DNA of 64,000 nt from the NCBI GenBank assembly GCA_902619485.1, contig CACNEF010000002.1:1-64000 (forward strand), written 5' to 3'. The stretch comes from an uncultured SAR116 cluster alpha proteobacterium (GTDB lineage: Bacteria; Pseudomonadota; Alphaproteobacteria; Puniceispirillales; Marisalimonadaceae). The notes under the pieces were generated by a model. The model saw only the letters and a program-made list of their open reading frames with translations. It ran no database searches and was not told where the DNA came from. Of this stretch, positions 1 through 64,000 are shown piece by piece. Numbering within the stretch: the first letter of the stretch is position 1; every line of letters starts with the position of its first letter. Position numbers and translations under genes: made by a program.

Positions 1-843
1 CTTTCTAAGGCCAATAAAATTTTATCTAATTGGGATAAATTTTCTGAAATCAGTATTATTAACAAATTTAATAATACTGCGCCAATAAAAATTTCAGATG
101 AATTAAATGAAGTTTTTAAAACTGCTAACAAAATTAATATTAAAACCAATGGGTTTTTTGACATAACACTTGATCCTATAATTGAGCTTTGGGGATTTGG
201 TTATAAAAGAAAACGAATTCAAACGGCACCGACAGAACAGCAAATTCAAAATGCATTATCTATAGTCGGTCAAAGTTCACTTATAAATATTAATTACAAA
301 AATAATGAGATTAGAAAAAAAAATAAAAATCTAAAGATTAATCTATCATCTATTGGAAAAGGGTTTGGAATTGATTTAATTGGGAGAAAATTAAATCAAC
401 TTGGAATAAAAAATTATTTAATCAATATTGGAGGAGACATCCTAACCAAAGGCCACAATAAAAAAAAAGAAAATTGGATTATTGGCATTGAAAATCCAAA
501 TTTAGACGTAAAATTAATTAAAGAAATTGTTAATATAACAAACAAAGGTTTAGCCACATCAGGAGATTACAAAAATTTTTTTACCGAAAGTGGTAAAAGA
601 TATTCACATATTATAAATCCTAAAACTGGTAAACCAATTTCACATATGACAAAATCAGTAACTGTAATCCATGATAATTCAATGAAAGCCGATGGATGGG
701 CAACAGCTCTTTTAGCTTTAGGAAGGATGGATGGATTAAAAATAGCAGAAAAAGAAAAGATTGCAGTTCTGTTTATTGATGAAATTGATGATAAACTTGT
801 AAAATTTCAAAGTAGTCAATTTTTAAATTTTAAACAAAATTGA
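1..843 (+). CDS. apbE: FAD:protein FMN transferase ApbE (5' end outside window)
   Basis: ApbE transfers FMN from FAD onto Thr residues of target flavoproteins such as the NqrB/NqrC subunits of Na+-NQR, on the periplasmic side. The ORF track shows only the last 65 codons (from an internal ATG at 646), but the same frame is open from base 1, giving 280 codons without a start. Visible family motifs, in order, are GFFDITLDP followed by LWGFG, LSSIGKGFGID, INIGGDILTKG, ATSGDYKNFF, YSHIINPKTGKPI and the C-terminal KADGWATALLALG, whose Asp/Thr belong to the metal-binding site. The signal peptide or lipobox region lies outside the window. nqrM follows after 35 bases, so the gene is probably the tail of an nqr operon. 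Identity is firm; the NQR link is inferred from context. Confidence 0.93.
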   Translation, partial: LSKANKILSNWDKFSEISIINKFNNTAPIKISDELNEVFKTANKINIKTNGFFDITLDPIIELWGFGYKRKRIQTAPTEQQIQNALSIVGQSSLININYKNNEIRKKNKNLKINLSSIGKGFGIDLIGRKLNQLGIKNYLINIGGDILTKGHNKKKENWIIGIENPNLDVKLIKEIVNITNKGLATSGDYKNFFTESGKRYSHIINPKTGKPISHMTKSVTVIHDNSMKADGWATALLALGRMDGLKIAEKEKIAVLFIDEIDDKLVKFQSSQFLNFKQN

Positions 844-878
844 TTGAGATTTAAGACTATTAGTTGTAATAAAAAACT

Positions 879-1091
879 ATGGAAATTTTTATTATTACAT
901 TCATAATATTTTTAATTATTATTCTAATTATGTCATTAGGCGTAATGTTAATGAATAAAAATATCAAAGGAAGTTGTGGCGGCTTGAATGCTATTTCTGG
1001 TTCGAATAAGTGCTCAGTTTGTTATAAAGATATAGATCCTAATAATCCTTTGGTAACTCAACTTAACTGCAAAAGAGCTCAAAAAATTTAA
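879..1091 (+). CDS. nqrM: Na+-NQR maturation protein NqrM (DUF539 family)
   Basis: This 70-residue protein has one N-terminal membrane segment (about residues 3-25, very rich in Ile/Leu/Phe) followed by a short cysteine-rich tail. The tail contains the family core GSCGGLNA and then a C-x2-C pair (KCSVC). NqrM is known to be needed for assembly of the Fe centre coordinated by cysteines of NqrD/NqrE in Na+-translocating NADH:quinone oxidoreductase. Its position directly after apbE is the usual end of nqrABCDEF-apbE-nqrM operons, so the nqr genes are expected just upstream of the window. One further Cys lies near the C-terminus (NCKRA). The family call rests on the SCGGLN motif, topology, length and neighbour. 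Confidence 0.85.
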   Translation: MEIFIITFIIFLIIILIMSLGVMLMNKNIKGSCGGLNAISGSNKCSVCYKDIDPNNPLVTQLNCKRAQKI

Positions 1092-1103
1092 CATTTTTTA
1101 TAA

Positions 1104-1310
1104 TTAGTTGTGTGGTATAAATGCTAATATCAAAAATGAAATTAAAGTTATAATTCCATTAACCCACGCTTTTGTTTGCCACCCTTCTTTTTTATTTTTC
1201 CAATTAATTATAAATAATCTTCCAAAAACAATGAATATAATTAATAAAATTAGAGAGTTAGAAAAAGAATAGGAAAAAAACTCAACAAATTTATTATAGT
1301 CAATAAACAT
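1104..1310 (-). CDS. small two-helix membrane protein, function unknown
   Basis: I do not recognise this 68-residue protein. It shows a hydrophobic segment around residues 17-35 (SLILLIIFIVFGRLFII), a basic, Trp-containing loop (NWKNKKEGWQTKAW) and a second hydrophobic segment at about residues 50-65. A two-helix hairpin in the inner membrane is therefore likely. It begins with ATG 5 bases after the stop of the DMT transporter gene on the same strand, so the two are probably co-transcribed. Its 3' end converges on nqrM with a 12-base gap. The tight fit between real genes and the coherent membrane topology make it a probable real gene; no function can be assigned. Confidence 0.6.
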   Translation of the reverse strand: MFIDYNKFVEFFSYSFSNSLILLIIFIVFGRLFIINWKNKKEGWQTKAWVNGIITLISFLILAFIPHN

Positions 1311-1315
1311 ATGGA

Positions 1316-2212
1316 TTATTTCAAATATTGTACTTGGTTATATTCAAAAAGAAAAATTCCAATAAAAATCATAATTAATGATAATAAATGAAAAAACTGA
1401 AATTCTTCTCCTAAAAATATTACTGCTAATAATGAACTAAACACTGGTACTAAATTAGTATACAAACCAGATCTTGAAGGACCAATTTTTTCAACACCTT
1501 TCATAAAAAAAATCTGTGCTAAAAATGATGGAAAGATAATTATAACTCCCAATATTAAGAAACCTTTTTGGCCAGGTAAAATTAATTCATTAGAATAATT
1601 CTCATAAATCAAACCAGGAAGAGAACCCAAAAATGCTACATATGCAAAAAAAGTTAATAAAGGTAATGCTCTAATTTTAGGTTTTTTTCTTAAACCAACT
1701 GCATAAATTGCATACAAAGTACATGCAAATATCATCACAATATCACCACTGTTTAATTCTAGTTCAATTAAGGCATTAAAGTTACCAGAACAAACAACTA
1801 TTAATACTGCTACAAAAGTTATCAAAACTCCTAAGAATTGTGTAATATTGATTTTATCTTTCAACCATATCCATGCAATTATAATTATAAAGGCAGGCAT
1901 TGTTCCTTGAACCAAACCAAGATTTATTGCTATTGTATCATGTGCAGCAACATAATACGCAGAATTAAAACCTGTAAAGCCAAATAAACCCATGAATATA
2001 AGCCATTTGATTTTTTTGTTTAATACACTCCAAGTTTCAATTAATTGATTTCTGCATAAGATTGATAAAATTATTGAAACAAAAAACCACCTCACACTGA
2101 CTATTAATAAAGGTGAAACTTCTCCTACCGCAGCTCTTCCAGCAACAGTATTAAAAGCCCAAAATATTGATGTAAGCGTTAATAGAAAATGAGGATTAGT
2201 TAAAATTTTCAT
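1316..2212 (-). CDS. EamA/DMT-family permease
   Basis: This 298-residue, highly hydrophobic protein has about ten predicted membrane helices arranged as two EamA repeats, the normal size and layout for the drug/metabolite transporter superfamily. Typical features are the early FWAFNTVAGRAA stretch in helix 1, the first-repeat end around AAHDTIAINLGLVQGTMPAF, and the second-repeat end with GPSRSGLYTNLVPVFSSLLAVIFLGE, the usual position of the conserved Pro and Glu. Members export or import small metabolites or amino acids; the substrate cannot be read from sequence. The gene is transcribed divergently from the molybdenum hydroxylase operon, with about 108 bases between them. It is one of three DMT genes within 8 kb. 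Confidence 0.85.
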   Translation of the reverse strand: MKILTNPHFLLTLTSIFWAFNTVAGRAAVGEVSPLLIVSVRWFFVSIILSILCRNQLIETWSVLNKKIKWLIFMGLFGFTGFNSAYYVAAHDTIAINLGLVQGTMPAFIIIIAWIWLKDKINITQFLGVLITFVAVLIVVCSGNFNALIELELNSGDIVMIFACTLYAIYAVGLRKKPKIRALPLLTFFAYVAFLGSLPGLIYENYSNELILPGQKGFLILGVIIIFPSFLAQIFFMKGVEKIGPSRSGLYTNLVPVFSSLLAVIFLGEEFQFFHLLSLIMIFIGIFLFEYNQVQYLK

Positions 2213-2320
2213 AAATTTTGATTTAATACGCTTAAATATATTGAATAAAAAAAAATTAGTTGTTATTTATTTAATATAATTCTTTTAGTTTATATTCAAA
2301 CTTAATTTTTGGGAGATAAA

Positions 2321-3193
2321 ATGTCGGATACACAATATTTAGCTGCAAAAACTATTGATGAAGCAGTTAATGCACATGAAAAAGCAAATGGAACAGCACG
2401 GTTTTTAGCTGGTGGAACAGATTTGTTAGTTCAAATCAAAAGCGGTATTAGAAAGCCAAACTTAGTCATAGACATAAAAAAAATAGTTGAGTTAAATTCA
2501 ATTAATGAAATTTCAGATGGTGAATTTGAAATTGGTGCCTCAGTATCAGGCGCTAACTTAAATAGAAATTCTAAATTTGCTAAACTATGGCCAGGTGTGT
2601 TAGAGGCATTCAGATTAATTGGATCAGAACAGATACAAGGAAGAGCGTCCTTAGGTGGAAATTTATGCAACGGATCTCCAGCTGGTGATAGTGTTCCAGC
2701 TTTAATTGCAGCTGGTTGTAAAGCAGTTATTGCTGGTCCAAAAGGTAGAAAAGATGTGCCAATTGAAAATTTTCATTTAGGACCAGGAAAAACTGTTTTA
2801 GAAAATGGAGAAATGCTAGTGAGTTTAAAGTTTCCTAAACGTGTATCAAATTCTGCGGATGCTTACTTAAGAATGACTCCTAGAACTGAGATGGATATTG
2901 CTGTTGTTGGTTGTGGTGTGAATATTTCATTGGAAAATGATATTTGTACTCACGCTAGAGTTTCTTTAGGTGCTGTTGCACCAACACCCTTATTAATTGA
3001 GGAAGCTTCAGATATTATGATTGGATCAAAGCTTGATGATGATACTCTAGATAGGGTTTCCAAAATATGTATGGATGCTTGTAATCCAATTAATGATAAA
3101 AGAGGAACAGTTGACTATAGAACAAAAGTTGCAGGCGTTTTGTTTAAAAGAGCTACAAAATTAGCAGCTGAAAGAATTGGAGGAAATAAATAG
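2321..3193 (+). CDS. molybdenum hydroxylase FAD-binding (medium) subunit, CoxM/XdhB-like
   Basis: This is the FAD-binding medium subunit of a xanthine dehydrogenase/CO dehydrogenase-family enzyme; it passes electrons from the Fe-S subunit through FAD to the acceptor. The two FAD motifs are AGGTDL (about residue 36) and the Gly-rich GRASLGGNLCNGSPAGD (about residues 107-123), with TPRTEMDIA and the CO_deh_flav_C-like C-terminal half following. The ORF track starts at a TTG (2309), but GGGAG at 2311-2315 sits 5 bases before ATG 2321, so I start there (290 residues). The first gene of a three-gene operon, it is followed after 1 base by the 2Fe-2S subunit. The family is certain, the substrate unknown. 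Confidence 0.9.
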   Translation: MSDTQYLAAKTIDEAVNAHEKANGTARFLAGGTDLLVQIKSGIRKPNLVIDIKKIVELNSINEISDGEFEIGASVSGANLNRNSKFAKLWPGVLEAFRLIGSEQIQGRASLGGNLCNGSPAGDSVPALIAAGCKAVIAGPKGRKDVPIENFHLGPGKTVLENGEMLVSLKFPKRVSNSADAYLRMTPRTEMDIAVVGCGVNISLENDICTHARVSLGAVAPTPLLIEEASDIMIGSKLDDDTLDRVSKICMDACNPINDKRGTVDYRTKVAGVLFKRATKLAAERIGGNK

Positions 3194-3194
3194 T

Positions 3195-3674
3195 ATGGCA
3201 AAAATTCAAGTTTCAACTAAAATAAACAACGAAAATATAGACTATTTGTGTGAACCGCATGATACTATGTTGGATGTTTTAAGAAACCAATTAAATTTGA
3301 CTGGATCCAAAGAAAGCTGTGGATCAGGTGATTGTGGTTCCTGCAGTGTTATCCTTGATGGTGAATTAATCTGCTCTTGTTTGATGTTAGCTGCAGAAGC
3401 AGAAGGAAGTAATATTGAAACTATTGAAGGTATGTCAGAAGGTGGTAAACTTCATGCTTTACAACAAAAATTTCTTGAAAAAGCTGCACTTCAATGTGGC
3501 ATTTGTACACCTGGTTTTTTAATGGCTTCTAAAGCGTTATTAGACCATAACCCTTCACCAACAGAAACTGAAGTAAGATATTGGCTGGCTGGCAATTTAT
3601 GTAGATGTACTGGATATGACAAGATTGTAAAAGCTGTATTAGAAGTTGCTGATGAAATGAAGGAGAGTGCATAA
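3195..3674 (+). CDS. molybdenum hydroxylase 2Fe-2S (small) subunit, CoxS/XdhC-type
   Basis: This 159-residue protein carries the two [2Fe-2S] clusters that relay electrons from the Mo site to FAD. The N-terminal plant-ferredoxin-like domain has ESCGSGDCGSCSV and a further Cys (ICSC); the C-terminal helical domain has QCGICTPGF and LCRCTGYDKIV, the standard eight-Cys set. The ORF track starts at a TTG inside the preceding gene (3177). GGAGGA at 3179-3184 with ATG at 3195 is the better start and leaves only one base after the medium-subunit stop. The stop codon overlaps the large-subunit ATG by one base (TAATG), which implies translational coupling. Length and cysteine pattern are fully normal for the family. 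Confidence 0.93.
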   Translation: MAKIQVSTKINNENIDYLCEPHDTMLDVLRNQLNLTGSKESCGSGDCGSCSVILDGELICSCLMLAAEAEGSNIETIEGMSEGGKLHALQQKFLEKAALQCGICTPGFLMASKALLDHNPSPTETEVRYWLAGNLCRCTGYDKIVKAVLEVADEMKESA

Positions 3675-5911
3675 TGAATGAAATTAGCAATAAATGGATT
3701 GGAAAAAACACTATTAGACCAGACGGTGCAGATAAGGTAACTGGTCGAGCACAATATTCATCAGACACAACAATGCCAGGTATGATTTGGGGTCATGTAT
3801 TAAGAAGTCCTCATCCACACGCTAAAATTTTGTCTATTAACACAAAAAAGGCAGAGGAATTAGAAGGAGTTAAGGCAGTAATTACATCCAAAGATGTTGT
3901 TGACTTTCCTATTGATACGCCAGTTATACTTGGTATCCAAGATATGCGATGGATGTGTAGAAACGTTATGGCAAGAGACAAAGTTCTTTTTCATGGCCAT
4001 CCACTTGCAGCAGTTGCAGCAACAACTGAAGAAATAGCAGAAAAAGCATGTGAATTAATAGAGGTAGAATACGAAGTTTTACCATGGGCCATTGAAATTG
4101 ACGACGCAATAAAACCTGGCGCTCCAATTCTACATGATCACATTCAATTTGAAGGAAAGCCCTCTAACATAGCTGGCACGCTTGAGCACAAAAAAGGTGA
4201 TATTGATACAGGTTTTTCAGAAGCTGATGTTATTATAGAAAGAGAATTTAAAACTGAAGCAGTTCATCAAGGTTACTTAGAAACACACTCATGTTTAGTA
4301 AGCGTTGCTGCAGATGGCAGAGCTACTATATGGAGCTCAAGTCAGGGGCAATTTATGGTAAGAGCGATGACCTCATATTTAACTGGTATACCACAGAGTA
4401 ACATCAGAGCAATACCAGCTGAAATTGGTGGTGGGTTTGGAGGAAAAACTATTGTTTATTTAGAGCCATTAGCTACTATATTATCACAAAAAACAGGTCG
4501 TCCAGTTAAAATAGTTATGAACAGAGAAGATACAATGAGAGCTTCTGGGCCTACATCTGGATCTAAAAGTAAAATAAAAATTGGTGCTACTAAAGATGGA
4601 AAGATTGTTGCGGCACAAGGAACATATTATTTACAAGCAGGAGCTTTTCCCGGTTCACCTATTAGAGGTGCAGTAGGATGCTCTCTTGCGCCATATGATA
4701 TTCCTAATGCCCATACTTTTGGATATGATGTTGTATCTAATAGATGTAAAGTTGCTGCATACAGAGCTCCTGGAGCTCCCATTGGTGCATACGGAGTCGA
4801 ATGTGTTTTAGATGAAATTGCTGAAAAAATCAACATGTGTCCTTTGGAGTTAAGAAAAATTAATGCTGCAAAAGAAGGAACCCAAGCAGTCCACGGCCCT
4901 ACTTATCCTCAGATGGGATATTTGGAAACAGTTGAAGCAGCAATAAACCATCCTCATTATAAAGCTCCTTTAGGCAAGCATCAAGGTCGAGGCGTAGCAA
5001 GTGGTTTTTGGTTTAATGCTGGTGGAGAATCAAGCGCACAGTTAAATATCACTGAAGACGGTAATGTAGTTGTAACTACAGGACATCCGGATATTGGAGG
5101 TTCCAGAGCGTCTATAGCCAATATTACTGCTGAATTATTAGGTATTCATCATGATAAAGTATCGGTTTTAATTGGTGACACAGCAACAATTGGATACAGC
5201 AACCTTACTGGTGGAAGTAGAGTATTATTTGCTTCTGCAATGGTTGTAACTGAATCTGCTAAAATAGTAATTAGACAATTAAAACAAAGAGCAGCTAAAA
5301 TTTGGGGTATTGATGAAGAGGCAATTGAGTGGGAAAATGGTGAAGCCAGACCTGCCGGTGATAATGCAGGAAAATTTGCTCCACTTACACTGGCTGAATT
5401 AGCAGAAAATGCCACCGCTACCGGTGGTCCAATTGGTGCTGGATACCAGGTAAACACTGAAGGTGCCGAAGGTGGCTTTGCAACTCATATTTGTGATGTT
5501 GAAGTTGATATGGATCTTGGGATAGTAAGAGTAAAAAGATATACATCTATACAAGACGTTGGTAAGGCCATTCATCCTGATTATGTGGAAGGTCAGCTTC
5601 ATGGTGGTTGTGTTCAAGGTATTGGCTGGGCTTTAAGCGAAGAATATATCTACAATAAAGATGGTCATTTGGATAACACTGGATTTTTGGATTATAGAAT
5701 GCCTGTCTGTTCAGATTTACCAATGTTAGACACTGTATTAATAGAAATTCCGAACCCCAAACATCCGCAAGGAGTAAGAGGTGTAGGTGAAGTTCCTTTA
5801 GTTCCACCTTTGGCAGCTATATCAAACGCAGTTTATCAAGCAATCGGAAAACGTTCGTACAGTCTTCCGATGTCTCCACCTAAGGTATTGAAGATTATAG
5901 AAGGAAATTAA
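3674..5911 (+). CDS. molybdenum hydroxylase Mo-cofactor (large) subunit, xanthine dehydrogenase superfamily
   Basis: This 745-residue catalytic subunit binds the molybdopterin cofactor and hydroxylates a substrate. Visible motifs are the N-terminal a/b hammerhead (DKVTGRAQYSSD), Gly-rich GGGFGGKTIVYLEP (about residue 255), AAYRAPGAPIGAYG in the position of the substrate-channel loop, QDVGKAIHPDYVEGQ, and near the C-terminus GVRGVGEVPLVPP containing the expected catalytic Glu. The loop does not carry AYxCSFR, the signature of form I (true) CO dehydrogenase, so the enzyme is better described as an uncharacterised xanthine/aldehyde/aromatic-type hydroxylase. No XdhC/CoxD-like maturation gene is adjacent, although moaC and moeA occur elsewhere in the window. 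A DMT transporter follows 30 bases downstream and might handle the substrate or product (inference). Confidence 0.92.
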   Translation: MNEISNKWIGKNTIRPDGADKVTGRAQYSSDTTMPGMIWGHVLRSPHPHAKILSINTKKAEELEGVKAVITSKDVVDFPIDTPVILGIQDMRWMCRNVMARDKVLFHGHPLAAVAATTEEIAEKACELIEVEYEVLPWAIEIDDAIKPGAPILHDHIQFEGKPSNIAGTLEHKKGDIDTGFSEADVIIEREFKTEAVHQGYLETHSCLVSVAADGRATIWSSSQGQFMVRAMTSYLTGIPQSNIRAIPAEIGGGFGGKTIVYLEPLATILSQKTGRPVKIVMNREDTMRASGPTSGSKSKIKIGATKDGKIVAAQGTYYLQAGAFPGSPIRGAVGCSLAPYDIPNAHTFGYDVVSNRCKVAAYRAPGAPIGAYGVECVLDEIAEKINMCPLELRKINAAKEGTQAVHGPTYPQMGYLETVEAAINHPHYKAPLGKHQGRGVASGFWFNAGGESSAQLNITEDGNVVVTTGHPDIGGSRASIANITAELLGIHHDKVSVLIGDTATIGYSNLTGGSRVLFASAMVVTESAKIVIRQLKQRAAKIWGIDEEAIEWENGEARPAGDNAGKFAPLTLAELAENATATGGPIGAGYQVNTEGAEGGFATHICDVEVDMDLGIVRVKRYTSIQDVGKAIHPDYVEGQLHGGCVQGIGWALSEEYIYNKDGHLDNTGFLDYRMPVCSDLPMLDTVLIEIPNPKHPQGVRGVGEVPLVPPLAAISNAVYQAIGKRSYSLPMSPPKVLKIIEGN

Positions 5912-5941
5912 TTGTAAAATATAGTTTTATTATTTAGATAA

Positions 5942-6892
5942 ATGAATGAAGATAATAAAACTTTGATAATATTAGCTTATTTTTCTGCACTCTTAGGTGT
6001 TTGTGGCCATGCTAGTTCTGAATTTTTTGTTAAACTTTCAGGGATTTCTGGGGTGGAGGTATCAGTTTGGAGATTTGGCTTAGGTGGTTTTGCCTTATTA
6101 ATATTGTGCTTAATTAATCCAACATCCAGAAACTTAATTACACCACTGAAAAAAGATCTCTACCCCATTGTTATTCTTTCAGTTTTTGGAATGGCATTTG
6201 GACAATTTTTATTTCATTGGGCCTTAGATTTTGCTTCTGTTGTACAAGTTGCTACTATGGTTACAATAATGCCAATAGGAGTTGTTTTTGTAGCTCGTAT
6301 AATTGAAGGAACTAAAATTACACCTCCAAAAATTGTAAGTGGAATTGGTGCCTTTCTAGGATGTATTTTTTTACTTACCGACGGCTACTTAGAACAACTC
6401 ACTGGGACTGGGGATAGTATCTTGGGCATTTATTTATCTATTGGATGCGCATTAGTTGGAGCAATTTATCTTGTTATGGTTAAACCATATGTACAATTAT
6501 ATGGACCTGTAAGAATGACTACATACACTTTTGCATTGGGCTTTATAGCTTTATATCCATCTGTAGGTGTCATTTGGAATATTTGGGTAAATCCATTTGA
6601 TCTTTTTGATAGAACACATATTGAGTATATGTCCATAATAACACTTGGTGTCTGGAACACTTTTATAGCATTCATACTTTGGTTGTGGGGGTTATCTAAA
6701 ATTCCTGACGTAGCAAGAGGTAATTATTTGTTTTTCTTGAAACCTGTAATTGCTCTATGTTTAGCATTTTTTATTCTTGAAGACGAAATTACTCTTAATC
6801 AATTAATTGCAATTTTTGCAATAACTGGATTTGTAATATTAGAAATTTTTTATTTTCCAATTTCTAATTTTTTAAAATTAAAAAGAAATTAA
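5942..6892 (+). CDS. EamA/DMT-family permease
   Basis: This 316-residue protein has about ten membrane helices in two EamA repeats. The first repeat ends around LDFASVVQVATMVTIMPIGVVFVARI, and the second ends around PDVARGNYLFFLKPVIALCLAFFILEDE, which carries the conserved late Pro and acidic residue. It follows the molybdenum hydroxylase operon by 30 bases on the same strand and is probably read from the same transcript, which would fit transport of that enzyme's substrate or product. That link rests only on context. The C-terminus is short, basic and probably cytoplasmic (LKLKRN). Confidence 0.85.
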   Translation: MNEDNKTLIILAYFSALLGVCGHASSEFFVKLSGISGVEVSVWRFGLGGFALLILCLINPTSRNLITPLKKDLYPIVILSVFGMAFGQFLFHWALDFASVVQVATMVTIMPIGVVFVARIIEGTKITPPKIVSGIGAFLGCIFLLTDGYLEQLTGTGDSILGIYLSIGCALVGAIYLVMVKPYVQLYGPVRMTTYTFALGFIALYPSVGVIWNIWVNPFDLFDRTHIEYMSIITLGVWNTFIAFILWLWGLSKIPDVARGNYLFFLKPVIALCLAFFILEDEITLNQLIAIFAITGFVILEIFYFPISNFLKLKRN

Positions 6893-6959
6893 TCAATTTG
6901 ATAAAAAATTTTCAACTTAATATAAAAATGTAATTCACATCAAAAAGGTTAATCATCAT

Positions 6960-7112
6960 ATGAACATTGGAATAATTAGATTTGGATCAATGGGATTAAA
7001 TTTAGCCAAGAATATTATATCAACAAAACATAAAGTTCGTGCATTTGAAGAAACTCTTACACCAGAAGAAAAGACATCACATTTAACTTCTATTATTAAA
7101 ATTAAGTTTTGA
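6960..7112 (+). pseudogene. remnant of a 6-phosphogluconate dehydrogenase/hydroxyisobutyrate dehydrogenase-type NAD-binding domain
   Basis: A 50-codon ORF from ATG 6960 to TGA 7110-7112 is missing from the ORF track. Its N-terminus, MNIGIIRFGSMGLNLAKNI followed by HKVRAFE, aligns by eye with the Rossmann start of 6-phosphogluconate or 3-hydroxyisobutyrate dehydrogenases (IGxIGLGxMGxNLAxN...GHxVxxYD). The first Gly of the GxGxxG dinucleotide-binding motif is replaced by Arg, and homology ends after about 30 residues, where a full gene needs about 300. An AAAAAGG lies upstream. The stop overlaps the start region of the helicase gene. I read it as a decayed 5' fragment left by a deletion; expression as a short peptide cannot be excluded. 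Confidence 0.6.
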
Positions 7113-7114
7113 TT

Positions 7115-8401
7115 ATGGAAAATAAAAATAATAAATACACAGATATACCTGAAAAAATTGAATTCGATTATAATTTTAAAGAAATCTTTAATCTAATGGA
7201 GCATTCTAAGCAAAATATTTTTATTACTGGAAAAGCTGGCACAGGAAAAACCACCCTATTAGAATATTTTAGAATTAATTCAAAAAAGAATTTTGTAATA
7301 TTAGCCTCAACGGGAATATCTGCAATAAAAGCTAAAGGAAAAACTATTCATTCTTTTTTTCTATTTCCACCAAGAATATTAATAAATGAAAAAATTAAAA
7401 GATTACGAAGCAAAGTAATAAGTAAAATTGATACTATTTTAATTGATGAATGCTCTATGATTAGATGTGATGTACTAGATGCTATAGATCAATCACTTAG
7501 ATTAAACAGAAATAGTGACAAAAGCTTTGGCGGTATTCAAATTATTCTTTTAGGAGACTTACATCAACTTCCACCAGTAATAAGGGAAAATGAAAGAGAA
7601 ATTTTTAATAATTTTTATCCACATGGTCATTATTTTTTTAATGCGAATTGCTTTGAAGAAAGTGATGTTAAAACCTATGAATTAACAAAGGTCTATAGAC
7701 AAAAAGATAAAGAATTTATTAATATACTCAATAATATTAGATCTGGGAACATAAATGATAATGACCTTTTTATATTAAACAATAGGATCGTTAATGAAAG
7801 TTTAGATATACCATCAGAGACAATTATATTGTCACCTACAAATAGAAGAGTGGATTCTATTAATAATGCTAATCTTCAAAATATAAAAAGTGAAACATTT
7901 TCTTATGAGTCATCTGAAACAGGCGACTTCAAAGAAAAGCCAGCTGACGAAATTCTTGAGTTAAAAGTTGGAGCTCAAGTAATGCTCATTAAAAATGATT
8001 TAAAATCTCCTAAAAGATGGGTTAATGGATCAATTGGTATAGTTACTCAGTTAACAGATAATTCTATTCATTTAAAAATTAAAAATAAAATCTATAAAAT
8101 TACACAAGATACTTGGGAAAAATTTGATTATCTAATTAAAGATGGTCAAGTTATACATGAAGTTGTAGCAACTTTTACTCAATACCCTATTAAGCTAGCT
8201 TGGGCTGTAACAATACATAAAAGCCAAGGACAAACATTTGAAAAAGCTATAATAGATTTAGACAAAGGATCGTTTGCTCCTGGTCAAACATATGTAGCAT
8301 TAAGTAGAGTAACTTCTTTAGATGGTCTTTTTTTAACTCGAGCGATAAATGTTTCTGATGTGGTTTTTGATAAAAATATTGAAGATTATTTTTCTAGTTG
8401 A
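7115..8401 (+). CDS. Pif1-like ATP-dependent DNA helicase
   Basis: This 428-residue SF1 helicase is of the Pif1/RecD2-like type. Motif I is ITGKAGTGKTTLLEYF (about residue 31), motif Ia is around LASTGISAIKAKGKTIHSFF, motif II is ILIDECSMI, motif III is LLGDLHQLPPV, and the C-terminal motifs include AWAVTIHKSQGQTFEKAIIDL and YVALSRVTSLDGL. Such enzymes unwind DNA 5'-3' and in bacteria are often orphans with roles in repair or replication of difficult structures. The track starts at TTG 7109; ATG 7115 is the better start, although no clear ribosome binding site is visible. It sits just downstream of a decayed dehydrogenase fragment, and its 3' end overlaps the next, convergent gene by 16 bases. 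Confidence 0.88.
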   Translation: MENKNNKYTDIPEKIEFDYNFKEIFNLMEHSKQNIFITGKAGTGKTTLLEYFRINSKKNFVILASTGISAIKAKGKTIHSFFLFPPRILINEKIKRLRSKVISKIDTILIDECSMIRCDVLDAIDQSLRLNRNSDKSFGGIQIILLGDLHQLPPVIRENEREIFNNFYPHGHYFFNANCFEESDVKTYELTKVYRQKDKEFINILNNIRSGNINDNDLFILNNRIVNESLDIPSETIILSPTNRRVDSINNANLQNIKSETFSYESSETGDFKEKPADEILELKVGAQVMLIKNDLKSPKRWVNGSIGIVTQLTDNSIHLKIKNKIYKITQDTWEKFDYLIKDGQVIHEVVATFTQYPIKLAWAVTIHKSQGQTFEKAIIDLDKGSFAPGQTYVALSRVTSLDGLFLTRAINVSDVVFDKNIEDYFSS

Positions 8402-9345
8402 TTTTTTGTTTTTATCTGTTCTCGAAAAGCAATCAAAATACCTGAAAAAGCAATTAAAAACATTCCAAATATATTTGAATAACTAGGCCAATCTCCAAAA
8501 AACAGTTTTCCCCAAATGGTTGCAAAAACTAAATATGAGTAATCCATTGGAGCTAACCAACTACTTTCAGCTGTCTGATAAGCTCTAGCTAAAAGCATAT
8601 TACCTGTAATATTTAAGATTGAACATGATAAGCAAAAAGAAAAAACGATAAAAGTTAATAATGGCCATCCTATAAAAACAAATGGACTTGCTTCTCTGTA
8701 AATATTTTCTTTATAAAAATACTCAAAAAATAATATTCCCAAAGATGCAGATAAGAAAAACATTACACCTACTGCCAATGTAAGAGAGATTACAGATTCT
8801 TCTCTACAATATTTTCTAATAAGAATAATATTACAAGCAAAGAAAAAACCAGCCATTATAGGCAATATTTGTAATAGCAAAAAATTTTCAGACCATGGCT
8901 CTAATATCAACAAAGCTCCTAAACTCCCTAATATCAAAGCAAAAGTCCTCCAAATTCCAATCCTTTCTTTTAGAAAAACAATGGCTAATAAAGATACAAA
9001 AATTGGAAATGTATAAAGACCAGCCGCCATTTGCGCAAAACTTAATTTTGGAGATGCTGCAAAGAAGCAAAACATGCAAGATGTCATCATCATAGCTCTG
9101 AAATATACGGGCTTCCAGTTAAGTGGAAAAAGTAGATGAATACTGTTAGTAAATTTAGCTATTAAAAAAAGTAAAAATATATTTCCAATTGATCTTATAA
9201 ATTGCAATTGCCAAAAACTTGTTTCACTAGACATTAGTTTGATTAAACTATCCTGCAAAGATAAAATTATTACCCCTAAAACTAACATTAGTAGTGAAGA
9301 AAAGGGATTGTCTTTAACTTGTGAACTAAAAAAATCAAATCTCAC
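8386..9345 (-). CDS. EamA/DMT-family permease
   Basis: This 319-residue protein has about ten membrane helices and two EamA repeats. The first repeat contains FRAMMMTSCMFCFFAASPKLSFAQMAAGLYTFPIF, and the second contains ARAYQTAESSWLAPMDYSYLVFATIWGKLFFGDWP; the latter resembles the RarD/riboflavin-importer-like branch in which the second repeat ends with a Gly-Asp/Glu. The track start is a GTG (9345); AGG lies 10 bases upstream, so the start is acceptable but weak. The gene overlaps the helicase gene tail to tail by 16 bases and lies 21 bases after the acyl-CoA synthetase gene on the same strand. The transported compound is unknown. Confidence 0.85.
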   Translation of the reverse strand: MRFDFFSSQVKDNPFSSLLMLVLGVIILSLQDSLIKLMSSETSFWQLQFIRSIGNIFLLFLIAKFTNSIHLLFPLNWKPVYFRAMMMTSCMFCFFAASPKLSFAQMAAGLYTFPIFVSLLAIVFLKERIGIWRTFALILGSLGALLILEPWSENFLLLQILPIMAGFFFACNIILIRKYCREESVISLTLAVGVMFFLSASLGILFFEYFYKENIYREASPFVFIGWPLLTFIVFSFCLSCSILNITGNMLLARAYQTAESSWLAPMDYSYLVFATIWGKLFFGDWPSYSNIFGMFLIAFSGILIAFREQIKTKNQLEK

Positions 9346-9366
9346 TATTTTGAAACCTAAGCAGAA

Positions 9367-11115
9367 TTAAAAAAAGGATTTCTTGTATAAGTTATTTATT
9401 TCATCTTTGTAACGATTTGCAATTATATGCCTTCTTATTTTAAGTGTTGGAGTTAGTTGACCATTATCAGTACTAAAAACTTCATTTGAAGAAATAAATT
9501 TTCTAATTTTTTTGGCCTGAGATAAATTTTTATTTACATTGTTTAAGATAGTTTGAAGATTTTCTTTTAAAAAATCATCATTATCACTTAATAACGTTTC
9601 ATTCGGGATAATTATAGCAATTAAAAAGGGCCTGTTATGACCATAAATCATTACTTGCTCAATTTCATCGTATGACAGTAGAAGATTTTCAATTGGAACA
9701 GGTGCTATATTTTCACCACCTGAATTAACAATCATTTCATTTATTCTTCCAGAAATTTTTAAGTATCCATCATTATCAATTGACCCCAGGTCTCCAGTAT
9801 GCAACCAACCATTTACCAAAACTTTATCTGTATTTTTTTTATCCTTCCAATATCCTTTCATTAGAGAAGTTCCCTTTACGAGAATTTCATTTTCATTAGA
9901 AATTTTAACTTGAAGCCCCTTTATAACAACGCCCACAGTGTCTATTTTTATTTTACTGATTGGATTACAAGATATAAGTGGTGAACATTCAGTCTGACCG
10001 TATCCTTGTAAAATATTAATTCCAAGGGATTGAAAAAACAAACCAACTTGTTCATTCAGTGCGGCCCCTCCAGAAATAAAAGCTTGCAAATTACCACCAA
10101 ACTTTTTTTGAAAATTTTTTCTTACTAATTTATCTAAAACTACATTTTGGAGTTCTTCTAAAAAACTTAATTTTATTTTTTTAAATTTTTTAGTCCCTAA
10201 TATAATTGTTTTTTCAAACAGTTTTTGAGAAAATTTACTTTTTGTTAATAGTTGATTATTTATTTTCTTATATAAAACTTCATAAAGTCTTGGCACAGCG
10301 GTCATTAATGTTGGCTTAACACTTAATAAATCATTAACTATTTGATCACGATTTTCATTAAAATAAATTTCTGCTCCGAAATATATAGGCAAGAAAAAGC
10401 CAGCAGTATGTTCATACGCGTGTGATAGTGGAATGATAGATAAAAATTTATGATCTTTAACTTTGATTTCAGAAACCAATTCATTTGCTCCAACTATATT
10501 AGATATAATTGATTTATGAGTTAACATTACACCTTTAGGCTTATTACTAGTTCCAGATGTATAAATAATTGAAACAACATCGTTCTCATTAATTTTAGAA
10601 ACAAAACGTTCTATAATTTTAGATTTCTCATCACTTTTTGAACCAAGATTTAAAAGCTCATTAAATGTATAAAAACCTATATTAAATTTTTTGAATTTTG
10701 ATGTATTTGCATCGTCAATACTAATTACATGTTTAATTTTATTCAAACTTGGTAGTATTTTTAAAATTAGTGATATAAGTTTTCCGTTAACAAAAACTAT
10801 TGAGGTTTCTGAATGAGATAAGAGATAAGAAATTTCTTCTTCATTACTTGTTGTATAAGCAGGAACAGTTATTGCTCCCAATGATATTGTAGCCAAATCT
10901 ACAGCACACCACTTATAACTATTATCAGCAATAATGGATATTTTGTCATTTTTTTTAACACCTATTTCATGTAAAGCAGAACTTATATTTAGAACTAAAT
11001 CTTTTGTGTCTTTCCAAGAAAGGTGTTCCCAATTACTATTTATTTTAAAACCAAATAGTGTTTTATTTTCATATAGTTCTGAATTGTTAAAGAAAATCTG
11101 CGGTAAATTATTCAT
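9367..11115 (-). CDS. long-chain acyl-CoA synthetase (AMP-forming)
   Basis: This 582-residue enzyme activates fatty acids to acyl-CoA through an acyl-adenylate. The AMP-binding motif is IIYTSGTSNKPKGVMLTHKS (about residues 185-204), with GYGQTECSPLIS for adenine binding and GWLHTGDLGSIDNDGYLKISGR before the mobile C-terminal domain, which ends with the LTPTLKIRRHII stretch typical of the FAA1-type family. The usual Thr of TSGTT is Ser (TSGTS). Its length is normal for long-chain enzymes. It is divergent from the hydrolase gene at 11.25 kb and lies upstream of a DMT transporter on the same strand. Chain-length preference cannot be read from the sequence. Confidence 0.92.
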   Translation of the reverse strand: MNNLPQIFFNNSELYENKTLFGFKINSNWEHLSWKDTKDLVLNISSALHEIGVKKNDKISIIADNSYKWCAVDLATISLGAITVPAYTTSNEEEISYLLSHSETSIVFVNGKLISLILKILPSLNKIKHVISIDDANTSKFKKFNIGFYTFNELLNLGSKSDEKSKIIERFVSKINENDVVSIIYTSGTSNKPKGVMLTHKSIISNIVGANELVSEIKVKDHKFLSIIPLSHAYEHTAGFFLPIYFGAEIYFNENRDQIVNDLLSVKPTLMTAVPRLYEVLYKKINNQLLTKSKFSQKLFEKTIILGTKKFKKIKLSFLEELQNVVLDKLVRKNFQKKFGGNLQAFISGGAALNEQVGLFFQSLGINILQGYGQTECSPLISCNPISKIKIDTVGVVIKGLQVKISNENEILVKGTSLMKGYWKDKKNTDKVLVNGWLHTGDLGSIDNDGYLKISGRINEMIVNSGGENIAPVPIENLLLSYDEIEQVMIYGHNRPFLIAIIIPNETLLSDNDDFLKENLQTILNNVNKNLSQAKKIRKFISSNEVFSTDNGQLTPTLKIRRHIIANRYKDEINNLYKKSFF

Positions 11116-11250
11116 AAATTAAACCATTGTAATAATGATGTTATATAAGCACAAATAGCTAAAAATTAATATTTATTATTTTAATATTTATTGTTTTTTT
11201 TAATAAAATTATGGGTTAATAGTAATATTAAAAGTTAAGGAGTTTGCAAA

Positions 11251-12219
11251 ATAATTTTTAAATATATTATACCCTTTATAATACTTTTTAGTTTAACTTT
11301 AATAATATCTATGAATACAAATCAGGTAAAATTTTCAAGCGATTTTAATCCAAATTTTATCGGGTCTAATATAAATGAATATTTAAAAAAAACAGAAGAA
11401 CAATTTTTAGATATTAAAGAAGGAGTAGAAAAAAAAGTAATTTGGGCTAATAAAAGCAACAAAAAAACTCCGATTGCAATAGTCTATATCCATGGCTTTA
11501 CGGCTTCCTCAAAAGAAGTTCGTCCTCTTCCCGACAAAATTGCTAGTGATTTAAGTGCAAATCTTTTCTTCACAAGGTTAACAGGTCACGGAAGAAATCC
11601 AAAGGCAATGGAATTATGTTCAATTCCAAATTGGATAAAAGATCTTCACGAAGCAATTGAAATTGGCTCAAAAATTGGTGATAAAGTTATTTTAATGTCC
11701 TCTTCAACTGGTGGAACAATAAGTTCAACTTCTGCTCTAGATAGAAAAATTTCAGAGAAAATTTTGGGATATATATTTTTATCACCTAATTTTGGAATAA
11801 ATAATAAATTTGCAAGCTTGATTTCGTGGCCGTTTTCTCAATATTGGTTAAAATTAATTCTTGGCAAGACAATGAAACATAATCCAAGAAATAATCTTAA
11901 TAAAAAATATTGGACAATGTCATATCCAACAAATGCTCTCATTCCAATGGCTAAGTTAGTAAAGGAAGTAAATAACAGAGATTTCAGTAAAGTGAATAAA
12001 CCTGCACTCTTTTATTTTTCAATGGATGACAAAGTAGTGGATCCTAAAAAAATAAAAAATTTTATATCTAATTGGGGAGGAAAAAGCACAACAAAAATCG
12101 TTAAACTTTCAAATAGCGATGATAAATATTCGCATGTATTAGCTGGTGATATTATCTCTCCTAATCAGACCGAACATGCAAAAAAAACAATTATAACTTG
12201 GATTAAAAATTTAAAATAA
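11251..12219 (+). CDS. alpha/beta hydrolase with N-terminal signal anchor (probable ATA start)
   Basis: This alpha/beta-hydrolase-fold protein shows an oxyanion region VYIHGFTASS, a TGHGR loop, nucleophile elbow SSSTGGT, Asp region SMDDKVVDP and His region DKYSHVLAGD. The elbow is S-x-S-x-G instead of the usual G-x-S-x-G. The track starts at ATG 11311, which has no ribosome binding site. AAGGAG (11237-11242) lies 8 bases before ATA 11251, and the 20 codons from there to 11311 are in frame and encode a Lys followed by a long hydrophobic stretch (IIPFIILFSLTLIIS). That looks like a signal peptide or anchor. The frame is closed upstream by TAA (11236) and contains no ATG/GTG/TTG before 11311. 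I place the start at 11251 (322 residues); ATT 11254 is an alternative. Confidence 0.75.
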   Translation: MIFKYIIPFIILFSLTLIISMNTNQVKFSSDFNPNFIGSNINEYLKKTEEQFLDIKEGVEKKVIWANKSNKKTPIAIVYIHGFTASSKEVRPLPDKIASDLSANLFFTRLTGHGRNPKAMELCSIPNWIKDLHEAIEIGSKIGDKVILMSSSTGGTISSTSALDRKISEKILGYIFLSPNFGINNKFASLISWPFSQYWLKLILGKTMKHNPRNNLNKKYWTMSYPTNALIPMAKLVKEVNNRDFSKVNKPALFYFSMDDKVVDPKKIKNFISNWGGKSTTKIVKLSNSDDKYSHVLAGDIISPNQTEHAKKTIITWIKNLK

Positions 12220-12235
12220 ATCTGAATTTATACTA

Positions 12236-12718
12236 TTAATTTGTGTATGGGATAGATGAATGATGCAGGTTGATTAACAAATTATTATCATTGTCTTTAA
12301 CATAGCCAAAAGTATATTCTACCTTAACTGCATCGCAACTATCAAAAGTTTGAAAAAAATAATTTCCCATAGATAAAGCAATTTCTTTAAGAATAATTAT
12401 TTTTCTTTCGCCAAAATTTATTTTTTTCCAAGGTTTAAGCGCAAAACCTTTATCTTCTGAAACAGAACCACCAATGAAATAAGACACTGCATCTTCATAA
12501 GTGTAACGAAATTGTTTTTCTGAAGCTAATGTAGGCTTAAATAAAACTTCACATATATCAAAAGCATAAAATTGTTTAACAAAAACACCTGCTTTTTTTT
12601 TATAATCCTCGTTTTTGTTATATAAATTTCCGATTTCAATAACGTTTTGAGCCCACAACTCTTGAGACTTAATTATTTCAAATTCAGTTGTATTAATTTT
12701 TTCTTTTAAAGATTTCAT
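12236..12718 (-). CDS. SnoaL-fold (nuclear transport factor 2-like) protein of unknown function
   Basis: This 160-residue protein belongs to a SnoaL-like family that I recognise from a run of conserved blocks: ELWAQNVIEIG, FYAFDICEVLFKPTLASEKQFR, SYFIGGSVSEDKGFALKPW, ALSMGNYFF, VEYTFGYV and the C-terminal LHHSSIPY. Some members have been called phosphoribosyl-AMP cyclohydrolase, a label not supported by this fold. The start is ATG. The gene ends 16 bases from the convergent alpha/beta hydrolase gene. There is no signal peptide, so it is probably cytoplasmic. The conserved His, Glu and Trp residues lining the cone-shaped fold suggest ligand binding or catalysis, but no reaction can be assigned. 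Confidence 0.75.
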   Translation of the reverse strand: MKSLKEKINTTEFEIIKSQELWAQNVIEIGNLYNKNEDYKKKAGVFVKQFYAFDICEVLFKPTLASEKQFRYTYEDAVSYFIGGSVSEDKGFALKPWKKINFGERKIIILKEIALSMGNYFFQTFDSCDAVKVEYTFGYVKDNDNNLLINLHHSSIPYTN

Positions 12719-12865
12719 AATAAATTTAAGCTTTTTAAAAAATTATTTTTTAATAAAATATTGAATTTAATAATTAAATTAAATCATTAATGTTTTACAA
12801 ACAAGCGGAACTTTTCACATTTAAAAATAACTATCAATATGATATATTATTTGTATATAATACAA

Positions 12866-13294
12866 TTACTTAAGTGGAAATGTTGAGGTGGCATGACAAA
12901 TAATTTTTTCTTTATCGTCCTCTTGATAAACTTTAGTCTCTCCAATTGCAATTGATCTTCCAAACCTTTGAACAATACTTTCAATAATAAAATAATCTCC
13001 AAAGGCTGGACGAATAAAATTATTATTCTGAGAAAGCGTTCCTCTTTGTGATTTTATTGAGGTGTTCATGGCTATAGACATTGTTGTATCAATAACAGAC
13101 ATTAAAACTTGACCTGAAACAGCCCCAGTAACAAACTGGTAATCTCTGGAATTTTCTAATTTAGCAACCACCCTTCCTTCTTCTATTTCTAAAAATGAAA
13201 GCTTTAATTGTTTTACATAAGGAGCAAAAATATATTCATATATTTCTTCAATATTTTCCATTGTAATTGTTTTAGTTGGTAATTTATTAGTCAT
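12866..13294 (-). CDS. PaaI-family hotdog thioesterase
   Basis: This 142-residue single hotdog domain is related to PaaI/YigI-type acyl-CoA thioesterases. The core helix region QFVTGAVSGQVLMSVIDTTMSIAMNT corresponds to the PaaI-type HGG...lDxa segment, although the usual H-G-G is V-S-G here. The strand FIRPAFGDYFIIESIVQRFGRSIAIGETKVYQ is also typical. The track starts at TTG 13306; ATG 13294 lies within the same frame, 3 bases after an AGCAGG, and gives a normal N-terminus. The substrate is unknown, and the altered catalytic loop leaves activity unproved. The gene lies downstream of tRNA-Glu on the same strand, with a structured-looking intergenic region between them. Confidence 0.75.
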   Translation of the reverse strand: MTNKLPTKTITMENIEEIYEYIFAPYVKQLKLSFLEIEEGRVVAKLENSRDYQFVTGAVSGQVLMSVIDTTMSIAMNTSIKSQRGTLSQNNNFIRPAFGDYFIIESIVQRFGRSIAIGETKVYQEDDKEKIICHATSTFPLK

Positions 13295-13329
13295 AGACCT
13301 GCTCAATATTTAAATATTGTACCTGGTAG

Positions 13330-13385
13330 TTGTGCCAGAGATTGCCACTAGGAAACAATCTTATTTTAGCACTGAATTGGCACAA
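13330..13385. ncRNA. candidate structured element between tRNA-Glu and the thioesterase gene
   Basis: TTGTGCCA (13330-13337) is perfectly complementary to TGGCACAA (13378-13385). Inside this 8-bp stem, GATTG (13340-13344) pairs with CAATC (13356-13360). The segment is visibly richer in G/C than the surrounding spacer. On the plus strand the outer stem is followed by a T-rich tract (ATTATTATTATTTTTT), as for a terminator, but no plus-strand gene precedes it. On the minus strand it lies in the putative 5' leader of the thioesterase gene. I match it to no known RNA family. Confidence 0.35.
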
Positions 13386-13431
13386 ATTATTATTATTTTT
13401 TAAATATTACTTACAATATCAGATACTTAAA

Positions 13432-13506
13432 TGGTGATCCCTAGGGGATTCGAACCCCTATTGCAGCCGTGAAAGGGCTGAGTCCTAACCATTAGACGAA
13501 GGGACC
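13432..13506 (-). tRNA. tRNA-Glu (anticodon UUC)
   Basis: Read on the minus strand, this is a complete 75-base tRNA with the 3' CCA encoded. The acceptor stem is GGTCCCT/AGGGATC (one G-T pair). There is a D-arm with GG (TCTAATGGTTAGGA), an anticodon stem-loop GCCCTTTCACGGC with loop CTTTCAC (anticodon TTC, plus-strand 13471-13473), and a T-arm AGGGGTTCGAATCCCCT. Discriminator A precedes CCA. It decodes GAA/GAG. It lies 35 bases after the recJ stop on the same strand and upstream of the thioesterase gene. Confidence 0.98.
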
Positions 13507-13541
13507 ACTGATTTAGTTATTAACTATAATTTAATTAAAAA

Positions 13542-15347
13542 TCAAGTAACATCTGCATAAATTATATCATCAAGCATAAACTCAATAGCTTTAGAATTTT
13601 TCCATGTATCAATAGATAAAGTACCTAAAAAATCGAAATTTTTATTTTCATAATTTTTAAACACTTTATCCAAATCACTATTTAATAAATTAAATTTTTT
13701 TACTCTTAGTTTTTTGGAAGAACCATCATTTATATAAAATGAAGCATGCTCATTATTAGAGCCAAATCTTCTAAAAGAAGATATCTTAGAATTAGGTACT
13801 ATAAATTTTGGCTCCTCCATTCCCGAACCCCACGGACCTAAATTTTCAAGCCATTCAGCTATCTCTAGAGTACATGCCGAAATTGGAATAACAGAAGTTG
13901 CAATATAAGAAAATCTTGGAACTCCCTTTTCCATAAAAGAACTAACTTTATCATTTAAAAAGTTGTTGAAATTAATTATCTCAGATGGATCAATTGTAAA
14001 TCCAGCAGCCATATCATGACCACCACCAGTTTTAATTATTTTCAAATTTAATGCTTCTAAAATTATTTCTCCGAGAGGAATGCCATAAATTGACCTACCT
14101 GAGCCCTTGCCAATTCCATCTTTAATAGATATTAGGCATACGGGCCGGTTATATAATTCTTTCATTCTGCCAGCTACGATGCCAGTTATACCTTGATGAA
14201 AATCATTGCCATTTATCACTATTGCGTTAGGAATTCTGTTATAATTATTATTTTTAATTTTTTCAATTAACCCTATGGCTTTACTCTCTAATTCAGCCGT
14301 TAAAAATTTTCTTTTTTTATTTAATTCATCTAATTTGTTGGCTTTTTCAACAGCTTTACTCTCATCGTTTTCTTTAAGAAGATTTACACCAAGTTCACTA
14401 TTTCCAATCCTACCACCTGCATTAATTCTTGGCCCCAAAGAGAAACCTAGAGATTGGGTATTTGGCGTACTGTTTATCTTACTAATCTCAGATAAAACTT
14501 TGATCCCAATATTTTCTCTTCTTTTCATTATGTTAAGTCCCTGCTTTACAAGGGCTCTATTTAGCTTACTTAAAGGAACCACGTCACAAACTGTCCCTAA
14601 GGCAACCAAATCAAGAAATTGAAACAAATTAGGTTCAGCTCTATTTTTAAAAAAACCACTTTTTCTTAATTCTCTATTCAAACCAATTAAGAAAATAAAA
14701 GTTACACCAGCCGCACATAAATCTTCATATCCTTTTTCAGTGTCAATTCTTTTTGGATTAATAATGGCATATGCTGGGGGCAATTTAATATCGGGTATGT
14801 GATGATCAATAACAATTACATCAATATCAACAGAGGTCATTGCTTGAAGAGGCTCAAAAGAAGAAATACCACAATCAACAGTTACTATTAATTTAGAACC
14901 TTTTTCATGCAGCCCTTTTAAAGCTTTTTCATTTGGACCATATCCCTCCAAAAACCTATCTGGTATATGTATAAATGTTTTACAGTCACATTGTTCTAAA
15001 TATTTTGATATAATAGCTGCAGACGTAGCTCCATCCACGTCATAATCACCAAAAATACCTATAGGTCGCGATGCAATGACTTCTGAAGCTAATCTTTTTA
15101 CTCCTTTTTCTAAATCTTTAAATTTAAAAGGTTCTGGCAATAAATTTTTAAGCTTAGGAGTGTAGAAGTTATCAAATTCATTTAAATTAATACCCTTATA
15201 CATAAGGTAAGGTGTAATAAAACTTGGCAACTTATATTTTTGATACAAATAATCCACAGACCTTTTCGTAAAATCATTTGAAATAATTAAATGCCAGTCT
15301 GCATTATTTACTGATGGATTTGAGTTATATAATATTGTTTTTGTCAA
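13542..15347 (-). CDS. recJ: single-stranded-DNA-specific exonuclease RecJ
   Basis: RecJ degrades single-stranded DNA 5'-3' in recombination and mismatch repair. This 601-residue protein has the DHH phosphoesterase motifs in order: FGDYDVDGATSA (about residue 99), VTVDCGISS, VIDHHIPD (about 172) and LGPRINAGGR, followed by the DHHA1 motif GGGHDMAAGFTI (about 438) and a C-terminal OB-fold-like region. Its length is normal. The start is a TTG (15347); GAG lies 8 bases before it, and no in-frame ATG precedes the conserved N-terminal DWHLIIS block. It follows hom by 18 bases on the same strand, so the two are probably co-transcribed. Confidence 0.95.
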   Translation of the reverse strand: MTKTILYNSNPSVNNADWHLIISNDFTKRSVDYLYQKYKLPSFITPYLMYKGINLNEFDNFYTPKLKNLLPEPFKFKDLEKGVKRLASEVIASRPIGIFGDYDVDGATSAAIISKYLEQCDCKTFIHIPDRFLEGYGPNEKALKGLHEKGSKLIVTVDCGISSFEPLQAMTSVDIDVIVIDHHIPDIKLPPAYAIINPKRIDTEKGYEDLCAAGVTFIFLIGLNRELRKSGFFKNRAEPNLFQFLDLVALGTVCDVVPLSKLNRALVKQGLNIMKRRENIGIKVLSEISKINSTPNTQSLGFSLGPRINAGGRIGNSELGVNLLKENDESKAVEKANKLDELNKKRKFLTAELESKAIGLIEKIKNNNYNRIPNAIVINGNDFHQGITGIVAGRMKELYNRPVCLISIKDGIGKGSGRSIYGIPLGEIILEALNLKIIKTGGGHDMAAGFTIDPSEIINFNNFLNDKVSSFMEKGVPRFSYIATSVIPISACTLEIAEWLENLGPWGSGMEEPKFIVPNSKISSFRRFGSNNEHASFYINDGSSKKLRVKKFNLLNSDLDKVFKNYENKNFDFLGTLSIDTWKNSKAIEFMLDDIIYADVT

Positions 15348-15365
15348 GTTAACTACTCATAGTTA

Positions 15366-16661
15366 TTAGGAATAGATACTTAAGCAAACTGGCTTTGTTA
15401 TTACCCCGTCTAATTTTGATATTTTTGATAAAGAATCGTTAAGCACAAAACCTTCAGCTTCATGAGTTATAATAACTAATTCAGCAGTTTTGTCTTCTTG
15501 ATTAGATTTTTGAATAAAGCTTTCAATTGATAATCCATAATCTTTAAAAATTGATGTAACGTCAGCTAATACACCAGATTTATCAACTACATTTAATCTT
15601 AAGTAATATCTAAATTTATTTGTATAAGGTATTGTATTATAGTTGTTTTTTATATCATTTGAGTTTCTTCCAAATGAGAATAACTTTGTTTCATTAGCAT
15701 AATCGACTATATCCGCTAAAACAGCAGATGCTGTAGGTTCTCCACCAGCGCCAGCACCTGTGATCATTACTGAACCAGCTAAGCTTGACTCAATTTGAAC
15801 AGCATTTAACACACCAGCAACACTTGATAAGCCAAGACTTTTTGATATGAGCCATGGCTCAACAGAACAACACAAGTCATATTCACCATTTTTATTTTTA
15901 GATAACAAAGAATTTCCTAATAACTTTATTTTATATCCTAATTGATTGCAGTATGAAATATCATTCAATGTAATATCTCTAATTCCCTTAATTGTAAGAT
16001 TATTAACATTTGGCATTTTTCCATAAGCTAAGGCTGATAATATTATAGTTTTATGCGCTGCATCTATTCCGTCTACATCAAAAGATGGATCTGCTTCTGC
16101 AAAACCTTTTTTTTGTGCTTCTTTAAGAACAATATCAAAACTTTTTTGTTCTTTTTCCATCTCGGACAAAATATAATTTGCAGTTCCATTCAAAATACCT
16201 GTTAGTTTAGTAATCTCATTTACTATTAATCCTTCTCTAATAAGTTTAATAATTGGAATGCCTCCTGCAACAGAAGCCTCAAAAGAAAAAAATAAATTTC
16301 TTTCCTCAGCTATTTCAGCTAAATCTTTACCATATTTTGAAATTAGTGCCTTATTAGCAGTAATAACTGCCTTATTATTTTTTAAAGCAGAAAAGCATAA
16401 ATCTTTTGCAACACCCTCATCACCACCAATTAATTCGACAATTACATCAATTTTATTGTCTGATATCATATCAATAGGATTTTCAAAAAATTTAAGATGA
16501 TTTATATCGACTTTTCTTTTTTTGCTTTTTGATCTTGCTGAAACAGCGACTAGTTCAATTAGGAACATTTTTTTTTGGACTCTAAAGCCCTTTATTAATT
16601 GATAAGCAACCTCCTCACCAACATTTCCTAACCCTGCTATTCCTATTTTTACAGGTTTCAT
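15366..16661 (-). CDS. hom: homoserine dehydrogenase
   Basis: This enzyme reduces aspartate semialdehyde to homoserine using NAD(P)H, the branch point to threonine and methionine. The 431-residue protein has the Rossmann motif GIAGLGNVGEEVA at the N-terminus, ANKALISKYG with the catalytic-site Lys (about residue 111), SFEASVAGGIPII, GILNGTANYILSEM, the EADPSFDVDGIDAAHK signature, and a C-terminal ACT domain (from about residue 350, including DKSGVLADVTSIFKDYG) for feedback by threonine. The start is ATG with GAAGGA 7 bases upstream. This is the first gene of a probable hom-recJ unit; it lies about 100 bases downstream of the rplM-rpsI terminator region. Confidence 0.95.
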   Translation of the reverse strand: MKPVKIGIAGLGNVGEEVAYQLIKGFRVQKKMFLIELVAVSARSKSKKRKVDINHLKFFENPIDMISDNKIDVIVELIGGDEGVAKDLCFSALKNNKAVITANKALISKYGKDLAEIAEERNLFFSFEASVAGGIPIIKLIREGLIVNEITKLTGILNGTANYILSEMEKEQKSFDIVLKEAQKKGFAEADPSFDVDGIDAAHKTIILSALAYGKMPNVNNLTIKGIRDITLNDISYCNQLGYKIKLLGNSLLSKNKNGEYDLCCSVEPWLISKSLGLSSVAGVLNAVQIESSLAGSVMITGAGAGGEPTASAVLADIVDYANETKLFSFGRNSNDIKNNYNTIPYTNKFRYYLRLNVVDKSGVLADVTSIFKDYGLSIESFIQKSNQEDKTAELVIITHEAEGFVLNDSLSKISKLDGVITKPVCLSIYS

Positions 16662-16710
16662 TAAATTTCCTTCTCATTTAAAAAATACAAAATACTTATA
16701 AAATATATTT

Positions 16711-16740
16711 AAAATAAAAAAAAGGTGTGCATTGCACACC
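16711..16740 (-). terminator. rho-independent terminator of rplM-rpsI
   Basis: GGTGTGC-ATT-GCACACC (16724-16740) forms a perfect 7-bp stem with a 3-base loop. On the minus strand it is followed at once by a run of eight T and then ATTTT. It starts 28 bases after the rpsI stop codon, in the right orientation to end the ribosomal protein transcript before hom. Confidence 0.85.
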
Positions 16741-16767
16741 CTGCAAATTAAATAATCGTACTCAATT

Positions 16768-17256
16768 CTATCTTTTAGAAAATTGAAAGCTTTTTCTCGC
16801 TTTTGCTCTGCCATACTTTTTACGCTCAACAACCCTAGAATCTCTGGTTAACATTCCAGCAGATTTTAATGGCTTTCTAAGATCCGGCTCAAAAAGACAT
16901 AAAGCCCTGCTCAAACCGTGTCTAACCGCTCCTGCCTGCCCAGATAATCCGCCACCTTTTACGGTTGCAATAACATCAAACTGATCTTTTCTTTCCGTTA
17001 CATCAAAAACGAAATTTAATTGCATTTGAAGAACTGGCCTAGCAAAGTAATTTACCATTTCTTTACCATTAATAGAAATTTTTCCTGTACCACTTTTTAC
17101 CCAAACACGAGCAGTAGATTCTTTTCTTCTTCCAGTTGCATAAGACCTGCCAGATGTATCAATTTTTGGTTCATTAACAATAACTTCTTTCTTATCATCA
17201 ACTTTTAACTTAGATAAATCATCAAGATTATTTGTTACTTTGTTTTCTTTAGCCAT
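16768..17256 (-). CDS. rpsI: 30S ribosomal protein S9
   Basis: S9 is a component of the small subunit head whose C-terminal tail reaches the P-site tRNA. This 162-residue protein has the family core [20 protein letters not shown], the [19 protein letters not shown] segment and the invariant basic tail [12 protein letters not shown] ending in SKR. It has an N-terminal extension of about 37 residues, charged and low in complexity ([19 protein letters not shown]), which is longer than in E. coli but common in alphaproteobacteria. It lies 10 bases after rplM, and a strong terminator follows. Confidence 0.98.
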
Positions 17257-17266
17257 TTTTAAACCT

Positions 17267-17731
17267 TTAACTATTTTTTCTATTCATAGATTTTACATCT
17301 AATGTTACTGGAGATTGCGCTTGATGAGGATGATTATTACCAGCATATACATATAATTGCCTCATAACTTGACGCCCAAGTGGACCACGAGGGACCATTC
17401 TTTCTACAGCTTTACGGATGACTCTATCTGGAAATCTTCCATCTAAAATTTTATCAGCTTTTCTTTCTTTTATACCTCCAGGATAACCTGTATGCCAATA
17501 ATATGTTTTTTGAGTTCTTTTGTTTCCAGTCAAAACAACTTTCTCACAATTAATAACAATTATATTATCACCACATGCCATATGTGGAGTGTATCCAACC
17601 TTGTGTTTGCCTCTTAATCTATTTGCAATAATTACAGCCAAGCGTCCTAAGACCAACCCTTCTGCATCTACAACAAACCAATCTTTATTAATATCTTTTG
17701 GTTTTGCTGAATAAGTACCTCTTAAGGCCAT
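17267..17731 (-). CDS. rplM: 50S ribosomal protein L13
   Basis: L13 is an early-assembly protein of the large subunit. This 154-residue protein has the typical [58 protein letters not shown] and [12 protein letters not shown] blocks. Its start ATG is preceded by AAGGAAG. It is the first gene of the rplM-rpsI operon, with a possible promoter about 45 bases upstream. In E. coli L13 can repress its own operon; no leader structure is obvious here. Confidence 0.98.
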
Positions 17732-17773
17732 TTCATCTTCCTTTAATAAAAATTTATTTATAAAATTTATGCT

Positions 17774-17802
17774 TTGTTAACCTTTTTATCTTTGACAGTC
17801 AA
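17774..17802 (-). promoter_or_regulatory. candidate promoter of rplM-rpsI
   Basis: On the minus strand TTGACT (17802-17797) is followed after exactly 17 bases by TAACAA (17779-17774), a good -35 box with a moderate -10 box. It points towards rplM, whose start lies about 43 bases further on. The call is by eye only in an AT-rich background. Confidence 0.4.
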
Positions 17803-17961
17803 CTAAAAAGTTCTTGTTATTTTATAATAATATCAATTACTTAACTCATTGAGTATTATAATACCACATATTAATAATGAATAAAGAAATATAGATTAAA
17901 TTAATAAAAAATATTAGTATTATTTGGAATGATATTAATAAAATTATGGATGAGCTAATAA

Positions 17962-18984
17962 ATGAATTATGATTTAGATTTTAAAGATATTTTAAAAATC
18001 GTTACTGATGGAAAAGAATTGGGTTATCAATTAAGCAAATCAGCATTTGAGATAATTATGTCTGGAAAAGCAACTGATGCTCAAATATCATCTTTTTTAA
18101 CAGCTATCAAAATGCAAAATCACAACCCAACTGTTATTGCAGCAGGTGCAGAAATTCTCAGGGACAAATGTTCAAAAATTAAATCTAAAGAAAACACTAT
18201 TGATGTTGTAGGAACAGGAGGAGATAATCTAGGTACGTTAAATATATCAACTGCTGTTTCATTTATATTAGCAGGAACAAATATTCCCGTTGCAAAACAT
18301 GGAAACTATTCTGCCACCTCAAAGTCAGGAGCTGCAAATGTTTTAAAATCTTTGTCAGTCAATATTGATTGTGAGCTTGAGATCGTAGAAAGATGTTTGG
18401 AAGAAATTGGTATTTGTTTTCTTCTTGCTCCAAAACATCATATTGCAATGAAATATGTTGGAAAAATAAGACAAGAAATGGGCATAAGGACTATTTTTAA
18501 CCTATTAGGACCTTTATCTAACCCAGCTCTGGTTAAGAGACAATTATTAGGTGTTTATGACAAATCTCTTATTTTACCATTTGCTGAATCATTAAAAACT
18601 CTTGGATCTACTCATGCATGGATAGTTCATGGCAGTGATGGATTAGATGAAGTAACAATAACCGGAGAGACTTATTGTGCTGAACTTAAAAATGGAAAAA
18701 TAAAGGAATTTTCAATAAATCCGTCAGATATTGATCTTCCCACTGCTAAAATATCTGATATTGTTGGCGGAGAACCAGAAGAAAATGCTAAAGAAATCAT
18801 TGAATTATTTAATGGCAAAAAAAGTAAGTTTAGAGATGTAGTCATTTTAAATTCTGCTTCTGCTTTAGTTGCAACAGGCAACGCACCCAATCTTCAAGAA
18901 GGTGCATTAAAATCTATAGAATCATTAGACAAGGGTAAAGCTATGGAAAAATTAGAAATGTTAATAGAAATAACTAATTTATAG
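17962..18984 (+). CDS. trpD: anthranilate phosphoribosyltransferase
   Basis: This enzyme joins anthranilate and PRPP in tryptophan synthesis. The 340-residue protein has the PRPP loop VVGTGGDNLGTLNISTA (about residues 83-99), the KHGNYSATSKSGAANVLKSL anthranilate-site segment, GIRTIFNLLGPLSNP and VHGSDGLDE. Its length is normal. It is the first gene of trpD-trpC-moaC-moeA. The usual upstream partners trpE and trpG are not beside it: rplM lies divergently upstream across about 230 bases that hold no other gene. The ATG start overlaps a short out-of-frame AUG ORF, and the ribosome binding site is weak. Confidence 0.97.
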   Translation: MNYDLDFKDILKIVTDGKELGYQLSKSAFEIIMSGKATDAQISSFLTAIKMQNHNPTVIAAGAEILRDKCSKIKSKENTIDVVGTGGDNLGTLNISTAVSFILAGTNIPVAKHGNYSATSKSGAANVLKSLSVNIDCELEIVERCLEEIGICFLLAPKHHIAMKYVGKIRQEMGIRTIFNLLGPLSNPALVKRQLLGVYDKSLILPFAESLKTLGSTHAWIVHGSDGLDEVTITGETYCAELKNGKIKEFSINPSDIDLPTAKISDIVGGEPEENAKEIIELFNGKKSKFRDVVILNSASALVATGNAPNLQEGALKSIESLDKGKAMEKLEMLIEITNL

Positions 18985-18998
18985 GATTAAATATTAAA

Positions 18999-19781
18999 AT
19001 GATATCAAAACTTCAAGAAATCATAAAATATAAAAAAGAAGAATTTGTTTTTAGAAAAAATCAAACAAATAACTTTGATCTTCAATCTAAAATTGATAAA
19101 CAATTAAAACCAAGAAAATTTATAGAAAACCTTAATAATCCAAATAAATTGAACCTTATAGCAGAAATAAAAAAAGCCTCACCAAGCAAAGGTTTAATAA
19201 GAAAAGATTTCAATCCAATAGAGCTAGCAAAATGTTATCAAGATGGAGGTGCCTCTTGTTTGTCTGTTTTAACTGATGAGAAATATTTTCAAGGGAATAA
19301 TAAATATATTGAAATTATAAAAAAAGAAATTGATTTACCAATTCTGAGAAAAGATTTTATAATTGATCCTTGGCAAATAAAAGAATCTAGATCATTAGGT
19401 GCAGATTGTATATTGTTAATAATGGCAGCACTTAATTTAGAAGAAGCAATTTTATTAGAAAAAGAGGCTTTAGATTTAGGTATGGATGTGCTTGTTGAGA
19501 CACATACTCACGAAGAAATTAAAATGGCTAATAAACTAAAATCTAAGTTAGTTGGCGTTAATAATCGAAATTTAAAAACAATGGAAGTAGATATCAATAA
19601 TACTATAAAATTAAAAAAATTTATTGATCCAGAAAAAATCGTTGTAGCAGAAAGTGGATTAAAAACACAAACAGATCTTAAGTTCTTAAAAGATAATGGG
19701 ATAATAAATTTTTTGATTGGAGAAAGCCTTATGAAAGAAAAAAATTTAACTTTAGCAACAAAAACAATATTAGGGATCTAA
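18999..19781 (+). CDS. trpC: indole-3-glycerol phosphate synthase
   Basis: This enzyme closes the indole ring from CdRP in tryptophan synthesis. The 260-residue TIM barrel has the family signature IAEIKKASPSKGLIR with the catalytic Lys (about residue 55), LTDEKYFQG, PILRKDFIIDPWQI with a second Lys, ADCILLIMAAL, LVETHTHEE, VGVNNRNLKTMEVD, and AESGLKTQTDL near the C-terminus. It starts 14 bases after trpD, and its stop codon lies 2 bases before the moaC start, so all four genes probably form one transcript. Confidence 0.97.
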   Translation: MISKLQEIIKYKKEEFVFRKNQTNNFDLQSKIDKQLKPRKFIENLNNPNKLNLIAEIKKASPSKGLIRKDFNPIELAKCYQDGGASCLSVLTDEKYFQGNNKYIEIIKKEIDLPILRKDFIIDPWQIKESRSLGADCILLIMAALNLEEAILLEKEALDLGMDVLVETHTHEEIKMANKLKSKLVGVNNRNLKTMEVDINNTIKLKKFIDPEKIVVAESGLKTQTDLKFLKDNGIINFLIGESLMKEKNLTLATKTILGI

Positions 19782-19783
19782 AA

Positions 19784-20266
19784 TTGAGCAAAAATGAACT
19801 TACACATTTTGATAAAAATGGAAACCCATCGATGGTTGATATAAACCAAAAAGATTCTACCGTTCGCGTGGCTATTGCAACTGGTAAAATAATGATGAAA
19901 GCAAACACTCTAAAAAAAATATTAGATTTAGAGATTAAAAAAGGTGATGTTCTTAATGTAGCAAAATTAGCAGGTATTATGGCTGCAAAAAAAACAGACC
20001 AACTTATTCCCTTATGTCACTCTATTCCCTTATCATATGTCAATATTGATTTAGATCCAAATATTGAAGAATCTTCTGTAAATATTACTGCTGAAGCCTC
20101 TCTTGTTGGGAAAACTGGAGTTGAGATGGAGGCTTTAACTGCAGTCTCTGTTGCTGCTCTTACCATTTATGACATGTGCAAAGCGATTGACAGAGATATG
20201 ATATTAACAAATATAAAACTAACTCATAAATCGGGGGGGAAATCTGGAGAGTTCAATGCAGTCTGA
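19784..20266 (+). CDS. moaC: cyclic pyranopterin monophosphate synthase MoaC
   Basis: MoaC makes cyclic pyranopterin monophosphate, the first stable intermediate of molybdopterin. The 160-residue protein shows the family start LTHFDKNGNPSMVDI, LCHSIPLSYVNIDL with the active-site His, and KTGVEMEALTAVSVAALTIYDMCKAID. The start is a TTG with AGGGA 6 bases upstream; the nearby ATG (19794) is out of frame. It overlaps moeA by 11 bases. Its product is needed for the molybdenum hydroxylase encoded at 2.3-5.9 kb. Confidence 0.97.
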   Translation: MSKNELTHFDKNGNPSMVDINQKDSTVRVAIATGKIMMKANTLKKILDLEIKKGDVLNVAKLAGIMAAKKTDQLIPLCHSIPLSYVNIDLDPNIEESSVNITAEASLVGKTGVEMEALTAVSVAALTIYDMCKAIDRDMILTNIKLTHKSGGKSGEFNAV

Positions 20267-21488
20267 TTTGCTGTCCTTAAATGAAGCAATCAATAAAATT
20301 AAATCAAGCTTTGAGAAAATTACTAATGAAGATATTTTTTTAAAAGATGCCCTGGGAAGGTGCCTTGCCAAACCCATAATAAGTAAAACAGACAACCCTA
20401 AGTATGATGTTTCTTCAATGGACGGGTATGCTGTAAATTACAAAGACTTTATTAAAGTAAATAACGAGAGAAATAAAAAATTCAAAATTGTTGGAGAATC
20501 ATCTGCAGGAGCTCCTTACTCAAAAAAAATCAATGCTAAAGAAACAGTTAGAATTTTTACAGGAGCTAAATTACCTAAGGGAAGCAATACGGTAATTATT
20601 CAAGAAGATGTGGAAGTTTTAAACAATGAAAATTATATAATAGTTAGAGAAACCCCCATAAAAAATCAGTTTGTTCGTAAGAAAGGATTAGATTTTAAAA
20701 GAAACCAAATACTTTTTAAAGAAGGTACAATTCTAAAATCACGTCACCTTGGATCTATTGCTATGACTGGACAAGTTTGGTTGACGGTATCTAGAAAACC
20801 AACAGTCTCTATTTTATCCACTGGTAATGAAATTTTAAAAATAGGAGAGCAAATATCAAAAGATAAAATTCCTAGTGGAAACAGCCTTATGTTAGCATCT
20901 ATGGTCCAAGAGTTTGGAGCAATAGCTAGAATTTTGCCAGTTGTTAAAGATAATTTACAGGATATTTATGAAATATTAGGAAACGCTCTTGATAGTGATT
21001 TAATTATAACAACTGGAGGAGTTTCAGTTGGGAAATATGATTTAATACAAAAAGCTTTATCAAAATTTAAGAACAAGATTGAATTTTGGAAGATAGCTAT
21101 GAGACCAGGAAAACCCTTGCTTTTTTCAAAAATAAATAATACTCCATTAATTGGATTACCAGGAAATCCTGTGTCTTCAGGTGTTTGTTCATTAATATTT
21201 GTAAATATTGCTATAAGAAAAATGTTAGGCGATAATAGCTCTTTCCCTCTTTTAGAAAATGGTATTTTAAATGGTAATATGTCTAAAAATGATAAAAGAC
21301 TAGATTTTGTAAGAGCAAAATCAAGCTACAATAATGGTATATTAAATGTTACACCATTTAACTTGCAAGACAGCTCAATGGTTACAAATTTTTCAAAAGC
21401 TGACTGTTTGATTGTAAGAGAGTCATTCGAAAAACCAATTAGAAATGGTGAAAATGTAAAAGTATTAAAGTTTCCAAATAATATTTAA
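20256..21488 (+). CDS. moeA: molybdopterin molybdenumtransferase MoeA
   Basis: MoeA inserts molybdate into adenylated molybdopterin. The 410-residue protein has SSMDGYAVNYKDF (about residues 48-60), RIFTGAKLPKGSNTVIIQED, VSILSTGNEIL, TTGGVSVGKYDLI (MoCF_biosynth motif), WKIAMRPGKPLLFSKI and GLPGNPVSSGVC, followed by a C-terminal MoeA_C domain. Domain order and length are normal. The ATG start lies inside the end of moaC (11-base overlap), indicating coupled translation. lexA follows after 54 bases that carry its operator, so lexA is probably separately promoted. Confidence 0.96.
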   Translation: MQSDLLSLNEAINKIKSSFEKITNEDIFLKDALGRCLAKPIISKTDNPKYDVSSMDGYAVNYKDFIKVNNERNKKFKIVGESSAGAPYSKKINAKETVRIFTGAKLPKGSNTVIIQEDVEVLNNENYIIVRETPIKNQFVRKKGLDFKRNQILFKEGTILKSRHLGSIAMTGQVWLTVSRKPTVSILSTGNEILKIGEQISKDKIPSGNSLMLASMVQEFGAIARILPVVKDNLQDIYEILGNALDSDLIITTGGVSVGKYDLIQKALSKFKNKIEFWKIAMRPGKPLLFSKINNTPLIGLPGNPVSSGVCSLIFVNIAIRKMLGDNSSFPLLENGILNGNMSKNDKRLDFVRAKSSYNNGILNVTPFNLQDSSMVTNFSKADCLIVRESFEKPIRNGENVKVLKFPNNI

Positions 21489-21516
21489 AACTTGTGTTTT
21501 GTTTAAAAATACATTA

Positions 21517-21531
21517 GAACAAATAGTGAAC
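21517..21531 (+). promoter_or_regulatory. LexA operator (SOS box) in front of lexA
   Basis: GAAC-AAATAGT-GAAC (21517-21531) is the reverse complement of GTTC-N7-GTTC, the direct-repeat SOS box established for alphaproteobacterial LexA. It ends 11 bases before the lexA ATG and abuts the ribosome binding site, the right place for autorepression. No other copy with the exact 7-base spacing was noticed in the intergenic regions. Confidence 0.8.
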
Positions 21532-21542
21532 ATGAGGATATA

Positions 21543-22226
21543 ATGTTAACAAACAAACAAAATCAACTATTAAACTTCTTAATTCTACGCATAGAACAAG
21601 ATGGTGTTTCTCCTTCATATGAAGAAATTTGTTTAGAGCTTAAGTTAAAATCTAAATCTGGCATTCATAGAATTGTAAAAGCTCTTGAAGAAAGAGGATA
21701 TATCGAACATCTAGAAAATAAAGCTAGGGCAATAGCACCAACTAAATACCCAAATGGGCAACCGTATGTTAGCAATGTGATCGATATTAATAAATTATTA
21801 CATCCAAAGGATAGAGACATTATAGAAACTTCGAATGAAGACATAAAAAAAATACCAATGCTAGGGAAAATTGCTGCCGGAACACCAATTGAAGCAATCT
21901 CAAATTATGACCAACTTATAGAAGTTCCTAAAAATCATTTACTTTCCGAAGAAAGTTTTGCCTTAACTGTAGAAGGAGACTCAATGATAGATGAGGGTAT
22001 ATTTGACGGAGATACAGTTTTAATAAGTAAAATAACAAATGTTAATAATGGAGATATTGTCGTTGCTTTAATTGACAAACAAGAAGCAACATTAAAAAAA
22101 TTTAGAAAAAAGGGAGATAGTATTGCGCTTGAACCTGCTAATAAACATTATAAAACCCAGATATACGGACCAGACAGGGTTACGATACAAGGGAAAATGT
22201 GTGCACTTTTAAGAAAATATTTTTAA
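21543..22226 (+). CDS. lexA: SOS repressor LexA
   Basis: LexA represses DNA-damage genes and self-cleaves when RecA filaments form. The 227-residue protein has an N-terminal winged helix (about residues 1-65, SYEEICLELKLKSKSGIHRIVKALEERG), the cleavage site Ala112-Gly113 in GKIAAGTPIEA, catalytic Ser147 in EGDSMIDEG and catalytic Lys185 in EATLKKF. The Ser-Lys spacing (38) matches E. coli (37). The linker is longer than in E. coli, as usual in alphaproteobacteria. The start has GAGGA 5-6 bases upstream, and an SOS box overlaps the promoter-proximal region, so autoregulation is expected. Confidence 0.97.
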   Translation: MLTNKQNQLLNFLILRIEQDGVSPSYEEICLELKLKSKSGIHRIVKALEERGYIEHLENKARAIAPTKYPNGQPYVSNVIDINKLLHPKDRDIIETSNEDIKKIPMLGKIAAGTPIEAISNYDQLIEVPKNHLLSEESFALTVEGDSMIDEGIFDGDTVLISKITNVNNGDIVVALIDKQEATLKKFRKKGDSIALEPANKHYKTQIYGPDRVTIQGKMCALLRKYF

Positions 22227-22301
22227 AAATATATTAATAATTCTTTAAATTTATATAAAATCATGTCAAATATTTGATTTAATTTATTCAAGGGAAGTAA
22301 T

Positions 22302-23675
22302 TTGAACGTAGTTACAAGATTTGCACCCTCACCTACAGGATATTTACATATTGGGGGAGCTAGAACTGCAATATTCAACTATTTGTTTGCAAAAAAACAC
22401 TCAGGTAAATATTTGGTTAGAATTGAGGATACCGATAAAAATAGATCTTCTGAAGAAGCCATTAAAGCTATATATAAAGGTTTAAAATGGCTAAATGTAA
22501 ATTCTGATCATGAAATAGTTTACCAATCTCAAAACTTAAATTCTCATATTAAAGTTGCCTATGAACTTTTAAAAAAAGGTCATGCTTATAAATGTTACTT
22601 AAATTCTGACGAATTAGAAAAATTAAGAATAAAAAGCCGTGAAAATGGTATCCCAATTAAATCACCATGGAGAAACAAAAAAGAACTAGATGATAATAAA
22701 AATAAAAAATTTGTTATCCGTTTAAAAATGCCATCATATGGTACGACAACAATCGATGATATAGTTCAAGGAAAAGTGACTGTTAAAAATGAGATCCTAG
22801 ATGATATGGTTATTTTAAGATCAGATAATACACCGACTTATATGTTATCTTCAGTCGTGGATGACAATGACATGGGAATAACTCATATAATCAGAGGTGA
22901 TGATCATTTTAATAATGCATTTAGACAAATACAAATTATCAAATATCTTAACTGGAATATACCATATTATGCACATATACCCTTAATTCACGGAACAGAT
23001 GGAGCTAAACTATCTAAAAGACACGGAGCCACAAGTCTTTTTCATTATCATGATTTAGGTTATACTAGTGATGCGATGTTTTCATATTTACTTCAATTAG
23101 GATGGTCAGCTAAAAATGACGCAGACTATTGTATTGATAGAGCAACTAAGTTATTTGCTCTTGAAAATGTAAGTAAGTCTCCAGCAAAATTTGATTTAAA
23201 AAAACTTAAAAATATTAATGCAAAAAACTTAAATAGTATGAAAATAAGTGATATTTACAAGTTGGTTGTTGATAGATTTAGTCTCTCTTTGAATAATGAT
23301 GAACAAAAAAGATTTAAATCTTTACTACCTGAACTCCTAAAAAGAGTTCAAGTTTACACTGATTTAGAATTTGAATTTGATTGGCTTTTTCAAAAAGACT
23401 TTTTTTGCAAAGATAAAAATTATCAATTAAAATTACAAAAACATGATTTAATGCTCAAAGAAATTGGATCACAATTAAAAGAGTGTGAATGGACTGTCGA
23501 AAATATTAAAAATACACTAAATCAGTATATTCTACATAAATCACTAACATTCAAGGATATTGGACCGATCCTAAGAATAGCTTTAACTGGTAAAACAAAT
23601 TCTCCTGATTTAGTTTCAATTATTTATGAACTAGGTTGTACTATTACTGTAAATCGACTAAATTATAAATATTAG
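22302..23675 (+). CDS. gltX: glutamyl-tRNA synthetase
   Basis: This enzyme charges tRNA-Glu with glutamate. The 457-residue class I synthetase has APSPTGYLHIGGARTA (HIGH motif as HIGG), RIEDTDKNRSSEEA, IRGDDHFNNAFRQI and the KMSKS-equivalent KLSKRHGATS. The start is a TTG with AAGGGAAG just upstream. The insert that binds zinc in E. coli is not evident. The gene order lexA-gltX-gltA is typical for alphaproteobacteria. The only tRNA in the window is its cognate tRNA-Glu. Confidence 0.96.
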   Translation: MNVVTRFAPSPTGYLHIGGARTAIFNYLFAKKHSGKYLVRIEDTDKNRSSEEAIKAIYKGLKWLNVNSDHEIVYQSQNLNSHIKVAYELLKKGHAYKCYLNSDELEKLRIKSRENGIPIKSPWRNKKELDDNKNKKFVIRLKMPSYGTTTIDDIVQGKVTVKNEILDDMVILRSDNTPTYMLSSVVDDNDMGITHIIRGDDHFNNAFRQIQIIKYLNWNIPYYAHIPLIHGTDGAKLSKRHGATSLFHYHDLGYTSDAMFSYLLQLGWSAKNDADYCIDRATKLFALENVSKSPAKFDLKKLKNINAKNLNSMKISDIYKLVVDRFSLSLNNDEQKRFKSLLPELLKRVQVYTDLEFEFDWLFQKDFFCKDKNYQLKLQKHDLMLKEIGSQLKECEWTVENIKNTLNQYILHKSLTFKDIGPILRIALTGKTNSPDLVSIIYELGCTITVNRLNYKY

Positions 23676-23722
23676 TAATTAAAAAATCCAAATAAAACTT
23701 AGTAATTAATGTAGGTAAAAAA

Positions 23723-25024
23723 ATGTCAAACGATTCGTCATCAGATAAAAATAAAATTGTCTTCAATGGTAAAGAAATGGAATTAAAAACTTTGTCAGGG
23801 ACTGTTGGGCCGTCTGTGTTAGATATAAGATCACTGTATAGTGATCTAGGCATTTTTACTTATGATCCAGGATATGGATCAACTGGTTCATGTGAGTCAG
23901 GAATTACCTTTATAGATGGAGAAAAAGGAGTATTACTACATAGAGGTTATCCCATTGATCAACTAGCTGAAAAAAGTAGTTTTTTAGAAGTTGCTTACTT
24001 ATTGCTTAATGGAGATTTACCTAAAAAACCAGAAAAGGAAGAATTTGAAAATGCCATAACTTATCACACCATGGTGCATGAACAATTAATAAATTTTTAT
24101 AGAGGCTTTAGACGTGATGCGCATCCAATGGCGATTATGGTCGGTGTAGTTGGTGCTCTTTCATCATTTTACCCAGATTCAACAAATATAAATGATCCAT
24201 ATGAAAGACTTGTTTCTTCAAGAAGAATGATAGCTAAGATTCCAACTATAGCAGCAATGGCTTATAAATATTCACTAGGCCAACCATTTAACTATCCTCA
24301 AAATGATTTAACTTATGCAGAAAACTTTTTACATATGTGCTTTTCAGTTCCTGCTGAAAAATACAAAATAGATCCAATAATCGCCAGTGCCATGGATAAA
24401 ATATTAATTTTACATGCTGATCACGAACAAAATGCCTCAACTTCAACTGTAAGGATTGCTGGATCCTCCGGTGCAAATCCCTTTGCTTGTATTGCAGCAG
24501 GTATTGCTTCCTTGTGGGGCCCTGCTCACGGGGGCGCAAACGAAGCTGTATTAAAAATGTTATCTGAAATAGGGACTGTAGATAGAATTGATGAATTTGT
24601 AAACAAAGCAAAAGATAAAAATGATCCTTTTAGATTATTTGGATTTGGCCACAGAGTTTATAAAAATTATGATCCAAGAGCAGCTGTAATGAGAGTTTCA
24701 TGTCATGAAGTTTTAGATTTGTTAGGGATAAAAAATGAACCGCTTTTAGAAATAGCAATGGAATTAGAGAAAATTGCTCTCAATGATGACTATTTCATTG
24801 AAAAAAAGCTTTACCCTAATGTTGATTTTTATTCAGGAATAATTCTAAAAGCAATGGGTTTCCCTACAGACATGTTTACAGTCCTTTTTGCTGTAGCTAG
24901 AACAGTTGGTTGGGTAGCTCAATGGAACGAAATGATCACTGATCCAGTTCAAAGGATTGGTCGACCTAGACAACTCTATACAGGCAACACTATTAGAGAT
25001 TTTATTGAGTTAAAAAATAGATAA
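23723..25024 (+). CDS. gltA: citrate synthase (type II)
   Basis: This enzyme condenses oxaloacetate and acetyl-CoA at the entry of the TCA cycle. The 433-residue protein has a short N-terminal domain with [20 protein letters not shown], then [15 protein letters not shown] with a catalytic His, [15 protein letters not shown] with the second His, and [15 protein letters not shown], followed by PNVDFYSGI with the catalytic Asp. It is of the hexameric, NADH-sensitive GltA type by length. Its TAA stop directly abuts the stop of convergent lpxB with no base between, leaving no room for a dedicated intergenic terminator. Confidence 0.97.
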
Positions 25025-26221
25025 TTATCTTTTATAATTATTAATCAGATTTGTTACCATTTTACCGGAGTTAATCGTAAAATTTGTTGATTTACGATTT
25101 AAATAACCCATTTCTTTAAGTATATTTTTTGAATAATTCTTAAATAGTTTATTCTGTATTTCAATATTATTCAAAAAATTAGTTAACACTTTTTGCATTT
25201 GAATATAATTACATTTTTCTTGAAAAAGAAATGGTACAGCATTTTCTTTTAATAAAAAATTTGGTAAAATTACATTTTTGAAATTTACTAACATTCTTCC
25301 TATAAGAGCACTAATAAAATCTGTTTTATAGACAGCAATAGTGGGTATTTTGAATAATACTAACTCTAGAGTGATTGTTCCACTACACGCAATCGCAATA
25401 CTTGCATGCCTAAGTATTTCGTAATTATCTTCGAGAATAATTACTTCTATAGGATAAGATTTTATTTCATTTATTTTTGACAAAACATTTAAGTACTGTG
25501 ATTTAGTTATAGGTATAATCCAATTAATATTTTTAAATTTATTACTTGTATTTTTAATTAATTTAATAAATTCAGGAAGGACATATTTTATTTCACTATT
25601 TCTACTCCCTGGTAGTAATAAAACATTATATTTTTTTGAACTATATGCATCAATATTTTTATGTTTTTTAGAATATTCGAAATCTAAAAATTTTTCTATA
25701 ATTGGGTTTCCTAAATAAATACATTTAGTATTATATTTTTTAAAAATATCCTCTTCAATTTTATAAAGACAAACTAGTTCATCATGCATATTTTTCCATT
25801 TTTTTAATCTTGATTTACCATAAGCCCATATTGTTGGAGGTACAAAATGGATTAAAGGACAATTGTAATTAGAATTTTTAAAAGCAGTTTTCAAAGACTT
25901 TGCTAACGCAAGAGAAAAACCTTTAGTATCAATTGTAATAATAATTTTTGGTTCTTCTTTTAGAATAAATTTTACAATTTCATTAACATAATTTCTTAGT
26001 TTTTTTAATTTAACAACAGTATTTAAAAAACCTATTACATTAAATTCTTTTATATTGTAAAGAGAGCTTAAACCCTCACTTTCCATGAAACTTCCACCAA
26101 CTCCTAAAAATTTGATGTTATTATTATTTTTTTTAACACCTCTCATAATACAGGAACCTATATAATCACCTGAGGTTTCTCCTGCTAAAATAAAAATTTT
26201 GTTATTTTTGTTTAATTTCAT
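25025..26221 (-). CDS. lpxB: lipid A disaccharide synthase
   Basis: LpxB, a GT19 glycosyltransferase at the inner membrane, joins UDP-2,3-diacylglucosamine and lipid X. The 398-residue protein starts with FILAGETSGDYIGSCIMRG, followed by VGGSFMESEGL, IITIDTKGFSLALAK, HFVPPTIWAYGKSRL, LLPGSRNSEIKYVLP and ACSGTITLELVLFKIPTIAVYK, all in family positions. It is the last gene of the lpxD-fabZ-lpxA-lpxI-lpxB group. The start is ATG, 24 bases after lpxI. Presence of the set shows the cell makes a lipid A-bearing outer membrane. Confidence 0.96.
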   Translation of the reverse strand: MKLNKNNKIFILAGETSGDYIGSCIMRGVKKNNNNIKFLGVGGSFMESEGLSSLYNIKEFNVIGFLNTVVKLKKLRNYVNEIVKFILKEEPKIIITIDTKGFSLALAKSLKTAFKNSNYNCPLIHFVPPTIWAYGKSRLKKWKNMHDELVCLYKIEEDIFKKYNTKCIYLGNPIIEKFLDFEYSKKHKNIDAYSSKKYNVLLLPGSRNSEIKYVLPEFIKLIKNTSNKFKNINWIIPITKSQYLNVLSKINEIKSYPIEVIILEDNYEILRHASIAIACSGTITLELVLFKIPTIAVYKTDFISALIGRMLVNFKNVILPNFLLKENAVPFLFQEKCNYIQMQKVLTNFLNNIEIQNKLFKNYSKNILKEMGYLNRKSTNFTINSGKMVTNLINNYKR

Positions 26222-26245
26222 AATTTTATGATCAAAATTAAAATT

Positions 26246-27055
26246 TTAAATTGCAAAAATGCAAAACTTGTTTTTTTTTAAATAATTTTTAACAATGTCT
26301 ATTTCTGTAATCAAAGTACCCTTTGATGACAACACGATTGAACTAAAGCCTAATTCATTACATTTTTTTATTGTTTCTAAACCTATAACTGGCAAATCCA
26401 TGTTAAAATTTTGATTTAATTTAGGAATTTTTATTAAAACTGGCCCAAAAATACTGTTTTGAAAGTAGTTATTATATAATTCCCCTGCTCTAATTATCAT
26501 TTCATCAGTACCTTCCAATGCTTCTATAGCATATACTATTGAGTTACTTACAACTACAGATTGACCAGAGTCAAATTCAGACATTTTATTAAGGAAATTA
26601 CTACCAAATCTAGCATTTTGAATTACAAAATTTTTTAATTCTTTTGAAAAAAATTCTTCTTTGTAAAAACCTTTTGTAAAAAAACAGTCTTTAAGCATAG
26701 ATGAAACTGGTATTATTTCAAAACCATTTTCATTAAAAAAATCTTCAATAAGATTTAAAGCCAAATTATCACCTAGAGAAAATGTTTTTTTTATCAGGTC
26801 ATGAGATAATCTATTATTATGGAATTTTTCATTTGAAATTCTATTAATCTTACCAGCCATTACCAAATGGGTAATTTCATTTTTCTTTAATACTGCAATC
26901 CAACTTAATGGATCATTTAAAGAAATAACTTCAGAATTATTTTTAAATGTACTTGTAGATGAATGATCTTCAATGCACAAAACAAAAGCATCTGGATTTT
27001 CTCTTGCAATTTGAATAGGAAAATCACCACGACCAGCAATTATAGCTATTTTCAT
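26246..27055 (-). CDS. lpxI: UDP-2,3-diacylglucosamine pyrophosphatase LpxI
   Basis: LpxI hydrolyses UDP-2,3-diacylglucosamine to lipid X in alphaproteobacteria, which lack LpxH. The 269-residue protein begins with IAIIAGRGDFPIQIAREN and contains HLVMAGKINRI, LIEDFFNENGFEIIPVS, SGQSVVVSNSIVYAIEALEGTDEMI and IKIPKLNQNFNMDLPVIGLETI, the DUF1009 core with its conserved Asp/Glu. Its start ATG overlaps the lpxA stop by one base (TAATG). It lies between lpxA and lpxB as in other alphaproteobacteria. Confidence 0.95.
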   Translation of the reverse strand: MKIAIIAGRGDFPIQIARENPDAFVLCIEDHSSTSTFKNNSEVISLNDPLSWIAVLKKNEITHLVMAGKINRISNEKFHNNRLSHDLIKKTFSLGDNLALNLIEDFFNENGFEIIPVSSMLKDCFFTKGFYKEEFFSKELKNFVIQNARFGSNFLNKMSEFDSGQSVVVSNSIVYAIEALEGTDEMIIRAGELYNNYFQNSIFGPVLIKIPKLNQNFNMDLPVIGLETIKKCNELGFSSIVLSSKGTLITEIDIVKNYLKKNKFCIFAI

Positions 27056-27852
27056 TAGTGCTTACCCATTTTAGGGTGGACTAATGGACGATTAAGATTT
27101 TCTTTTAAAAAACTTAATATTTCTTTTACTAATACATTTTTATTATAAGTTTCACTTACCTCTAAAAGTCTTTCATTAAACGTTCCTTCAGGGGCAAATA
27201 GAAGTCTATAAACATTTCTTAATGTCTTGATCTCATCTTTTTTAAAAGATCTCCTTTTTAAACCAACTAAATTTAAACCACTAAGATAACCTCTACTTCC
27301 AATAACTGATGTATAAGGTATAACATCACCATCAATGGTAGTTCCAGCACCAATGATAGCATGTTTCCCAATTCTGCAATATTGATGAACAGCACTTTGA
27401 CCGCCTAAATAAACAAAATCAGAAATTTCTACATGCCCTCCAATAACTGCATTGTTTACAAATACCACATTATTTCCTACCAAACAATCATGAGCTACAT
27501 GTGATCCAACCATAAAAAAACCATTATCACCAATAATAGTTTTTTGAACACCAACTTTTGTCCCTGGATGAACAGTCACGTGTTCTCTAAATACATTATT
27601 GTTACCTATTAAAAGTTCAGTCTTTTCACCTTGATATTTCAAATGTTGAGGATTAGACCCTAATACAGAAAAAGAATAAAATTCATTATTTAATCCAATA
27701 GTAGTATTACCATCAATTACAACATGAGAATGAATTTTAGAATTTTTTCCAATTTTAACATTTGGACCAATTATAGAATACGCACCTATAGAAACATTTT
27801 GATCAATTTCGCATCCATCATGAATTATTGATGTTGGATGTATATTGCTCAT
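27055..27852 (-). CDS. lpxA: UDP-N-acetylglucosamine acyltransferase
   Basis: LpxA transfers a 3-hydroxyacyl chain from ACP to UDP-GlcNAc, the first step of lipid A synthesis. The 265-residue protein is a left-handed parallel beta helix built from hexapeptide repeats (for example VSIGAYSIIGPNVKIGKNSKIHSHV), followed by the GSHVAHDCLVGNN segment with the catalytic His (about residue 123) and a C-terminal helical domain. Its ATG overlaps the fabZ stop by 4 bases (ATGA). Confidence 0.97.
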   Translation of the reverse strand: MSNIHPTSIIHDGCEIDQNVSIGAYSIIGPNVKIGKNSKIHSHVVIDGNTTIGLNNEFYSFSVLGSNPQHLKYQGEKTELLIGNNNVFREHVTVHPGTKVGVQKTIIGDNGFFMVGSHVAHDCLVGNNVVFVNNAVIGGHVEISDFVYLGGQSAVHQYCRIGKHAIIGAGTTIDGDVIPYTSVIGSRGYLSGLNLVGLKRRSFKKDEIKTLRNVYRLLFAPEGTFNERLLEVSETYNKNVLVKEILSFLKENLNRPLVHPKMGKH

Positions 27853-28328
27853 TTTGCTTTTTCCTCATTAACAAGCATCGCTGAGAATTCTGAAGAAGCT
27901 ACTAATTTATTTTGGACAAAAGCTTCACCGTTAAATTTATATAAAGATCGTTTGTTAGACATAAGATTTATTTTTAAAATTAATTCATTTCCTGGAATTA
28001 CTGGCTTTCTAAATTTAGCTTTTTCTATACCAGTAAAAAAAACAAGATTGTTGAAAGATAAAGATTTCTCTTGGTAGGATACTAAACATGCGGCAGTCTG
28101 AGCCATTGATTCTAAAATCAAAACACCAGGCATAACTGGGCGCTCAGGAAAATGACCAGGGAAGAAAGGTTCATTAAATGTTACAGATTTTATACCAGTA
28201 ACACTTTGGTTAAATATTATATCTGTTACTTTATCAATTAACAAAAAAGGATGTCTATGAGGAATTAATTTAATAATATCATTATGTAAAAGTGTAATTG
28301 TTTCACCTTTATCATCTTTAAGTACCAT
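27849..28328 (-). CDS. fabZ: 3-hydroxyacyl-[ACP] dehydratase FabZ
   Basis: FabZ dehydrates 3-hydroxyacyl-ACP in fatty-acid elongation. The 159-residue hotdog protein has PHRHPFLLIDKV with the catalytic His (about residue 23), FPGHFPERPVMPGVLILESMAQTAA with the catalytic Glu, and FRKPVIPGNELIL. Its place between lpxD and lpxA is conserved and links fatty acid and lipid A synthesis, which compete for the same 3-hydroxyacyl-ACP. It begins one base after lpxD ends. Confidence 0.97.
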   Translation of the reverse strand: MVLKDDKGETITLLHNDIIKLIPHRHPFLLIDKVTDIIFNQSVTGIKSVTFNEPFFPGHFPERPVMPGVLILESMAQTAACLVSYQEKSLSFNNLVFFTGIEKAKFRKPVIPGNELILKINLMSNKRSLYKFNGEAFVQNKLVASSEFSAMLVNEEKAK

Positions 28329-28329
28329 A

Positions 28330-29382
28330 TCAGTTTTTCTTTCTTTTTTTGTTACTTAATCTTTGTGATGCTATAAGTCTTTTCCAAGAGTTCATATCTT
28401 GAGCAGGACTACCACCTATTTTGCTAGCTTTGGGAAAACTATTAAAAACTTTTGAAGCACCAGCTACAATAGATCCCTCCCCAATCCTAATGTTATCTTT
28501 TACGCTAACATCTCCACCTAAAATAACGTTTTTTTCTAAAACAACTGAACCTGATAAACCAACTTGGCCAGCTAAAATACAATAATCATTTATAACACAG
28601 TTATGGCCGATGTGTACTTGATTATCAATCATTACATATTTACCAATTAAAGTTTCATCTATCAACCCTCTATCAATCGTACAAGCAGATCCAATATTAG
28701 TACCCTCGCCAATAATAAGGCTTCCTACATGAGGAGTTAAAGTTGTGTTAGTGTTATCTGGAATGAAACCAAAACCTATTTTCCCTAAAACACTGTTATG
28801 AGCTACATTTACTTTTTTATTTAAAATTGTACATTCTATAATAACACCAGCACCAATAAAACATTCTTTTCCTACTTTACAATTTGAAGAAATAGTTACT
28901 CGTTCAGATATATATGTATTATCTTCAATTATAACATCTTCACAAATAACAGAATATGCACCTATAAAAACATTCTTTCCAATCTTAGCAGTTTTATGAA
29001 CTATTGCTGATGGATGAATTTTATTTTCTTTTTTATGTTGTTGATTTTTTGTTACATATTTTTTTAAAATTTTTGAAAATCCCTTTTTTGGGTTACTATA
29101 AGGTATCTTAATAATATCTTTATTTAAATATTTAAAATTTTCCTTTTCAACTATACAAATACCAGAAGTTACATTGTTAAAATTCCTTTTTACATTTGTA
29201 AAAAAAGATAATTTATTTTTTTTTAAATTTTCAAATGAAACAAAATCTTCAATATTAATTTTTTCAAGGTGAACAACTAGGTTCTCTTTTTTAAAAACAA
29301 TTTCATCTTTAGATATGTTTAAAATATTTAAAATATCTAATAAATTAATTTTATGATTAATTTTAAAAAATTCTTTGTTCAT
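28330..29382 (-). CDS. lpxD: UDP-3-O-acylglucosamine N-acyltransferase
   Basis: LpxD adds the second hydroxyacyl chain at the N-2 position of glucosamine. The 350-residue protein has an N-terminal uridine-binding domain (about residues 1-110, divergent and Lys/Asn-rich here), a hexapeptide beta-helix starting at HPSAIVHKTAKIGKNVFIGAY, the catalytic-His segment NQVHIGHNCVI (about residue 254) and SGSVVLEKNVILGGDVSVKDN, ending in a basic tail (SNKKRKKN). Its length is normal. It lies 12 bases after the Skp-like gene. Confidence 0.96.
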   Translation of the reverse strand: MNKEFFKINHKINLLDILNILNISKDEIVFKKENLVVHLEKINIEDFVSFENLKKNKLSFFTNVKRNFNNVTSGICIVEKENFKYLNKDIIKIPYSNPKKGFSKILKKYVTKNQQHKKENKIHPSAIVHKTAKIGKNVFIGAYSVICEDVIIEDNTYISERVTISSNCKVGKECFIGAGVIIECTILNKKVNVAHNSVLGKIGFGFIPDNTNTTLTPHVGSLIIGEGTNIGSACTIDRGLIDETLIGKYVMIDNQVHIGHNCVINDYCILAGQVGLSGSVVLEKNVILGGDVSVKDNIRIGEGSIVAGASKVFNSFPKASKIGGSPAQDMNSWKRLIASQRLSNKKRKKN

Positions 29383-29394
29383 ATGTTTTCTTAA

Positions 29395-30003
29395 CTATTT
29401 AGGAGAATTAATTATAATTTTCATGGATTTTGTCTTATTATTGAATAATTCAAGAACCTCGTTAGTGAAATCAATGCTTTGATTATTAAATAAAAAAACG
29501 TTTTCTTTAAGCAAAACAACATTAATATTTTTATTTATTGAAACATCTTTAATAATTTGAGCTAATAAATCCTTAATATTTTTTTGAATTTTTTGAAAAG
29601 ACTTATTTAATACAGCTCTCTCATCTTTATATTTTTTTTGAATTTTAAAAACTTCTTTTTTAAATAATTTCACTCTTTTTTTATATTCAGATTCTGCAAT
29701 ATTATTTTTAAGTTTTTTTAAACTCTCCTCCTTTTGTTTAAGCAAAATTTGTTTTTGTTTAATTTTTTCATTAATTTCTTTCTCTAAAGTCAGGAATTTA
29801 TTACCTAATAGCTTCATAGCATTTGAGCTTTTCAAAATATATCTAAAATCAATAATTCCTATTTTATTATTATCAATAACATTTGAAATTTTAAGACTAT
29901 TCTGAGGTTTCAAACGATAATAATTAGATCTATTACTATTAATAAATTTATGAAACTTATTATCAATTGCAGTTGAAAAAAATAGTAAATCTAGAAAAAA
30001 CAT
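29395..30003 (-). CDS. skp: Skp/OmpH-like periplasmic chaperone (divergent)
   Basis: By position between bamA and lpxD and by structure, this is the OmpH/Skp family chaperone for outer-membrane proteins. The recognisable part starts at KIGIIDFRYILKSSNAM and continues as a long Lys/Glu-rich coiled coil (two tentacle helices, about residues 75-155 of the track ORF), then a short beta segment (INVVLLKENVFLF). The track starts at TTG 30018; ATG 30003 has GGA 6 bases before it and gives 202 residues with a short hydrophobic start (MFFLDLLFFSTA). The signal peptide is unusual: it has no basic n-region, and a stretch of about 35 residues separates it from the Skp core. Confidence 0.75.
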   Translation of the reverse strand: MFFLDLLFFSTAIDNKFHKFINSNRSNYYRLKPQNSLKISNVIDNNKIGIIDFRYILKSSNAMKLLGNKFLTLEKEINEKIKQKQILLKQKEESLKKLKNNIAESEYKKRVKLFKKEVFKIQKKYKDERAVLNKSFQKIQKNIKDLLAQIIKDVSINKNINVVLLKENVFLFNNQSIDFTNEVLELFNNKTKSMKIIINSPK

Positions 30004-30023
30004 TTCAAGTCCAAACAAAAACT

Positions 30024-32297
30024 TTAAAAACTAGTACCAATACTAAATTGAAAGTTTTCTTCAATATCATAACTTTTACTTTTTAATGGAAAGCCCCAAA
30101 TTATTTGCAATGGACCTACTGGAGTACTCATTGACAAACCAAAGCCGCTAGTAATTCTAGGCTCCTTGTCATCGTAACCCTGGACACCTGATTCATAATC
30201 TGTACCCCATATTGATCCAACATCTGAAAAAATTAACCATTCTAAACCAGTATCATTTGGCATAAATTTATCAGATTTAAGCTCGAAAGATAAATTATAA
30301 AAATTATTTCCACCTATTGCCTGATTATTACCTGTATCACGAGGACCAATTCCGTCGTTGTCAAAGCCTCTTACAGATTTTCCTCCTAAGAAAAAACGAT
30401 TAGATGAAGTAATATTATCTTCTATAGCCCTAATGATCCCTAAACCTGTTTTGAAGCCTAAAATATAATCTCCATAATCAATTGGATAATATGATTTTAA
30501 ATTAAAAACAGATTTATAAAATTTAGCATCACCACCAATTCCTGATAAAGTATTATCAATATGCCATTTATAACCAGAAGTTGGATTAAAAAAACTATCT
30601 CTAGTATCCTTAGACAAAGTATGAGTAATTGATGAAGTAGTAATTTCTATACCCTCTTCTCCAGTAGCAGATGCTGCTGTTGAAGTACTAGAAGTAGTGG
30701 TTTCAGAAACAGAAAAGTTATATTTAAATGATTGAAATAAATCATTATGATTAACACCTACTCCTACATTAAAACCTGACTTGTCAGTTGTTACATCTCC
30801 TGATGAATTTTCACTTTTTTGATCATATAAACCACCAAATAAAGATAAATGTCTGTCTAAAAAATAAGGTTCTGTCATATCGATATTATAAGTTGTTTTT
30901 TGACTAGATGAACTTACTTCAAATTTTAACTTTTTTCCTTCACCTAGAAAATTTCTTTCACTTAAACCAAAAGTTAATGTTGTATTATTTAATGAAGAAT
31001 AACCAATACCAAAAGAAGCAGCACCAGTATTTGTTTCTTGAACTTCAATTAATATATCAATAGATTTAGGAGAATTTGAATCTTGCAATTTATAATTTAC
31101 TGACTGAAAATAACCTAATCTTTTTAGAGAGTTGATAGAAGAATTAAGTTTTGATTTATTAAAAGGATCTCCTTCTAAGAATGATAATTCCCTCCTAATA
31201 ACACTGTCGTTAGTCCTTGTGTTTCCTAATATGGTAATTTTATTAATATATTTTTCAATACCTTCAGTAATATTAAAATTTATATTAACTAAATTTTTTC
31301 TTTTTTGTAATGTTGAATTAACTTTAACAAAACTATATCCACTATTCTCAAAAAAATTAACCAAAATTTTTGAAGATTCCTCAAGAGCTCTAGAATTGAA
31401 AAAATCACCCTTTTTTAAATATAATTCTTTTAATAAATTTTTTTTATCGTCAATAAGTGTAGTATTAATATTTATTTTATCTATGGAATATCTCTGTCCT
31501 TCACTAATAATAAAATTTATATTAAAACCTGAAAAATCAGGAAGAAGATCTCCTCTAGCCACTTTGACATTGAAATCTAAGTAACCTCTCTGACTATAAA
31601 ACTCTTTAAGTTTTAATTTATCATAATCTAAACGTTCGGGTATAAATTTATTTGATCCAAAGATTTTATACCAAGCATCTTCTTTAGTTGATATTATTGA
31701 CCTCAACTCTTTATCAGAAAAATTTTTATTACCTGTAAAATTAATGTTTTTTACAACAAGCAAAGATCCTTCATTAATTTCAAAATTTAGATTTACCCTT
31801 CCTTCGCCTATTTCAATTTTTTTGATATTAACTTGGGCTAAATATCGTCCAATTTTTTGATATTCTACTTTTATTTTTTTTATTGAATCACTTATATCAT
31901 TTTTATTAAAAATATCTCTTGATTTTATTGAAATTAAATTACTCAAAGTATCATTTTCTAACAAATCGTTTCCTGTAAAAGAAATTTCATTAATAATAGG
32001 ATATTCTTCAACATTGATTATTAGAATGTTATTATCGACTTTTAAACTTACTTTGTTAAACATACCAGAATTATACAAGTCTTTTGTAAATTTATTTAAA
32101 ACTTCATTGTTAAAATTTGTATTTGGGTATTCTGGAAAAAAATTTAGAATGAATGTTTTAGATAACCTTTGTGTTCCATTTATTTTAACTTTTTCAATTC
32201 TTAATTGATCAGCATAAGATAAAGAGAATTTTGCTAGAATCATAAATATCAGCAAAAATTTATTGAATGATAAAATAAAGTTTGAAAAATTAAACAT
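30024..32297 (-). CDS. bamA: outer membrane protein assembly factor BamA
   Basis: BamA is the central beta-barrel of the machine that inserts outer-membrane proteins. The 757-residue precursor has an N-terminal signal peptide (hydrophobic core FLLIFMILAKFSLSYA, likely cleavage after SYA), five POTRA repeats to about residue 370 (for example INEGSLLVVKNINFTGNKNF), and a C-terminal barrel with GIGYSSLNNTTLTFGLSERNFLG, FFLGGKSVRGF (the conserved VRGF/Y lid-lock motif) and a terminal Phe (SIGTSF). The 5' neighbour is rseP and the 3' neighbours are skp and the lpx genes, the classic envelope cluster. Confidence 0.97.
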   Translation of the reverse strand: MFNFSNFILSFNKFLLIFMILAKFSLSYADQLRIEKVKINGTQRLSKTFILNFFPEYPNTNFNNEVLNKFTKDLYNSGMFNKVSLKVDNNILIINVEEYPIINEISFTGNDLLENDTLSNLISIKSRDIFNKNDISDSIKKIKVEYQKIGRYLAQVNIKKIEIGEGRVNLNFEINEGSLLVVKNINFTGNKNFSDKELRSIISTKEDAWYKIFGSNKFIPERLDYDKLKLKEFYSQRGYLDFNVKVARGDLLPDFSGFNINFIISEGQRYSIDKININTTLIDDKKNLLKELYLKKGDFFNSRALEESSKILVNFFENSGYSFVKVNSTLQKRKNLVNINFNITEGIEKYINKITILGNTRTNDSVIRRELSFLEGDPFNKSKLNSSINSLKRLGYFQSVNYKLQDSNSPKSIDILIEVQETNTGAASFGIGYSSLNNTTLTFGLSERNFLGEGKKLKFEVSSSSQKTTYNIDMTEPYFLDRHLSLFGGLYDQKSENSSGDVTTDKSGFNVGVGVNHNDLFQSFKYNFSVSETTTSSTSTAASATGEEGIEITTSSITHTLSKDTRDSFFNPTSGYKWHIDNTLSGIGGDAKFYKSVFNLKSYYPIDYGDYILGFKTGLGIIRAIEDNITSSNRFFLGGKSVRGFDNDGIGPRDTGNNQAIGGNNFYNLSFELKSDKFMPNDTGLEWLIFSDVGSIWGTDYESGVQGYDDKEPRITSGFGLSMSTPVGPLQIIWGFPLKSKSYDIEENFQFSIGTSF

Positions 32298-32341
32298 GTT
32301 GTTATTTTATATTGTTTTTTTTTAATGTATAGCAATTATAT

Positions 32342-33412
32342 CTATAAACCTAAATCAAAAGCTGTTACTAATATCATCAATGAAATTAAAAATAAAAAAC
32401 CAAATTTTAGTAAGAATAATTGTATCGAACCTGTTAAAGGTTTTCCAAATATCAACTCATAAGTAAAAAGTAAAATATAGCCGCCATCTAAAGCTGGTAT
32501 TGGTAATAGATTTATCAATCCTAAGTTTATTGACAAAATTGCCATTAAAAAAATTATTGACGCTAGACCTCTGTCTAAACTTGTACCAGAAATTTTTGCA
32601 ATACCAATAGGACCCAAGACATCTTTTTTATCTACTTCTAATGATAATAGAGCACTTAAACCTTTTAACCACTCATGTGTCATGTTAATAGAGTCCAAAA
32701 CTCCAAATTTTAAAGCTGGTAAAATGGATAGTGTAATTAATTCAGACGGCGCTGCAGTTACACCAATCCTCCCCAAAACTCTTTTTGAATTTTTTTCATA
32801 AAATTCATCAGGAACAATATTAATATACAAAACATTCTCATTTCTTAAAACTTCAAATAAAAGATTGTTTTTTGGATTTTTTTCAACAATATTTTTGATA
32901 TCAGAAAAATTTTTGGTTTTCATATTATTTATACTAATAACTTTATCTCCAGAAATGATTCCACCAATTTTAGCTGGTTTAGTGTCTAGTACTTCATTTA
33001 TAATTGGAGGAGAAACATATCTACCATTGAAATAATAGAGGCTTGTAATTAAAATCAACCCTAATATCAAATTAGCTAAGGGCCCAGACAAAACAATCAT
33101 GAATCTAGAAAATAAATTAGCTTGCAAAAAAGTATCTTTTTCTAATAAGTTTTTATCATCTTTTTTTGTAAGATTTACAAGTTCGCCTTTCATTTTTACA
33201 TAACCACCTAATGGTATTAAGGAAAATTTCCATCTAGTATTATTTTTGTCAGTATAACCAAATATTTCAGGCCCAAAACCAATCGAGAATGACTCTACGC
33301 TTACACCAGACTTTTTTGCAGCAAAATAGTGCCCTAGCTCATGAAAGAATATCAAAGGGGTTAAAACAATAAAAAAACCAATTAATGATGTAAAAAAATC
33401 ACTCTCAACCAT
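32342..33412 (-). CDS. rseP: site-2 membrane metalloprotease RseP/MmpA
   Basis: This intramembrane zinc protease cuts anti-sigma factors and remnant signal peptides. The 356-residue protein has the zinc motif HELGH in FFHELGHYFAAKKSGV (about residue 25), SIGFGPEIFGY, PLGGYVKMKGE, a single evident PDZ domain (about residues 130-205, including GGIISGDKVISINN), and the C-terminal LLPIPALDGGYILL carrying the third zinc ligand Asp. With one PDZ and about four membrane helices it resembles the alphaproteobacterial MmpA size class. Its start overlaps the dxr end by 8 bases. Confidence 0.96.
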   Translation of the reverse strand: MVESDFFTSLIGFFIVLTPLIFFHELGHYFAAKKSGVSVESFSIGFGPEIFGYTDKNNTRWKFSLIPLGGYVKMKGELVNLTKKDDKNLLEKDTFLQANLFSRFMIVLSGPLANLILGLILITSLYYFNGRYVSPPIINEVLDTKPAKIGGIISGDKVISINNMKTKNFSDIKNIVEKNPKNNLLFEVLRNENVLYINIVPDEFYEKNSKRVLGRIGVTAAPSELITLSILPALKFGVLDSINMTHEWLKGLSALLSLEVDKKDVLGPIGIAKISGTSLDRGLASIIFLMAILSINLGLINLLPIPALDGGYILLFTYELIFGKPLTGSIQLFLLKFGFLFLISLMILVTAFDLGL

Positions 33413-34562
33413 TTATAAATTTCCTTTTAATTAGATTTAATGCATCTATTCTTGCTATTTTATCTATTTCAATTATGTCATCGATATTTTTGGGGATAAA
33501 TGGTTTACAAATATTTAAAGTTTCGTAAACAATATTATAAATATCTATGAATCTAACTTTATTTTTCAAGAAAGCGTCAACAGCAATTTCATTTGAAGCA
33601 TTTAGAACAATTGGAGAGCAACAAGAACTTTCAAGAACTTCCCAACCTAATTTTAATCCTGGGAATTTTTTATAATCAGGTTCAAAAAAATTTAGATTAC
33701 TAATATTGTTTAACGATAATTTTTTTAGATTTAAATTTATTCTTTCAGGCCAATTAAGGGCAACACTTAATGGTGTTATCATATCAGGAAAACCTAAGTT
33801 TGCTAAAATTGAACCATCTTTGTAATGGACTAAACCGTGAATAATATGTTCAGGATGAACTGTAACTTCAATTTTATCACTTCTAATATTAAAAAGCACG
33901 GAAGCTTCAATAATTTCTAATGCTTTATTAAACATAGTAGCACTATCGACTGATATCTTTTCTCCCATTTTCCAAACAGGATGTTTTATTGCATCTTTTG
34001 GTTTAATATTTTTAAAATTTTCAATTGGCATATTTAAAAAAGGGCCTCCTGATGCAGTAAGTGTAATAAAATCAACATTATCAATGTTATTTTTTTCTAG
34101 ACATTGAAATATTGCACTGTGCTCAGAATCCACTGGCAAAATTCTAACTTTCTTCTCGTGACTTTTTTCCATAAAAATTTTACCAGCAGATACTAATGTT
34201 TCTTTATTTGCTATTGCGAGATTGTTCCCAACACTAATTGCGGCAAATGCTGGATACAAACCCGACATTCCAATTATTCCTGAAATTACAATATCACAAT
34301 TTATTTTTGCTAATTCAATTAAGCTAGAGTGTCCTACATATAATTCATTTTTACCATAATATGATTTAGCATTTTTAGGATCAGATAATACAACATTAGG
34401 AACATCAAATTCATTTACTATTTTGCTTAATAATTTTGAGTTGTTGTGAGCAGAGACACCTATAAGATTAAATCTTTCTTTATTTTTTCTTAACAACCGC
34501 AAAGAAGATTCACCAATAGAACCAGTTGCTCCTAACAATATAATATTTTTTTTAATATCCAT
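33405..34562 (-). CDS. dxr: 1-deoxy-D-xylulose 5-phosphate reductoisomerase
   Basis: Dxr converts DXP to MEP with NADPH in the non-mevalonate isoprenoid pathway. Motifs are ILLGATGSIGESSLRLL (NADPH binding), ANKETLVSAG, PVDSEHSAIFQCL with metal/substrate ligands, TASGGPFL, HPVWKMGEKISVDSATMFNKALEIIEA and a C-terminal helical domain. The track starts at TTG 34577, but ATG 34562 gives the normal N-terminus (385 residues) and clears the cdsA stop by 11 bases. It supplies precursor for undecaprenyl phosphate made by neighbouring uppS. Confidence 0.96.
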   Translation of the reverse strand: MDIKKNIILLGATGSIGESSLRLLRKNKERFNLIGVSAHNNSKLLSKIVNEFDVPNVVLSDPKNAKSYYGKNELYVGHSSLIELAKINCDIVISGIIGMSGLYPAFAAISVGNNLAIANKETLVSAGKIFMEKSHEKKVRILPVDSEHSAIFQCLEKNNIDNVDFITLTASGGPFLNMPIENFKNIKPKDAIKHPVWKMGEKISVDSATMFNKALEIIEASVLFNIRSDKIEVTVHPEHIIHGLVHYKDGSILANLGFPDMITPLSVALNWPERINLNLKKLSLNNISNLNFFEPDYKKFPGLKLGWEVLESSCCSPIVLNASNEIAVDAFLKNKVRFIDIYNIVYETLNICKPFIPKNIDDIIEIDKIARIDALNLIKRKFING

Positions 34563-34573
34563 GATTAAAATTT

Positions 34574-35410
34574 TCAATTAATAGAAATATATAAAAAAGG
34601 TATTACAAAAAAATATCCATCAAATCTATCCATTAAACCTCCATGCCCGGGGATCAAGTTCCCACTATCCTTTACACCTATTTTTCTTTTAAAAGCAGAC
34701 TCTAAAAGGTCTCCAAAAAAAGCAAATATACCTATAAAAAAACCATAAATTAAAGAATATATAACATTAAAGTTCATCAAATCCTTGATAAAATAAGAAA
34801 TCAAAATAGTGGCAGCCAACCCAATAATAGTACCTTCAATTGTTTTGCCCTTACTTACTGAAGGAATTATTTTTCTTTTACCTAATAATTTACCTCCCAA
34901 ATATGCAAAAATATCCATAGTACTAACTAAAATCACAGCATATAAGATTGTATATAATCCATTAGCAAAATGCAAAATAGCTATTAGAGAGAAAAAAGAA
35001 ACAATAATTAAATTTGATAAAATAAAATTGATGAAATTTAATTTTTTGTAAAAAATAAAAATGATATTGAAAAAAATTGCGATAAAAAGAAAGGTTATAT
35101 TATTGTTAAAAGACAAAGAAATCATTTCTATTTTATAAATTTCAAAAATAGTAAAAAACAAAAAAACTACTTGCAAAAAAAAAATTTTTAAAACTTGTGA
35201 TTTTTGTAAAATTTTGGAAGTTAATTTTTCATATTCAAAAAAAACAAAGCCAAAAAGAATGGAAAAGAAAATTGATACAAAAGGATTGCCTAATAAAATT
35301 AAAAATAAAAACAAGAGGGATAATATTATAGTTGAAATAAACCTTTGTCTAAATTCTTTAACATTAACCATAGATGTTATTTTTTTGAAAAGTTTAATTA
35401 TCTCCACCAT
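34574..35410 (-). CDS. cdsA: phosphatidate cytidylyltransferase
   Basis: CdsA makes CDP-diacylglycerol for phospholipid synthesis in the inner membrane. The 278-residue protein has about eight membrane helices, and the family signature appears near the C-terminus as SAFKRKIGVKDSGNLIPGHGGLMDRFDG (quoted in parts: SAFKRKIGVKDSG, then PGHGGLMDRFDG). GGKLLGKRKIIPSVSKGKTIEG is also typical. The ATG at 35410 overlaps uppS by 17 bases; a second in-frame ATG (35371, MVNVKEF) would match the usual CdsA start better and remove the overlap, so the true start is open. Confidence 0.94.
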   Translation of the reverse strand: MVEIIKLFKKITSMVNVKEFRQRFISTIILSLLFLFLILLGNPFVSIFFSILFGFVFFEYEKLTSKILQKSQVLKIFFLQVVFLFFTIFEIYKIEMISLSFNNNITFLFIAIFFNIIFIFYKKLNFINFILSNLIIVSFFSLIAILHFANGLYTILYAVILVSTMDIFAYLGGKLLGKRKIIPSVSKGKTIEGTIIGLAATILISYFIKDLMNFNVIYSLIYGFFIGIFAFFGDLLESAFKRKIGVKDSGNLIPGHGGLMDRFDGYFFVIPFLYISIN

Positions 35411-36080
35411 ATTTTCTTATTCTTTTAGAGTAATCCAAGATACAACTTTGTAATATTACTTTATCAAAATCAGGCCACATTTGTGGTACAAACATCAACT
35501 CAGTATAAGCCAAATCCCATAGCAAAAAATTGGACAACCTCATTTCCCCACCTGTCCTTATTAATAAATCTGGATCTGGTAGATCTTTATTTAATGTATA
35601 TTTCTTAAAATCCTTTTCACTTATAGGTTTAAAATTTTTATTGTGAATTAAAATTTCATTAATTGCACAGATAATATCTAGTCTACCACCATAATTAAGA
35701 GCTAAGGTTATGACAACACCTTTGTTAGATTGTGACTTATTTTGAATTATTTGTATCTTATCTTTAATTTTTTTTTCAAAAGGCGCTAAATCACCAATAA
35801 ACCTAACTTTAAAATTTTTTTCATTAATTTTTGACAATGTATGGTCTAGAAATTCATTCAACAACCTCATTAAAAAAGAGATCTCTTTACTGGATCTTTT
35901 CCAATTTTCTGTTGAAAAAACAAATACTGTGAGAAATTTTAATTTAAACTCTTGAATGTTATTAATTATATTCCATAAATTTTCAGCACCTCTTTTATGA
36001 CCTTCATAAGATGGTAAATTATTAGCACTCGCCCAGCGTCTATTACCATCCATTATAATAGCTATATGATCTAATCTCAT
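35394..36080 (-). CDS. uppS: undecaprenyl diphosphate synthase
   Basis: UppS (cis-prenyltransferase) extends farnesyl diphosphate to the C55 carrier lipid for peptidoglycan and O-antigen. The 228-residue protein has HIAIIMDGNRRWA with the catalytic Asp (residue 11), HKRGAENL, FSTENWKRS, LALNYGGRLDI and RTGGEMRLSNFLLWDLAYTEL. Its length is slightly short but complete. The start ATG lies in the second copy of a 15-base tandem repeat that also spans the frr stop. Confidence 0.97.
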   Translation of the reverse strand: MRLDHIAIIMDGNRRWASANNLPSYEGHKRGAENLWNIINNIQEFKLKFLTVFVFSTENWKRSSKEISFLMRLLNEFLDHTLSKINEKNFKVRFIGDLAPFEKKIKDKIQIIQNKSQSNKGVVITLALNYGGRLDIICAINEILIHNKNFKPISEKDFKKYTLNKDLPDPDLLIRTGGEMRLSNFLLWDLAYTELMFVPQMWPDFDKVILQSCILDYSKRIRKYGGDN

Positions 36081-36105
36081 ATTTAATTATCTCATATTTA
36101 ATTAT
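36076..36105 (-). repeat. 15-base tandem duplication across the frr stop and uppS start
   Basis: On the minus strand ATAATTAAATATGAG occurs twice in direct succession (36105-36091 and 36090-36076). The first copy holds the frr stop TAA and then ATG-AGA-TAA, a three-codon mini-ORF; the second holds the uppS start ATG. The two copies are identical. Confidence 0.9.
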
Positions 36106-36655
36106 CTAATATTTCTTTTTCTTTGTTTGAAAATACTTCATCAATATTGCTTATGATTTGATCTGTGAGTTGTTGAATTAATAATTCATCTTGATGTTTT
36201 TGATCTTCACTAATTTCACCATTTTTTTGAAGTTTTCGAACATTTTCAACACAATCTCTTCTGATGTTTCTCACTGCAATTTTTGAATTTTCTGCATATT
36301 TTGCCGCAACCTTAGTAATTTCTATTCTTCTTTCTTCAGATAAAGGTGGAATATTAATCCTAATTACATTACCTTCCACCATAGGATTAAGACCTAATGG
36401 GCTTTCTCGTATACTTTTTTCTGTTGCAGCTACTACAGTACTATCCCATACATTCACTAACAATAATCTAGCCTCAGGAACACTAATAGTACTGATCTGA
36501 TTAATAGGCATTAAACTTCCATAAGCATTAACATTTATTTGATCTAACATAGAAGAAGAAGCTCTTCCAATTCTCAGTCCACTTAAATCTTTTTTTAAAG
36601 AATCTATGGCTTTTTCCATTCGAGCTTTTATCTCATTAGATTTTAATTCAGTCAT
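36098..36655 (-). CDS. frr: ribosome recycling factor
   Basis: RRF, with EF-G, splits the ribosome after termination. The 185-residue protein has SLKKDLSGLRIGRASSSMLDQI, VNAYGSLMPINQISTISVPEARLL, NPMVEGNVIRINIPPLSEERR and the long C-terminal helices with AVRNIRRDCVE. Its length is standard. It lies 11 bases after pyrH, following the conserved rpsB-tsf-pyrH-frr order. Its stop codon is part of the tandem repeat shared with the uppS start. Confidence 0.98.
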   Translation of the reverse strand: MTELKSNEIKARMEKAIDSLKKDLSGLRIGRASSSMLDQINVNAYGSLMPINQISTISVPEARLLLVNVWDSTVVAATEKSIRESPLGLNPMVEGNVIRINIPPLSEERRIEITKVAAKYAENSKIAVRNIRRDCVENVRKLQKNGEISEDQKHQDELLIQQLTDQIISNIDEVFSNKEKEILDN

Positions 36656-36666
36656 AAAAATTACTC

Positions 36667-37383
36667 CTAACCAGAAATTAGAGTGAAAGAACCTTCACCT
36701 CTTAAAACTTTTGTAAGATTTCTATTCTTATTTATAGAACAAACTAAAATTGGTATTTTGTTTTCTCTAGCTAAAGATATTGCTGATGCATCCATAACTT
36801 TAAGATCTTTACTTAATACATCAAGATAATTAAGATTTTTAAATTTAATAGCATTTTTATCTTTTTTGGGATCAGCAGAATATACTCCATCAACAAGAGT
36901 TGCTTTAATAATTGCGTCACAATTCATTTCTGATGCTCTAAGAGCAGCTGCTGTATCTGTAGTAAAATATGGATTACCGGTTCCAGCAGCAAATATTACT
37001 ACTCTTCCTTTTTCCATATGTCTCTTTGCTCTTCTTCTAATATATTGTTCACAAACTGCAGAAATTGGCAATGCAGATTGAACTCTTGTTTGTATCCCAA
37101 TTTTCTCCATAGCATTTTGAATAGCCAAGCTGTTCATAACAGTAGCTAGCATACCCATGTAATCACCAGTAGCTCTATCCATTCCGTTTTGTGTATTTGA
37201 TATACCTCTATAAATATTGCCACCACCAACTACTATACATAACTGAATACCTAATTTAACAACTTCATGAATTTGATTTGCGAATGACTTTACAACAGAG
37301 GTATTTATACCAAAAGAGTCATCTCCCATTAAAGATTCACCAGATATTTTGAGAAGAATTTTTTTCCAATTAAATTTATTCAA
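36667..37383 (-). CDS. pyrH: uridylate kinase
   Basis: PyrH phosphorylates UMP to UDP. The 238-residue amino-acid-kinase-fold protein has [14 protein letters not shown] at the N-terminus, [55 protein letters not shown] and the [14 protein letters not shown] nucleotide loop. It is a member of the rpsB-tsf-pyrH-frr cluster, 22 bases after tsf. Confidence 0.98.
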
Positions 37384-37405
37384 AACTTTTCCTGATTTTT
37401 TTTAA

Positions 37406-38332
37406 CTACTTCATACCAGCTGTTGCAGCTACTTCAGCTGCAAAATCATTTTCAGCTACCTCTATTCCTTCACCTAATTTTAGTATTTTAAAATCCTTTA
37501 TACGTACTTGTGTACCAAGATCATTGGATAATTTTTTTATGATATCTTTGATTTTGGTTTCGCCGTCAATTACAGAAATTTGTTCGTTTAAAACCACTTC
37601 TTGAAAAAACTTTTGCAATCTACCCTGAACCATTTTTTCTGCAATTTCTTTAGGCTTTCCTGATGACATTGCTTGATCAATTAGAACTTCTTTTTCTCTT
37701 TCTACTAAATCATTGTCAAGATCGTCAATATTTATTGATTTAGGAGAAGTAGCCGCAATATGCATAGCAATTTGTTTTCCTACACTTGATAACTGATCTT
37801 CTTTTGCTTGGGATTCAATAGCGACTATTACTCCTAGCTTTCCAAGATCTTCTGTTATTTTATTATGAATATATGAAACTAAAATACCTTCTGAAATCTC
37901 AAGATATTCTACTCGTCTAATATTCATATTTTCACCAATAGTAGCAATGTTGTTGTTAAGTTCTTGATCAACAGATCTATCTGTATCAGGAAAAGGCAAT
38001 TTTTTTAAAGTATTAATGTCAGATTTATGAGAAAGAACTAAATTACTGCAACTTTTAACAAAATTTTGAAATAATTCATTTCTTGCAACAAAATCTGTTT
38101 CGGAGTTAATTTCAACCATGGCTCCCTGAACACCATTGATACTTACACCAATTAAACCTTCAGCTGCAACTCTACCAGATTTTTTTGCAACAGCAGATAA
38201 TCCTTGTTTTCTAAGCCAATCAATTGCATCTTCCATGTTTCCGTTAGATTTAACTAAAGCTTTTTTACAGTCCATCATGCCTGCACCACTTTTTTCTCTT
38301 AATTCTTTAACCATAGATGCTGACAAAGTCAT
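37406..38332 (-). CDS. tsf: elongation factor Ts
   Basis: EF-Ts recycles GDP-bound EF-Tu. The 308-residue protein has the N-terminal UBA-like VKELREKSGAGMMDCKKAL with WLRKQGLSAVAKKSGRVAAEGL, the TDFVARNE motif that inserts into EF-Tu (in SETDFVARNELF), and HIAATSPKSI in the core. The C-terminal end is normal for the 300-residue class. It follows rpsB by 59 bases and is expected to share its regulation by S2. Confidence 0.98.
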   Translation of the reverse strand: MTLSASMVKELREKSGAGMMDCKKALVKSNGNMEDAIDWLRKQGLSAVAKKSGRVAAEGLIGVSINGVQGAMVEINSETDFVARNELFQNFVKSCSNLVLSHKSDINTLKKLPFPDTDRSVDQELNNNIATIGENMNIRRVEYLEISEGILVSYIHNKITEDLGKLGVIVAIESQAKEDQLSSVGKQIAMHIAATSPKSINIDDLDNDLVEREKEVLIDQAMSSGKPKEIAEKMVQGRLQKFFQEVVLNEQISVIDGETKIKDIIKKLSNDLGTQVRIKDFKILKLGEGIEVAENDFAAEVAATAGMK

Positions 38333-38391
38333 GATTTTTCCTTTCTATACTATTTATTCTTATTAGTAGATTCATGGGTTAATTTAATAAT

Positions 38392-39273
38392 TTAATCATT
38401 TTTAATGGAAACGTCTTCATTGGAATCCTCTTCACTTGAAACTTTAGTATCAATATCTTTACTACTTGTAGTGTCTTCAATTATATCAACATCATCAGCT
38501 TTATTTTCAATTGGAGCGTTATCTAATGATTTTTCTTCTACTATATTATCTGACTCACCAATGTCAGCACCACTTTCTTGTAAACTAGTCTCTAATCCTT
38601 TCAATACTGACGCAGCAATTAAATCACAGTATAAGGAGATTGCTCTTAATGCATCATCATTTCCAGGTATTGGATAATCTACATTAGATGGGTTAGTATT
38701 AGTGTCGCATATTGCAATAACTGGTATATTTAAATTATTGGCTTCCAAAACTGCAATAGCCTCTTTGTTAGTATCTATCACAAATAGTGCATCAGGTATA
38801 CCATTCATGTCTTTAATACCGCCTAGGGTTAAATCTAGCTTTTCTTTTTGCCTCTCTATATTAAGTCTTTCTTTCTTAGTTAAATTATTAATTTCCCCAG
38901 ATGAAATTCTATCTTCTAAATTTTTTAGTTTTTTAATAGATTTTGACACGGTCTCCCAATTCGTTAACATGCCTCCTAACCATCTATGATTAACATAATA
39001 TTGTCCACAATTAGAAGCTGCTTGTGCAATTAAATCAGAAGCAGAACGTTTTGTTCCTACAAATAGAAATTTTCCTCCATTTTTGGCAATTGATTGTATC
39101 GCTTCCAATGCTTCATACAACATAGGAACAGTCTTTTCTAAATTAATTATATGAATGCTGTTTCTTTTACCAAATATATATGGTGCCATCTTAGGGTTCC
39201 ATCTTCTAGTATGATGACCAAAATGAACTCCAGCTTCTAGCAATTGACGCATTGTAAACGTAGGTATTGACAT
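38392..39273 (-). CDS. rpsB: 30S ribosomal protein S2
   Basis: S2 is a late-assembling small-subunit protein. The 293-residue protein starts [27 protein letters not shown] and shows VDTNKEA-type [12 protein letters not shown] and [16 protein letters not shown]. After about residue 225 comes an extension of about 65 residues made mainly of Asp, Glu and Ser (for example [16 protein letters not shown]), longer than in E. coli and probably flexible. An SD-like AAAAGG precedes the ATG, and a possible pseudoknot lies just upstream of it. Confidence 0.98.
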
Positions 39274-39286
39274 GATTAATCCTTTT

Positions 39287-39345
39287 ACCGGTTAATGTTA
39301 AAGTAATGTCTACGAACACCGGATGGTTTAAAAACCAAACATTAC
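39287..39345 (-). promoter_or_regulatory. candidate rpsB mRNA leader pseudoknot (S2 autoregulatory site)
   Basis: On the minus strand, in order: GTAATGT (39345-39339), CCGGT (39322-39318), ACATTAC (39309-39303), ACCGG (39292-39288). The first and third are complementary over 7 bases and the second and fourth over 5, interleaved as in an H-type pseudoknot. A further GGTT-TTTA-AACC hairpin lies in loop 1. The structure ends 14 bases before the rpsB ATG, next to the Shine-Dalgarno sequence. S2 is known to repress rpsB-tsf through a leader RNA in other proteobacteria, and structured rpsB leaders are known in marine alphaproteobacteria. A weak promoter-like pair (TTGCAA, 17 bases, TAAGAG; 39387-39359) lies just upstream. 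Confidence 0.6.
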
Positions 39346-39407
39346 ACAAGATTTTTATCTCTTAGATTACTTTCATTAATTTTGCAAGTTTTAAAGTTAC
39401 TAGACAA

Positions 39408-42400
39408 TCAAGAAAATCTGAAGCGATCAATTCCACTTATTTTTGACAAATCATTAATAAATTTAGATGATAATTTTATATTTTCTTTAATTTTAATTTC
39501 AACCTGCTGTTCTTTATTGAAACTATTAATTAAAATATCTGAATGTCCAACTTCTAAAATTCTTAATAATGGAAGAAGTTGGTCTAAATATTTGTTAGTA
39601 TTTGTAAATAAAGTAATATTGTATTTATTATCTGAAATATAATCATTCAACAAACATATCCTTTTTGCAATGATCCTAGAAGTTTGATTATTTTCATTTT
39701 TAATTTCAGCATCAATTAAAATAAGATTTTTTTCTATTAAATAATCTTCATATTTAAACAAAACATCTGAAAATATATTTATGTCTAAGGAACCACTCAA
39801 ATCATTTAACTGAATTGATACCCATCTACCTCTGGGAGATTGTCTTTCTTGAATTTTAGTAATCAGACCGCATAATTTTATATTCTGTTTGATAAATTGT
39901 TCAGGTTTATTAAGTATTTCTATACTTCTTATAACATTCATTTTTGGTAAAATATTTGAATAAGTATCTAATGGATGGGCTGACAAATATAATCCAAGAG
40001 ATAAAAATTCATTATTTATACGTTCATGTAAACTCCATTCTATACTGTCTTGAAGCTTTATAAGTAGCTTATTCGAGTCATTATCATTAAATAAATTTGA
40101 TTGGTGAGATTTTTTTTCTTTTTCTATTGAATGAGAATAATTCAACATCAAATCAATTGATCTAAATAATTTATTCCTATTAGCTTCAATGTTGTCAAAA
40201 GCACCAGATTTTATTAGACTTTCAAATGATTTTTTTGTTATTAAACCGTAAGTTACCCTATTTAGAAAATCATCAATATTTTTAAATTTACCATCTTTAT
40301 CTCTAATTTGCACAATTTTTTTAATAGCATCGTTTCCAACGTTTTTTATAGAAGATAATGAGTATCTAATTCCAATTTCATAAGAAGAAATATCTTCAAT
40401 AAGAAACTCATAACTACTTTTATTGATACATGGTTGTAATATTTTCAAACCTAGTTTTTTTGCATCATCTACAAATAAAGATAATTTTTCCGTATTATTG
40501 TTTTCTACAGTCATCATAGAAACAAAAAACTCATGTATATAATTTGTTTTTATCCAGGCAGTTTGGTAAGCAATTAAAGCATAGGCAGCAGCATGTGATT
40601 TATTAAAACCATATCCAGCAAATGCAGCAATTTGATCAAATATTTCATTTGCTTTTTCTACACTTATTCCTCTTTTTTGTGTTCCATTTAAAAAAAATTT
40701 TTTTTGTTCAGCCATTTCTTCTTTGTCTTTTTTACCCATCGCTCTTCTTAAAATATCAGCTTTGCCCAATGAAAAGTCAGCTAATATTTGTGCAGCTCTT
40801 AAAACTTGTTCTTGATAGATAAATATTCCATATGTTTCTGCTAAAATAGTTTCTAAGGAAGGATGCATATAAACTATATTTTCTTTGCCATGTTTTCTAT
40901 TTATATAACTTGGTATATTTTCCATCGGACCTGGTCTGTATAACGAGACAACTGCAATTATATCCTCAAATCTGTCTGGTTTTAATCCAATTAGAACATC
41001 TTTCATTCCGGCAGATTCTAACTGAAATATACCAGTGGTAGAGCCGGTTGATAACATTTCATATGTTTTTTTATCATTTAACAATATTTTACTAAGATCA
41101 AAATTTTTATCCTTGAGCTTAATTAAATCTTCAGCTTTAGAAAGAACAGTTAAGGTTTTTAAGCCAAGAAAATCAAATTTTACAAGCCCAGCTTTTTCAA
41201 CAAATTTCATATTAAATTGGGTAGCTGGAATTTCATCTTCATTAAACTTATATAATGGTAGTAATTCATGAAGCGGCTTGTCTCCAATAACCAATCCTGC
41301 TGCGTGTGTGGAAACATGCCTATTTAACCCTTCAACATTGATGGCAGTTTCAATTAAATTGTTTACTTGTTCATTTTCAGATATTTCGGACTTAAGTACA
41401 TCATTCGTATCAACAGCTTCTTGAATTGTAATTGGTTTAGACGGGACAAAAGGTATTAATTTTGCAATTTTATCTACTTGGCCGTATGGCATTTCTAATA
41501 CTCTTCCAACATCTCGAATAGCTGCTTTTGCTTGAAGACTTCCAAAAGTAATTATTTGAGCAACCTTGTCCTTTCCATATCTATTTCTAACATAGTCAAT
41601 CACTTCCTCTCTTCTATCTTGACAAAAATCAACATCAAAATCAGGCATTGAAATACGTTCTGGATTTAGAAAACGTTCAAACAACAAGCCCCATCTTATA
41701 GGATCAAGGTCTGTGATACCCAATGACCAAGCGACTATTGATCCTGCCCCAGAACCACGACCAGGACCAACTGGAATATCGTTTTCTTTTGACCATTTTA
41801 TAAAATCGTAAACAATTAAAAAATAACCTGCAAAACCCATCTTATTAATTATTTCAAGTTCTTTATTAAGACGATTTTTATAATTATTTTTTTCATCATC
41901 AGAAAATTTATTTATTGACGAATTAAATCTTTCAATCAGACCCATAAAAGATATTTTTGAGAGATAATCAGCTTCAGAAATATTTTCTAAACCAGGATAT
42001 TTTGGCAAAATAGGATTTATTTCTTTTAAAAAGAAAGAACATCTTTTAGCAATTATTATAGTATTTTCAATCGCTTCTGGAATATCTTTAAATAACGATA
42101 TCATTTTTTTGGGGTCTTTTAGATAATGATCTTTAGTCAGTATTCTTCTATAATCTGATGAAATTGTAAGACCCTTATCAATACAGGTAAATACCCGATG
42201 GGCTTCAAATTTATCTTCATTTTGAAAAAAACAATCGTTTGTTGCAACTAATGGAATATCATATTCATATGCGAGATCTATTAAATTTTTTTCAGCAATT
42301 AATTGGCTTTTTACACCATGTCTTTGAAGCTCTACGTATAAATTGTCATTAAAAATATTTTTCAAATATTTTAATCGCTCTTTAACTAATTTTACGTTGT

Positions 42401-42833
42401 TTAAAGAAGCTGGTTTTCCTAAAAAACCATTTTCAATACCACCAGTTAGAAGTAAAAGACCTTCTCTATATTTTTCTAATTCAATTCCATTTAAAAACTT
42501 TTCATAATTTTCATTACTCGAAAACGAATTAGTTAAATAAAGTAAATTTCTATAACCTGTTTCATTTTTAGCTAGTAAAACAACTTCTCCAGTATCTTTA
42601 TCATCTCTTCCATTTTGACAAATATTTATTTGAATTCCAATTATAGGTTGAATGCCATTAGAAGTCATTTTTAAAGAAAATTCTAAAGCACCAAAAAGAT
42701 TGTTTGTATCAGTAATTGCTATTGCTGGTTGGTTATTTTCAATACAAAAATTTGATAAATCATTGAAGGATAACATTCCCTCAGCAAGCGAAAAATTCGA
42801 GTGTATTCGTAAGTGAATAAATAAATTTTTCAT
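39408..42833 (-). CDS. dnaE: DNA polymerase III alpha subunit
   Basis: This is the replicative polymerase subunit. The 1141-residue protein has an N-terminal PHP domain (HLRIHSNFSLAEGM, residues about 6-19), the palm with GPGRGSGAGSIVAW (about 358) and catalytic PDFDVDFCQDRR (about 395), GLVKFDFLGLKTL, GIFQLES and PGPMENIPSYINRK, fingers with DILRRAMGKK, then the helix-hairpin-helix and OB-fold (WVSIQLNDLSGSLDI) region. It is the DnaE1 type. The length is near normal (E. coli 1160), with a trimmed C-terminus. It lies between lolD (21 bases upstream) and rpsB. Confidence 0.97.
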   Translation of the reverse strand: MKNLFIHLRIHSNFSLAEGMLSFNDLSNFCIENNQPAIAITDTNNLFGALEFSLKMTSNGIQPIIGIQINICQNGRDDKDTGEVVLLAKNETGYRNLLYLTNSFSSNENYEKFLNGIELEKYREGLLLLTGGIENGFLGKPASLNNVKLVKERLKYLKNIFNDNLYVELQRHGVKSQLIAEKNLIDLAYEYDIPLVATNDCFFQNEDKFEAHRVFTCIDKGLTISSDYRRILTKDHYLKDPKKMISLFKDIPEAIENTIIIAKRCSFFLKEINPILPKYPGLENISEADYLSKISFMGLIERFNSSINKFSDDEKNNYKNRLNKELEIINKMGFAGYFLIVYDFIKWSKENDIPVGPGRGSGAGSIVAWSLGITDLDPIRWGLLFERFLNPERISMPDFDVDFCQDRREEVIDYVRNRYGKDKVAQIITFGSLQAKAAIRDVGRVLEMPYGQVDKIAKLIPFVPSKPITIQEAVDTNDVLKSEISENEQVNNLIETAINVEGLNRHVSTHAAGLVIGDKPLHELLPLYKFNEDEIPATQFNMKFVEKAGLVKFDFLGLKTLTVLSKAEDLIKLKDKNFDLSKILLNDKKTYEMLSTGSTTGIFQLESAGMKDVLIGLKPDRFEDIIAVVSLYRPGPMENIPSYINRKHGKENIVYMHPSLETILAETYGIFIYQEQVLRAAQILADFSLGKADILRRAMGKKDKEEMAEQKKFFLNGTQKRGISVEKANEIFDQIAAFAGYGFNKSHAAAYALIAYQTAWIKTNYIHEFFVSMMTVENNNTEKLSLFVDDAKKLGLKILQPCINKSSYEFLIEDISSYEIGIRYSLSSIKNVGNDAIKKIVQIRDKDGKFKNIDDFLNRVTYGLITKKSFESLIKSGAFDNIEANRNKLFRSIDLMLNYSHSIEKEKKSHQSNLFNDNDSNKLLIKLQDSIEWSLHERINNEFLSLGLYLSAHPLDTYSNILPKMNVIRSIEILNKPEQFIKQNIKLCGLITKIQERQSPRGRWVSIQLNDLSGSLDINIFSDVLFKYEDYLIEKNLILIDAEIKNENNQTSRIIAKRICLLNDYISDNKYNITLFTNTNKYLDQLLPLLRILEVGHSDILINSFNKEQQVEIKIKENIKLSSKFINDLSKISGIDRFRFS

Positions 42834-42854
42834 TTTTTAAATTTACATTTAAAA

Positions 42855-43550
42855 TTATTCATCGAAAACAGAACCATTTTTTAAAACTATTTTTCTGTCC
42901 ATTAGTTTTGCTAAATCACTATTATGGGTAGCAAAAATACAACTTATGTCTAATGACTTAACTAATTCGTATAAAATTTCAAATACGTTTTTAGCGCTAA
43001 TAGCATCTAAATTTCCTGTAGGTTCGTCAGCTAAGATTAAATTAGGAGAATTAGACAATGCTCTTGCAATAGCAACTCTTTGAGCCTCTCCACCAGACAA
43101 CTTTGCAGGCCTAAATTCAAGTCTGTTCTTCAAACCAAGAGCTGATAGTATTTCTTTCGATTTTTTTTCTGCTTCAATTTTAGATTTTCCCAAAATTAGT
43201 TGAGGTAACATAACATTCTCTAAAGCGGAAAATTCTTGAAAAAGACGATGTGACTGAAAGATAAATCCAATCTCAGCTCCTCTTAGAAATGTTTTACTGT
43301 CTTCACTTAATTTTGTACAATCATGTCCACTTAAACTAATTGATCCAGATGTGGGTTTTTCAAGCAATCCTGCAATATTTAATAAAGTTGATTTTCCAGT
43401 TCCACTAGGTCCAATTAAGGAAATCATTTCACCTTTCAAAACTTTAATATTTACGTTATTTAAAACTCTAATCTTTTGTGATTCTTGATTATATATATGA
43501 GAAATATTCTTTAAAATTAATAAATCTTTATTATCCAAAACACTACTCAT
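42855..43550 (-). CDS. lolD: lipoprotein-releasing ABC transporter ATPase LolD
   Basis: LolD powers extraction of lipoproteins from the inner membrane towards LolA. The 231-residue ABC ATPase has Walker A GPSGTGKSTLLNIAG (about residue 43), Q-loop FIFQSHRLFQEFSALENV, signature LSGGEAQRVAIARAL and Walker B LILADEPTGNLD, then the switch His in CIFATHN. The start overlaps the lolC end by 8 bases, consistent with a lolC-lolD complex in equimolar use. Confidence 0.96.
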   Translation of the reverse strand: MSSVLDNKDLLILKNISHIYNQESQKIRVLNNVNIKVLKGEMISLIGPSGTGKSTLLNIAGLLEKPTSGSISLSGHDCTKLSEDSKTFLRGAEIGFIFQSHRLFQEFSALENVMLPQLILGKSKIEAEKKSKEILSALGLKNRLEFRPAKLSGGEAQRVAIARALSNSPNLILADEPTGNLDAISAKNVFEILYELVKSLDISCIFATHNSDLAKLMDRKIVLKNGSVFDE

Positions 43551-44811
43551 ATCGCAATGCCTCTGCTGGAGATATTTTTGATGCTTTCCAAGCAGGAAAC
43601 ATACTTGCTATTAAAGTTAAGGAAATAGATAATCCCATAACAATTAAAACTTCATTAAAATTTATATTTGAAGGTAATTTAGATAAAAAATAAATCTGAG
43701 CAGAGAATAATTCTTGCCCAAAAAGAGATGATACAAAATTTCTGATTGTTTCAATATTTATAGATACAATAGTGCCTAAAATTGCTCCTATAATTGTGCC
43801 TATAATACCAATAATAGAACCTGTTAACAAAAAAATTCTTAGAATAAAATGTTTAGAAGCGCCCATTGTCCTCATTAGAGCAATATCAGACTTTTTTGTT
43901 TGAACTAGCATTATCATGGATGATATTATATTGAATGTTGCGACAAGAATTATTAACGTCAATATCACAAACATTACGTTTTTTTCTACATCTAGAGCAT
44001 TCATAAAAGATGAGTTTCTTTTTTTCCACTCAATTATTGTCAAATTTTCATCTAATTTAGAACTTAAATCATTATAAACATCTTGAGTTGTTTTTGAATC
44101 ATCTAAAAAAATTTCAATGCCGTGAGCAATTTGTTTAATTGACAAAAATTTTTCAGCTTTTTCCCATGGTATAAAAATAAAGTTATTGTCATATTCATAC
44201 ATACCAACATCAAAAAACCCACCAACCATAAAGTTTTGTTTGATTGGTAATACACCAATCGCAGTCTCCATAACGTTCGGAGAAATAAGAGATATATAAT
44301 CACCTACTCTTAAATTTAATCTTTGAGCAAGCCTATATCCTAATATTATATTTTTTTTTATTTTGAAATTATTAATAGCAGCGTTGTCGAGAGAATTCCA
44401 TAGTAATTTTTTAGCTGGTAAATCTGACCATTTTGTACCTCTAACAATAATTCCTGAGATAGAATTCTTAGTTTTGGCAAGAGCTTGCCCTTCCAAATAA
44501 GGCGTGACAGCAACAACATTTTGTGTATCTGAAATTTGACGTACTATTTTATTATAATTTTCAATTGATAATCCATTTTTTTGATAAACGATCAAATGAC
44601 CATTTATTCCTAATATTCTGTCAACTAATTCTTTTCGGAAACCATTCATCACTGACATTACTACAATTAAAGTAGCTACACCTAAAACAATGCCAACAAG
44701 AGAAAACCAGGCTGAAACTGAGATAAAACCCTCAACTCGCCTAGATTTAATATACCTTAAGGCAATAGTTCTCTCAGTTTCATTAAAAATAAAATTACTC
44801 ATATGCTTCAT
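43543..44811 (-). CDS. lolC: lipoprotein-releasing system permease LolC/LolE
   Basis: This is the membrane subunit of the Lol extractor. The 422-residue protein has the family start [46 protein letters not shown] (first helix about residues 30-55), a large periplasmic domain, and three C-terminal helices with VAAFNI-like [30 protein letters not shown] and AMFPAW-type [21 protein letters not shown]. As only one permease gene is present, it probably forms a homodimer, as in many alphaproteobacteria. Its ATG overlaps the proS stop (ATGA). Confidence 0.94.
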
Positions 44812-46127
44812 TTATTAGTTTGAACAAAATTCAGAAGTTCATCGTAAGATAATCTGGATATATCTCCACTTTTCCTACACTTTAAATCATATAATTGATC
44901 TTTTATTCCCTTCGGTCCAATTATAATTTGATATGGCAAACCAATTAAATCTGCTCTAGCGAGTTTGGCGCCAGCTCTTTCATCAGTATCATCATACAAT
45001 ACTTTTAACGTACTTTTATTCATAGCATTATATAATTGTGAACAAATTTTATCACAATCAATATCACCACATTTTAAATTAATTATGTTATAATCCCAAG
45101 GAGTTACTTCTTTGGGCCAAATTATACCTTTTTGATCATGATTTGCTTCAATAACAGCACCCACTAACCTAGATAGGCCTACACCATATGAGCCCATAAA
45201 AACTGGAATATTCTCTCCAACCCTATCTGATATGGTGGCTCTCATTGGCAAGGAATATTTTTGTCCAAAATGAAAAATATGACCTACCTCAATACCTCTA
45301 GTTTTAATTAGATTACTATATTTATAATCAAAATTACTCGCATCATGCTTTTCATCTGTAGCAGCGTATAGAGAGGTAAATTTATTTACTTCTTCTTGAA
45401 GATCTTCATTATAATTGATGTTCAAAAATGAACCTTCAATATTTAATAATTGTTTATCTATGTAAACTTCACTTTCACCTGTATCAGCTAAAATAATAAA
45501 TTCATGACTTAAATCTCCTCCAATTGGACCAGTGTCTGCTTTCATTGGTATTGCTTTTAAACCCATTTTTTTAAATAACTGCATATAAGCCATAAACATT
45601 ATATTATATGATTTAATGGAATTATTGTAGTCAACATCAAAAGAATATGCATCTTTCATCAAAAATTCTCTTCCTCTCATAACACCAAATCTTGGTCTTA
45701 GCTCATCTCTAAATTTCCATTGAATGTGAAAAAGATTTAATGGTAATTCTTTATAACTATTTATATGAGTTCTAAATATTTCAGTTACTAGCTCTTCATT
45801 AGTTGGCCCATACAATAAATTTCTATTATTTCTATCTTTAATACGAAGCATTTCTTTACCATAATCATCGTATCTTCCAGATTCTTTCCAGATCTCAGCA
45901 GATTGAAGTGTAGGCATTAAAATCTCATTTGCACCCGATTTTATCATTTCTTGTCTACAAATTTCTGTGATTTTTTCTAAAACAATTTTACCAAGGGGTA
46001 ACCAGGAATAAATTCCAGAAGCTGATTGTTGTATCATGCCAGCTCTAAGCATATAAATATGTGATATAATTTCAGCTTCTTTTGGATTTTCCTTTAAAAC
46101 AGGAAGAAAAAATCTTGTTAATAACAT
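44808..46127 (-). CDS. proS: prolyl-tRNA synthetase (short alphaproteobacterial type)
   Basis: This class II synthetase charges tRNA-Pro. The 439-residue protein shows motif 1 around [29 protein letters not shown], motif 2 [25 protein letters not shown], motif 3 [16 protein letters not shown], and a C-terminal anticodon-binding domain ([12 protein letters not shown]). The roughly 180-residue editing (INS) domain between motifs 2 and 3 of E. coli ProS is missing, as in several alphaproteobacteria that may use a separate YbaK/ProXp-type editor. The divergent neighbour is hemB, 110 bases away. Confidence 0.96.
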
Positions 46128-46237
46128 TATATTTGTTTCCTAATATGCTTATATTTTAAATTAAATTAAAACTAATTTGATTGATAGTTTATACCAGTAT
46201 AAATTACAACTTATGTAATTATTAACAGGACATCAAC

Positions 46238-47266
46238 ATGAAACAACGGTCAAACAAACAATTTTCTATAAATAGTTTTCCGAGGGTAAGAATGAGAAGA
46301 AATCGTTTATCAGAATTTTCTAGAAAACTTATGTCTGAAAATAATTTGTCATTTAACGATTTAATTTATCCAATTTTTATTACTTATGGATCAAAAGTTA
46401 AAGAAGAAATAAGTTCAATGCCTGGAATTTATCGATATTCTCTAGATTTACTTCATAAAGAAATTGAATATATTTCTTCTTTAAATATTCCTGCAATTGC
46501 ATTGTTTCCAAAAATTGAAAATGAATTAAAAACACCTGATGGTAAAGAGGCTCTAAATAAAAATAATTTAATATGCAAAGCTATTCAGATTTCTAAAAAA
46601 GTTAACCCTGATCTAGGTGTTATAACTGATGTTGCATTAGATCCTTATACAGATCATGGCCATGATGGTATAATAAAAGAAGATCAAATTGATAATGACT
46701 TAACGCTAGATATTCTATGCAAACAGGCTGTTGCGCAGGCAGAAGCTGGATGTGATATTATAGCGCCTAGTGATATGATGGATGGAAGAGTTGGAGCAAT
46801 TAGAGATACTTTAGATGAACATGGACTTATTAACGTTCAAATAATGTCATATGCTGCTAAATATGCATCATCATTTTATGGTCCTTTTAGAGATGCCGTG
46901 GGTTCAGCGATCAATTTATCAAATAAATCAAAAAAAAGTTATCAAATGGACCCAGCAAATTCAGCAGAAGCATTAAGAGAAATTAGACTTGACATTAATG
47001 AAGGTGCAGACATGATAATAATTAAACCAGGAATGCCTTATTTAGATATTATTAGTAAAGCAAAAAATGAGTTAAGTTTTCCTGTTATTGCCTATCAAGT
47101 ATCTGGAGAGTATTCAATGATAAAAGGTGCAATTCAAAATGGCTGGTTTGACGAAGAAAAGATTATATTTGAAACCATGATGTGTTTTAAAAGAGCTGGC
47201 TGTGATGGAATAATAACTTATTTTGCTCCATTTGTTGCAAAAACATTAATTAATAAAACTTTTTAA
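46238..47266 (+). CDS. hemB: delta-aminolevulinic acid dehydratase (porphobilinogen synthase)
   Basis: HemB condenses two 5-aminolevulinate molecules in haem synthesis. The 342-residue protein has RMRRNRLSEFSRKL, LFPKIEN, ITDVALDPYTDHGHDGI, APSDMMDGRVGAIR, YGPFRDAVGSA, MIIIKPGMPYLDII with the Schiff-base Lys (about residue 262) and AYQVSGEYSMIKGA. The metal site has DVALDPYTDHGHDG instead of the Cys-rich zinc motif, so this is the Mg-dependent type common in alphaproteobacteria. A possible ribosome binding site is ACAGGAC 7 bases before ATG. Confidence 0.96.
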   Translation: MKQRSNKQFSINSFPRVRMRRNRLSEFSRKLMSENNLSFNDLIYPIFITYGSKVKEEISSMPGIYRYSLDLLHKEIEYISSLNIPAIALFPKIENELKTPDGKEALNKNNLICKAIQISKKVNPDLGVITDVALDPYTDHGHDGIIKEDQIDNDLTLDILCKQAVAQAEAGCDIIAPSDMMDGRVGAIRDTLDEHGLINVQIMSYAAKYASSFYGPFRDAVGSAINLSNKSKKSYQMDPANSAEALREIRLDINEGADMIIIKPGMPYLDIISKAKNELSFPVIAYQVSGEYSMIKGAIQNGWFDEEKIIFETMMCFKRAGCDGIITYFAPFVAKTLINKTF

Positions 47267-47295
47267 AAATTAGCAAACAAGTCGTATTTAAAATT

Positions 47296-48015
47296 ATGAT
47301 TGATATAAAACCTAAAAACGTTCTAGAGCAACCTATTTACATGCTTACAAAAGCAACTTCATGTCCATATTTAACTGGAAAAGTTGAAAAAAGAATAGCT
47401 ACAGATATTTCTTTCAATAAAAATATATATGAAGAGCTTTCTATAAATGGTTTTAGAAGAGTTGAAAATTGGATGTACAGACCTGTATGTGATAATTGTA
47501 GCGCCTGTAAATCTTATAGAGTAGACATACAAAATTTTAAAATAACAAAAAGCTTAAAAAGAATTTCTAAAAATTTTGAAAATTTTAGTTTTAATTTAGT
47601 AAAGAACATCTCTACTCAAGAACATTTTGAACTTTTTAAAAAGTATCAATTAGAAAGACATGCTGGTGGATCTATGTCAGAAATGGATGAAGATGAATTT
47701 ACGTCAATGATAGAAACATCACCAATAAAAACTTCACTTTTAGAGTTTAGAGATAAATACAAAAATTTATCAGGGGTTATTCTTTTAGATATTGACAAAA
47801 AAAACTTATCAGCTGTTTATAGTTTTTTTGACCCAAAATTTAATAAATTTGGTCTAGGAAATTATATGATTATGCAATGCTTGTTGTATGGTAAAAGTAA
47901 AAAATATGAGTATTTGTACCTTGGTTATTATATTGAAGAACTATCCAGCATGTCATACAAGTCCAGGTTTAAGCCAGGACAGATACTAAAAAATAATGAT
48001 TGGGAAGATTTTTAA
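47296..48015 (+). CDS. bpt: aspartate/glutamate leucyl-tRNA-protein transferase (Bpt/Ate)
   Basis: This N-end rule enzyme adds Leu (or Arg) to N-terminal acidic residues and marks proteins for ClpAP degradation. The 239-residue protein has CPYLTGKVEKRIATDI near the N-terminus, GFRRVENWMYRPVCDNCSACKSYRVDI with the conserved Cys pair, the KKYQLERHAGGSM motif, and YYLGYYIEE-type LYLGYYIEELSSMSYKSRFKP at the C-terminus. It lies 29 bases after hemB on the same strand and ends 2 bases before the convergent ggt gene. Confidence 0.93.
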   Translation: MIDIKPKNVLEQPIYMLTKATSCPYLTGKVEKRIATDISFNKNIYEELSINGFRRVENWMYRPVCDNCSACKSYRVDIQNFKITKSLKRISKNFENFSFNLVKNISTQEHFELFKKYQLERHAGGSMSEMDEDEFTSMIETSPIKTSLLEFRDKYKNLSGVILLDIDKKNLSAVYSFFDPKFNKFGLGNYMIMQCLLYGKSKKYEYLYLGYYIEELSSMSYKSRFKPGQILKNNDWEDF

Positions 48016-48017
48016 AT

Positions 48018-49610
48018 TTATCCCCCAATAGCTGATCCATCGCTTCTTAAATCATAACCTCCTTCTTTCAGACCATTAGGATAACATACTAAAGCACCTG
48101 CATGACCCATTATTTCTTCAAATGCACCTACTTTTTCAACGATATGATCCAGCGATTTTAAATCATCAAAAGTATCAAAAGAAAAACGGTCCTCAATTTT
48201 TAATGATGTCGTTTCCTCACCCCATGTTTTACCAAGTAGCCATCTTGGTTCATTAATAGAGTTTTGTAGATTTAAATTTTGTGCATTATACCTATAAAAA
48301 ATTGCAGCCTGTGTCTGTGGCTGTCCTTCTCCACCCATAGCTCCATATGACATTACCCTTCCGTCATCGAAATGAGCTAAAGCAGGTTGAATTGTATGAA
48401 ATGGTTTTCTACCAGGTAACAAATGATTATGATTTTTTAAGTCAAGAGAAAAACTAACACCTCTATTTTGCATTGTTATACCAGTATTAGGTAAAACTAA
48501 ACCTGAACCAAACTCCCAATAAATACTTTGTATAAAACTTATAGTATTTCCATATGTATCTGTGGCACCTAACCAAACTGTATCACCACCTGAGGAAGAT
48601 GCAGGCCAAGGTGTAGCTTTTTCAAAATTAATTTCCTTAGCTAAGTTTTTAATAAAATCTTTTGTTAAAAATTCACTAACATGAAAGCTCATATATCTCG
48701 GATCAGTAATATATTTATCTCTTATCTTAAAAACTGCTTTTGTTATCTCAACAATATTATGGATCAATTCAACATCATTTTTGCAAGTAATTGATAATTC
48801 ATCTAGCAATCCCAAAATCAATATAGATGCTAATCCTTGAGTGGGTGGTGGTAAGTTAAATAATTTAGCATTTTTAATTTTTAATTCTAAGGGATCTACA
48901 AAGGTTGCTTTATAATTTTTAAAATCGTCTGAATTTAATGGAGATCCTAAATTATTTAAATCAGAAATGATTTTACCAAAGACTTCACCTGAATAAAAGT
49001 CCTCTAACCCATTTTTTATAAGACAGGAAAAAGTATTCGACAAATTTGGAATAATTAATCTATCTCCAACGTTTGGAATTTTGTCATTTTTTAAATAAAC
49101 ATCTTTGAAACCTACAATATCAACAAGCTGATTTAATTTTGATTTTAAATTATTTCTTAGGGAATTAGTTACAGCAATTCCTTCTTTAGCAGCTTGTTCT
49201 GCATCAAACAAAAGTCTACTTATTGGAATTTTACCTCCTAAATTTTTAACACTAAAATCGTATGCCAATTTCCAACCTGCAACAGCGCCTGGAACAGTTA
49301 AAGCAGACAACGGTCCTCGTGATGGAATAGAGTTAAAACCTAGTTTTTTGTAAAAATCTATATTTATATTATTAGATGCTGGGCCACAGGAATCAATTGC
49401 ATGAACATTTTTGTTTTTGTCAGAAATTAACCAGAAATTATCTCCACCCATAGAATTCATATGAGGATATACAACTGATATCATTGCAGCAGAAGCAATC
49501 ATAGCTTCAATAGCATTACCACCTTCTTTTAATATGTCAGATCCAGTTTTTGCAGCCATGTGATGAGGAGCAATCATCATATAATTATAAGAGAGTTTTG
49601 AAGAAAGCAT
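48018..49610 (-). CDS. gamma-glutamyltransferase family protein
   Basis: This Ntn-hydrolase of the gamma-glutamyltranspeptidase family cleaves glutathione or other gamma-glutamyl or related amide bonds. The 530-residue protein begins AAKTGSDILKEGGNAIEAMIASAAM, and contains MNSMGGDNFWLI (large subunit GG motif) and GGDTVWLGATDTYGN with the likely nucleophile Thr (about residue 343) at the autocleavage site, then MSYGAMGGEGQPQTQ. No signal peptide is visible, unlike the periplasmic E. coli enzyme, so it is probably cytoplasmic and may be a GGT-like amidase (for example of the AmhX/acylase kind). It precedes no partner but follows the TRAP operon by 11 bases, hinting at shared transcription. Confidence 0.85.
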   Translation of the reverse strand: MLSSKLSYNYMMIAPHHMAAKTGSDILKEGGNAIEAMIASAAMISVVYPHMNSMGGDNFWLISDKNKNVHAIDSCGPASNNINIDFYKKLGFNSIPSRGPLSALTVPGAVAGWKLAYDFSVKNLGGKIPISRLLFDAEQAAKEGIAVTNSLRNNLKSKLNQLVDIVGFKDVYLKNDKIPNVGDRLIIPNLSNTFSCLIKNGLEDFYSGEVFGKIISDLNNLGSPLNSDDFKNYKATFVDPLELKIKNAKLFNLPPPTQGLASILILGLLDELSITCKNDVELIHNIVEITKAVFKIRDKYITDPRYMSFHVSEFLTKDFIKNLAKEINFEKATPWPASSSGGDTVWLGATDTYGNTISFIQSIYWEFGSGLVLPNTGITMQNRGVSFSLDLKNHNHLLPGRKPFHTIQPALAHFDDGRVMSYGAMGGEGQPQTQAAIFYRYNAQNLNLQNSINEPRWLLGKTWGEETTSLKIEDRFSFDTFDDLKSLDHIVEKVGAFEEIMGHAGALVCYPNGLKEGGYDLRSDGSAIGG

Positions 49611-49621
49611 AACAATGCCTA

Positions 49622-52276
49622 TTAAAAATACAAAGATAAATCGCGATGATCAGATTTACAGCCTGCTAAGAATAAAGCAATATCCCTAGGAATTTTTTGC
49701 TGTTGTCTTAACCCTATTGTAAACTTTGTACTATTAAGAAATACTGTTAAGGCGTCGATTACTTTATTATTAATTTTTTTAAGATCAATATATTTTTTTT
49801 CATACTCCTCAAAAGAAATATTAAAATCTTTAACAACTTTTTTATAATTTACTTTTTTCTTTTTTAAATTTCTAGACACTCTTAAAAGTTTAGATGTGAT
49901 TTTTGAATTATCAGGTAAACGTGAGAGCTTTTTTGAAAAAACCTTGATTTCAATTGATAAGGATTTGGGCTCACTAGTCTCTAATATTTTACTAAATTTT
50001 TTAAATTCATCTCTAAATTTATAAAATTCATTTTTTGATAATAAAATGTTAAGCAATGTTGACATCTCATCATAAGAATTATCCATTGCTCTTCTATATT
50101 TGTTTCTATTTAAATTTTCTTCCTTTATTAATTTCTGAAAATTTTTATAAGTATCAGACCAATTTTTTGGAAAACCTCGCTTTTCATTTTGAATATCGAT
50201 TTTTAATTTTTCAATTTCTGATTTTAAAAATGTAATTCTTTTTTTATCATTATTTTCAATTCTTGAAACAGTTGTTTCATTATTTTTAATTAAAGCTTCA
50301 AATTCTCTAATATTTTTTTCTTTATTTCTAACAATCCTTAATAATGGCAAATAATTTATAGATTGATCTTGTATTTTTGCTTCAATTTCAAATGCTTTAG
50401 TTAAATTTAATAAACCACTTTCAATTTTGTTAATAGAATTAGTAACTGTAGTATAATATTTCTTGGGCATTGAAGACAAATCAGCTTTAGATAACTCTTT
50501 AATTGAAACTTTAGTTAAACTATTTGAATTTAAGACATTTTCTTTCATATATTTTTCTGTACACAATTGTAATTTTGGATTCTTAGGTGGAGGAGATGTT
50601 TCTGAAAGAAAATTTAATCTATTTGGTAAATAATTTACTAAAAACGGGTATGAGCCCACAACTGCTAAGGCTATCAATTGTAGAGTTATAAATGGCACTA
50701 CACCCTTATACATTTGGATAGTCTTAACTGCCTTTGAAGCAACACCTCTTAAATAAAATAAAGCAAAACCAAAAGGAGGAGTTAAAAAAGAGGTCTGAAT
50801 ATTTAAACCAATCATAACCCCTAACCAAACAGCCGTTATATTTGCTGAAGGATCAGCAAGTAAAATAGGAGCAACAATTGGTACTACAACAACTGCAATT
50901 TCTATAAAATCTAGGAAAAAACCCAATATAAAAATTACTAACATAACAATAACAAATTTTGACCAAAAACCACCAGGCAGAGAATTTAAATATTCTTTCA
51001 CAAGTTCTTCTCCTCCAAATGCTCTAAAAGCAGCAGTAAGCATAGCAGCACCTAAAAGTATGATGAAAACCAATGAAGTTGTTTTAGCTGTTTCCATCAT
51101 TACACCTTGCATTGTGTTATTTAGCTTAAATAGCCTCCAACTACTCCATGCTAGTGCAAACAATAAGATAAACGATCCTAGAACACCTATAAAAATACCT
51201 ATTTTATCCTCAAACGTATTAATAAGTTTGACATTCATTGTATAATTACTAACTGCATATGCCAAAAGTAATATTGCGATTAAAACTAAGATAGCTGGAT
51301 ACAATGAGGATTTTTTTCCTTCTGTTTGCCTGTAACCAGCCATAATAATAGCTCCAGCTGCGCCTATTGCACCAGCCTGATTCACAGTAGCAATTCCAGT
51401 AATAATCGAGCCTAATACTAGTATAATTAACGTAAGTGGAGGTATTAGTATCAACATAACATTTAGCCAGAATTTTTTATCCATTTTCCCCTCATATGGA
51501 ACTGAGGGTGCACTTTTAGGCGAAACAAAAGCTAGTACCAAAATAAAAAGCATATATATGCCTACAAGCAAAATACCAGGTAGAAAAGCTCCTAAAAACA
51601 TTTCTCCTGCACTAGTAGAAACGACATCAAATACTGACGGCATTGATATTTGACCGGTTGCTTCTTTATAGAGAGCTTTTCTCATTGTGCTTGCTTGATC
51701 CGAAGCTGTTGCAAGTTGATCAGCTAAAATAATTAAAACAATTGATGGAGGAATTATTTGTCCTAAAGTTCCAGATGCAGCAATTGTTCCGGTAGCAAGA
51801 GGTGCTGAATATTTATTTCTAAGCATGGCTGGCAAAGATATTAATCCCATTGCTACGACAGTTGCACCAACAATTCCAGTTGTAGCGGCCAGTAATGCGC
51901 CAACAAAAACAACTGAAATTCCTAAACCACCACGAACAGGTCCAAAAAGTTGGGCCATTGTTACTAACAAATCTTCAGCAATTTTAGATCTTTGAAGCAT
52001 TAAACCCATAAAAATAAATAAAGGAATAGCTATTAATGTGTCTCTTTCAACCTCCCAATAAACACCTCTAAGGTTAGTTACTCCTGCAGACAACCATTCA
52101 GATGGCCCACCAGAATAAAAATATGCATCTGCGTTATTTTCAAATAAATATCCAAAAAAAGCAGCAGCACCTATAGAAATTATAGCTGAGCCAGGTAAAG
52201 CAAAAGCAACTGGAAAACCTGATCCAAGAGAAATAGCCATCAAAATTATTAATAATGCTAAAAATAAAAGTTCCAT
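49622..52276 (-). CDS. dctM: TRAP transporter large permease DctM with long C-terminal coiled-coil extension
   Basis: The first roughly 550 residues form a DctM large permease with about 14-16 membrane helices. GSGFPVAFALPG is at the N-terminus, DTLIAIPLFIFMGLMLQRS and GIVGATVVAMGLISLPAML follow, and FLDFIEIAVVVVPIVAPIL and LGVMIGLNIQTSFLTPPFGFALFYLRG complete the core. It imports solute with Na+ together with DctQ and DctP. After residue 550 comes a tail of about 330 residues rich in Lys/Glu/Asn with predicted coiled coils (for example FLKSEIEKLKIDIQNEKRGF) and no membrane helices, which common DctM proteins (about 430 residues) lack. A large insert also lies between the two halves of the permease. 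The gene starts 3 bases after dctQ. Confidence 0.88.
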   Translation of the reverse strand: MELLFLALLIILMAISLGSGFPVAFALPGSAIISIGAAAFFGYLFENNADAYFYSGGPSEWLSAGVTNLRGVYWEVERDTLIAIPLFIFMGLMLQRSKIAEDLLVTMAQLFGPVRGGLGISVVFVGALLAATTGIVGATVVAMGLISLPAMLRNKYSAPLATGTIAASGTLGQIIPPSIVLIILADQLATASDQASTMRKALYKEATGQISMPSVFDVVSTSAGEMFLGAFLPGILLVGIYMLFILVLAFVSPKSAPSVPYEGKMDKKFWLNVMLILIPPLTLIILVLGSIITGIATVNQAGAIGAAGAIIMAGYRQTEGKKSSLYPAILVLIAILLLAYAVSNYTMNVKLINTFEDKIGIFIGVLGSFILLFALAWSSWRLFKLNNTMQGVMMETAKTTSLVFIILLGAAMLTAAFRAFGGEELVKEYLNSLPGGFWSKFVIVMLVIFILGFFLDFIEIAVVVVPIVAPILLADPSANITAVWLGVMIGLNIQTSFLTPPFGFALFYLRGVASKAVKTIQMYKGVVPFITLQLIALAVVGSYPFLVNYLPNRLNFLSETSPPPKNPKLQLCTEKYMKENVLNSNSLTKVSIKELSKADLSSMPKKYYTTVTNSINKIESGLLNLTKAFEIEAKIQDQSINYLPLLRIVRNKEKNIREFEALIKNNETTVSRIENNDKKRITFLKSEIEKLKIDIQNEKRGFPKNWSDTYKNFQKLIKEENLNRNKYRRAMDNSYDEMSTLLNILLSKNEFYKFRDEFKKFSKILETSEPKSLSIEIKVFSKKLSRLPDNSKITSKLLRVSRNLKKKKVNYKKVVKDFNISFEEYEKKYIDLKKINNKVIDALTVFLNSTKFTIGLRQQQKIPRDIALFLAGCKSDHRDLSLYF

Positions 52277-52279
52277 TTA

Positions 52280-53245
52280 TTAATGCCCTAACTGATCTTC
52301 TATAATTCGTTTCCCTTCTTCACCATGATAATCAGCAAGAGATTCAAAAAAATAACTTATAAATTGAATAAGCATTGTTATACCAAAAATACCTAAAAAC
52401 ATAGCAAGGTGATATTTTATAAACATACCGACACTACCCTGTTGTGTTATTTCAAAATTTAGTACTGGACTATTAATTATTGATTGTTTCCCATTAAATC
52501 CTATAAAGATAATTGTTAATGAGGTAGATACACCAAGTGTTATTGATCCAACTGAATTTACAAGACCTTTTGTTCTATCTTTTAGTCCTTGATACAAAAT
52601 ATCTACCCTAACATGACCTTCATCATAAAGCGTATATGCTGAAGCAAATAAAAATAAACCTGCATACCAATAACGCACAAGATCTCCCATAAATGTTTGT
52701 TCATATGAAAAAATAAATCTGGTAATAACTATAACAAGTTCGCTTAAAACTATTAAAAGAGATAACCAGTGGAAACCTAATGTTTTAGTGAATAAGCCAA
52801 GGATAAAACCAAAAATAATTAATGGAATGTGAATATAACTACCAACAAAAACGGGTCTTGTAAATTGAGCAGTGATATCTTTGGTTAAAAAAAGATCAAA
52901 AATTTTTTCAACTCTTAAGAAAGCAATTGAAATATCGACTATTCCTATTAAGAAAATTACCCAAAAACAAGAACGAATAATATAGATATTAAAATTATGT
53001 AAAAATTTGGAGTCATTTCTTAGAGATTGGTTCTTGTATTTAGGTATAAAATAAAAGACAAGACACAAAGAAAATATGTAAACAAATAACTCTATTGATG
53101 TTAATAGTGAAAATCCGTTAGTCAAAGATAAAATTCCAGGAAATTGAAAGCCGACCATTAATATATTATCTATCAAAAAAGCAAATATAATCGCTAATAT
53201 TGACCACCCAAATAATCGGTAATAAGTATAAATATTTTTATCCAT
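52280..53245 (-). CDS. dctQ: TRAP transporter small permease DctQ (enlarged)
   Basis: This is the small membrane subunit, which couples the SBP to the large permease. The 321-residue protein has about eight to nine membrane helices. The recognisable DctQ core lies in the C-terminal part: the helices around RYWYAGLFLFASAYTLYDEGHVRVDILYQGLKDRTKGLVNSVGSI carry the conserved DEGHVRVD motif. The N-terminal half adds extra helices, so it is nearly twice the common size (160-200 residues). It starts with ATG 45 bases after the dctP stop, across a strong hairpin. Confidence 0.85.
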   Translation of the reverse strand: MDKNIYTYYRLFGWSILAIIFAFLIDNILMVGFQFPGILSLTNGFSLLTSIELFVYIFSLCLVFYFIPKYKNQSLRNDSKFLHNFNIYIIRSCFWVIFLIGIVDISIAFLRVEKIFDLFLTKDITAQFTRPVFVGSYIHIPLIIFGFILGLFTKTLGFHWLSLLIVLSELVIVITRFIFSYEQTFMGDLVRYWYAGLFLFASAYTLYDEGHVRVDILYQGLKDRTKGLVNSVGSITLGVSTSLTIIFIGFNGKQSIINSPVLNFEITQQGSVGMFIKYHLAMFLGIFGITMLIQFISYFFESLADYHGEEGKRIIEDQLGH

Positions 53246-53255
53246 TTTTTGAATA

Positions 53256-53278
53256 GAGGTCAGCTATTAGCTGACCTC
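53256..53278 (-). repeat. intercistronic hairpin between dctP and dctQ
   Basis: GAGGTCAGCT-ATT-AGCTGACCTC (53256-53278) is a perfect 10-bp inverted repeat with a 3-base loop, the most stable hairpin I saw in any gap of the window. It begins 11 bases after the dctP stop and ends 10 bases before the dctQ start. No T-run follows on the minus strand, so it is not a classic terminator. It is likely an mRNA stabiliser of the SBP message or a partial attenuator that lowers permease levels. Confidence 0.8.
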
Positions 53279-53289
53279 CACTTATAATT

Positions 53290-54390
53290 TTATGAAAGTC
53301 CTAAGACTCTATTTCTTTGGTTGACGTATGAAATTTCAAACTTTGCCATCATACTTCCACATTCTTTTAGAAATGCTTGATAGGCGTCATCTATTTCTTT
53401 GGCTAATGCAGAATGATTTCTTGTTTCTTCAAAAACTTCTGCTGCTGCTTCTCCAAATGAATCCCATACATCATCATTAAATGATTTTACCTTAGTACCA
53501 TGTTCATTAATAAGTTTTGCAAGGTATTCACCATTTTTAGCACATGTTTCTTCATATTGAGCTGCATGTTCTTCCATGGATGCTGCAGTGATGAGAGCCT
53601 TTTCATTATCTGTTAACTTACCCCAAAAACTTGCATTAAATGCTAAGGCTAGACAAGAACCTGGCTCATGCATACCACCTGTGTAGTAATATTTAGCAGC
53701 TTCATAAAATTTCATGAAATAGTCATTATAAGGACCAACCCACTCTGTAGCATCGATTGAGCCAGATACTAAATTCTCATATATTTGTCCGCCTGGTAAT
53801 GAAACTGGAGAGGCGCCAAGTTTAGACATAACAGTTCCGCCTAACCCCGGAATCCTCATTTTTAAACCTTTTAAATCTTCACTTGAATTTATTTCCTTGT
53901 TAAACCATCCACCAGCTTGTGTGCCAGTTCCACCACATGGAAGAGCTTTAAGGCCAAACTCACCAGACATTTTATCCCAAAGCTCTTGTCCACCACCAAA
54001 CTTAATCCAAGCATTCCATTCAACAGTAGTCATACCAAAAGGTACGGCTGTAAAATAAGCAAAACCAGGATGCTTACCTTTCCAATAATAATCTGCTGCA
54101 ATGTAAGCTTGTGAGTTTCCAGATGCAACTTCGTCAAAAACGTCAAATGCTCCAACTTTTTCACCTGCAGCGAAATAGTTAACTTTTAACTTACCTTTTG
54201 ATAACTCTGTGATTCTAGCTGATAATCTTTGAGCTGATAAACCTAAACCTGGAAAATCTCTTGGCCAAGTTGATACAATATTAATCTCCTTATGGCCTCC
54301 AGCTACAGCAGGTGCAGATAATGCAGATGCTCCAGCAACACCTGCTACCACTCCAACACCAGCTTTTGATATAAAATCTCTACGTTTCAT
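53290..54390 (-). CDS. dctP: TRAP transporter substrate-binding protein DctP (TakP-like)
   Basis: This is the periplasmic binding protein of the TRAP system. The 366-residue precursor begins with a Tat-type signal peptide (MKRRDFISKAGVGVVAGVAG, twin Arg) and an Ala-rich cleavage region (APAVAGG). The mature part has WPRDFPGLGLSAQRLSARI, AAGEKVGAFDVFDEV, PFGMTTVEWNAWI, GGWFNKEINSSEDLKGLKMRIPG and DATEWVGPYND, which resemble TakP-like binding proteins for 2-oxoacids such as pyruvate. The 2-oxoacid assignment is inferred. A strong ribosome binding site GGGAGG lies 8 bases before ATG. It is the first gene of a dctP-dctQ-dctM-ggt unit. Confidence 0.93.
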   Translation of the reverse strand: MKRRDFISKAGVGVVAGVAGASALSAPAVAGGHKEINIVSTWPRDFPGLGLSAQRLSARITELSKGKLKVNYFAAGEKVGAFDVFDEVASGNSQAYIAADYYWKGKHPGFAYFTAVPFGMTTVEWNAWIKFGGGQELWDKMSGEFGLKALPCGGTGTQAGGWFNKEINSSEDLKGLKMRIPGLGGTVMSKLGASPVSLPGGQIYENLVSGSIDATEWVGPYNDYFMKFYEAAKYYYTGGMHEPGSCLALAFNASFWGKLTDNEKALITAASMEEHAAQYEETCAKNGEYLAKLINEHGTKVKSFNDDVWDSFGEAAAEVFEETRNHSALAKEIDDAYQAFLKECGSMMAKFEISYVNQRNRVLGLS

Positions 54391-54559
54391 TAAACGTCCT
54401 CCCTATTAAATATTATTAAATTGAATGTATATTTGATATTACTACACAAAATAAATGTTAATAAAAGATATTTATTACTTAAAAACCAAATATATTAATT
54501 TTAATCAAAATCGCTTAAAGATTGATCAAGATTAATTTTATATATTAGAAAATATTAAA

Positions 54560-56776
54560 CTAATTGAAAATGGGTGGTCTTGGAAAACCGTTAGGAACCA
54601 TCCTTCCTGCACCACCTCTTTTACCCTGCCATGTTAATAAATCTTTTTCTGTTCTCTGACGTCCACCAGTCATTTTCCAAACAATTCCATCTTCTTTATT
54701 AAATGTAGTGATATCAGACAGTGTACCATCTTTATACCTTTGAAGTATGACACCTTTACCTTTATTTAATTCTGGAACTTCATCTATAGGATATACTAAT
54801 AGTTTTCTATTATTTCCAACAACAGCAAAAGTATCTCCTTGAATTATTTTACATATTTTTGCTTTATTATCACTTTTGGCATTTAATATTTGTTTTCCAG
54901 ATTTTGTCTGTGCAACGATATTTGAAGTATTAATTTTAAAACCATGACCAGACTCAAGTGCTAAAACTATATTGCCTTCAAATAGTGGAAAGCAAGATAT
55001 TATTTTATCTTCTGCTTTGAGATCTATTATAAGAGATATAGGCTCTCCAAATCCTCTTCCAGAAGGAAGCTTGTTTGCAGATACACTAAAAAACCTTCCA
55101 TTATCCGCAAAGAAAATTATTTTATCAGTAGTAAATGCATGTATTTTAAATTTATCTTTATCACCTTCCCTATATTTAAGTTCAACATCATCATTTAAAT
55201 GACTTTTATGAGTTCTAATCCAACCTTGATCCGACAAAATGATTGTTATTGCTTCTTTAGTTATAAATTGATCTTCATCAAATTCTTCAATTAGAGGTAA
55301 GTCACTAATTTCTGTTTTTCGATAGGAAATATCTTGAAAGTCTTTCTTAAGATTTTTTATTTCTGAATAAATTTCTTTCCATTGAGAATCAGAGTTATTA
55401 AGAATTTCGTTAAGATTATTTTGCTCATTTTGTAATTTACTAAGTTCTTTTCTAAGTTCAATTTCTTCTAACTTTCTAAGTGAACGAAGACGCATATCTA
55501 AAATAGCATTTGCTTGAATTTCGTTAATCTTGAAAAAAGAAATTAAAACCTCCTTAGGACTATCTTCTTCTCTAATAATTTCAATAACTTTATCAAGGTT
55601 TAAGTAAACAGTTATATAACCATTTAAAATATTAATTCTATTTCCAATTTGATTTAATCTATATTTACTTTTTCTTTGGAGAATGATTTGTCTATGATCT
55701 AACCAAGATTTCAGTGCTTCTTTTAAAGATTTCACACCAGGTATATTTTTATCATCAATTACATTTAAATTAAGGGAAACCCTTACCTCTAAGTCAGTTT
55801 TTCTAAAAAGTGTTTCCATAATCATTTCAGGTGATAAATTTCGACTTTTAGGCTCAATAACTATTCTAATATTTTCTGTACTTTCGTCTCTTATATCAGA
55901 AAGCATTGGAAGAGATTTATTATCCATCAACTCAGATATTTTTTCTAACAACCTACTTTTTTGAACTTGATAGGGAATTTCACTTATAATTATTTTCCAT
56001 TGTCCACCTTTTATATTTTCAATATTCCATCTAGCTCTTAATCTAAAACTTCCTTTTCCATTTTTGTAAGAGTTTTCAATTGATGATTTTTGTTCAACTA
56101 AAATACCTCCAGTAGGAAAATCTGGTCCTTTTACAAAATTAGAAATCGTAGTATCAGAAGCATTTGGGAATTTGATTAAATGAAGAAGAGCATCAATTAA
56201 TTCGTAAATATTATGTGGAGGAATTGAAGTTGCCATACCTACCGCAATACCTTGCGAACCATTAGCCAATAAATTAGGAAAAGCTGAGGGCAATACAACA
56301 GGCTCTTTTCCCTCGTCATCATAAGTAACTCTAAAGTCTACCGTATCTTTATCAATATCAGCTAATAACAATTCTGCAGCCTTAGACATCCTTGCCTCAG
56401 TATATCTCATTGCTGCTGCATTATCACCATCGATATTACCAAAATTACCCTGACCATCAACTAAAGGATATCTCAATGCAAAATCTTGGGCCATTCGTAC
56501 CATTGAATCATAAATTGCAGCATCCCCATGAGGATGAAATTTTCCCATTACATCACCCACAACACGAGCAGACTTTTTGAATGATACGTTGTGATTTAGT
56601 TTTAATTGCATCATCGCAAACAAAACTCTTCTATGAACAGGCTTTAAACCATCTCTTACGTCTGGTAGAGATCTTGATGTTATTGTTGATAATGCATACG
56701 CAAGATATCGCTCAGAGATTGCTTTTGAAAAAGGAGTAAGGCTTATATTTTCATTTTGTAATTTTTCATTTTCCAT
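54560..56776 (-). CDS. parC: DNA topoisomerase IV subunit A
   Basis: ParC decatenates daughter chromosomes together with ParE. The 738-residue protein has [33 protein letters not shown], the quinolone-site [19 protein letters not shown], catalytic Tyr125 in [32 protein letters not shown], and a C-terminal beta-pinwheel domain of about 240 residues (for example [19 protein letters not shown]). Its length fits ParC and not GyrA (about 880). The position equivalent to E. coli Ser80 is Ala86. It lies 17 bases after recO. Confidence 0.94.
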
Positions 56777-56793
56777 AAAATAACTCTCTATAA

Positions 56794-57552
56794 TTATAAT
56801 TTTTTAATCATGTTTTCTAATCTATCTCTAGGATTTGGCAAATTCATAATTCTAGAGTCATTTATAGATAATAATAATTTATTTTTGAAGAAATAAGTTG
56901 TTATATTTAGGCCCATAATAATCTCATCATGAATACTTGATCCTATCACTTCTGTACCTCCTAAAAACGTCGGTAATTTTAGGAGTTTAGGAGCAAATTT
57001 TCCAGCGCCATCCTTAGATACTGCTTTACCAGTTTTAGGACTTACGTAATATAAGTTATTTTTTTGTCCTGTTACGGCGCATTGTTTTAAATCTAAAGAA
57101 AAACCAATTGATGATAATAATCCAATTTCCCATTTCACATACCCTTTAATCCATTGTTTATTATCTAATTCATCATTCATGACAATAACATTTAAAAAGG
57201 CCTTTGTTGCACAAAAAACCTCAGAATAACTTTGTCTTTCAGGTAAAAATTTTTCTAACAAAGAACATAATGAATTTAAGGCTTGTAATTTAAGTTTTTC
57301 ATCAAAAATCTTTCCTGAAATTGAAGAAATTAGTTCAATTTTAAAGTTACCCATTTGTTCAATTATTCTGGATTTCCAAAATACTTTAACTAAATTTCCA
57401 GGTTGAATACTAGATAAAATACTTTTCGTTTTATAATTATTAAGCCAACCCACATAACGTCCATGTGTTTCTGTCAAAATATTTATGATTAAACCTTTTT
57501 CACCATATTTTTTTGCAGATAGTATTATACCAACATCATTCCATTCAGGCAT
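56794..57552 (-). CDS. recO: DNA repair protein RecO
   Basis: RecO anneals ssDNA and loads RecA onto SSB-coated DNA together with RecR. The 252-residue protein has the N-terminal OB-fold typical of RecO ([37 protein letters not shown]), then [11 protein letters not shown], and a C-terminal helical part with [12 protein letters not shown]-type [35 protein letters not shown]. Its start overlaps the era end by 8 bases, following the conserved rnc-era-recO order. Confidence 0.92.
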
Positions 57553-58477
57553 TATAATTTAAACCAATAGATGAATATTTAGATGGGTCATCCATCCAAT
57601 TTTTTTTTAATTTTATATGCAAAAATAAATGAATTTTGCAATCTAACAATTTCTCAAGTTCTTTACGGGCCAAAGTACCAATTCTTTTTATATTTTGACC
57701 TTGTTTTCCTAATATTATCGGTTTGTAGGTTTGTTTATTAATGTATATTGTCTGCTGGATATTTATACTTTCATCAGTATTAATTACCCATTTTTCTGTT
57801 TCAACCATAAGATTATATGGTAATTCTTGATTAAGGTTTTTAAACAACTTTTCCCTCGTGATTTCAGAGGCTAAAATTGATTGAGGCAAATCTGAAATAG
57901 TATTTTCATCATAAAAAAAAGAATGATCTGGCATTTTAATAGCTAAATATTCTAATAACTTGTTGCAACCACTTCCATTTTTAGCAGAAATTAAAAATGT
58001 TTCTTCAAAATTATATAAATTTTTTATCTCTGAAATTTTTTTAAGTAGTATTTCTTTAGGTATCAAATCAATTTTATTTAAAACTAAAATCACATCTGAT
58101 TTTATTTGAAAAATTTTTTCAATTATTTCTTTAATATCATTGTCTAATTTTTTTAAAACATCATGAATAAAAATCACTTTATCAGTTGAATTAAGCTCGG
58201 ACCATACAGCTGTTACCATGGCTTTTTCAAGTTTTCTTTTTGGTAAAAAAATACCAGGTGTATCTACAAAAATTATTTGAGATTTCAATTTGTTTGGCAA
58301 ATGAAAGTTACATATCCCTCTAATGCAAAATCTAGTTGTTTGTACTTTATGCGATACTATAGAAATTTTTCTGCCAACTAATTTATTTATAAGAGTAGAT
58401 TTACCTGAGTTTGGAATTCCTACCAAATTAACAAAACCTGATTTCAAATCTATTTTTCCCAAATTAAATATACACAA
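57545..58477 (-). CDS. era: GTPase Era
   Basis: Era binds 16S rRNA and helps mature the small subunit. The 310-residue protein has G1 GIPNSGKSTL (residues about 20-29), RFCIRG (G2), DTPGIF (G3), LNKID (G4) and SAKNG (G5), followed by the C-terminal KH domain with ILGKQGQNIKRIGTLARKEL and HLFLHIKLKKNWMDD. No ATG start exists; the ORF opens at TTG 58477. Other TTG codons at residues 6 and 10, the latter preceded by GGGAA, could be the true start and would give the usual Era N-terminus. It lies 15 bases after rnc. Confidence 0.94.
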   Translation of the reverse strand: MCIFNLGKIDLKSGFVNLVGIPNSGKSTLINKLVGRKISIVSHKVQTTRFCIRGICNFHLPNKLKSQIIFVDTPGIFLPKRKLEKAMVTAVWSELNSTDKVIFIHDVLKKLDNDIKEIIEKIFQIKSDVILVLNKIDLIPKEILLKKISEIKNLYNFEETFLISAKNGSGCNKLLEYLAIKMPDHSFFYDENTISDLPQSILASEITREKLFKNLNQELPYNLMVETEKWVINTDESINIQQTIYINKQTYKPIILGKQGQNIKRIGTLARKELEKLLDCKIHLFLHIKLKKNWMDDPSKYSSIGLNYNA

Positions 58478-58492
58478 TCTTTATTTAAAACT

Positions 58493-59164
58493 TTAAATTT
58501 TTAAAATATTTAATAATTTTGTTGCCGCAGCTTCTTCAGCTTTTTTTAAATTAGCACCAGTTGCAGAAACCACATCATGATTTTTAACATATACAGAAAC
58601 TTCGTAAACAGGTTGATGTTCATTTCCTGATTTATTTAAAATATTATATTTTGGTAGAGTGTTATATTGATGTAAACAAAATTCTTGAAGTATTGATTTG
58701 GGATGTTTTTGGGGTTTAGAATAAATTAAATCTTTATCAATAATATTATTAATAATAAAGTTTTTACAGTTATTAAATCCTGTATCAACATATATTGCTC
58801 CAATTATTGCTTCAACAACATCACTCAATATAGATTTGTTATTTTCTAAATTATCACCTTTTTGTGTTTTTAAAAATTCAGAAAGGGTTATTTTTTTTGC
58901 AAAATTGAAAAGGTTATCTTGATTTGCAAATTTTTGAAAATAATTATCTAAAATACCTTCTTTAGCTTTTGGAAATTTTTTAAAGAGATATTCTGATAAT
59001 ACTAAACCTAAAACTCTATCACCAAGAAACTCTAATCTTTCATAATTTTTTTTATTAATTTTCAAATTATTTTTTTTAAAACTAGAATGTGTTATAGCTT
59101 CTTCTAACAAATCAATATTTTTAAACTTGTAATTAATCTGTTTTTCTAATTTATCAATACACAC
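58493..59164 (-). CDS. rnc: ribonuclease III
   Basis: RNase III cuts double-stranded RNA in rRNA maturation and mRNA turnover. The 223-residue protein has the signature NYERLEFLGDRVLGLVLSEYLF (about residues 40-61), SDVVEAIIGAIYVDTGF with the second set of metal ligands, and a C-terminal dsRBD (SILQEFCLHQYNTLPKYNILN, ATGANLKKAEEAAATKLL). It starts with GTG, whose last base overlaps the lepB stop (TAGTG), so translation is coupled. Confidence 0.96.
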   Translation of the reverse strand: MCIDKLEKQINYKFKNIDLLEEAITHSSFKKNNLKINKKNYERLEFLGDRVLGLVLSEYLFKKFPKAKEGILDNYFQKFANQDNLFNFAKKITLSEFLKTQKGDNLENNKSILSDVVEAIIGAIYVDTGFNNCKNFIINNIIDKDLIYSKPQKHPKSILQEFCLHQYNTLPKYNILNKSGNEHQPVYEVSVYVKNHDVVSATGANLKKAEEAAATKLLNILKI

Positions 59165-59889
59165 TATTCTATAGCCTTACCAATTCTTGAAAATCTTATT
59201 GCTTTGTGCCACTTCCAAAATTCAAAAATTGATGCTGAGCTATTATGAGAGAAAAAAATAATTTCAGCCTTGCCAATTAAATTTTTCTTTGGAACAAAAC
59301 CAACTTCTGGTGTTCTACTATCCCTACTGTTATCTCTATTATCACCCATGAAGAAAAAATGGTTTGGTGGTACTTTAAATAAAATAGTGTCGTCAAATGG
59401 ATCTTTATCACTAGCCTCAATTATCTGGTGAGATTTTGATCCTTCAAAAATCTCGTCATATTGTGTAAAAACTTTTTCATTACCAAATACGTTTTTCATT
59501 ATCCCCATGTTTGTTTTTATTCTTTCAGCTTTTTTTGAATTAATAAAGAGAATACCTTCTTTCACTTGTACTGTGTCATTTGGAAGCGCAACTAACCTTT
59601 TGATATAATCAATTGTTTCATCTCCTGGTTTTCTAAAAACAATCACATCTCCTCTTTGTGGAGTTTTATATAATATTCTATCTTTTATAGGTCCTAATCC
59701 AAATGGGAAACTATATTTTGAATACCCATATGAGTATTTCGACACAAATAAATAATCACCAACCAATAATGTTGGTATCATAGAGCCTGATGGGATATTA
59801 AATGGTTCAAAAAAAATAGAACGAAAAATAATTGCTATTGAGCCAGCAATTAAAAGAGTTTTAGATAGCTCTTTAAAGGAATTCTTCAT
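59164..59889 (-). CDS. lepB: signal peptidase I
   Basis: LepB cleaves signal peptides from exported proteins at the inner membrane. The protein has one N-terminal membrane helix (LLIAGSIAIIFRSIF), catalytic Ser36 in IPSGSMIPTLLVGD, catalytic Lys97 in DYIKRLVALPNDTV and FFMGDNRDNSRDSR near the C-terminus. The track starts at TTG 59901, but GGAG 6 bases before ATG 59889 makes that the start (241 residues). It is the fourth gene after rpoZ-spoT in a conserved block, with its stop shared with the rnc start. Confidence 0.96.
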   Translation of the reverse strand: MKNSFKELSKTLLIAGSIAIIFRSIFFEPFNIPSGSMIPTLLVGDYLFVSKYSYGYSKYSFPFGLGPIKDRILYKTPQRGDVIVFRKPGDETIDYIKRLVALPNDTVQVKEGILFINSKKAERIKTNMGIMKNVFGNEKVFTQYDEIFEGSKSHQIIEASDKDPFDDTILFKVPPNHFFFMGDNRDNSRDSRTPEVGFVPKKNLIGKAEIIFFSHNSSASIFEFWKWHKAIRFSRIGKAIE

Positions 59890-59939
59890 AATATTCTCCA
59901 AATGGACGTTTTGTGTAAATAATTTACTTTATGCAATAG

Positions 59940-60347
59940 CTAAACATAAGGAGCAAGTGAAATCACAACAAAAGAAATAACAAATGGTGGATCATCTGAC
60001 AAAGAAATGTCGAATTTTAATTTAGCTTTTAAATTTTTCTCTTTTTTTTCAATAAATTGTTTTGTTTTACCTGAAAAAAATAAATATGGCCTACCATTTT
60101 TGTCATTTAATATTTCTATTTCTTTAAAAAACAGTCCGTCGCCTCTAGTAGGACTTAAGGCCTTCCAAGTTGCTTCTTTGGCTGAAAATCTTTTTCCAAA
60201 ATAGTTTATAGAGTTTATTAATTTACTCTTTGAAATATTGATCTCATTCTTCCCATAAATACGATCAATAAATTTTTGATCATATTTATTTAAAATTTTA
60301 TTGAGTCTTTCTAAATTTAAGATGTCTGTTCCAATTCCAATAATCAT
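59940..60347 (-). CDS. acpS: holo-[acyl-carrier-protein] synthase
   Basis: AcpS attaches 4'-phosphopantetheine to ACP, which is essential for fatty acid synthesis. The 135-residue protein has GIGTDILNLERLNKIL with the metal-binding Asp (residue 8) at the N-terminus and RFSAKEATWKALSPTRGDGL with the second ligand Glu, then the typical LSLSDDP-type DISLSDDPPFVISFVV end. Its ATG overlaps the pdxJ stop by 4 bases (ATGA), consistent with the conserved pdxJ-acpS-lepB order. Confidence 0.95.
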   Translation of the reverse strand: MIIGIGTDILNLERLNKILNKYDQKFIDRIYGKNEINISKSKLINSINYFGKRFSAKEATWKALSPTRGDGLFFKEIEILNDKNGRPYLFFSGKTKQFIEKKEKNLKAKLKFDISLSDDPPFVISFVVISLAPYV

Positions 60348-61081
60348 TTAATCGTTTCTGAAATTATTTTACGCATTTTTAATATTGAATTTTCTAACCC
60401 GTCAAAAATAGAATTAGCTATTATAAAATGTCCTATATTCAATTCCACAATATCATTTATCGACACAATCGAACTTACATTATCATAGGTTAAACCGTGA
60501 CCGGCATGACAATTTAAACCCAATTTATTTGCAAAAGCAGTGCTTTCAGTAATTTTTTTTAATTCTAATTCAACATTATTTTTATTTATGAAGGCATTTG
60601 CGTAACTACCAGTATGAAACTCGATTGTTTTAACACCCAATTTTTGAGTGGCAATTAATTGATCTTTATCTGGATCAATAAAAATGGCTACGTTTATATT
60701 AATTTTAGAGAATGATTTAAGAATTTTTTTTAATTTATCAAAATTATTTACTACATCTAAACCACCCTCTGTAGTAATTTCTTGTCGCTTTTCTGGAACA
60801 AAGCATACACATTTAGGCTTATATTGAATCGCAATATTGGCCATTTCTGAGTTTGCTGCAATTTCAAGATTAACAGGAATATTAATTACATTCAAAATAT
60901 CGCCTAAATCCTTTTCATTAACATGTCTCCTATCTTCTCTTACATGAACAGTTACTAAATCTGCGCCTGATTTTTCAACAATTTTTGCTGCTTCTGTAAC
61001 GTCTGGATAATTTTCTCCACGAGCATTCCTCAATGTCGCAACGTGATCAATATTTATACCTAACCTAACATATCTTTTCAT
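60344..61081 (-). CDS. pdxJ: pyridoxine 5'-phosphate synthase
   Basis: PdxJ condenses DXP and 3-amino-1-hydroxyacetone phosphate to pyridoxine 5'-phosphate, so it draws on the same DXP pool as Dxr. The 245-residue TIM barrel starts RLGINIDHVATLRNARGENYPD, then HVREDRRHVNEKDL, CFVPEKRQEITTEGGLDV, FIDPDKDQL, EFHTGSYA and NCHAGHGLTYDNV. Its ATG overlaps the stop of the DUF2062 gene by one base (TAATG) with AAAGG upstream. Confidence 0.97.
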   Translation of the reverse strand: MKRYVRLGINIDHVATLRNARGENYPDVTEAAKIVEKSGADLVTVHVREDRRHVNEKDLGDILNVINIPVNLEIAANSEMANIAIQYKPKCVCFVPEKRQEITTEGGLDVVNNFDKLKKILKSFSKININVAIFIDPDKDQLIATQKLGVKTIEFHTGSYANAFINKNNVELELKKITESTAFANKLGLNCHAGHGLTYDNVSSIVSINDIVELNIGHFIIANSIFDGLENSILKMRKIISETIK

Positions 61082-61578
61082 TACAATAGCCTTTTGTTTT
61101 TTTTATTTCTTCTTTTCTTGAACGAAGCAATAAAACTATAAATAACATAGTAAGTTATTATCCAAACTAATGGCGCTATAATAATGCCACCTACAAGCAT
61201 TGGGAAAAAAATCTCATAAGTTTGGTTTAATATCATGTCAAAATTTATTTCATGAGTTATTTTCTGTAAGTTAATATTTGTGAGATAAGTGCCAATTTTA
61301 TAAATTAATCCCCAAATGAATGGAAAAGTTATAGGATTTCCAACTACTGTTCCAATCAATGCAGCTATAAAGTTTCCCCTTATCAAGTAAGCAAAAATTA
61401 CAGCTAAAACAAAATGAAGTCCAAGAAGAGGTGTAAAAGAAACTGTAGCCCCGCATGCAAAGCCTGAGGAGATAGCATAATTAGAGTCAGGCAAACGAGC
61501 TAATCTTAATTTATAATAAGATATTATTCTTTTAACCCTACTTAATAAATTTCTGTAATATAAACTAAAATTAATTAT
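61081..61578 (-). CDS. DUF2062 membrane protein (probable ATA start)
   Basis: This is a DUF2062 family inner-membrane protein with about three helices. The core GFACGATVSFTPLLGLHFVLA is followed by GNFIAALIGTVVGNPITFPFIWGL and a late helix (IIAPLVWIITYYVIYSF). The track starts at TTG 61494, inside the conserved RLPDS motif, with no ribosome binding site. The frame stays open upstream and encodes SRVKRIISYYKLRLARLPDS, the expected basic N-terminus of this family, back to GGTGGAG, which lies 7 bases before ATA 61578. No ATG, GTG or TTG occurs in between, so I start at ATA (165 residues); ATT 61575 is the alternative. The gene sits between spoT and pdxJ. Function is unknown. Confidence 0.72.
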   Translation of the reverse strand: MINFSLYYRNLLSRVKRIISYYKLRLARLPDSNYAISSGFACGATVSFTPLLGLHFVLAVIFAYLIRGNFIAALIGTVVGNPITFPFIWGLIYKIGTYLTNINLQKITHEINFDMILNQTYEIFFPMLVGGIIIAPLVWIITYYVIYSFIASFKKRRNKKNKRLL

Positions 61579-61592
61579 AAAAAAACTCCACC

Positions 61593-63710
61593 TTAATCCT
61601 TACCTCTTTTTACACTTTCTACAAAATGAGACAATCTTATTGCTGCAATTATTTGATTTAAATGACTTAAATTTCTAACTTCTAAATCAATATTAAATTT
61701 ATAAAAATCTAAGTCTCTTGAAACCACTTGAATATTAGATATATTTCCTTCATTTAAACTTATTATTTTAGTAACGTCTGCTAGACTTCCAGGCTCGTTT
61801 GACAAAACTGTTACCAGACTGCCTTTATGAAAAGATTCACCCTCTCTTTCCCATGAAATTTCAAGCCATACCTCAGGCATATCATTAAATTTCTCTAGTG
61901 CAAAACAATCTAAAGCATGAACAGTAATCCCTTTTCCGGTAGTTACAATTCCAACAATCCGTTCACCCGGCAGTGGGTGACAACAATGTGCATAATGTGT
62001 AGCCATCCCAGAAATCAAACCCTTGATTTTCATAGTTTCTTGTAAATGTGGTTTTTTTAATATTGGTAAATTTTTTTTTAAATTTTCTTTTTTTGGATAT
62101 AAGAAGTTTAACACATCTCTAGATTTTATGTTTCCTTTTCCTATCTCAATCAGCAATTCTTCCAAGTCAGAAAGATTAAACGCATTAATTACTTTAATTA
62201 AACTTTTTTCATGCATTCTTTTATTTTGTTGTCTATATTCTTTTTGCAATAATGCAGTTCCTAATTGCAAAAATTCTTTTATCTCTCTATTTCTAATGAA
62301 TCTTTTTATTGCTGATTTAGCCTTTCCAGTAATACATATTTCTATCCATTTTGGATCTGGAAATCCACTTTTAGAAGTTAAAATTTCTACTTGATCACCA
62401 TTTCTAATTTCTGTTGTTATCAATCTATTCTTGTTATTTATTTTTGCACCCACTGCAGAATTACCAATTTCAGAATGAACAGCGTATGAGAAATCAATTG
62501 CGTTTGCTCCTTTTGGTAAAATTATTAAATTCCCCTTTGGCGTAAAACAAAAAATTTGGTCATTATACATTTCTAATTTTGTATTTTCTAAAAATTCTTC
62601 AGGCTCACTACTTTCTTCAATAATTTGAATTAATTCTCTAACCCACTTATATTTTACACCTTCAGACCATTTTTTTCCCTCTTTGTAAATCCAGTGTGCC
62701 GCAACTCCATTAAGAGCAAATTCATTCATAATTGAGGTTCTTATTTGCACTTCTATTCTTGTTTTCTTGGGGCCAATTAAGCTTGAATGAAGCGATTGAT
62801 AGCCATTTCTTTTTGGAGCAGAAATATAATCCTTAAAACGTCCCATTATTGCAGTATATTCTTGATGCAATAATCCAAGACTTTTATAACAGCTAGGTAC
62901 ATCATCTACAATAACTCTGAATGCCATTATATCAGACAATTGGTCCATACTTAAATTTTTATATTGCATTTTTTTCCAAATTGAATAACTGCTTTTAATT
63001 CTACCAGTTACATGACATTTGATGTCATTTTTTCTTAAAAGAGTTTCAATTTCATTAGTAATGTATGGGATATTTAATTCATCTTGTGAATATATCAATT
63101 TTAGACGTTTTAATATTGAATCACGTGTTTCTGGTTTCAAAACGGCAAAACATCTATCTTCTAATTCTCTCTGTATAGCATTAATTCCTAGACGTTCAGC
63201 TAGTGGAGCAAAAATCTCTAAGGTCTCAAAACAAATTTTAGACCTTTTTGTAGCGTTTTTAATGCCATCAATCGTTCTAATATTATGCAATCTGTCAGCT
63301 AATTTTACTAACAAAACCCTTATGTCATCAGAAGATGCCAACAAAAGCTTTCGAAAATTTTCAGCTTGAGCAAATCCAAATTTTAAATCTAATTTTGAAA
63401 GTTTAGTTACTCCGTCAACAAGTTTTGATATTTCAGACCCAAATTCATCGTCAATATCTTTTAGAGTAAATTCGCTATCTTCAACTACATCATGTAGCAG
63501 TGCTGTTATAATAGTAGAGGAGTCTAATCTCATATTAACTAAATAATCAGCTACGGCTAAAGGATGAGTGAAATAAGCTTCACCACTACCTCGAAATTGA
63601 TTAGCATGTGCTTTTTTTGATAAATTATATGCTTTCTCAATTGTTTTTAATGAAACAAAGTTGTCATATTTAGATACTTTTTTGTAGAGATGTGATGCTG
63701 TAATGATCAT
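61593..63710 (-). CDS. spoT: bifunctional (p)ppGpp synthetase/hydrolase SpoT/Rel
   Basis: This long RSH enzyme makes and degrades the stringent-response alarmones. The 705-residue protein has the HD hydrolase domain (FTHPLAVADYL, ITALLHDVVEDSEF, about residues 47-78), the synthetase domain with RLHNIRTIDGI, DIMAFRVIVDD and GRFKDYISAPKRNGYQSLHSSL, a TGS domain (FCFTPKGNLIILPKGANAIDFSYAVHSEIG), a conserved Cys-containing CC helix region (ATHYAHCCHPLPGERIVGIVT) and a C-terminal ACT domain (LSNEPGSLADVTKIISLNEGNISNI). The RFKD motif is of the bifunctional type. It lies 62 bases after the rpoZ-like gene. Confidence 0.97.
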   Translation of the reverse strand: MIITASHLYKKVSKYDNFVSLKTIEKAYNLSKKAHANQFRGSGEAYFTHPLAVADYLVNMRLDSSTIITALLHDVVEDSEFTLKDIDDEFGSEISKLVDGVTKLSKLDLKFGFAQAENFRKLLLASSDDIRVLLVKLADRLHNIRTIDGIKNATKRSKICFETLEIFAPLAERLGINAIQRELEDRCFAVLKPETRDSILKRLKLIYSQDELNIPYITNEIETLLRKNDIKCHVTGRIKSSYSIWKKMQYKNLSMDQLSDIMAFRVIVDDVPSCYKSLGLLHQEYTAIMGRFKDYISAPKRNGYQSLHSSLIGPKKTRIEVQIRTSIMNEFALNGVAAHWIYKEGKKWSEGVKYKWVRELIQIIEESSEPEEFLENTKLEMYNDQIFCFTPKGNLIILPKGANAIDFSYAVHSEIGNSAVGAKINNKNRLITTEIRNGDQVEILTSKSGFPDPKWIEICITGKAKSAIKRFIRNREIKEFLQLGTALLQKEYRQQNKRMHEKSLIKVINAFNLSDLEELLIEIGKGNIKSRDVLNFLYPKKENLKKNLPILKKPHLQETMKIKGLISGMATHYAHCCHPLPGERIVGIVTTGKGITVHALDCFALEKFNDMPEVWLEISWEREGESFHKGSLVTVLSNEPGSLADVTKIISLNEGNISNIQVVSRDLDFYKFNIDLEVRNLSHLNQIIAAIRLSHFVESVKRGKD

Positions 63711-63772
63711 AACATAATAATATATTATAAAAGATCACTTATCTAGATTTAATAAGAAACAAATTAAAATTC

Positions 63773-64000
63773 TTAATCTTCGTTTTTAATTATTTCTTCA
63801 GAAATATCTTCAAAAGAACCTTCATCTTCTTGTATGGTTTTATTAATAACAAGATCATTATTAATATTAGTTTCTTGATTTGATTCATTTAAATAAGCAG
63901 CAAATTCTTCTTCTAAAGATGCATCATCTTCAATTTCATTATCTTCTTTATTTAAATTTTTTTGCATAGAACGTATAAATCTTTCTTGCAAACTTTCAGC
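63773..64000 (-). CDS. rpoZ: probable RNA polymerase omega subunit, C-terminal part (5' end outside window)
   Basis: The frame remains open to the window edge, so the TTG at 63991 chosen by the track is probably internal. The visible 75 codons begin AESLQERFIRSMQKN and continue as an acidic tail (EIEDDASLEEEFAAYLNE, then EEIIKNED). Position directly upstream of spoT on the same strand is the standard place of rpoZ in alphaproteobacteria, whose omega proteins carry an acidic C-terminal extension after the REIA helix. The conserved N-terminal core lies outside the window, so the call depends mainly on synteny. Confidence 0.6.
   Translation of the reverse strand, partial: AESLQERFIRSMQKNLNKEDNEIEDDASLEEEFAAYLNESNQETNINNDLVINKTIQEDEGSFEDISEEIIKNED

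Follow-up and report, generated by a model that had tools for sequence, protein, structure and literature searches.

A conserved AUA codon is the probable start of the DUF2062 gene downstream of spoT in a genus of the SAR116 clade

The gene of IF3, infC, begins with AUU in Escherichia coli and with ATC in Streptomyces, and through these starts IF3 regulates its own synthesis (PMC5472188). In Staphylococcus aureus, the infC start is AUA, and conserved AUA and AUU starts of this species were found, with reporters and ribosome profiling, to yield about 10-30% of the output of AUG (PMC13009471). IF3 also represses Streptomyces sigR, which has a GTC start (PMC5472188), and in a reconstituted system it keeps out weak pairs formed by the third base of the codon (PMC10158994). 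An AUU start has furthermore been attributed to E. coli pcnB (Binns and Masters 2002, as cited in PMC13009471).

The window analysed here is a stretch of 64,000 nucleotides from a genome of 1.62 Mb in 43 contigs, which is 78% complete and has a GC content of 31%; the relatives used for comparison are single-cell genomes and metagenome-assembled genomes of the SAR116 clade. On the minus strand, spoT (61593-63710) lies directly upstream of a gene coding for a small DUF2062 membrane protein (PF09835; 61081..61578, 165 amino acids if begun at ATA). Following the minus strand, the spoT stop TAA (61593..61595), 14 nt from the ATA, is succeeded by the Shine-Dalgarno (SD)-like motif TGGAG (61586..61590), a spacer of seven T (61579..61585), the inferred start ATA (61576..61578) and then ATT. 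The DUF2062 frame is open from directly past an in-frame TAA as far as the stop at 61081, and its first canonical start codon is a TTG (61492..61494), codon 29 from the ATA. A preliminary description of this DNA had reported an SD, seven bases and ATA-ATT just past the spoT stop, 28 codons from the ATA without ATG, GTG or TTG, and the TTG at 61494 as lying within a conserved motif; all of this is borne out by the letters, the motif being LARLPD.

The junction was aligned for 27 same-genus genomes that have the gene, and parsimony steps were counted per column on a tree of the DUF2062 genes. TGGAG is present in 25 of the 27 genomes, one having TGGGG, and its columns show 0, 0, 0, 1 and 0 steps. 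The seven spacer columns, by comparison, vary freely among relatives (4, 9, 5, 5, 4, 3 and 6 steps, 36 altogether), while the start-codon columns show 0, 0 and 2 steps, both from A to T. At the start site 23 genomes have ATA and two have ATT (L017, L022), so that 25 of the 27 keep one of these codons; L027 probably has TTG, with AGGA-N5-TTG in place of the lost TGGAG, L023 is unclear, and ATG was found at SD distance in none of the 27. Two relatives keep the ATA even at an SD-to-ATA distance of 5 or 6 nt. Frozen motif and codon columns around a free spacer are what would be expected if the two were a true SD and start, and the SD-ATA arrangement of DUF2062 exceeds chance. The codon is thus a noncanonical one, SD-spaced and in a frame that offers no usable canonical start, and AUA initiation in this gene, as proposed before, is well supported by the comparison of orthologues. 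The ATA-ATT pair is not a unit, since the codon after ATA varies in relatives (ATT, GTT, GTC, ATA, ATC, TTT, AAT), and the ATT shared with a second gene of the window is coincidental. Five relatives have an in-frame ATG 4 or 5 codons downstream, which is not SD-spaced, and the absence of ATG is in part accounted for by mutation bias at 31% GC. In TGGAG the T never varies, even though AGGAG would be the better pairing partner, and SD pairing gives no reason for it.

Three other ways of reading this junction were weighed against a start at ATA 61578. If translation began at TTG 61494 or at another downstream codon, with the preceding stretch untranslated, it would use the first canonical codon of the frame, and TTG is a usual start in this genome. 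We consider this very unlikely. The TTG has no SD in front and is absent in many relatives, two of which (L003 and L010) lack ATG, GTG and TTG altogether from the upstream stop to the conserved DUF2062 domain. It also sits inside that domain: the PF09835 match (122.7 bits against a curated cut-off of 27.4 in Pfam) begins at residue 17, and a start at TTG 61494 would therefore cut off the beginning of the domain. Moreover, codons 15-28, all of which precede the TTG, show 28, 16 and 55 steps at positions 1, 2 and 3, and with this third-position bias they evolve in the manner of coding DNA. Codons 2-14 (23, 56 and 48 steps) lack a coding bias, so the exact N-terminus is deduced from the SD geometry together with the frozen column of the ATA. 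Translation cannot come in from upstream in about ten relatives, because an in-frame TAA or TAG there stands immediately 5' of the start codon.

Alternatively, ribosomes might start at the RTG (GTG or ATG) of the sequence RTGGAG beside the spoT stop and shift frame into DUF2062. R, T and G are indeed kept in all 25 SD-bearing genomes, and in the window (GTG GAG TTT TTT T, then ATA) one base skipped at the run of seven T would suffice. However, the distance from RTG to ATA is 13 nt in most genomes but 11 in L014 and 12 in L026, where a TAA intervenes; some (L005, L011) have a TGA at codon 3 or 4, and neither a conserved slippery site nor a conserved SD before the RTG was seen, which makes this reading hardly credible. 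A base lost in the T run through faulty sequencing or assembly might also hide a GTG start, as GTG GAG TTT TTT ATA would fall in frame once one T is removed; an error of this sort is refuted by independently assembled relatives, which have the same ATA without the T run, and its probability is practically nil. A start at ATA 61578 is consequently the reading retained below. As a separate observation, the RTG (61589-61591 in the window, minus strand) is GTG in near and ATG in far relatives, adjoins or overlaps the spoT stop, and begins a short mini-ORF, out of frame and differing in length, in the 25 SD-bearing genomes.

In three other families (f2-f4) of the order, the orthologues carry an in-frame ATG close to the start of the domain, and the ATA at DUF2062 is therefore probably a derived state within this genus. 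Such a genus-wide switch from ATG to ATA would be a clean natural case for studying why selection retains weak starts. RNA structure near the DUF2062 start was not stronger than that of shuffled sequences (z 0.54). A reading of TATAAT as a promoter -10 element was dropped, since relatives do not conserve the first T of this hexamer. No DUF2062 match was present in four genomes of the same genus (G012, G013, G016 and G021, 88-99% complete), so the gene seems to have been lost from part of the genus.

The second gene of the window for which AUA initiation had been suggested codes for an alpha/beta hydrolase with a signal-peptide-like N-terminus (11251..12219, plus strand). Its geometry is as claimed, AAGGAG (11237-11242) followed by eight bases and ATA-ATT at 11251. 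In 15 near relatives GGAG-N8-ATA, usually with AAGGAG, is present with both GGAG and ATA invariant; the hydrolase of L034 has ATT where near relatives have ATA, and in a group farther removed the equivalent position holds ATC, ATT or ATA, ahead of a signal-peptide-like stretch. In two near relatives, L036 and L037, an in-frame TAA lies between the ATA and a conserved downstream ATG (11311 in the window), so that either translation of these hydrolases begins at that ATG or their signal peptide is gone. The case is weaker than that of DUF2062 because of these stops; the comparison gives AUA initiation moderate support, and the ATA is a probable start held with less certainty.

Two further genes behave alike. 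The infC gene of this genome (L166:4425-4958, own contig C25, minus strand) has an SD-spaced ATA, and ATA occupies the same place in 20 of 20 other loci of the order, seven from the same genus and 13 from other families (L126-L145). It is SD-spaced in 19 of them; the contig of L145 ends at the ATA, and the SD would fall outside it. Since same-genus loci and those of the sampled families outside it agree in ATA, AUA at infC appears to be ancestral in the order. The infC and DUF2062 starts are alike in having an SD, strong in infC, and a near-cognate AUH codon kept through evolution, but infC regulates itself, unlike DUF2062. A gene for a TRAP DctQ protein (L111:1414-1929, plus strand) has AAGGAG followed by ATT-ATC and no canonical start for 24 codons. 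In its relatives (L146-L153), ATT-ATC, once ATT-ATT, is kept together with the SD in 8 genomes, the SD being TGGAG or TGGGG in three of them. Genes of this behaviour are few: infC, DUF2062 and this one TRAP DctQ gene (ATT/ATC), to which the hydrolase at 11251 may be added with less certainty.

From the two ATA starts within one 64 kb window, it had been proposed that AUA or AUU initiation is tolerated in the lineage at large, possibly because the initiator tRNA, IF3 or the tRNA-Ile2/lysidine system is relaxed. On such a view, DUF2062 and the hydrolase would be two of many such genes. Whole-genome counts speak against it: AAGGAG-N6-8-ATA occurs 52 times versus 65 in the reversed control, without excess, as does AAGGAG-N6-8-TTA (73 versus 83), whereas AAGGAG-N6-8-ATG is in excess (44 versus 24). 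Among the first 30 AAGGAG-N-ATA sites of the whole genome, the hydrolase alone fits a gene start. A direct ORF scan for noncanonical starts over 820 kb of the genome gave ATA starts in DUF2062 and the hydrolase alone, plus the one ATT/ATC gene (TRAP DctQ), and a laxer scan over a larger set of contigs yielded infC and two doubtful sites in addition. In one ORF scan, a weak excess was observed (5 of 267 ATA codons versus 0.6% overall); the five are largely infC, DUF2062 and the hydrolase, and in two of them an ATG or GTG follows within a few codons. Codon-by-codon SD enrichment over the 820 kb gave no convincing signal for ATA. When the sequence ahead of first canonical starts was scanned for protein conservation, the hits were mostly noncoding similarity between close relatives, or overlaps; one lead was left, L094:18844, and it did not stand up.

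The decoding machinery also looks ordinary. The initiator tRNA is complete, ends in C1xA72 and has an anticodon stem of AU, GC and GC; the A29-U41 pair, versus the classical three G-C pairs, could be read in favour of relaxed start selection, but the other families that were sampled have the same stem. IF3 contains both domains, can be aligned from end to end with bacterial IF3s of solved structure, and is intact in an organism whose IF3 gene is itself under a near-cognate start. TilS matches well above the cut-off were obtained in most relatives, and none was found in the 78% complete genome of this organism. No lineage-specific change in initiator tRNA, IF3 or TilS was thus found, and the relaxation proposed in the preliminary description, machinery and lineage-wide tolerance alike, seems very improbable to us. 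The DUF2062 start is no evidence for changed decoding rules, and two AUA starts in a single window do not imply that start-codon rules changed; a tempting over-reading is hereby corrected.

Our reading, held with considerable confidence, is that DUF2062 starts at ATA 61578 and that this weak start is kept, most likely, for low, IF3-dependent synthesis. TGGAG, seven bases upstream, would position the ribosome at the ATA, probably assisted by ribosomes that end spoT 14 nt earlier, and the initiator fMet-tRNA would read AUA via a third-position mismatch. Selection in the genus would keep the start weak, most likely holding the membrane protein low, and the weak start would make its synthesis dependent on IF3, as for the ATA-start infC. 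Given the infC starts and the weak starts described in other species, a weak start particular to this gene, of the kind against which IF3 is known to discriminate, would be the most economical explanation. To our knowledge, DUF2062 membrane proteins have no link to initiation, and conserved AUA/AUU starts are rarely documented outside infC. In the literature searched, no paper was found that treats the function of DUF2062 in such a context or the start codons of SAR116; as far as found, a conserved near-cognate start in a gene without an earlier such report is new.

Compared with the described systems, sigR of Streptomyces is similar in that its noncanonical start is conserved in a genus and overlooked by annotation rules, but its codon is GTC rather than ATA, and the IF3 dependence demonstrated for sigR is inferred for DUF2062. 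According to the secondary account available, E. coli pcnB is likewise a chromosomal gene kept low by an inefficient near-cognate start; it is another gene with another codon (AUU), shown experimentally, whereas the DUF2062 start is deduced by comparison. S. aureus ccpN (AUA) and cvfC1 (AUU) also combine AUA or AUU with an SD, a strong one in their case, and are conserved in relatives, but they have extended SD pairing and measured output, while the SD of DUF2062 is a modest TGGAG beside an upstream stop (PMC13009471 for the S. aureus genes). In practice, gene callers limited to ATG, GTG and TTG would shorten or overlook the DUF2062 gene. A broader interpretation, which we regard as possible but rather doubtful, is that the genus keeps a small IF3-sensing set composed of infC, DUF2062, TRAP DctQ and the 11.25 kb hydrolase, to which DUF2062 was added from an ATG-start ancestor. 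If it were true, the IF3 level or translation state would adjust two membrane proteins together with an exported enzyme.

Two minor observations concern the genomes themselves. In seven relatives (G001, G002, G007, G009, G014, G016 and G018), the tilS match lies about 1.0 kb downstream of the beginning of its contig, which suggests a common assembly-breaking feature upstream of tilS. Besides the one complete initiator tRNA gene (629965-630041, own contig C1), the genome carries three 3'-end fragments of it (L216:7273, L216:11759 and L217:6234, corresponding to about 631273, 635759 and 722234 on C1). They resemble the attachment-site scars of elements that insert into tRNA-fMet genes, and multiple copies are likewise present in relatives.
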